From positions 1 through 24,168 of IMG/VR virus record IMGVR_UViG_3300003690_000085: a DNA stretch of 24,168 bases; one strand, written 5' to 3'. Of this stretch, positions 1-24,168 are shown one piece after another. Position numbers and translations under genes: made by a program. Position 1 is the stretch's first letter. Each line of letters starts with the position of its first letter. Source of the stretch: a virus. Below the pieces are notes generated by a model. That model had not been told where the DNA came from. It searched no databases and was given only the letters and a program-made list of their open reading frames with translations.

Positions 1-401
1 GTAATGTTGTTACAAACGATTTCGATACTGATAATGCTTGGACACAATCATCTGATGTTAGAAAGAAAAAGAATATAAAAGATGCAGAGTTAGGTCTTGA
101 GTTTGTTAATGATTTGAGACCTGTTACTTATCAATGGAAACCGAACTACGACTTTCCTAAAGATTTTGCTGAGTATAGTGAAGAAAATCGTATGAATCTT
201 GATGTGACGATGCATGGAATGGTAGCTCAGGAAGTGAAAGAGGCTATAGATAAATCGGGTGTTGAAAGATTTGGAGGATGGAAAGAAGATGAAGATGGAT
301 GCCAAAGATTAAGTAAAGAAATGTTTGTATTTCCACTTATCAAAGCAGTCCAAGAATTATCACAACAAGTAGAAGATTTAAAGAAACAAATTAATAAATA
401 G
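1..401 (+). CDS. Tail fibre/spike protein, C-terminal S74 chaperone domain (5' partial)
   Basis: The reading frame is open from the window edge (first full codon at 3) to the stop at 399-401, so only the C-terminal ~132 residues are present. They match the intramolecular chaperone of peptidase S74 proteins: a Ser-Ser-Asp-x-Arg motif at 48-62, then a Lys-rich IKDAELGLEFV helix and LRPVTYQWK, ending in a coiled coil. In this family (endosialidase tail spikes, phage appendage proteins) the domain trimerises the fibre and then cleaves itself off at the conserved Ser-Asp. The fibre body and receptor-binding part lie upstream of the window. A TTG or ATG inside the frame is not the start, because the S74 motif lies upstream of them. 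Confidence 0.85.
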   Translation, partial: NVVTNDFDTDNAWTQSSDVRKKKNIKDAELGLEFVNDLRPVTYQWKPNYDFPKDFAEYSEENRMNLDVTMHGMVAQEVKEAIDKSGVERFGGWKEDEDGCQRLSKEMFVFPLIKAVQELSQQVEDLKKQINK

Positions 402-409
402 GAATTAAT

Positions 410-781
410 ATGCATAATTATAAAGCATTAAAAGCGGCAAGTAAAGCATCAGTTCAGAAAGTCAAAGTAGTTGATATATCTGCTGTAGAAGCTGTAGAAG
501 AAGTCAAATACAAAGACGGTGATGACATACCTGAAGGCAAAGAAGTTGGTGATGTAAAGGTTTATCAAGTCCATGCTCAATCAGAACGGTCTCACGAAGA
601 ACTACAAGTAGTCTGTAAGTGTTATAATGCTCAGACTGGCGAAGCTAAAGATGACTCTGTGAAGGCTTATTCACTTTCAGATGTGAAGCGTGAAATAGAC
701 CGCTGTAAAGCAGATGTTGTAAGAATAGAAGCTCATCAAGCCGAATGGGAACAGCTTGAAACAGATTTAAAAGCTCTTTAG
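410..781 (+). CDS. Hypothetical protein, 123 aa
   Basis: The ATG follows an AGGAATTAAT ribosome site eight bases after the tail-fibre stop, so the two genes are probably co-transcribed. The protein is hydrophilic and rich in Lys, Glu and Val, with no signal peptide or membrane segment. Its middle holds a beta-rich stretch (VKVYQVHAQSE, LQVVCKCYNAQTG) and its last 45 residues form a likely helix with heptad-like spacing. I do not recognise the family. The position right after a fibre gene allows a tail accessory or chaperone role, but nothing in the sequence proves it. The stop shares one base with the GTG of the next gene (TAGTG). Confidence 0.7.
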   Translation: MHNYKALKAASKASVQKVKVVDISAVEAVEEVKYKDGDDIPEGKEVGDVKVYQVHAQSERSHEELQVVCKCYNAQTGEAKDDSVKAYSLSDVKREIDRCKADVVRIEAHQAEWEQLETDLKAL

Positions 782-1473
782 TGAATCAGAAAAATGGAGT
801 TCAAGTTCATACGCTCCCTTCTGTTATTATGATGGAGGCTCAGTTATCTGAGGATATGGTTGTTACTTTAAATAGTTATTTGAATAAACTTCTGAAGGAC
901 AAAGAAAGACCTTCTCATTCTGATAAGCTAGTAGGACAGATACATCAAGGCGAGCAACTTAAAATGAATGAAAATGATAAAGAACTTCAAGATTTTGGAC
1001 AATTAATTTGTCAGATGGGAGCTGATTATATAAATAATTTTGGTCAAATAACAGGTTCGACAATGAAACCAAAGACGGTGAATATTGATGAATTATGGTC
1101 AGTTCACTCTTACGAGGGTGACTACAATCCCATACATGACCACGGCACTAAGACTATCATGGGTATTAGCGTAACCTGTTGGACTAAAGTGCCTAAACAG
1201 ATAGGACAGAAAGGAGAGGTCTCACATAATAAAGAGTACACCCTATATGGCGACTCAGGTGATTGTGATGGCTTTCTGGCGTTCACCTATGGGCGCAATG
1301 AGATACTTAATGTGGATAGATTAAGGCCGCCACAGTCGGCTACAATACAGCCAAAGGTAGGTAGATTATTAATGTTTCCTTCTTGGATGCAACATATGGT
1401 TTATCCTTTCTTTGGTGAAGGTGAGCGTAGAACAGTAGCGGCGAATTTAAACTGTTGGGATATGAAAGAATGA
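781..1473 (+). CDS. Putative 2OG-Fe(II) oxygenase
   Basis: This 230-aa protein has the iron-binding pattern of 2-oxoglutarate-dependent dioxygenases: H119 and H121 around D120 in YNPIHDHGT, H205 in MQHMVYPF, and R216/R217 in the following ERRTVAANL strand as the 2OG-binding arginine. The spacing and the YNPxHxH form fit the double-stranded beta-helix family common in aquatic phages. The enzymes couple decarboxylation of 2-oxoglutarate to hydroxylation of a protein or nucleic-acid substrate; the substrate here is unknown. The start is GTG at 781, overlapping the previous stop by one base. Its place between a tail fibre and membrane genes suggests that it could modify a virion protein, which is inference. 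Confidence 0.75.
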   Translation: MNQKNGVQVHTLPSVIMMEAQLSEDMVVTLNSYLNKLLKDKERPSHSDKLVGQIHQGEQLKMNENDKELQDFGQLICQMGADYINNFGQITGSTMKPKTVNIDELWSVHSYEGDYNPIHDHGTKTIMGISVTCWTKVPKQIGQKGEVSHNKEYTLYGDSGDCDGFLAFTYGRNEILNVDRLRPPQSATIQPKVGRLLMFPSWMQHMVYPFFGEGERRTVAANLNCWDMKE

Positions 1474-1491
1474 GTAAAATAGGAAACGAAA

Positions 1492-1812
1492 ATGGGTAAA
1501 GCATTCATGTGGGGATTTATAGGATTTTTAGGTGGATTAATTTTCACCGAACTAACCGATGGTAAACCTGCTGAAAAAGTAGATTACAATAGAATGTATT
1601 TTAATACAAGAGTCATCTATAGACCTTATCCTAATTATCATTATTATGATTATGGCAGACCTGACACCTTTAATAATCAAAGACCTAATAACAATGGTGG
1701 GCATAGAAGTAGTAGAGATGGTGGTGGAACAACAAGAACAACTCCTACAGTAGAACGTGGTGAAACGCATACTGGTGGTAACGTACCTCAAAATGACAGG
1801 AAGAAAAATTGA
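1492..1812 (+). CDS. Small membrane-anchored protein with Asn/Gly/Thr-rich tail
   Basis: The ATG follows AGGAAACGAAA. Residues 4-20 are a hydrophobic segment with Gly spacing (FMWGFIGFLGGLIF), most likely a membrane anchor. A Tyr/Pro/Arg-rich stretch follows (residues ~42-56), then a low-complexity tail of Asn, Gly, Arg and Thr with no predicted fold. It has no lipobox cysteine. The length is 106 aa. The family is not recognised; it may belong to the envelope-acting group of small genes downstream. Its last 20 bases overlap the next gene. Confidence 0.65.
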   Translation: MGKAFMWGFIGFLGGLIFTELTDGKPAEKVDYNRMYFNTRVIYRPYPNYHYYDYGRPDTFNNQRPNNNGGHRSSRDGGGTTRTTPTVERGETHTGGNVPQNDRKKN

Positions 1813-2113
1813 ATCAGAAATTTGGAAATTTATATGCGAGGGAATCGCTTCACTTGTTGGAATGTGGTATGTACTTCAAGCAGATATACAAGAAGCTAAA
1901 GAGTTACCTGTGCCTTTATCGTTATTCTCTCAGGAGTATCCGAGTAAGGGCATTAGTGATTTCAACTGGAGTCCATCCTATGAACAGTATAAACAGCAGG
2001 TAGGTAACCTTCAAGAAAACCAAGATGACCTTTACGAGACTATTGAAGGATTACAAGAAGAGCTTGAAAAATTAAAACAACAAGTTGTTAACCTTAGAAT
2101 TGCAGTTCAATGA
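1793..2113 (+). CDS. Small protein with one hydrophobic segment and C-terminal coiled coil
   Basis: I place the start at the ATG at 1793 (MTGRKIESEIWK, 106 aa), not at the GTG at 1757, which would lie deep in the previous gene. Residues ~11-28 are moderately hydrophobic (FICEGIASLVGMWYVLQ) and could cross or lie on the membrane. Residues ~60-103 are a strong coiled coil with Leu/Gln heptads. A membrane segment plus coiled coil is seen in phage spanins, holin partners and tail chaperones, but no specific family is recognised. Its TGA overlaps the next ATG (ATGA), so translation is probably coupled. Confidence 0.65.
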   Translation: MTGRKIESEIWKFICEGIASLVGMWYVLQADIQEAKELPVPLSLFSQEYPSKGISDFNWSPSYEQYKQQVGNLQENQDDLYETIEGLQEELEKLKQQVVNLRIAVQ

Positions 2114-2490
2114 AGTGGCTACTATTATTATCATTGGCGTTTGGTCAACCTGCTAAACAAGAAGTAAACGATGCGAATTTTTATGGAGCAATTTACAAAG
2201 GAATGCATTTAGTTCGAGTGACCGCTAAATGGTCAACGGATAATGAACAGAATTTCTATCAAGGAAAGTTTATTGTAGAAGGAGATAGTGCTTACCACGG
2301 AACTATGATAATGATACTACCTGCAAAAAATATTCCAGAGACAGTAAGAAAATTAAGACTGCGGAATTTCCCAAGTGCAGTTCTGTTTAAAAACGGTAAG
2401 AAAGTAAAAGTGTGGAAAGCAGATTTTGATGGAAATCTTGAGTTAACCACAGATGATGTTAAAAAAGCTATTGATTGGCACTCACGATAA
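2110..2490 (+). CDS. Secreted thioredoxin-like protein lacking the CxxC pair
   Basis: The 126-aa product starts with a short signal peptide (MKWLLLLSLAFGQPA). The rest follows a thioredoxin-like order: a strand LVRVTAKW (34-41), a helix where the active site would lie, a beta strand TMIMIL (65-70), then RNFPSAVLFKNGK (85-97) with P88 at the place of the cis-proline, and a final helix (115-123). Thioredoxins carry WCxxC here; this protein has W41-S-T-D-N and no cysteine at all. It therefore cannot do disulfide exchange and may be a binding or scaffold version of the fold. It overlaps the upstream gene by ATGA. The fold assignment is inference from pattern. Confidence 0.6.
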   Translation: MKWLLLLSLAFGQPAKQEVNDANFYGAIYKGMHLVRVTAKWSTDNEQNFYQGKFIVEGDSAYHGTMIMILPAKNIPETVRKLRLRNFPSAVLFKNGKKVKVWKADFDGNLELTTDDVKKAIDWHSR

Positions 2491-2542
2491 AGATATGGGA
2501 TTAAAAAGATAGATAGATTAAACAATAAACAAAGGAGTTAAA

Positions 2543-2767
2543 ATGGCTAAAACAGAAAAAGAAAAGCCTGTACTTAAGATAGACGACAAAGAATACGATA
2601 TTGAATCAATGAGCGATGAACAAAAAACAATGATAAATCATATAGCTGACCTTGATAGGAAGTTGAAATCAAGTGAGTTCAATCTTATTCAATTAAGGTT
2701 TGGAAAGCAAGCTTTTGCAGATGCTTTAAAAGCTTCTATTGATGCAGGTGATAGTAAAGAAGAATAA
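2543..2767 (+). CDS. DUF6447-like phage protein, 74 aa
   Basis: A good AAAGGAG site precedes the ATG. The protein opens with a beta hairpin (LKIDDKEYDIESMS) followed by a long helical hairpin (DEQKTMINHIADLDRKLK and a second helix that contains FGKQAFADALKASI). This 'x-I-x-g-x-xYd..lS.eqk..i..i..l' layout matches the small phage family I know as DUF6447, whose function is unknown. No membrane segment is present. It opens the group of genes that leads into the lysis cassette. Confidence 0.6.
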   Translation: MAKTEKEKPVLKIDDKEYDIESMSDEQKTMINHIADLDRKLKSSEFNLIQLRFGKQAFADALKASIDAGDSKEE

Positions 2768-2782
2768 CAATGAAGACTTTAA

Positions 2783-3097
2783 ATGATTGATTCTAAAGTC
2801 TTTAGTCTATATGCTGAATATGGTGCAATTGGAATAATAGTAGTTTTATTTGTTATGATGATAATGAATTTGATTAAAAGCCAGAAATTGCAGAATGAAG
2901 ATTTAGATAGGATTAGACAGTCAATCGTTAAGGCTGAGACTAAGATGGGTAACGTAGAAGGAATCGTATTAAAGATGCTAGACCGATGGAATAGAAGTGA
3001 CGAGACCAGTCAAAGGCATAGAGAAGATATTGTAAAAGAATTGAATGATGTAACAGATGATTTAGCATATTTAAAAGGTAGGATAAATGGAAAATGA
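2783..3097 (+). CDS. Membrane protein with cytoplasmic/periplasmic coiled coil (holin- or spanin-like)
   Basis: The 104-aa protein has one transmembrane helix at residues ~14-31 (AIGIIVVLFVMMIMNLI) and a long charged helix afterwards (35-104) with heptad character. This resembles the small N-in anchored proteins of phage lysis cassettes (Rz-like inner spanin or holin accessory). The genes next to it, including an endolysin 600 bases downstream, support a lysis role. No strong Shine-Dalgarno is visible before the ATG, so it may depend on read-through from upstream translation. The TGA overlaps the next ATG (ATGA). Confidence 0.65.
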   Translation: MIDSKVFSLYAEYGAIGIIVVLFVMMIMNLIKSQKLQNEDLDRIRQSIVKAETKMGNVEGIVLKMLDRWNRSDETSQRHREDIVKELNDVTDDLAYLKGRINGK

Positions 3098-3351
3098 ATA
3101 GAGCTGAAATAGAAAAATGGCGTATTAATGTTGATAGTAGACTTGAAGAGTTAACTGTTATCAACGCTAAACAAAGTAGTGAAGTTAGTCATATTAAAGA
3201 AACTACTGACGAAATTAAAAGCTTAGTCAAAGAACAAAATGGTAGAGTGAGGATTTTAGAATCATCCGTATCTAAAATACAGGGAATAGGTGCTATGTTT
3301 GTTGTTGTATTTGGCTCTTTAATAAGTTGGTTATTTAAAGGAGATTCGTAA
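3094..3351 (+). CDS. XhlA-like holin-associated protein
   Basis: This 85-aa protein has a coiled-coil N-terminal half (RINVDSRLEELTV to VRILESSVSKIQ) and a single C-terminal membrane helix (residues ~64-80, IGAMFVVVFGSLISWLF) with a short basic/acidic tail. That topology matches the haemolysin XhlA family, which works with a holin to release endolysin and permeabilise the membrane. The neighbouring holin-like genes and the endolysin agree. It overlaps its upstream neighbour by ATGA and shares one base with the next gene (TAATG). Confidence 0.65.
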   Translation: MNRAEIEKWRINVDSRLEELTVINAKQSSEVSHIKETTDEIKSLVKEQNGRVRILESSVSKIQGIGAMFVVVFGSLISWLFKGDS

Positions 3352-3542
3352 TGAGTGAGTTTGTAAGTGTAATTTCAAGTAACTATGTAGGTATTTTATC
3401 AGCTGCTGCAAGTATTGTTGGTGGATTTGCTGTTATAGCATCTATGACACCCAACAAGAGCGACGATAGAATCGTACAAATGATTTTAGATGTTGTCAAT
3501 TTCTTTGGAGCTAATTTTGGTAAGGCTTCAAATAATAAATAA
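3351..3542 (+). CDS. Putative holin, 63 aa
   Basis: The short protein has a hydrophobic segment at residues ~12-32 (GILSAAASIVGGFAVIASM), a Pro-Asn-Lys turn with acidic residues, and a second, amphipathic hydrophobic helix (VQMILDVVNFFGANFG). Small size, a hydrophobic pair and a charged end fit a class II-like holin that forms the membrane lesion for the endolysin. The assignment rests on topology and on the lysis neighbourhood, since holins have little sequence conservation. The start is set by the TAATG overlap and a GGAGATTCGTA site. Confidence 0.6.
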   Translation: MSEFVSVISSNYVGILSAAASIVGGFAVIASMTPNKSDDRIVQMILDVVNFFGANFGKASNNK

Positions 3543-3554
3543 CAAGGAAGAGTA

Positions 3555-3707
3555 ATGTTAAAAAGAATAATACAGCGAATGGTTAAAAAACTAGGTATGG
3601 TTGGCCTATTGATGATGATAGGTGATTATGCGGTAGGTGCAACTAAATCTAAAAAAGATGATGAAGTTTGGGAAGAGGTAAAGATGTTATTGGAGAGCTT
3701 TAAGTAA
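3555..3707 (+). CDS. Small membrane protein, 50 aa, lysis cassette
   Basis: This short frame starts at an ATG after AAGGAAGAGTA and ends at 3705-3707, where its TAA overlaps the ATG of the endolysin (TAATG). It encodes a basic N-terminus (MLKRIIQRMVKKLG), a hydrophobic stretch at residues ~14-29 (GMVGLLMMIGDYAVGA) and an acidic amphipathic C-terminal helix. A basic amphipathic start plus a short hydrophobic segment is typical of holin or antiholin partners. Good ribosome site, stop-start overlap and lack of any gap on either side make it a likely gene although it is very short. Confidence 0.65.
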   Translation: MLKRIIQRMVKKLGMVGLLMMIGDYAVGATKSKKDDEVWEEVKMLLESFK

Positions 3708-4099
3708 TGCCTCGCTTTGGAAGTCGTTCCATAAACAGGCTAAAAACGTGCGACCAGAAATTACAAGAACTATTCTACGAGGTAGTTAAGCATTTCGATT
3801 GTTCCATTATCGAGGGGAATAGAGGAGAAGAGCGTCAGAATAAAGCCTATGCTGACGGCAAGAGTAAGGTTAAGTATCCGAATGGTAAACATAATAAGTT
3901 TCCCTCTGTTGCTGTTGACGTGGCTCCTTATCCTATTGATTGGAGTGACCGCGATAGGTTCCATTATTTTGGTGGCTTTGTGCTCGGAGTGGCGAAACAG
4001 ATGGGTATGAACATTCGTTGGGGTGGAGACTGGAATCAAGATACAGAGACTAAAGATAATAAGTTTGACGACTTAGTACACTTTGAGATAAAAGAGTAA
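3707..4099 (+). CDS. Endolysin, M15 family peptidase
   Basis: The 130-aa protein carries the M15 D-Ala-D-Ala carboxypeptidase / L-Ala-D-Glu peptidase signature: a GNRGEERQNKAYADGKSK segment (37-54), zinc ligands H62 and D71 in HNKFPSVAVD, catalytic D122 and the third ligand H125 in DDLVHFE. The RWGGDW motif (104-109) is typical of the phage endolysin branch. It cuts the peptide part of peptidoglycan to lyse the host. It has no signal peptide, so it would need the holins encoded just upstream. All catalytic residues are present and the length is normal for a single-domain enzyme. Confidence 0.88.
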   Translation: MPRFGSRSINRLKTCDQKLQELFYEVVKHFDCSIIEGNRGEERQNKAYADGKSKVKYPNGKHNKFPSVAVDVAPYPIDWSDRDRFHYFGGFVLGVAKQMGMNIRWGGDWNQDTETKDNKFDDLVHFEIKE

Positions 4100-6508
4100 A
4101 TGCCAAAACAGTTTTATAAACTAAATGATTTCACTGGAGGTCTTAACTTAATAAGAGATGCTAGAGATATATCTCCTACCGAGCTTACTCAGGCTGATAA
4201 CCTTAGTCTTGGAGTTGCTGGTAGCGTAAGTACTGCTAATGAAATATACGGTACTGGTGGTGGTCTAAGTCCAGCGGATATATATGCTTTCCCCGGTGGT
4301 GGATTGCACTATTTTGAAACCGACAAGGAAGGTTCTACCAATGGAAGGGATTCCGGGGAGAGATGGACTGCTGCCTTAGATTCAAGAACAGCTCAACTAT
4401 CGTTACTGGGTGATGTAACTGGAGCAAAAGCCACAGTAACGGATATGGGAACAATTACTACAGTGAGTTATGGTGCAAATATTCTTCAATTTGGCGGTAC
4501 AGTAATTTCAGCGGGGACTAGTGGTGGTTCAATTTTATTTAAAGACAATTTTAAAGAGGGTGATGTAGTTAGAATAACCGGGTGCTCAGATACCGCTGCT
4601 AATAATAGAATTGTAAGAATTTCAAACATTTCCTCTGGCGCGGGACAAACTTTGAACACAGGTACAGCATTTACCACGGAAGCATCTGAGGCAGGAAGTC
4701 CAGCCCTCGAAAGATTGGCAGATGGTGTATTCTTTTCTTCTGACGATATGCTAAGAGTGGCGGATGGTGCTTTCAATTCCGGGTTAAAGAGACAACAATA
4801 TGGATATATACAGCAGATTCATTTTGATGATGGTGGTGATGCTAAGGATAGTTACGATGGTTGGTATGCAAATGATTGCGACCTATCCCCACCCACAGTT
4901 TTATTAATACACGCTTCTTCTTATGCGGCAGATGGAACAGGGTTTCATTTAAACATTACACATCCAGCTACCGATAGCGATACTATTGGACAATTTGCAG
5001 CTAAGACATACCAGATAGCCGGTACTTTTATTTATATGGGTGACCAAGAGTCCAAACTTTACATTCCATCAGCCAACAATGTTTTTACAACGGCGTCTGG
5101 TGATTATGTAGATATAGACGTAAATGCTTCTCCGGCATACGATGAAAGAATTACTGGCTCCAGAGTGTACATAAGGCCCGATGGAACCAATGAGCCTTGG
5201 TCTTTACTACTCGACATAAGCATGAAAGACGGTTGTAGGACGGGAATGGATGATGAATATAAAGCATGGGCAATTGGAAGCGATGCTACAGAGGCTGGTG
5301 TAGATACATTAGTACTAACATCTGAAAACCTTGAAACGTACACTATCTTAAATGGCTTTAGTCCTGATGAATTTTCGATAACATTGTCAGTAGCTGGTGA
5401 GGGTTATAAAGATGCGATTATAGCAAATAGGAGAGTGTTTGTTTGTAATGTTCAGATGGTTGCCGAGAGCCAAAGCTACTATTCAACTCTTCGTAGGATG
5501 CGCGATAGAATTATGTATACGCCCCCCGGCAAGTTTGAAACATTCCCGCGCAGTTTCTTTATTGATGTGGTTAAGGGAGATTCAGACGAGTATACGGCCC
5601 TAGCAACTTATGGTGACCGTCTATTTGCATTTAAAAGGCAGACCTTATATGTTATTAACATTGGGTCTCCGGCGCCAAGTAACTGGTTCTTAGAGTCTAC
5701 GGAGAGAAATAAGGGAGTAGCGTCAAGGGCTGGGGTATTTTATGGACAGGACGGTATTTTCTGGGCAAATAAATATGGGGCTTTTTTCTATGATGGGGGT
5801 AATATAACTAACCTTATTAAAGGCAAGATACCACAGAATATTTGGCAACAAAAGATAGGCTCATCAGATGCTCACCATGCTTCAGTGGCCTACCATGAAA
5901 AGACTAATAATTTATATATATTAGCGAACAACTTAGCTATTTCTGCTACATCGGATAACAATGGCGTGTATACTTATAACTTTGATAGTAAAGCGTGGGT
6001 ATGGCAAGACCAAGACGCTATGTTACAGGGTGTAGATAAAGCATTTTCTAATTTCATATCAGACGGACAGGGTGGTATTGTATTCAATACTATTGATGCC
6101 CTCTCGGCTACGGCTACAGCCCAAGGTGGTATTTCAGAAACCAGTGGTGGAGATGATGTTGATGCGACCCACTGGATTATGAAGACAAAAGATATAGATT
6201 TTGGCGACCCGGGACATATTAAAAAGGTATATGGTGTAAGGATTACATATCAATCAAGCGCCGCTCAGACTACTCCTATAGCATATGCAATAGATGGTAT
6301 AGGTAACTTTGCTAGTGCTGGCGGTGGTAACTTCACTGGTAACTTTGCTGATACAAGTGGTGTCTGGGATGTCTTGAATGCTACCGTATCGTCTCCGGTT
6401 GAATGTCAAAGTATGCAAATAAAAATTTCTAACCCGACTAATGACGGTACGATTAAAATCAATGATATATCTATTGAATATAGACCAATTCACAAGAGGG
6501 TTACTTGA
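4100..6508 (+). CDS. Tail nozzle / stabilisation-like structural protein
   Basis: The ATG directly abuts the endolysin stop. The 802-aa protein begins FYKLNDFTGGLNLIRDARDISPTELTQADN in two blocks, a start typical of phage hub and head-tail stabilisation proteins (FxGGLN...). Residues ~465-600 hold the beta-propeller-like core of that group: MRDRIMYTPPGKF, FPRSFFIDVVKGDSDEYTAL, GDRLFAFKRQTLYVI, and GVASRAGVF/GIFWANKYGAFFYDG. The last ~100 residues look like a beta-sandwich ending in ISIEYRPIHKR. The pattern resembles the P22 gp10/T7 tail-tube-type proteins of short-tailed phages. The family is inferred from pattern; structural function is likely. Confidence 0.65.
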   Translation: MPKQFYKLNDFTGGLNLIRDARDISPTELTQADNLSLGVAGSVSTANEIYGTGGGLSPADIYAFPGGGLHYFETDKEGSTNGRDSGERWTAALDSRTAQLSLLGDVTGAKATVTDMGTITTVSYGANILQFGGTVISAGTSGGSILFKDNFKEGDVVRITGCSDTAANNRIVRISNISSGAGQTLNTGTAFTTEASEAGSPALERLADGVFFSSDDMLRVADGAFNSGLKRQQYGYIQQIHFDDGGDAKDSYDGWYANDCDLSPPTVLLIHASSYAADGTGFHLNITHPATDSDTIGQFAAKTYQIAGTFIYMGDQESKLYIPSANNVFTTASGDYVDIDVNASPAYDERITGSRVYIRPDGTNEPWSLLLDISMKDGCRTGMDDEYKAWAIGSDATEAGVDTLVLTSENLETYTILNGFSPDEFSITLSVAGEGYKDAIIANRRVFVCNVQMVAESQSYYSTLRRMRDRIMYTPPGKFETFPRSFFIDVVKGDSDEYTALATYGDRLFAFKRQTLYVINIGSPAPSNWFLESTERNKGVASRAGVFYGQDGIFWANKYGAFFYDGGNITNLIKGKIPQNIWQQKIGSSDAHHASVAYHEKTNNLYILANNLAISATSDNNGVYTYNFDSKAWVWQDQDAMLQGVDKAFSNFISDGQGGIVFNTIDALSATATAQGGISETSGGDDVDATHWIMKTKDIDFGDPGHIKKVYGVRITYQSSAAQTTPIAYAIDGIGNFASAGGGNFTGNFADTSGVWDVLNATVSSPVECQSMQIKISNPTNDGTIKINDISIEYRPIHKRVT

Positions 6509-6699
6509 GTAACACAGACGTAAGACTTAGAAGACTTGAACAAACTAAAAGGACACAGGTTTCTGCGTCCACACAACAACCATCTATTACTGAGATGAGC
6601 GATGGAGATGAGCGAGTAGTATTAGCAGGTGGTAAAACATTAAGAGTGTACCGTAAAGAGTTTGGAAAACTTTGGTACATGGAATTTACAGGAATATAA
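6505..6699 (+). CDS. Small virion-associated protein, 64 aa
   Basis: The start is a TTG at 6505 that overlaps the previous TGA by four bases (TTGA) and has an AAGAGGG site upstream; no ATG is available in frame before the conserved part. An N-terminal helix (DVRLRRLEQTKRTQ) is followed by a small beta unit (DERVVLAGGKTLRVYRKEFGKLWYMEF). This arrangement is common in small phage proteins next to tail genes, possibly a trimeric coiled coil with a beta cap, but I cannot name the family. Confidence 0.6.
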   Translation: MSNTDVRLRRLEQTKRTQVSASTQQPSITEMSDGDERVVLAGGKTLRVYRKEFGKLWYMEFTGI

Positions 6700-6700
6700 A

Positions 6701-8368
6701 ATGGCAAATAGTTTAATGGAATTATACGGTGGCGGTATGTTAGGTAAGTCAAATAATTATCAGTTAGGTGGTCGTATTCCTAAGTATCCTTTAGGTGGAC
6801 AAATAGCTGGCTCAAGAAGAGGTAGGGAATACAAAGTTGAACTAGAGGGGTTAAGACAAAAAGCGGAAAGAGATGCTGAACGTAAAGGATTTTTAGGTAA
6901 AGTAGGTAGTTTAGCGAGGGTTGGTGGAAATCTTATAGTACCCGGACTAGGAGATGTTTTTAAAACTGGGATTGAGTCTACATATAAATCTAAAGATTAT
7001 AGTGGCGGTAAATATGCAAAAAATCTTAGAGACGACTTAACCCAACAATCAGAAGATTTCAAATCTAGTGTCTTAGAAAGAGGTCTTGTAGGAGGTCTCC
7101 AGACAGCATTAATGCCAGAAGTTTATTCAGGTTTAAAGAAAGAGTTAGGTAAGGGAGCTGAGTGGTTAAAAGGGTTAAGAGGGTCTGAAACATCTGATGT
7201 TGCTCAAGGTGTGGGTATGGGTGGTGGGTCTCCGTATATTAATACTAGTGATTTAGTAGACCCAACAAAAGTTTTTCCCACGGGTGGTCAAGCTGCAATG
7301 TTACCACAAGATTTAGGTCAAGCTGCAATGTTACCACAAGATTTAGGTTTAGCAGAAAATATTGACTATGGGATGGCTAGAGATGCTTATGCAGAAACGT
7401 TTCCGGGCCAGTCAGATTCTGTTTTAAATATGGAAGATTTTTATAGTACACTTAATTTACCGGGTCAAGGTTTTGGTATGGAAAGTGGTGGAATGATACC
7501 TATGATGCCAGCCGGTGGGCTAATATCTGAAGAGAATTTAAATCCAGTTCAACCCCCTTCTCCAACCCCACCACTCTCGCCTATGGCTGGAACGGCAAGT
7601 GGAAACCAAAGAAATCAATATGGTGTCAATTTAGGTGCTTTGCAAGGATTAACTGACAGTGGTTTTAATATGGGTAATGTTACTGGAGGAGCTTTATTTG
7701 GTAAGGGTGCTGGTTTAAGTAATATTGTGTCTAACCCTGTAGGGGCTCTTGGCTCAGGAATTACCGGAGCAGGAACTACAGGAGCAGGAACTACCGGAGC
7801 AGGAACTACCGGAGCAGGAACTACAGGAACAGGAACTACAGGTGGGAGTGACCCTTCTGGAACTTATAGTGGATATGGGACAGCTATAGACCCGATGGCA
7901 GCCTTAGGTCAAATGGGTATGGGTGACGTTGCTAATGACCCAAGACTACAAGAGTACTTAAAAGATTTACCGCAGTTTAGTCAAGGATATCAACAACAGT
8001 TTGGCGATGTCCAATCAGGTGGAAGACAAGCACTATCTCAAATGTATGCTAATCAAAGAAACATGGGTGGTGGGTTTGCAGGTGCTGGTGCAGGAGCGCA
8101 AGCTTTTGGTCAACAATACGGTGGATTAATGGGTGACCAAGCTCGTCAACGTAGAGGTGTGGTTGAAGGTTTTCAATCAGATTTACTTAGTTCTATTAGT
8201 GATATTGAAGATAAAGCTGGATTTACATTTGGTCAAGGTACTGGTGGAGATTCTCAGGTTGAGAGTGAAATTCAAAACTTAATGAATACTACAGGAATGA
8301 CAAGAGCTGAAGCTGAAAGACAAATTTATCAAGATACGCAAGGTGGCTCTGGAGGTACACGAAGTTAA
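6701..8368 (+). CDS. Gly-rich virion protein with internal repeats
   Basis: The start is the ATG at 6701 after an AGGAATATAAA site (555 aa); a TTG further up would lie inside the previous gene. The N-terminus and middle carry two copies of a GG-x-IP...GG-x-I motif (GGRIPKYPLGGQI near residue 24; GGMIPMMPAGGLI near 265), a feature of many phage internal or tail-associated proteins. There is a basic helical region (~30-70), a 10-residue tandem duplication, a Pro-rich segment, and GAGTT pentapeptide repeats. The C-terminal third is Gly/Gln-rich and helical, ending with MTRAEAERQIYQD. Internal virion or ejection-related role is inferred from position and composition. Confidence 0.6.
   Translation: MANSLMELYGGGMLGKSNNYQLGGRIPKYPLGGQIAGSRRGREYKVELEGLRQKAERDAERKGFLGKVGSLARVGGNLIVPGLGDVFKTGIESTYKSKDYSGGKYAKNLRDDLTQQSEDFKSSVLERGLVGGLQTALMPEVYSGLKKELGKGAEWLKGLRGSETSDVAQGVGMGGGSPYINTSDLVDPTKVFPTGGQAAMLPQDLGQAAMLPQDLGLAENIDYGMARDAYAETFPGQSDSVLNMEDFYSTLNLPGQGFGMESGGMIPMMPAGGLISEENLNPVQPPSPTPPLSPMAGTASGNQRNQYGVNLGALQGLTDSGFNMGNVTGGALFGKGAGLSNIVSNPVGALGSGITGAGTTGAGTTGAGTTGAGTTGTGTTGGSDPSGTYSGYGTAIDPMAALGQMGMGDVANDPRLQEYLKDLPQFSQGYQQQFGDVQSGGRQALSQMYANQRNMGGGFAGAGAGAQAFGQQYGGLMGDQARQRRGVVEGFQSDLLSSISDIEDKAGFTFGQGTGGDSQVESEIQNLMNTTGMTRAEAERQIYQDTQGGSGGTRS
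7286..7345 (+). repeat. Tandem duplication, 2 x 30 bp, exact
   Basis: Two identical 30-bp units (7286-7315 and 7316-7345) lie head to tail inside the Gly-rich virion gene and encode GQAAMLPQDL twice. The reading frame is kept. Full identity, including third codon positions, points to a recent duplication by slippage or unequal recombination. Confidence 0.95.
7751..7840 (+). repeat. Six 15-bp tandem repeats encoding GAGTT
   Basis: Six 15-bp units with consensus GGAGCAGGAACTACC run from 7751 to 7840; the four central units differ only at their last base, and the first and last are diverged. They encode GSGIT, four GAGTT and GTGTT, a flexible Gly/Thr linker. Units that stay multiples of three let the linker length vary without breaking the protein. 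Confidence 0.95.
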
Positions 8369-8865
8369 TGAGTTATCAGTATGGAGCTATGAAGTTTGCA
8401 TCAGCGCCAAAAGCGCCCACTTTAGATAAATTCTTTAGTTGGTTTGATGACTTTATTAAACTACCTAATGTTGAAAAATATAAAGTATGGCTTGCTAGTG
8501 GTTTTCTTGAAGGATGGAGTACTATGGATGTCGATATAGTATTAAATGGGAAACCTGATTATGCTGAGTTGGTGGAGTTAATAAAAGAAGGTATTAGGAT
8601 TGGATTAGATGAATACAATATGTTTGTAGATATACAACATTGGAATAGAAAACCCCTTAATTATTGTGCTGGTGAGATTAGTAGTACTTTAGTAGGCAAG
8701 CTTATGTATGGAGATAAAATAATTAAAAATGGTGTGCTTTTAAATAAAGAGGAAAAACTAAAAAAAGTTTACCCCAATTTGTTTTATGAAGAAAAAGTAT
8801 ATCCAACAAGTAAACAAAGAGCAAGAATCTATAATAATGAACCCATATTATTATACACAAATTAA
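8368..8865 (+). CDS. Putative nucleotidyltransferase (polymerase-beta-type fold)
   Basis: The 165-aa protein has the pattern of minimal polymerase-beta-like nucleotidyltransferases: a helix (KLPNVEKYKVWLASG), then GWSTMDVDIVL with S51 and the paired aspartates D54 and D56 (the hDhDh metal-binding strand), and a third acidic residue D88 in MFVDIQHW. A GFLEGWS segment stands where such enzymes have their Gly-Ser nucleotide loop. Enzymes of this fold move nucleotides onto proteins, tRNA ends or small molecules; the substrate here is unknown. It shares one base with the upstream gene (TAATG) and is embedded between virion genes. Confidence in the fold is moderate; a true activity is not shown. 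Confidence 0.5.
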   Translation: MSYQYGAMKFASAPKAPTLDKFFSWFDDFIKLPNVEKYKVWLASGFLEGWSTMDVDIVLNGKPDYAELVELIKEGIRIGLDEYNMFVDIQHWNRKPLNYCAGEISSTLVGKLMYGDKIIKNGVLLNKEEKLKKVYPNLFYEEKVYPTSKQRARIYNNEPILLYTN

Positions 8866-8883
8866 AATTAAAGGTAAGAGATA

Positions 8884-10260
8884 ATGGCTAATGGATATAA
8901 AACAGGTGATTATTTAGGACAGTTTTTAGCACAACTCCCTCAAATATATAGTGCTAGACAAAACGCTCAATTACAACGTGAGCGCTTTGAGTACGTGAAA
9001 GACGAGGGCATCAAAGATGATGTTTACAGAGGTCAAGTCCTTACTGCTAATCAAGAAAGAAATCAATTAGCTCGAGACCAGTTTGAACAAAGAAAAACTC
9101 AAAATACTCAAGACGAAGCATATAGAACAGCTAGCCTAGCTAACGATACTAAGACACAAGAATATAATGACTTTAATCAGCAATACGCTGCACTCACGGG
9201 AAATAAAGAAGGTCAAGAGATGCTGTTAAAATCTAAGTTTAAAGGCAACCAGCAAATGATTGACTCTATTGATGAGAATAGAGATATGAAAGAATCTATG
9301 CAACAACAGGTTTATGCATTAGATGCCCTTCCTCCGGAACAACGATTGCTTCAGGCTAGAAAATTATTATCAAGTCCTCATCTTACAAAAGATTTATACG
9401 AAACCCTTACTACGATTACTAAGGGGGGTAAAGAAGAATTATTTTTTACCCAACAAGAATTAGGGCAAACCACTGCTGGAATAGAGTACGCTCAAAAACT
9501 TGACCAGTTTGAAAATCCTGATAATTATTTACCGGCAGGTTCAACGGGAGTTCAAAGAACTGCTTTTTTAACTACAATAGGAAACCAACTAGAAGCGATT
9601 AAAAAAGAGGGATTAGCAGAATATAAAACTGGGTACGGAGAATATCCTACCTACGACAACGTAGATATAGAAGCCGTTAACGATGAAGAGCTTGATGCTT
9701 TAATAGCTGACTTTAGTGCTCCGTTTACTGAAAGATATCCATTTTCTTTATCGGATAACACAAACATGGTAAGTTCTGAAAGTCCAGAAATTCAAACAGC
9801 TACATTTGGTAACCCCACGACCACTACGCCTACCTCTAGTCAAGATACAACTACCACAACGACTACCCCTGTTGCTCTACCCGCTAAAGAAACACAGGAA
9901 GAAGAAACTCAAGCTACCTCTGCTTATACTGGAACCGATGAAAATAAAAAAGCTGAAGTTGATTTCTTCTTTGGATTGTTAAAAAATGGTGAAATTTCAA
10001 GGAAAAGATTTATGGAAGGTATTACAAAGGCTAATGTAAATCCTCAGTCTATTAACTTAAAAATGATTTACCAACAAAAAGGAAAACCTGAGAAAAAAGA
10101 ATTATCGCCAAATAAAAAACGTTCAATAAAAGTGTTATTAAATAGGATAAACACAGTGAGTGAAAGAAATTTTAAAAACCCGGGTGACAAAGCAGAGAAA
10201 ATTAATAAAATAAAAGAAGACATTTTAGCGATAGACCCTAACTATAAGTTTCAAACTTAG
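8884..10260 (+). CDS. Gln-rich helical protein, probable internal virion protein
   Basis: The ATG follows AAGGTAAGAGATA. Residues ~15-150 of the 458 are a long Gln/Arg/Glu-rich helix with coiled-coil character (YSARQNAQLQRERFEYV and so on). Residues ~308-327 are a Thr-rich linker. The last ~100 residues form a basic helical domain (FFFGLLKNGEISRKRFMEG, KKRSIKVLLNRINTV). Helical Gln-rich proteins of this size placed just before a very large protein are typical of phage ejection (internal core) proteins; the identification rests on this layout only. No enzyme motif is visible. Confidence 0.55.
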   Translation: MANGYKTGDYLGQFLAQLPQIYSARQNAQLQRERFEYVKDEGIKDDVYRGQVLTANQERNQLARDQFEQRKTQNTQDEAYRTASLANDTKTQEYNDFNQQYAALTGNKEGQEMLLKSKFKGNQQMIDSIDENRDMKESMQQQVYALDALPPEQRLLQARKLLSSPHLTKDLYETLTTITKGGKEELFFTQQELGQTTAGIEYAQKLDQFENPDNYLPAGSTGVQRTAFLTTIGNQLEAIKKEGLAEYKTGYGEYPTYDNVDIEAVNDEELDALIADFSAPFTERYPFSLSDNTNMVSSESPEIQTATFGNPTTTTPTSSQDTTTTTTTPVALPAKETQEEETQATSAYTGTDENKKAEVDFFFGLLKNGEISRKRFMEGITKANVNPQSINLKMIYQQKGKPEKKELSPNKKRSIKVLLNRINTVSERNFKNPGDKAEKINKIKEDILAIDPNYKFQT

Positions 10261-10269
10261 TATTTAAAT

Positions 10270-13200
10270 ATGTCAACTCGCGCCCAAAGACAAGCTGAAT
10301 TAATGTCACTATATGACACGCTACCCGGCGGTCAGACACAAAAAGAGCGTAGTTTATATGGGTTTATTCCGGGAGAGTGGTTACCAAATTGGGTCAAACA
10401 AGGTTATAATCAAAGTATAGAAGGTATGGCTCGCCAAGTAATGAATGGTGAATCGGTCTTTAAAGTAGATAAAGGCTATGACCCTAATATGGCTGAAGAT
10501 GTATTAGCAACAGTGATGAGTTTTGCTACACCTACAGACTTTGCTACTATGGTAATGGGTGGGGGTTTTGGTGGAGCGGCTGTTAAAGGATTAGCTGTTA
10601 AGGGTTTAACTAAAGAATTTGCTAAACGAGCAGCAGTTAAAGCAGGAATGGAAAAGACAGCTGCGGTTAGGTTAGTAAACTCAGCCTCTGCTAAGATACT
10701 TAATCAAGCTAGGGCTAAAGCAGTTACCGGAGCTACTGGTCTTGGTTTTTACTCAGGCTTACAATCCTCACTAGGACAAAAAATAACTAGAGGTGATGTA
10801 GATGTTGTCACAACCTTAAAGGATGCAGCAAAAGGCGCTACCTTAGGTGCTTTAACTGGAGGTATTGGCGGTAAAGTTCAACAAGCAACAGCGGCAAAAG
10901 GCCTTGGTAAGTACCAAGCGTTAGGAGCTGAAAAAGGGGCGGAGACTTTTATATTTGGTACCGTAAGTCCAGCTCTTGAAGGGGAGCTTCCTTCTATAGA
11001 TTCTTATATACACGCTGCTGGAGTCATTGGTGGTCTTACTTTAAAAAAGAAATTAGTTAGTAAAACTATTGACGTTCCTAGGAAGATGATAAACGACGCG
11101 GCTAAACAGAAAAGATTAAGAGCAGATGCTGAAATAGAATCTGAAGTGCGCGCGAATGAAAGAAGAGGTTCAGAAGAGTGGTCTGACGGTAAAAAGAATG
11201 TTAGAATTATCACGGATTGGACAGGTAAAGAAAGAAACGAACAGCATTTAACTGTTAAAGATATCAAAACTAATAAAAACTTTAATATACCAAAGAAAGA
11301 TTTCTTTAATAAATATCAAAGAACTAAGGATAATTTTGGTGACAATATTAATACTAAGATTACCAAAAGAATATTTGGTTTAAAAAATAGATTAAATTTT
11401 GACGATTTAGATTTAAAAAGCATTGTAGATAGAGTCTCTGGAGTAGAGACACCTTCTCCCCCTGTTCGACGAAAAGGTAAAAAAGGATTTAGCACTAACC
11501 TTGGTAAGCTAACTCAAGAACAAAAATATAAAGTTCTAATGGAGCTTGAGACATCAAGAAGAACTAATGAAATTTTAGAAGGATATAAGAAAGCTGGCAT
11601 TGATGTTAAGAATGTATCTGGAGACTCTCTATTAAAGAAATTAATGCCCCCTGCTTTATATGACGCGTTCAGAGGTTTTTCTGCAAAATACGTTAAGCCA
11701 GCTGTAACTCAATTAACAGACCCTATATCTCAATCTGCTAAATTACTAATAGATACAATGAACAGTAAGAATTCTTTAATATTCTCACGTATAGCTTCAA
11801 AGTTAAACGAGGCAACCTATATAGATAAAGATGGGGTGTCTCATAAATTTGAAAAACTAAGTGGTTTTTTCAAAAGTAAAAAGAAAAAGAAACTACGAGA
11901 AGAACTTGCTGATGATATGGAAAGTAATAGGCCGGAGGATATAGCTAGAACAAAAGAAATTAGAAACATTACTCAGCTCGTATATAGAGTCGGGAGAAGA
12001 GCGGGGCTAGACCTAGCTCCATTTTTAGATAACTACTTTCCACAGGTTATTAAACCTGATGTAATTAAAATTTTATATAAAGATATAGACCGTATTTCAG
12101 ATTTAGACCCACGAACACTCTCTTCAGATTTAACTAAGAAAGCAGGTTTTGAACAAAACTTAGAATCTTTTTTAAAATCAAAAGATGTTTCTCAGGAAAC
12201 AATCAATGCCCTTAGAGGTATCCAATTACAAATGATTGAGAATCAAAAAAGAGGTAATAAAAAGATTAATATTTCTTCAACTCAAGCATTTGAAGTATTG
12301 AGAGATACTGTATTAAGTGAACGCGTTCTTTTAAATAAAAACTTAGAAAAGAAACGTAGTAATTTTAAACTTCCTCAAGAGTTTTATGAAAGAGATGCGG
12401 GTGTCGTTTTAACTAATTACCTTGCTCAAGCAACTAAACGTATTGCGTATGCTCAGGTTGTTGGAAAAAATGGTAAAGAAATGTTTACTAAGCTACAAGC
12501 CTTAAGAAAGAAAGGTTTAAACTCACAAGTTGAAATATTAAGTAGAGCCTTTGATACATTTACTGGACTAATAGAAACAGACCCTAAGTTAAATTATAGC
12601 TTTAAAGTTAAGAGTCGTTTAAACGACTTTGTAAACTTTCAAGTAGCCACAAAGATAGGTTTAGGTTTTGCAACGATACCAAACATTACTCAAACCCTTA
12701 TTTCTTCTGCTTTAAAATTAGGATACTCTCCTTTCTTTAAAGGAACCTTTAGAGCTTTGACGGATAAGCAATATAGAGCAGACATTAGAAAAAACTCTGG
12801 AGCTGGAACTTTAGAACTACATAATATTATTGTAGGGTTTCAGTCTGGACAAGGAACGAAATTAGGAAAGCTTGCAGATATTACTACTAGGGCTTTTGGT
12901 TTTCAAGGTATTAACAGAGTTAATAAACTTGTATCTGCTTACTCTGCCTTTGAAGCAGCTAAAGGTTGGCAAAAGATTGCTCTTTCAAAACCAAGAACAT
13001 TAAGACAGGCTAAAAAAAGAGATATGGCAATTCGTAATTTAAGAGAAATGGGCGTCAAAGATTTAAGTATGAAAATGACCGCCAAATCTATGGGTAGAGT
13101 AATGTCTGACTTTGCAAAAAATGCTCAACTACAAAGAAATACATTTTTAGAGCCTTCATTTGCTGCAAACCCAAAAATGCAACCATTCTTATTATTTAAA

Positions 13201-13962
13201 CGCTTTGGCTATAGGCAGGGTGAGATGATGTTACGTTGGACTAGGCAAGCGATGAAAGACAAAGATATGGCTTTCTTTTTAAGATTAGGTGCGGCTGGAG
13301 CAGCGGGAGGTATCTTTGTTAATTGGGCTAAAGCAACACTTTCTAATCTTCTTGCTGGAAATGTAGATATATATAATACTGATTATAAGCTTGATGTTGA
13401 CGGTAAAGATTATACAATGGCAGATTTCACGCAAGGATTAATGGCGGTTGGCTCTTTTGGTATTGTAACGGACATTGTAGCCTCAGAAAGTACATGGAGA
13501 AGTATTGAGTTTTTAGCAAAGCCAGCGGTTATTCAAGATGCATTTAAATTATATGATGCAATGCTTAGAATTGGCAGTGACATGATGGAGCTCGGGCCTA
13601 ACTTTGTAACCGCACGAAGAGCAGTAAAGTACATTGCTCCAGTTTTTGGAACTGGCCCCAAGAGAGCAGCGAGACAATTAGAAACCCCAAAACAAAGAGC
13701 AGATAGAAGAAGAGCGATGCTTACTTCTACCAAAAAAGAAATATTTGATTATATGCTTCAAGGTAATGATGTTATGGTTAAGCGCTTAGTAAGAGAATGG
13801 AATAGGGAGTTTACAGAAAGACCGTTAATGATGGACGATATTAGTCCGGAAGAGATTAATAAATATTTAATGCGTAAATACGAAAGACTGAGTAAAGAAA
13901 TGATTGACCCTGCTACGCAACCTAAAAAAAGAAGACGTAAAAGCGCCTTTAGTTTACGTTAA
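10270..13962 (+). CDS. Large internal virion / DNA-ejection-like protein, 1230 aa
   Basis: The ATG lies nine bases after the previous stop, in a TATTTAAAT context without a clear Shine-Dalgarno. The first ~260 residues contain several Gly/Ala-rich hydrophobic segments (FATMVMGGGFGGAAVKGLAV, TLGALTGGIGGK, HAAGVIGGLTL) that could insert in membranes. The middle is basic and helical. Residues ~970-1030 hold FLLFKRFGYRQGEMMLRW followed by a hydrophobic helix (LGAAGAAGGIFVNW), a motif seen near the end of large phage 'polyvalent' or ejection proteins. The C-terminus is Lys/Arg-rich. It is the last plus-strand gene and its stop overlaps the convergent gene by four bases. Function is inferred. Confidence 0.6.
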   Translation: MSTRAQRQAELMSLYDTLPGGQTQKERSLYGFIPGEWLPNWVKQGYNQSIEGMARQVMNGESVFKVDKGYDPNMAEDVLATVMSFATPTDFATMVMGGGFGGAAVKGLAVKGLTKEFAKRAAVKAGMEKTAAVRLVNSASAKILNQARAKAVTGATGLGFYSGLQSSLGQKITRGDVDVVTTLKDAAKGATLGALTGGIGGKVQQATAAKGLGKYQALGAEKGAETFIFGTVSPALEGELPSIDSYIHAAGVIGGLTLKKKLVSKTIDVPRKMINDAAKQKRLRADAEIESEVRANERRGSEEWSDGKKNVRIITDWTGKERNEQHLTVKDIKTNKNFNIPKKDFFNKYQRTKDNFGDNINTKITKRIFGLKNRLNFDDLDLKSIVDRVSGVETPSPPVRRKGKKGFSTNLGKLTQEQKYKVLMELETSRRTNEILEGYKKAGIDVKNVSGDSLLKKLMPPALYDAFRGFSAKYVKPAVTQLTDPISQSAKLLIDTMNSKNSLIFSRIASKLNEATYIDKDGVSHKFEKLSGFFKSKKKKKLREELADDMESNRPEDIARTKEIRNITQLVYRVGRRAGLDLAPFLDNYFPQVIKPDVIKILYKDIDRISDLDPRTLSSDLTKKAGFEQNLESFLKSKDVSQETINALRGIQLQMIENQKRGNKKINISSTQAFEVLRDTVLSERVLLNKNLEKKRSNFKLPQEFYERDAGVVLTNYLAQATKRIAYAQVVGKNGKEMFTKLQALRKKGLNSQVEILSRAFDTFTGLIETDPKLNYSFKVKSRLNDFVNFQVATKIGLGFATIPNITQTLISSALKLGYSPFFKGTFRALTDKQYRADIRKNSGAGTLELHNIIVGFQSGQGTKLGKLADITTRAFGFQGINRVNKLVSAYSAFEAAKGWQKIALSKPRTLRQAKKRDMAIRNLREMGVKDLSMKMTAKSMGRVMSDFAKNAQLQRNTFLEPSFAANPKMQPFLLFKRFGYRQGEMMLRWTRQAMKDKDMAFFLRLGAAGAAGGIFVNWAKATLSNLLAGNVDIYNTDYKLDVDGKDYTMADFTQGLMAVGSFGIVTDIVASESTWRSIEFLAKPAVIQDAFKLYDAMLRIGSDMMELGPNFVTARRAVKYIAPVFGTGPKRAARQLETPKQRADRRRAMLTSTKKEIFDYMLQGNDVMVKRLVREWNREFTERPLMMDDISPEEINKYLMRKYERLSKEMIDPATQPKKRRRKSAFSLR

Positions 13963-14279
13963 TAACTTTTATTATATTTTTTATTTCTTACTGTTTTATA
14001 ATCTAACGTCTTCGGATTCAACGCTTCGTACTTCGCTTTCTTTTGCTGCCTATATTTTGTTCGCATAGCCGGTGTCATTTTTAACCAACACTCTGGCAAA
14101 GGTTCAACCCTAGTTTCATAGCCCGAAACCATTCCACAAAATAAATATGTATTATCAGATTTACTATCGGTCATAGGATTCCAATTGGATTCTCCGCAAA
14201 AAGCACACGATTTTTCTATTTTAGGACAATATTTGAACATAGACTTCATTTTATAATTTAAGGTACGACTTGGCTCCAA
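13959..14279 (-). CDS. Hypothetical zinc-finger-like protein
   Basis: The start is taken as the TTG at 14279, which has an AGAGG site five bases upstream; the ATG at 14249 (96 aa) has no ribosome site but remains possible. The 106-aa protein has C18, C25, C28 and C48 in YCPKIEKSCAFCGE and YLFCG, a layout that could bind zinc, then a basic C-terminus rich in Lys and Tyr. I do not recognise the family. It is the last gene of the minus-strand module and ends inside the stop codon of the convergent ejection-like gene. Confidence 0.6.
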   Translation of the reverse strand: MEPSRTLNYKMKSMFKYCPKIEKSCAFCGESNWNPMTDSKSDNTYLFCGMVSGYETRVEPLPECWLKMTPAMRTKYRQQKKAKYEALNPKTLDYKTVRNKKYNKSY

Positions 14280-14343
14280 AAAGTGCCTCTAATCGGCTGA
14301 ATGCGGCGATATAATAAACTTTTTGATACAATGTATGGCTAGC

Positions 14344-14378
14344 AGGAGAAGCGAGGGATAACCCCTCGCTACGCTCCT
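14344..14378. terminator. GC-rich hairpin, possible bidirectional terminator
   Basis: An 8-bp perfect stem (AGCGAGGG at 14350-14357, CCCTCGCT at 14363-14370) with a 5-base loop is extended by AGGAG/CTCCT outside. On the plus strand it is followed by AT-rich sequence, on the minus strand there is no T-run. It lies between two minus-strand genes and about 380 bases past the end of the plus-strand module, where convergent transcripts need to stop. A processing site is the alternative. Confidence 0.45.
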
Positions 14379-14392
14379 ATTTATAAGATATT

Positions 14393-14617
14393 TTAGAATG
14401 CTGGCTTAGTTTGCTCTTTATTCTGAAATTTCTCATCAGGCTTCTTAAAACTCATGTAATAATACTGATTTCCAGCTTTTGATTCGCGTTTCCACATAGC
14501 AAAATCCATAAGTTCTTCACCCACTTTACCTCTACCTGTAAAATCGGGTTGATTGTCTGCTGTCTTTTTCTCATTGTTAAATACTGTCGCAGTATTTTCT
14601 TTATGTTCGAATGCCAT
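14393..14617 (-). CDS. Small conserved phage protein, possibly OB-fold
   Basis: A strong AAAGGAG site precedes the ATG. The 74-aa protein follows a layout I know from many phages: MAFEHKENTATVFNNEKK, then a PDFTGRGKVG strand, a FAMWKRESKAGNQYYYMSFKK strand pair, and a charged tail. Alternating strands around a Lys/aromatic-rich motif suggest a small beta-barrel that could bind nucleic acid; no function is proven. It ends close to the terminator-like hairpin. Confidence 0.6.
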   Translation of the reverse strand: MAFEHKENTATVFNNEKKTADNQPDFTGRGKVGEELMDFAMWKRESKAGNQYYYMSFKKPDEKFQNKEQTKPAF

Positions 14618-14643
14618 TATTGGCTCCTTTGTTTGTTAAGTCT

Positions 14644-14742
14644 TTTAGCGGGCTCGATATTTAAAAAATAGAACGAGGTTCATAAAGTATTAATTCTTAG
14701 CGCCAACCAATCATTATCACCTTATCAATCTATCCCGCTAAA
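14644..14742 (-). other. ~100-nt segment closed by a 9-bp inverted repeat
   Basis: TTTAGCGGG (14644-14652) and CCCGCTAAA (14734-14742) form a perfect 9-bp inverted repeat around 81 bases. The segment fills the gap between the resolvase-like gene, whose TAG stop lies in the outer arm, and the 74-aa gene. Inside, on the transcript strand, GAAC-CTC-GTTC could form a small hairpin. It has no open frame. It could be a structured RNA leader; a tRNA was considered and rejected. Confidence 0.4.
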
Positions 14743-15094
14743 CTGAATCCTTTACCAGTGATAGTAATAAACAATAATGGTCAAGGGGGACAACCATAAA
14801 AGGGTCACCCCTATCTTCCCTTATCACTACTCCAATTTCTTGCTTCTCTGGTTTGACCCAAGTTGCAATGGTCTTTCTTCTTTTACACCCATAATAATTT
14901 CCTTCAATTTCCACATCACCCATTTCATGTTGGGCTCCACCTCGGTCTCGATTGAAAGCTTCGAGGTTATAGTGCTTGGCAGTATTAACTGTCTGTCTTT
15001 GGAGTTCCGCTCCCCGTTGCCGGTTCCGCTTGCCTCGCCTCTGATTTTCTTTTGCTTTCTTCGTACTGGAGGTGCTTTGTAAATTTTTTGACAT
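14738..15094 (-). CDS. Holliday-junction-resolvase-like protein with altered active site
   Basis: The 118-aa protein matches small PD-(D/E)XK proteins of the archaeal/phage resolvase type: RGKRNRQRGAELQRQTVN (E30 as the N-terminal acid), GGAQHEMGDVEIEG (D60) and the CKRRK basic strand (70-74), ending with VVPLDHYCLLLSLV. Such enzymes resolve recombination junctions or trim branched DNA before packaging. The family normally reads E-C-K-R-R-K; here codon 69 is GGG (Gly) instead of Glu, so the E-x-K pair is incomplete. The enzyme may be inactive or use another acid. The first 110 bases overlap the upstream gene in another frame. A weak GGAAAAAAG site precedes the ATG. Confidence 0.7.
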   Translation of the reverse strand: MSKNLQSTSSTKKAKENQRRGKRNRQRGAELQRQTVNTAKHYNLEAFNRDRGGAQHEMGDVEIEGNYYGCKRRKTIATWVKPEKQEIGVVIREDRGDPFMVVPLDHYCLLLSLVKDSV

Positions 15095-15233
15095 CTTTTT
15101 TCCATATTAAATAGTTTTCAAATAATGAGCGAGTCATTCTTAACTCTTGACTCAATTCATATACTGACTTAAATAAATAGTTAAGTTGCTCATCTCTTTC
15201 TTTATTACTTAATTTATTCTTTTTTGATTTCAT
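14985..15233 (-). CDS. Small helical protein, 82 aa, overlapping the resolvase-like gene
   Basis: The ATG overlaps the stop of the upstream nuclease gene (ATGA), which fixes the start. The protein begins with a basic segment (MKSKKNKLSNKERDEQL), followed by a coiled-coil helix (LFKSVYELSQELRMTRSLFENYLIW, in two parts) and KKFTKHLQYEE, as in small phage proteins of unknown function. The last ~36 residues (Ser/Pro/Gly/Thr-rich) lie over the start of the resolvase-like gene in a different frame, so this tail may be poorly constrained. Function unknown. Confidence 0.6.
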   Translation of the reverse strand: MKSKKNKLSNKERDEQLNYLFKSVYELSQELRMTRSLFENYLIWKKDVKKFTKHLQYEESKRKSEARQAEPATGSGTPKTDS

Positions 15234-15850
15234 TCTATTACCATTTTATTTATAATACCATTCTCTCTACAACGTGGACAGTTCTTATGAAGATTCTTAA
15301 TAATCGCTTTATGTTTTAAAGAACACTTATCACATTTATATACCCACTCCGGTGTATGATTTTGACTATCTCCATAAGGTACAACCGGCTCTTCTTTTTC
15401 AACACCAAATAAAAACTTAGGGTTTAATAATTCTTCAATGGGTAATAAGATTAAACTAGAGTCGTTATTATCTCCACCCTTTATATCACGCTTGGGATTA
15501 CCAAGATACTGACGACACATGGCCTTTATAATTTCTGTCTTTAGAAATATGACTGCGTTTTCTTCTTGTTTCTCGTCTACCAAAATATATGCTACATACT
15601 TAGCTTCGGTTGCGGTAATACCACTAGGTTCCCCTCTATTTAGATACTCTACAGCAATATTACCAGTTTTCCAAGCCTTATAATCCTTTTTAAATTCAAT
15701 CGTTTCAAGTAACTCTGCCCATTTATTCTCAGACAACTTACCCTCTAGCAAGTTTACATCAAATCTCTTATCTGCACCACCTTCATCTCTTACCTGTTTG
15801 GTAATCTCGCTTAGTTGCCCTTCGTTTAATTGAACACTAATGTGTTTCAT
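15230..15850 (-). CDS. PD-(D/E)XK-type nuclease with C-terminal zinc ribbon
   Basis: I use the ATG at 15850 (GAAGAGAATA site; 206 aa), which overlaps the preceding gene by 14 bases. Residues 27-90 carry the family pattern: DKRFDVNLLEGKLSENKW with E41, TIEFKKD with E52 and K54 as the E-x-K pair, WKTGNIAVEY, and GEPSGITATEAKY. This layout is known from phage endonucleases of the PD-(D/E)XK class. Residues 173-194 hold CDKC and CPRC, a zinc ribbon probably used for DNA or protein contact. It likely acts in phage recombination, host DNA breakdown or packaging clean-up. Confidence 0.65.
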   Translation of the reverse strand: MKHISVQLNEGQLSEITKQVRDEGGADKRFDVNLLEGKLSENKWAELLETIEFKKDYKAWKTGNIAVEYLNRGEPSGITATEAKYVAYILVDEKQEENAVIFLKTEIIKAMCRQYLGNPKRDIKGGDNNDSSLILLPIEELLNPKFLFGVEKEEPVVPYGDSQNHTPEWVYKCDKCSLKHKAIIKNLHKNCPRCRENGIINKMVIE

Positions 15851-16031
15851 TATTCTCTTCAATAGAATCAACACTCACCGCATCTAAAGAACCAGAACCT
15901 TTAATATAGCGTTCTAATTTTACACTTAAACCAAGTCTCTCTGCTTTTCTACTGACCCATTCAATAAAATCCCTAATGTCATCATCGGTTGTATCATTTG
16001 AAGGGGTAATGTATATTTTATTCCAATCCAT
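15837..16031 (-). CDS. Hypothetical protein, 64 aa
   Basis: The start shares one base with the upstream stop (TAATG) and has an AGGAGAGG site. The protein is acidic, with an N-terminal strand MDWNKIYITP, a helix DDIRDFIEWVSRKAERLG and a strand LSVKLERYI, consistent with a small alpha/beta fold. I do not recognise the family. The last 14 bases overlap the nuclease gene, which suggests that the two are made together. Confidence 0.6.
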   Translation of the reverse strand: MDWNKIYITPSNDTTDDDIRDFIEWVSRKAERLGLSVKLERYIKGSGSLDAVSVDSIEENNETH

Positions 16032-16486
16032 TAAAAGGGAACCTCTCCTAGTTTCTTTTTTAAGGTAGCGACTGGGTATTTAACCGACATCCCAGTGGCA
16101 TTGACAAAACTCTTGTAATTAATTTCAACAAGCACTTTGAAGCCATCCATCATATCTACATTTAAATAGGGTAAGCTAACCTTACCATCCTCTTCCTTGG
16201 TCACTCCTAATATTTCACAGAACTTAGCGAAACCCCAGTTGCGACTCGGTTGAAACTGATAACCCACCTTCTCCTTGTACCTAAAGATACCAGTGTCTTT
16301 TACATCTACACTTGGATGGTCTGGGTGTGTAACTCTATATACAGGTTTAAATATATCTGCAATAAAATCACCACACTTTATATTATTCACCATCTCTAAG
16401 TTTATAATGGTGGCTTCGTACTCTCCCTTTGGCAACTTAACCTTGCCAGAACTTTCTCCCGGTATATAATATGCGTTTTCTGACAT
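16031..16486 (-). CDS. Putative single-stranded-DNA-binding / DUF669-like protein
   Basis: The 151-aa protein is beta-rich. It starts with a flexible segment ending in GKVKLPKGEYEATIINLEMV, then VYRVTHPDHPSVDVKDTGIFRYKEK, GFAKFCEILGV, a FKVLVEINYKSFVN strand pair, and VATLKKKLGEVPF. This order (GEY-xx-xI... F..F...LG... V.V....Y) is that of the OB-fold-like recombination and replication proteins that sit beside phage exonucleases. It lies two genes downstream of the Cas4-like exonuclease and directly upstream of two nucleases. The family is likely but unproven. The SD is weak (AAGAT). Confidence 0.45.
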   Translation of the reverse strand: MSENAYYIPGESSGKVKLPKGEYEATIINLEMVNNIKCGDFIADIFKPVYRVTHPDHPSVDVKDTGIFRYKEKVGYQFQPSRNWGFAKFCEILGVTKEEDGKVSLPYLNVDMMDGFKVLVEINYKSFVNATGMSVKYPVATLKKKLGEVPF

Positions 16487-16489
16487 ATC

Positions 16490-16906
16490 TTATTTATACG
16501 ATTGTTTCATTTGTTGTATCTTATCTAAGGAACCTTGAAGGTTATCCATAGTAATCTTGCCTGTTTTCAAAGCCTGTAAGACCTTTTCAAGGTCATTGTC
16601 ATTAAGACCTTCAGCATCTATATGAACCATTGCTTTAACAAACGCTTTCGAACCCTCTGATTCTTCCGTTATTACCCTCTTACATTCCTCTTTAGGCATT
16701 AGTCTTGGGCTTGATTTATCTGGCTTTCCCTCGTCGTCAGTGTCGTAATCTGGACCATCCATTACGTATTGGACAAACCCCTCTATCTTTCCTATCTCAC
16801 TCGGCTTTAGTATTTCACCTTTTTTGTATAATTCTAAAGCAAACCCGTAGCGTACTTTACCTCTATTGACCTTATCCCAATCCACTTGTTCGTTATTATC
16901 ACTCAT
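16490..16906 (-). CDS. Conserved hypothetical phage protein, 138 aa
   Basis: AGAGGATAATAAG precedes the ATG. The protein opens with an acidic tail, then DWDKVNRGKVRYGFALELYKKG, a motif that I recognise from small phage proteins near replication genes but cannot name. A second helix (IGKIEGFVQYVMDG) and an acidic linker with DTDDEGKPDKSS follow. The last 50 residues are helical with KVLQALKTGKITMDNL. It lies three bases upstream of the ssDNA-binding-like gene, so a shared role in DNA metabolism is plausible. Confidence 0.6.
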   Translation of the reverse strand: MSDNNEQVDWDKVNRGKVRYGFALELYKKGEILKPSEIGKIEGFVQYVMDGPDYDTDDEGKPDKSSPRLMPKEECKRVITEESEGSKAFVKAMVHIDAEGLNDNDLEKVLQALKTGKITMDNLQGSLDKIQQMKQSYK

Positions 16907-16921
16907 CTTATTATCCTCTAT

Positions 16922-17638
16922 TTAATCTAATCCTTTAATTCCACCACCACACGCTTGAAAATACGAGCAGTATTTCTTATTACACTCCCAATCTTCTACA
17001 GGAGCAAGGCCTTTTTCTATAGGTGGTAAACCTTTTTTAAATAACGCTTGTACCTTTATCCAATAACGCTCTGCCATATCTATATAAGCACGAGGAACCT
17101 TGAGTTCTTTTACCCGAGAGTTATTCTTATTGTAAAATAATAGAGCCATCTTATTTATCTTCACATCATTCTCTCTAAAGTAAAGACCATAGGTTCCAAG
17201 TTGGATGGCATAGTTTTGAGGAGGTTGTTTACTCCCATAGCGACCAAAGATAGATTGCCATTTATAATCATTACAGGTTTTTATATCATAAAGCGCACCA
17301 TCTTTTACAATCATCGCATCAATAAAGCTTCTGACATTTAACCGAGGTATCTTTATTTCTTTCTCAATATATACATCAACGTTGTTCTCATCTGAATATC
17401 TTTGTAGGGCGGACTGCATATCCGTATGTACAAGGTCTCCTAAGCGAAATAAACGCATGGTATTAGAGTCCTTATCTCCAGAGGGTAGACCTTCTATTTG
17501 TGAGTAGTAATGTTTCCTAACACAAAGACCTGCTCCAGATGCGTGATACCAAGTATCTTTTCCCTCGTATCTATTTTCAAAGTTCTCATCTCTGAGTTCC
17601 AGGATGTAATCATCGTATATCTTAAATAAATCAATCAC
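16922..17638 (-). CDS. Cas4/RecB-like PD-(D/E)XK exonuclease with Fe-S cysteines
   Basis: The start is a GTG at 17638 with GGGAG ten bases upstream, overlapping the previous gene by eight bases. The 238-aa enzyme has all RecB-type motifs: GDLVH with H71, FIDAMI with D107, YDIKT with D118 and K120, and QLGTY (Q146, Y150). C39 near the start and C219, C224 and C230 near the end fit the four-cysteine Fe-S cluster of Cas4/AddB-type exonucleases. It probably resects DNA ends in phage recombination or replication. No cas genes are nearby, so it is a phage exonuclease and not part of a CRISPR locus. Confidence 0.85.
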   Translation of the reverse strand: MIDLFKIYDDYILELRDENFENRYEGKDTWYHASGAGLCVRKHYYSQIEGLPSGDKDSNTMRLFRLGDLVHTDMQSALQRYSDENNVDVYIEKEIKIPRLNVRSFIDAMIVKDGALYDIKTCNDYKWQSIFGRYGSKQPPQNYAIQLGTYGLYFRENDVKINKMALLFYNKNNSRVKELKVPRAYIDMAERYWIKVQALFKKGLPPIEKGLAPVEDWECNKKYCSYFQACGGGIKGLD

Positions 17639-17843
17639 TTGTAGGTAACTCCCATATTAAAGCAGGGCAAATACCTTCGATTGTTTGAGGCTTGACTCGC
17701 CTCACCCCCTTGACCCTTGCGTTCTCAACCATCTCCCTCACAGCACCCAAGGCCCACTCGTCAATGTAATGCAAGGCCAATACATTGACCTGTATATTCT
17801 CTTCGTTGAACAGTTTTTTAACTGCACTTTTATTCAATACCAT
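17631..17843 (-). CDS. Putative histone-fold DNA-binding protein, 70 aa
   Basis: The ATG at 17843 has a GGAG site seven bases upstream; a longer frame to 17897 lacks one. The protein reads as a single histone fold: helix 1 KSAVKKLFNEE, loop NIQVNV, long helix 2 LALHYIDEWALGAVREMVEN, then ARVKGVRRVKPQTIEGI, where the RRVKPQTI loop and start of helix 3 correspond to the RKTVKxEDI segment of archaeal histones. Length and order fit a single histone unit. It overlaps the Cas4-like exonuclease gene. A role in wrapping or marking phage DNA is inference. Confidence 0.5.
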   Translation of the reverse strand: MVLNKSAVKKLFNEENIQVNVLALHYIDEWALGAVREMVENARVKGVRRVKPQTIEGICPALIWELPTSD

Positions 17844-17893
17844 TATGAATCTCCAAATTAGTAGCACGAAGTTAATACCCTTTCTAAGCATAT

Positions 17894-18124
17894 TCAATCA
17901 CTAATTCGCTTAGATTCCGCTTCTGACCACTTATCTAGCTCCCTCAACTCTTTACGAATGTGGTCAGAAATAACGCTCATCGATTTGTAAATCCCTGCGA
18001 TATACATCGTGTGTTCAGCATATTCAACATTCTTATTCATACGAGAAAACCCCTTGTTCTTCTTACGAGTATCATCCACCTCGGCTCTTAATTCGTTTAA
18101 TATATCTTCTAGTTCCGCTAACAC
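17894..18124 (-). CDS. Hypothetical helical protein, 76 aa
   Basis: A GTG start at 18124 follows AAAGGAG at ten bases. The protein is almost fully helical and highly charged, with heptad-like Leu/Ile spacing (LAELEDILNELRAEVDD, YKSMSVISDHIRKELREL). There is no membrane segment and no metal motif. It could be a small coiled-coil adaptor. The family is not recognised. Confidence 0.6.
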   Translation of the reverse strand: MLAELEDILNELRAEVDDTRKKNKGFSRMNKNVEYAEHTMYIAGIYKSMSVISDHIRKELRELDKWSEAESKRISD

Positions 18125-18139
18125 TTTCTTATTTCTCCT

Positions 18140-18259
18140 TTATATTATCTTTCCTAATACAAAACCAAGTAGAAAGGTAAGGATTACCTCTTTGTTCTTC
18201 TTGATTTCATAGATTAATGTTATTAATAAATCCATTCCTATTCTTTTTAACTCATTCAT
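18140..18259 (-). CDS. Small membrane protein, 39 aa
   Basis: The frame opens with an ATG two bases after the stop of the 105-aa gene and has a second in-frame ATG at 18235, which lies after AATAGGA. It encodes a short amphipathic N-terminus (MNELKRIGMDLLITLIYEI), a KKNKE turn and a hydrophobic C-terminal helix (VILTFLLGFVLGKII), so it is a likely one-pass or hairpin membrane peptide. It fills the gap between two genes. Short length makes it less certain. Confidence 0.5.
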   Translation of the reverse strand: MNELKRIGMDLLITLIYEIKKNKEVILTFLLGFVLGKII

Positions 18260-18261
18260 AG

Positions 18262-18579
18262 CTACTTTTGTTCCCTTTTTTCTTTAATTAATGCTCCTAA
18301 TAGCAAACAATAGTTCCGTATATCCCTTAATCTACCTTCAATCGGCTCATCAGAAGCCTCCACTCCCTCTAAAATAAAGTTTCTTACACTATCCATATGT
18401 TTTAATAGATATACGGTAGCCACAAACTCTGGCTCACACTTCAAACGGTCTCCAATAGACTTGAAGTTCTTCAGTTTATCTTCATCGGATACGGTGTACT
18501 CTTTACCTTTAACGCGCATCAACTCCATCTCTATTTCAAATTCCTTATCCGCCCACTTAAAAAAATCTTTTACTTTCAT
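18262..18579 (-). CDS. DUF1599-like protein (nucleotide-modification-associated domain 1)
   Basis: The 105-aa protein has the conserved pattern of this all-helical family: GKEYTVSDEDKLKNF (26-39, with the K-E-Y and N-F pairs), LLKHMDSV (K60, H61), and DEPIEGRLRDIRNYCLLLGAL (E78 to Y90, with the D-x-x-N-Y motif) in two segments. The family resembles all-alpha NTP pyrophosphatases and is found in phages that alter their nucleotides, but its reaction is not established. An AAAAGG site precedes the ATG, and the start overlaps the stop of the 44-aa gene (ATGA). Confidence 0.65.
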   Translation of the reverse strand: MKVKDFFKWADKEFEIEMELMRVKGKEYTVSDEDKLKNFKSIGDRLKCEPEFVATVYLLKHMDSVRNFILEGVEASDEPIEGRLRDIRNYCLLLGALIKEKREQK

Positions 18580-18710
18580 TTTACATACCTTTTTAATATT
18601 GAAAACAATCTTCTAATCTCTGTATCTCGCATCACATCTAATATCTTTCGTTCTAATTTTAATTTCATCAGTTGTTCAATCATTACTTCTCTATCGTTCT
18701 TATCCATCAT
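18576..18710 (-). CDS. Small helical protein, 44 aa
   Basis: Two adjacent ATGs (18710 and 18707) follow AAGGAGAG; the second has the better spacing. The product is a charged, basic helical peptide (MDKNDREVMIEQLMKLKLE, then RKILDVMRDTEIRRLFSIL) with no membrane segment. Its TGA overlaps the ATG of the DUF1599-like gene (ATGA), which supports a real, translationally coupled gene. It is the first gene after the structured leader at 18726-18820. Function unknown. Confidence 0.6.
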   Translation of the reverse strand: MMDKNDREVMIEQLMKLKLERKILDVMRDTEIRRLFSILKRYVK

Positions 18711-18725
18711 CTCTCCTTATAAGTT

Positions 18726-18758
18726 GAGGAGGCAGGAAAAAACCAAACCTACCTCCTC
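18726..18758 (-). promoter_or_regulatory. GC-rich leader hairpin just upstream of an SD
   Basis: GAGGAGGCAGG (18726-18736) and CCTACCTCCTC (18748-18758) form an 11-position stem with one mismatch and an 11-base loop. It ends about nine bases before the AAGGAG site of the 44-aa gene. On the transcript its 3' arm contains CUCCU, which could instead pair with the AGGAG of that site, so the hairpin could switch ribosome access. It lacks a T-run, so it is not a classical terminator. Confidence 0.5.
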
Positions 18759-18764
18759 GGGGAA

Positions 18765-18820
18765 GGGGCAATCGCGGAGAAAGGAATGGGGATGAAAAGC
18801 CCCAAAGACCGCTATGCCCC
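18765..18820 (-). ncRNA. Structured RNA element (leader)
   Basis: Three nested stems can be drawn: GGGGCA (18765-18770)/TGCCCC (18815-18820), GCGG (18774-18777)/CCGC (18809-18812), and TGGGG (18787-18791)/CCCCA (18800-18804). A competing pair, CGGGG (18758-18762)/CCCCG (18817-18821), would break the outer stem and the foot of the next hairpin. This GC-rich block lies in an otherwise AT-rich gap between two small genes. I do not recognise a known riboswitch class. The stems are read by eye and no energy was computed. Confidence 0.4.
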
Positions 18821-18824
18821 GATA

Positions 18825-18995
18825 TTATAATTGTCTACTCTTCAATACGTTAAACATACCCGACACCACCTGTTCAATCATCGTCGGTGGTTCTAATAAT
18901 CTTTTTTTCGCACTCTTCTCTCCTGCTCTATATCCTCTCATATAGATTGTATGTTCCGTTGGATTCTCTGTTCTTTTACGTCCTCTTTTAGCCAC
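18825..18995 (-). CDS. Small basic protein, 56 aa
   Basis: A GTG start at 18995 lies one base after the stop of the zinc-ribbon gene, with GAGGAGAG seven bases upstream. The protein is basic at the N-terminus (MAKRGRKRTENPTEHTIYM), then RGYRAGEKSAKKRLL and a short amphipathic helix IEQVVSGMFNVL. The RGRKR start recalls AT-hook-like DNA-binding tails, but this is only a resemblance. Its TAA is followed at once by the structured RNA element. It is clearly better supported than the plus-strand frame across it. Confidence 0.6.
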   Translation of the reverse strand: MAKRGRKRTENPTEHTIYMRGYRAGEKSAKKRLLEPPTMIEQVVSGMFNVLKSRQL

Positions 18996-18996
18996 T

Positions 18997-19191
18997 TTAT
19001 CTCTCCTCTTCTATTACGATTGCATCATACACATCTTCGGGTAACACTTCGTGCCCACCACATTTTGGATTCTCACACCCCAAGCCTATGTCTGCCGACT
19101 CTTTGTCTAGCGAACTTGAGGCATATCCCCACCACCACATCAGCGCATCACACTTGGGGCAATGTATATCTGACTTTTCTCCATCTCTCAT
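18997..19191 (-). CDS. Zinc-ribbon protein, 64 aa
   Basis: The ATG at 19191 overlaps the stop of the 30-aa gene (ATGA) and has an AAAGGCGGA site; the TTG at 19233 has none. The protein has HCPKCDALMWWWGY (C11, C14) and LGCENPKCGGHE (C39, C44), a two-knuckle zinc ribbon, with an acidic C-terminus (PEDVYDAIVIEEER). Small proteins of this type are common in phages, often as transcription or host-takeover factors, but this one cannot be assigned. Confidence 0.65.
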   Translation of the reverse strand: MRDGEKSDIHCPKCDALMWWWGYASSSLDKESADIGLGCENPKCGGHEVLPEDVYDAIVIEEER

Positions 19192-19280
19192 AGGTCCGCC
19201 TTTCTTTTCGTTAGGGTGAAAACAATTGTCCAATGATACTCTATTACAAAATCTAATAGCATTTTAAAATCAAAACTCAT
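19188..19280 (-). CDS. Very small protein, 30 aa
   Basis: The frame begins with an ATG that overlaps the stop of the 100-aa gene (ATGA at 19277-19280) and ends with a TGA that overlaps the ATG of the zinc-ribbon gene (ATGA at 19188-19191). Two such junctions on one short frame are unlikely by chance. The product (MSFDFKMLLDFVIEYHWT, then IVFTLTKRKADL) is hydrophobic in its first two-thirds and basic at the end, perhaps membrane-associated. It may also serve mainly to couple translation of its neighbours. Confidence 0.5.
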   Translation of the reverse strand: MSFDFKMLLDFVIEYHWTIVFTLTKRKADL

Positions 19281-19579
19281 TGTGAAAGCTGACCAATATA
19301 ACTATTAGCATATCTTCTTAGATAATAACTTAGATTACTCGCGATAGCATTATCAATATCTACCATCTCTCCATAGATATATTCTTCGGGAGCGTTGGTC
19401 ATTAGCCATCGGGCCGTATTAGTTACATCCATTAAATCTTTATGAGTCGTTGGTACAATCTTCTTTACGATACTATCTATACCACGCTCTCTATTCCTAA
19501 ACTGTTTCAAAGAGCGGAGGTTCATACGAACCCCCCTCTTAACTAGCCCCTCTAAGTACCTCATACTGTTTCTTTTCAT
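19277..19579 (-). CDS. Hypothetical protein, 100 aa
   Basis: A strong AGGAGAG site precedes the ATG, which overlaps the upstream stop (ATGA). The protein has a basic N-terminal half (MKRNSMRYLEGLVKRGVRM, LKQFRNRERGIDSIVKKIV) and a helical C-terminal half with an acidic patch (APEEYIYGEMVDIDNAIASN) that ends in LSYYLRRYANSYIGQL. No family is recognised. A nucleic-acid contact through the basic half is possible. Confidence 0.6.
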   Translation of the reverse strand: MKRNSMRYLEGLVKRGVRMNLRSLKQFRNRERGIDSIVKKIVPTTHKDLMDVTNTARWLMTNAPEEYIYGEMVDIDNAIASNLSYYLRRYANSYIGQLSQ

Positions 19580-19806
19580 ATCGCTCTCCTGTTAAATATT
19601 TGAGCCCCTGTGTTTGTTCTCTTGCCGTAGTGCACCTTTAAGCAAGACCTCAGTTTTCTCGGAGGCTCCAGACTGCCCAAAACAATTCTGAAGTTATAGG
19701 GGCTCAATGTTCGATAGGACAGAAGGCACGCCAGCATCTCCTTTAATAGGTTAACTGCCCTATCAATATTAAAAGGGATTGGCAAATTAGATGAGGGTCT
19801 ACGCAT
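19576..19806 (-). CDS. Hypothetical protein, 76 aa, over a large inverted repeat
   Basis: The frame ends in an ATGA overlap with the 100-aa gene and starts at an ATG that, in another frame, overlaps a TAA (TAATG). Both junctions favour a real gene. The composition is unusual for this genome: many Arg, Pro, Ser and Cys, few acidic residues (for example LRSCLKVHYGKRTNTGAQIF). The 3' half coincides with a 10-bp inverted repeat and may be under RNA-structure constraint. Whether the protein, the RNA or both matter is open. Confidence 0.4.
   Translation of the reverse strand: MRRPSSNLPIPFNIDRAVNLLKEMLACLLSYRTLSPYNFRIVLGSLEPPRKLRSCLKVHYGKRTNTGAQIFNRRAI
19600..19707 (-). repeat. 10-bp perfect inverted repeat closing a 108-nt segment
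   Basis: TTGAGCCCCT (19600-19609) and AGGGGCTCAA (19698-19707) are perfect inverted copies 88 bases apart. Inside, the transcript strand can form a second stem, TCTTGC/GCAAGA, with a 16-base loop, and a short CCTC/GAGG stem. A long closing stem with inner hairpins is the form of a folded RNA domain. It lies inside the 76-aa frame, just before the ribosome site of the next gene. Confidence 0.6.
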
Positions 19807-19984
19807 TACACGACCTGCCTAATTGACGACCATTCGTTGTCTGATACAACATCACCTGTTGATTCATACAGAGCAACCAATCCCTAAGTTTGAAAGTAAG
19901 CGCAAGAGTCTCTCTCTCCCTGTGCGATAGCTGATAACTATCTCCCTGTAACGATACTTCCAAATGTAAATTTTTCTTATTCAT
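19799..19984 (-). CDS. Hypothetical protein, 61 aa, probable frameshift
   Basis: The frame starts with an ATG 11 bases after the previous stop, with no clear Shine-Dalgarno. The first 37 residues (MNKKNLHLEVSLQG to KLRDWL) look like a normal strand-helix protein, but the rest of this frame is Gln/Asn-rich and odd. From about 19874 the -1 frame gives LYESTGDVVSDNEWSSIRQV and stops at 19806-19808 in a TAATG overlap with the next gene. A 59-aa product joining both parts looks more natural. The cause could be a programmed shift, a mutation or a sequence error. Confidence 0.45.
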   Translation of the reverse strand: MNKKNLHLEVSLQGDSYQLSHRERETLALTFKLRDWLLCMNQQVMLYQTTNGRQLGRSCNA

Positions 19985-19995
19985 ACTACTTATAG

Positions 19996-20175
19996 TCAGT
20001 TCGCTTCAGAAAGTTCCGCTCTTTCTCTAAAATACTCTTTTATCTCATCTTTTAAAGGCTGAGGGTTGTCAAGTATCTCGGCTATTATATTACAGAAATC
20101 AGTTTGTGTTAGTAGACAATTATCAAAGTCTGTTTCAAAATACTGATTTACTTCTTCTTTAGTATATTCCATCAT
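19996..20175 (-). CDS. Hypothetical acidic protein, 59 aa
   Basis: I use the ATG at 20175, which follows AAGGAAATAACT; a GTG at 20211 overlapping the upstream stop would add a basic stretch of 12 residues and has no ribosome site. The protein is acidic and helical (TKEEVNQYFETDFDNCLLTQ, then FCNIIAEILDNPQPLKDEIKEYF in two blocks). It has no signal, membrane or metal motif. The 15 bases around its start (CATAGTTATTTCCTT on the plus strand) recur before the gene at 20638. Confidence 0.6.
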   Translation of the reverse strand: MMEYTKEEVNQYFETDFDNCLLTQTDFCNIIAEILDNPQPLKDEIKEYFRERAELSEAN

Positions 20176-20207
20176 AGTTATTTCCTTCCTTTTATTTCTT
20201 CTTAATT

Positions 20208-20444
20208 TCACCCTAACATATACTCTACTAAGCCCTCGTTATAAACTCCGAGCAACCTTAGTCGTTGTATCCAAAACCTTTCAGCCTGTGCGGGACTAAT
20301 TTCTCCATCTTGATGGAAATTCTCTGGCCCCCATTCTGGTTGTAAGATAATCTCAATCTGCTCATCTGATAATTTGTCTTTATCAAAACCAAACTTATCA
20401 AATATCTTTTGTTCATAATCTGTTATCATTTCTTTAGTAGTCAT
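20208..20444 (-). CDS. Hypothetical acidic protein, 78 aa
   Basis: AAAGGAAATAAAA precedes the ATG. The protein has two helices around acidic loops (TKEMITDYEQKIFDKFGF, DKLSDEQIEIILQPEWG) and a third helix, SPAQAERFWIQRLRLLG, before YNEGLVEYMLG. It is soluble and acidic. Small acidic phage proteins of the early region are often host-takeover factors or nucleic-acid mimics, but no family is recognised here. Confidence 0.65.
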   Translation of the reverse strand: MTTKEMITDYEQKIFDKFGFDKDKLSDEQIEIILQPEWGPENFHQDGEISPAQAERFWIQRLRLLGVYNEGLVEYMLG

Positions 20445-20446
20445 TT

Positions 20447-20638
20447 TTATTTCCTTTCAGTTATTTCTTTACGTGTCCATCTTGTAGTCCCATTATCATC
20501 TTTTTCACCGACAAGATTAAACCTCTTGCCATTGATTGAATACACTTTATCTTTTCCGTTTCTATCTTTCATCTTTTTTATGTCTTCATCTACTAACTTG
20601 TTTAAAGCATTTGATAGTACGTTTTCTAATTCAGTCAT
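20447..20638 (-). CDS. Hypothetical protein, 63 aa
   Basis: AAAAGGAAATAACT lies before the ATG. The N-terminal half is one helix (LENVLSNALNKLVDEDIKKM); the C-terminal half is a small beta unit (DKVYSINGKRFNLVGEKD, then TTRWTRKEITERK) with many charged residues. No family is recognised. The gene is separated from the next upstream gene by a strong hairpin at 20657-20678 that sits just before its ribosome site. Confidence 0.6.
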   Translation of the reverse strand: MTELENVLSNALNKLVDEDIKKMKDRNGKDKVYSINGKRFNLVGEKDDNGTTRWTRKEITERK

Positions 20639-20656
20639 AGTTATTTCCTTTTAGTT

Positions 20657-20678
20657 GGGGGTGAGTTTCCCCACCCCC
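20657..20678 (-). terminator. 7-bp GC-rich hairpin between small genes
   Basis: GGGGGTG (20657-20663) and CACCCCC (20672-20678) form a perfect stem with an 8-base loop. It lies between the stop of the 70-aa gene and the AAAAGG site of the 63-aa gene. After the stem the transcript reads AACUAAAAGG, without a U-run, so it may be a processing or stability element and not a strong terminator. Confidence 0.45.
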
Positions 20679-20687
20679 TGTTATTAG

Positions 20688-20900
20688 TTACCATTCTTTC
20701 CCAGTATCATTCCAAGTTTTCTCATAATCAATGATGCCATTAATTTTGTCCTCAACGTAATCATTAGATGTTTCACGAGACTTATTCTTAACGACATTTA
20801 ATAGGTGAACATAGTCATTGATAATTAGATTTACGTCTAAGTTATCTATGTTCCACCAAAATTTAAACATTCTTGAAGTGATGTTTTTTTTATTCTTCAT
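20688..20900 (-). CDS. Hypothetical protein, 70 aa
   Basis: AGAAGGAAAAGAAA precedes the ATG. The protein begins with a basic stretch (MKNKKNITSRMFKFWW), then a hydrophobic helix (VNLIINDYVHLLNVVKNK) and an acidic tail that ends DYEKTWNDTGKEW. It is likely soluble. Function unknown. It is the first gene downstream of a possible promoter at 20933-20962. Confidence 0.6.
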   Translation of the reverse strand: MKNKKNITSRMFKFWWNIDNLDVNLIINDYVHLLNVVKNKSRETSNDYVEDKINGIIDYEKTWNDTGKEW

Positions 20901-20932
20901 TTTCTTTTCCTTCTGGTTATTTTTTGTTTGCG

Positions 20933-20962
20933 ATTCTATCTCTTATACGCCAAGAGTTTCAA
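20933..20962 (-). promoter_or_regulatory. Possible sigma70-like promoter
   Basis: In the 96-base gap 20901-20996 the minus strand reads TTGAAA (20957-20962), an 18-base spacer and TAGAAT (20933-20938), five of six and five of six matches to the -35 and -10 consensus. The spacer holds a small CTCTT/AAGAG inverted repeat that could be an operator. The gap is one of the few non-coding stretches of this size in the module. The AT-rich background makes chance matches likely. Confidence 0.3.
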
Positions 20963-20996
20963 AAAGTTCCCGATTATTTTTTTCACGACGGTAAAT

Positions 20997-21212
20997 TTAT
21001 TTTTGTAATTTTTCATTTTCAGCTACTAAACAATCTATTGTATGGTGGATACACGCTCCATCGTGGTCTACTTGTGTAATCCCACACCCCTCACATAATG
21101 CAGTTATGTACAAGCCCTCCTTTGTATCCTTCTTAGTTGACAAACCTTTAAAGTCATTTACCGAATCATCTCCAAAATGGTCTTGTGTACATTGATAACA
21201 AAATTCAGCCAT
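20997..21212 (-). CDS. Small cysteine-rich zinc-binding-like protein, 71 aa
   Basis: The ATG shares one base with the GIY-YIG stop (TAATG), with a GAGGAAACC site upstream. Cysteines lie at FCYQC (C5, C8) and ALCEGCG (C40, C43), plus C54 and C60 after a VDHDGAC turn, so one zinc site is likely. I recognise the layout (C-x2-C ... CEGCG...VD..G.C) from small phage proteins of unknown role. Confidence 0.65.
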   Translation of the reverse strand: MAEFCYQCTQDHFGDDSVNDFKGLSTKKDTKEGLYITALCEGCGITQVDHDGACIHHTIDCLVAENEKLQK

Positions 21213-22147
21213 TATAATGGTTTCCTCTTTCTGTCTCTATCGCAAGGCTTACAATGGCCTAAATACCCATCTAAGTTATTTTTACTATTATAAAACACAT
21301 CAAGAGGCTTGATTTCTTTACATCTACAACATTTCTTTTCTGTTCTTTGGCTGTACTCTTTTAATAGATTTGCTTTTCTTTTTCTGGCGTGTTCTTTGTT
21401 TTTCTTTGAAATTCTATCTTTTTGCCACTGTGGAATAGGTTTTCCATAGTTTGGATTTAATGCTCCTATCCTTCCATACATAGGATTGTTTTTACCGCTT
21501 GTTGCTATACTACACTTCTTACGAGTTTCGTCTGTAATTTTCCCCCTTTTGCGGTTTGCCATTTTTTCGATAACTTCTGGCTCTTTCCATCTCTTTTTCA
21601 TTGTTTCGCTTTTTTGCCTTTTAATTTCTTCCGTTTGCACATAGTCAGAGTTTAATTGACCTTGCCTCATATTCTCCCTTGCTTCTTCTGTATGCTTATG
21701 TCCAAAACAAGGATGCAGTTCACCTACCCGCCCCCTCATAAGCTTCACATAGGATTCGGGCATCGTTTTTCCTGTACCTGCCACACTCATCCTTTCAGTG
21801 GACTCAGTAGTCATACTATACGATTCTAAACCTCCAGTCGTACAATTATAGCCAAAATTAGGATTAGTTGTGCTCCACTCTTCGATTAATCGTTCCTTAT
21901 AAGAATAAGCGTCATCTTTACTACCGAAAGACTCAACCAAACTGTAACTAAAATTATGTTCACCATATCTTGCAAGAGCCTTATGAAATGGTGATTTGCT
22001 TATTTTAGCCGTTGGTTTTAATTTCATTCTTCTTTCAACCATTCTCGCTCTTGACCTGTGACTTAAAATGGCAATGTTAAGTGTTCTGCCCGTTACACAA
22101 ACGTATCTCTTGTTATTAATTAGGTTGGTTGCTTGATAAACTATCAT
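21212..22147 (-). CDS. GIY-YIG homing-endonuclease-like protein with NUMOD repeats, degenerate active site
   Basis: The ATG at 22147 has a strong GGAGGT site; a longer frame to 22195 lies in the previous gene. The N-terminal ~100 residues align with the GIY-YIG domain of I-TevI: IVYQATNLINNKRYV (2-16) and GYNCTTGG (99-106), with E85 as the metal-binding acid. NUMOD3-like DNA-binding motifs follow (CFGHKHTEEARENMRQ near 147; NPMYGRIGALNPNYGK near 221), and a C-terminal zinc knuckle pair, CCRC and CKPC. The YIG glycine is Cys17 and the catalytic arginine position reads Ile25, so cleavage activity is doubtful. Free-standing, 311 aa. Confidence 0.75.
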   Translation of the reverse strand: MIVYQATNLINNKRYVCVTGRTLNIAILSHRSRARMVERRMKLKPTAKISKSPFHKALARYGEHNFSYSLVESFGSKDDAYSYKERLIEEWSTTNPNFGYNCTTGGLESYSMTTESTERMSVAGTGKTMPESYVKLMRGRVGELHPCFGHKHTEEARENMRQGQLNSDYVQTEEIKRQKSETMKKRWKEPEVIEKMANRKRGKITDETRKKCSIATSGKNNPMYGRIGALNPNYGKPIPQWQKDRISKKNKEHARKRKANLLKEYSQRTEKKCCRCKEIKPLDVFYNSKNNLDGYLGHCKPCDRDRKRKPL

Positions 22148-22148
22148 T

Positions 22149-22409
22149 TTATAATACCTCCGCAAAACAGGGTGTATAATCTCCCATATGAGCACCCACT
22201 ATATTATAATAGTAAAAGTCTATTGCCTCTGATTCTGTCATTCCATCTCGCTTTATCATTATGTTTATACACTTATTTTTATTGTACAATACAACAGGAT
22301 TCATACCAAATCTTTCCACGATTCCCATAATCGCTTTGTCAAATCCATCAGCAATTAATACATCGGGGTAGTTATCTTGAATAAACTCTAACCTACTTTT
22401 TACATCCAT
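22149..22409 (-). CDS. Conserved phage protein between two homing endonucleases, 86 aa
   Basis: The ATG at 22409 follows AGGAGAGAAT and overlaps the end of the HNH gene by 17 bases. The protein has a layout I know from many phages without a function: RLEFIQDNYPD, ADGFDKAIMGIVERFGMNPVV (two blocks), MIKRDGMTESEAIDFY and NIVGAHMGDYTPCF. Helix-strand-helix with a GFDxAIxG loop suggests a small alpha/beta protein. It lies between an HNH and a GIY-YIG gene, as expected of a conserved locus that homing endonucleases invade next to. Confidence 0.7.
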   Translation of the reverse strand: MDVKSRLEFIQDNYPDVLIADGFDKAIMGIVERFGMNPVVLYNKNKCINIMIKRDGMTESEAIDFYYYNIVGAHMGDYTPCFAEVL

Positions 22410-22863
22410 ATTCTCTCCTCTTAGCTTTCTGTTCTTTATATACGACATAAAAGGTCGCATTTCTTTCTTTCATCGTCTTTACTTGATGACAACTCGCACA
22501 TAAAATCCTACATTTACTCGCTTCTTGGTTCAGTTTTCTCGTACTTCCTTTCATCATATTAGTAATATTGTCGTGCTTTACATACTTACCCTTATGGTCA
22601 AATTGTAGCTTTAGCATATCTCTTTCTCCACAATGCTCACAGGATTTATTAAAAAGGTAATTATACTTCCATAAAGCACCTCTTTTATACACACGTCTTT
22701 TGGATAACTTTTTATACTTCTTATTTCTTTTAGTTGTATTCTCCTTACTCGTTGGATTCAGCCAATAACTGACAGTTGCCTTAGAACAGCCCAACTGACC
22801 CACTATCTGATTATATGACAGTCCTTTTGCTCTCAATTTTAAGATACTGCTTTCCCACGTCAT
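22393..22863 (-). CDS. HNH endonuclease with N-terminal helix-turn-helix
   Basis: The ATG overlaps the upstream stop (ATGA). Residues 14-36 form a helix-turn-helix (GLSYNQIVGQLGCSKATVSYWL in two parts) as in resolvase-type or NUMOD1-like DNA-binding heads. Residues 75-130 form a zinc-bound HNH domain: CEHCG (C75, C78), LQFDHKG with D89 and H90 as the catalytic pair, N99 or N102, and CRILCASCHQVKT (C122, C125, H126). The enzyme cuts double-stranded or nicks DNA; free-standing HNH genes in phages usually act as homing endonucleases. All key residues look intact. Confidence 0.82.
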   Translation of the reverse strand: MTWESSILKLRAKGLSYNQIVGQLGCSKATVSYWLNPTSKENTTKRNKKYKKLSKRRVYKRGALWKYNYLFNKSCEHCGERDMLKLQFDHKGKYVKHDNITNMMKGSTRKLNQEASKCRILCASCHQVKTMKERNATFYVVYKEQKAKRREYGCKK

Positions 22864-23096
22864 TTGCCCTTACCCTCTCTCAGTTTCTTTCGGGCTAAAA
22901 AGTTTTCTCTATCCTCCTTCCAATTGCTCACACCTTGATACCACCACCACCCATTATAAGGGGCTCTTTTATTTTCTTTGTTATGGAATAATTCGGCTCT
23001 ATCCTTTAGATAGGTAGGGTCTTTAATGTCGCCATCGTACTTCCAACCCTTTTTCCATTGCTTCCAATCATCTCCGTTAGGTTGTCCTGTTTTCAT
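22860..23096 (-). CDS. Hypothetical Trp/Lys-rich protein, 78 aa
   Basis: Both ends use ATGA overlaps with neighbours. The protein is unusually rich in Trp, Lys, Asp and Asn (DDWKQWKKGWKYDG, NGWWWYQGVSNWK), with no membrane segment or cysteine. Aromatic-rich basic proteins of this sort may bind nucleic acid or another protein, but no family is recognised. Confidence 0.6.
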   Translation of the reverse strand: MKTGQPNGDDWKQWKKGWKYDGDIKDPTYLKDRAELFHNKENKRAPYNGWWWYQGVSNWKEDRENFLARKKLREGKGK

Positions 23097-23323
23097 TCTT
23101 TATCCTGTTCCTTAGTCACCTCTACTGCTATCTTTTCAGCTATCTTTTCTTTCTTAACGCCAATCACTTGTAAGGTTACTTCTTTTGAAGATACCTTAGC
23201 GTGTTTACGAATCTGTTTCTCGCTCATCTTATTTAATATTTCTTCAGCTTTCTCCTCGCTTTCAGATTCAACGGGTACTTCATACTCTGTTTCATCTTTC
23301 AATGTAAATGTATATCTTCTCAT
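23093..23323 (-). CDS. Hypothetical protein, 76 aa
   Basis: A good AAAGGAG site precedes the ATG. It begins as a beta hairpin (RRYTFTLKDETEYEVPVES), followed by an acidic helix (EEKAEEILNKMSEKQIRKH) and a strand (EVTLQVIGVKKEKI), i.e. a beta-alpha-beta outline typical of small phage proteins. The composition is Glu/Lys-rich. Function unknown. Confidence 0.62.
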   Translation of the reverse strand: MRRYTFTLKDETEYEVPVESESEEKAEEILNKMSEKQIRKHAKVSSKEVTLQVIGVKKEKIAEKIAVEVTKEQDKE

Positions 23324-23336
23324 TCTACTTACTCCT

Positions 23337-23600
23337 TTATCCTATTTGTGTTATTAAATTACATTCGGCACAAGTGTAATGGTGCTTATCGCACTCATAC
23401 TTATTGCCATTCCTATCTGTGTATACTTCTTTATTTCCATCACCGTAGAAGCTTCCAAATTCATCTGTTTTACACTCTCCTTTACACCATATATCTTCGA
23501 ACACTCTTTCGACTGACTTCATCGCTTTTTCAATATCCATTCCATCTGTAGAATCTCCCATCTCATCTAATTCAGCTTGTACTTTTTTCCAATAACCCAT
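23337..23600 (-). CDS. Hypothetical protein with C-terminal zinc-finger-like cysteines
   Basis: I prefer the ATG at 23600 (87 aa), six bases after AAGGA; an ATG at 23606 lies too close to that site. An acidic helical N-terminal half (YWKKVQAELDEMGD, IEKAMKSVERVFEDIW) is followed by CKGEC, a Tyr/Gly-rich loop and YECDKHHYTCAEC, six Cys/His that could form one zinc site. No family is recognised. Confidence 0.6.
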   Translation of the reverse strand: MGYWKKVQAELDEMGDSTDGMDIEKAMKSVERVFEDIWCKGECKTDEFGSFYGDGNKEVYTDRNGNKYECDKHHYTCAECNLITQIG

Positions 23601-23721
23601 CTTCATTCCTTTCTTTTTTTGGTTTATAATCTATTCCCTTACGTGGAAAAGTGCTATTACTTTTCCCTTTCTTCTTTAAATCGCTTTTCCTGTCTTGAAA
23701 ATGTTTCTTCCAATTTGTCAT
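23572..23721 (-). CDS. Small basic protein, 49 aa
   Basis: The ATG follows GTGAGGCGGA and overlaps a stop in the upstream frame (ATGA). The product is Lys/Arg-rich (MTNWKKHFQDRKSDLKKKGK, then FPRKGIDYKPKKERNE), without a membrane segment, and could bind nucleic acid. It overlaps the next gene by 29 bases, which lowers confidence in its last residues. Confidence 0.5.
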   Translation of the reverse strand: MTNWKKHFQDRKSDLKKKGKSNSTFPRKGIDYKPKKERNEDGLLEKSTS

Positions 23722-23847
23722 TCCGCCTCACTTTCTTTTACTGTTGAGCTTAAAACAAACCCTAAAAATTGATAAGGCAGTAAATCTAAATACACCATAT
23801 ATAGAAAAGTCATTCCTTGACTCTCTTTTGCTTACGTTACTTGCCAT
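23718..23847 (-). pseudogene. Partial duplicate of a gene 3' end (remnant), with a 39-aa frame
   Basis: On the minus strand, 23718-23774 repeats the end of the upstream 96-aa gene: the same frame reads YQFLGFVLSSTVKESEAE and stops in an ATGA overlap with the 49-aa gene. Upstream it is open only to about 23831 and has no good ribosome site. In a different frame, an ATG at 23847 (TGATG overlap) gives a 39-aa product ending at 23728. Either could be expressed, but the simplest reading is the leftover C-terminus of a duplicated or deleted paralogue. Confidence 0.45.
23726..23774 (+). repeat. 49-bp direct repeat, copy A
   Basis: Identical over 49 bases to 23855-23903, with partly similar flanks on one side. 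The copies are 129 bases apart (start to start), a multiple of three. Copy A lies in the gap between the 96-aa and 49-aa genes. Confidence 0.95.
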
Positions 23848-24134
23848 CACGCCACCTCACTTTCTTTTACTGTTGAGCTTAAAACAAACCCTAAAAATTG
23901 ATAGAGTTTTTTTAATTGATACAGAGGAATTTCTTCTCCTATGTCTACTCTATTATCTTCATCGGTTTGATGTGTCTCTTCGTTGGTTTTTAAATACACG
24001 TTAAAATGATTCAAGTTCAATCCCTTAACAACCTCGAATACTAAGTACCCGTATTTTACGTCCCCATTTTTTGGAGTATCATATAGCAAATCCATTTGAT
24101 ACCTATAATAGTCAATTGACGTTTCTTTCTTCAT
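23847..24134 (-). CDS. Hypothetical protein, 95 aa
   Basis: The ATG at 24134 follows GAGGTAAGGTG; a GTG just upstream is possible. The protein has a basic start, YYRYQMDLLYDTPKNG, beta-rich middle (VKYGYLVFEVVKGLNL, FNVYLKTNEET), an acidic linker and a C-terminal helix (PLYQLKKLYQFLGFVLSS). It resembles a small beta-barrel with a helical tail. The 3' 49 bases are repeated downstream. No family is recognised. Confidence 0.6.
   Translation of the reverse strand: MKKETSIDYYRYQMDLLYDTPKNGDVKYGYLVFEVVKGLNLNHFNVYLKTNEETHQTDEDNRVDIGEEIPLYQLKKLYQFLGFVLSSTVKESEVA
23855..23903 (+). repeat. 49-bp direct repeat, copy B
   Basis: This copy is the 3' end of the 95-aa gene and encodes YQFLGFVLSSTVKESE on the minus strand. 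It is identical to 23726-23774. Confidence 0.95.
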
Positions 24135-24168
24135 CACCTTACCTCACTTTCCCAACTTTTATTGCTAT
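24134..24168 (-). CDS. C-terminal end of a gene running out of the window (partial)
   Basis: The minus strand is open from the window edge and reads ...SNKSWESEVR, stopping at 24134-24136 in a TGATG overlap with the next gene. The ending resembles the KESEVA and KESEAE ends of the next two frames, and the same junction layout is used. Only 11 codons are visible. Confidence 0.35.
   Translation of the reverse strand, partial: SNKSWESEVR

Follow-up and report, generated by a model that had tools for sequence, protein, structure and literature searches.

Two described phage RNAs come closest to the element considered here. The R1.1 RNA of phage T7 is 60 nt long, has an asymmetric internal loop of 4/5 nt and lies between T7 genes 1.0 and 1.1 (PMC6121014), and the putRNA of phage HK022, about 70 nt long, folds into two stem-loops, the first stem of which forms a triplex (PMC9378689). 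The window (the whole 24,168-nt stretch of viral DNA that was analysed) contains, at 18823-18726 on the minus strand, a two-hairpin RNA element made up of hairpin H1, a linker and hairpin H2, which fills the gap between a 56-aa and a 44-aa gene and recurs in a clade of related viral contigs. The features of the locus are as follows.

18825..18995, minus strand: 56-aa gene, whose stop codon (ending at 18825) directly adjoins the element; some clade members lack this gene
18824..18853, minus strand: sigma-70-like match TTAACG-18-TATAAT, ending 3 nt before stem P1
18726..18823, minus strand: whole element (H1 + linker + H2), the most stable window and the best match of covariance model R1; conserved in relatives
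18765..18820, minus strand: H1, a nested hairpin with compensatory changes in all three of its stems and covered by the arm-swap test
18820-18815 with 18770-18765, minus strand: H1 stem P1, GGGGCA/TGCCCC
18812-18809 with 18777-18774, minus strand: H1 stem P2, GCGG/CCGC
18804..18808, minus strand: U-rich 5′ side of the H1 internal loop, UCUUU, whose last U can pair in P3
18804-18800 with 18791-18787, minus strand: H1 stem P3, TGGGG/CCCCA
18792..18799, minus strand: H1 apical loop, CUUUUCAU
18778..18787, minus strand: pyrimidine tract AUUCCUUUCU, the 3′ side of the H1 internal loop; anti-Shine-Dalgarno-like, with a first A that can pair in P3
18759..18764, minus strand: linker UUCCCC, the source of the competing CCCCG of the preliminary description; sequence not conserved
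18726..18758, minus strand: H2, an 11-position hairpin (GAGGAGGUAGG/CCUGCCUCCUC) with a U-rich loop; compensatory changes, arm-swap result 0 of 200,000
18713..18718, minus strand: Shine-Dalgarno sequence AAGGAG of the 44-aa gene, outside the structure
18576..18710, minus strand: 44-aa gene, or 43 aa when counted from its second ATG (18707); found in some clade members only
18262..18579, minus strand: 105-aa gene, PHROG 6802 (unknown function), directly after the element where the 44-aa gene is absent

In H1, a U-rich/pyrimidine internal loop separates the two parts of a bipartite stem, which is capped by a short GC hairpin. H2, a GC hairpin of very high stability, stops 7 nt short of the ribosome binding site in the window. 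Folded alone, the element has a minimum free energy of -45.5 kcal/mol (z = -5.5 to about -6); a 131-nt fold that includes the flanks has z = -2.4. When the whole record was scanned in 100-nt windows, each half being read on its own coding strand, the most stable window was the element, and the best non-overlapping one reached -33.2, which is 12 kcal/mol weaker. The unpaired bases of the element are 59% U and 14% A. Low folding z-scores also occur elsewhere in the window, at 20651-20750 on the minus strand (z = -4.8) and at 3576-3675 on the plus strand (z = -4.9). Among the neighbouring genes, the 44-aa gene probably starts at its second ATG (18707), as this is where four of the five homologues aligned with it start, and the 105-aa gene, which had been likened to DUF1599, receives no support for that assignment from Pfam and has PHROG 6802 as its sole match. 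Further upstream, the minus strand carries homing-endonuclease-like and HNH-endonuclease-like genes (PHROGs; 21212-22195 and 22393-22863).

A search with the 105-aa protein yielded 80 viral loci, and part of their upstream sequence was read. Where this reading showed an element, the region was folded, and nine distinct versions were analysed (the window, L001, L002, L003, L005, L006, L010, L016 and L021), with near copies in L004, L009, L012-L015, L017, L018 and L030. The covariance model R1, built from five versions, matches the window and 16 loci of the 80-locus set, several of them at weak scores only; L005, which falls below the R1 cut-off and has the same fold, was also counted, giving 17. 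Overall, every viral contig with the shared neighbourhood that extends across the junction carries the element (17 of 17); L011 was left out of this count because its contig begins at the 105-aa gene (its downstream genes are shared). R1 finds one copy in each of the records searched, where the records are fragments and sequences that differ would be missed.

All nine versions have the same architecture (H1 with a U-rich/pyrimidine internal loop, a linker and a GC-rich H2), and their stem sequences differ. In particular, the position of the tract AUUCCUUUCU is pyrimidine-rich in all homologues and is predicted to be mostly unpaired in most of them; the 5′ side of the internal loop has at least 4 U in several homologues and is missing in L016; and UUCAU occurs in the apical loop of six of the nine versions, and also ends the loop of the unrelated L301, which was not selected for. 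The gene order of the clade is 100 aa - [78 aa] - [56 aa] - RNA - [44 aa] - 105 aa - 76 aa - 88 aa - Cas4-like, the 78-aa gene being zinc-ribbon-like as judged by its cysteines. The upstream neighbour varies (56, 78 or 100 aa) and the downstream 44-aa gene is sometimes missing, with the slot of the element fixed; the element usually starts at the stop codon or a few bases away, and the gap between H2 and the start codon is 15 to 40 nt long. In L002, L003 and L010, upstream of the 44-aa gene, a small third hairpin of the ACGAC/GUCGU type was observed between H2 and the ribosome site.

The 105-aa gene also has many relatives with different surroundings, in which R1 detected no convincing copy of the element, an absence that is only indicative because R1 is weak on distant versions (13-18 bits, L005-like or L016-like). 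Further, the exact H2 pattern has no match in IMG/VR, queries with the 44-aa and Cas4-like proteins recovered no further clade members, and the window DNA and several window proteins gave no matches, or distant ones only, against named phages. A near copy of the L001 element (3840-3745, minus strand) is found in L208, a 6027-base sequence from a Candidatus Nitrosopelagicus single-cell assembly that also carries clade genes. This may reflect either infection or a co-sorted virus particle, which are indistinguishable here; across 250 genomes of the Nitrosopelagicus family, that single-cell assembly was the sole match to the Cas4-like protein.

Selection on the structure was evaluated by an arm-swap test, in which the 3′ arms were exchanged among the nine versions and the energies compared over 200,000 permutations. 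With arms picked with the fold in view, the H1 outer stem had an energy of -16.0 kcal/mol with its own arm versus -8.3 kcal/mol when swapped (1 of 200,000 permutations as good), and H2 had -20.2 versus -15.1 kcal/mol (0 of 200,000). A swap test anchored on P3 only gave -18.7 for own arms versus -12.2 for swapped ones, again with 1 of 200,000 as good, and -10.8 for shuffled arms. Moreover, in a five-sequence alignment, both sides had changed in 10 of 25 pairs; shuffles averaged 5.0 such pairs and never reached 10 (0 of 500), and the signal disappeared when the pair partners were slid. The compensatory changes fall in P1, P2, P3 and H2, and the combined fold z is -13.3. In eight of the nine versions, the coding-direction strand gives a better fold than its complement does, an asymmetry that points to RNA rather than DNA. 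These sequence comparisons show that the element is a real, evolutionarily conserved RNA structure under selection.

Like the families in Rfam (riboswitches and phage motifs among them), the element is structured, intergenic and located upstream of genes. In release 15, neither the window nor its homologues had a match at the gathering score, and the best sub-threshold match (E = 0.2) was to a snoRNA model. The preliminary description, which had listed the GC stems (including the hairpin at 18758-18726) and had seen in them a structured RNA of no known class at a gene junction, is borne out: all of the stems exist on the minus strand at the place given, and both the arm-swap and pair-change tests agree with it. 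The element is an uncatalogued RNA family, and it adds a structure-conserved RNA family to a virus group with few known RNA elements.

The leading account of its role, held tentatively, is that of a new conserved RNA element acting in cis at the junction of a polycistronic mRNA, probably in processing, stability or insulation. Comparison of the versions shows a structure-conserved RNA at the gene junction, one copy per record searched, directly after the upstream stop codon and before the ribosome site; we infer that it acts in cis. Processing, stability or insulation rank first among the cis roles because the element lies between a stop codon and a ribosome site, because that site is outside the structure, and because H1, like R1.1, is a roughly 60-nt hairpin whose internal loop is asymmetric, placed between genes, which in T7 are those of an early phage transcript (PMC6121014). 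The element is indeed an intercistronic hairpin with an asymmetric internal loop, but its loop is larger than that of R1.1 (about 5/10 versus 4/5) and has conserved pyrimidine letters, it has a second hairpin and one copy per record, and RNase III cleavage is only a candidate property.

According to the cis-acting account, the element would act on the mRNA that carries it. H1 may serve a host RNA-binding protein or nuclease as the place where the RNA is recognised or processed, and H2 may give the 44-aa/105-aa message a protected, insulated 5′ border, making its translation and decay independent of the upstream genes. Several observations count against this account. To our knowledge, RNase III has no obvious need for conserved loop letters; T7 has several RNase III sites, as compared to the one copy of the element per record found with R1; H2 was not seen in the unrelated phages described below; and the gap between H2 and the start codon is variable.

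The gap could instead produce a separate small RNA that acts in trans, its loops pairing with other messages or binding a protein, which is unlikely. In favour of this reading, the element is compact, highly stable and conserved in structure, and the combination of its apical loop and tract is similar to what would be complementary to a ribosome site with a start codon. A promoter-like site lies just upstream in three of the nine versions, being good in the window (p = 0.006) and L002 (p = 0.022) and weak in L001 (p = 0.078), but it is not conserved; at least four others (L003, L005, L010 and L016) have no match better than chance. Most homologues also lack a U-run after H2, a target search among the window's gene starts gave none beyond chance, and the position of the element is always tied to the same gene junction.

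There is likewise little probability that the element is a translational operator, to which a protein of phage or host origin, possibly the product of the 44-aa or 105-aa gene, would bind at H1/H2 and control translation of the next gene. Within the clade, the element is always upstream of the 44-aa/105-aa genes, it has conserved unpaired letters, and a ribosome site is nearby; however, that site is outside the structure and is predicted to be more open than paired in most versions. The many 105-aa relatives whose different neighbourhoods yielded no convincing copy, and the H1-like hairpins that stand before unrelated genes also argue against an operator.

Antitermination, in which both stem-loops would bind the transcribing RNA polymerase and allow it to pass downstream terminators, is improbable as well. 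The element and HK022 putRNA (PMC9378689) are both phage-encoded, with two consecutive stem-loops and an unusual interrupted region in the first stem, which in the element is pyrimidine-rich, and the promoter-like site of the window ends immediately before P1. In contrast to putRNA, the element is about 98 nt long (versus 70), is without a conserved promoter just upstream, and was found once per record rather than twice; moreover, the H1-like hairpins of unrelated phages are without the second hairpin. A pyrimidine-rich stretch beside a hairpin in phage mRNA is also found in the lambda nut site (boxA/boxB), where boxA is GCUCUUUA, whereas the tract of the element is UCCUUUC-like.

A riboswitch or attenuator whose mutually exclusive pairings hide the ribosome site, as the preliminary description had proposed, is very unlikely. 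Its components are present in the window, where CUCCU does sit in the 3′ arm of H2 and is complementary to the AGGAG of the next gene, and where the competing CGGGG/CCCCG pair is possible; across the leaders inspected, though, this competitor is not conserved, and the nearest relative, L001, keeps CGG/CCG only. Partition-function folds that include the ribosome site, being thermodynamic predictions for free RNA with ligand- or protein-driven changes outside their reach, give H2 a mean formation probability of 0.90-1.00 in nine of nine versions and the pairing of the Shine-Dalgarno sequence with the H2 arm a probability of at most 0.045. The duplex between the H2 arm and the ribosome site has a predicted energy of -1.8 to -9.1 kcal/mol, versus -12.3 to -19.7 kcal/mol for H2 itself. 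Conserved mutually exclusive pairings that reach the ribosome site were not found in the nine versions, Rfam gave no riboswitch match, and the model calculations do not support the proposed switch. A second form of switch, in which the H1 pyrimidine tract pairs with the gene's own ribosome site, found no support, as own pairings (-6.5) were no better than swapped ones (-6.9) in a test that has little power because such sites all resemble one another.

Least probable is a transcription terminator or a DNA-level hairpin (origin or recombination site): P3 and the tract form the single terminator-like match in the stretch, but its T-run is broken by CC, a T-run follows H2 in L003 and L021 only, the GC hairpin with an uninterrupted U-run of an intrinsic terminator is lacking, and the better folding of the coding-direction strand is as expected for RNA with G-U pairs.

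H1-like hairpins also occur in unrelated phages. The first scans used patterns containing TTCAT and TCCTTT, and their matches were mostly due to chance and inside genes; the large number of matches is explained by the motif's reverse complement, which is similar to a ribosome site with a start codon. A later scan used a pattern blind to the apical loop, followed by a test of the outer stem against shuffled flanks. Counted over all loci collected, there were 54 distinct matches, six of which had an outer stem with p < 0.002, versus about 0.1 expected: L010 (from the clade), L104 and L301 (homologous to each other), L277, L279 and L299. Despite passing the stem test, L299 was dropped because its fold differs. 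At L277, L301, L104 and L279 (stem p < 0.001), the H1 architecture is immediately followed by a gene that has a purine-rich ribosome site, and no second hairpin was seen at these places. Relatives of L279 (phage nd4 and Faecalibacterium phage FP_Lagaffe) retain UUUUCGCUCCUUU as part of a hairpin loop upstream of the portal gene, on stems that differ.

The evidence for an H1-like motif beyond the clade, comprising about three families found after several patterns were tried, is suggestive. It is possible, if doubtful, that H1 is a widespread uncatalogued phage RNA module at gene starts (proposed layout: GC stem - U4 - GGGG loop CCCC - UCCUUUC - GC stem), whose internal loop would be read by a conserved host factor and to which the clade would have added H2. 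If the wider motif holds, it would provide a searchable signature and a specific test of gene-start marking in the polycistronic mRNA of unrelated phages.

Long non-coding stretches with an H1-like core were also observed in L130 (near 2377), L150, L164, L186, L194 and L196, where the core lies inside an apparent larger structured RNA closed by arms of the GUUGAAUAGGCG/CGCCUAUUCAAC type; the structured stretch of L130 and L196 has no match in Rfam. At about 870-1330 of L105, a non-coding array of long inverted repeats is located between two genes, and one of these repeats has an H1-like core.
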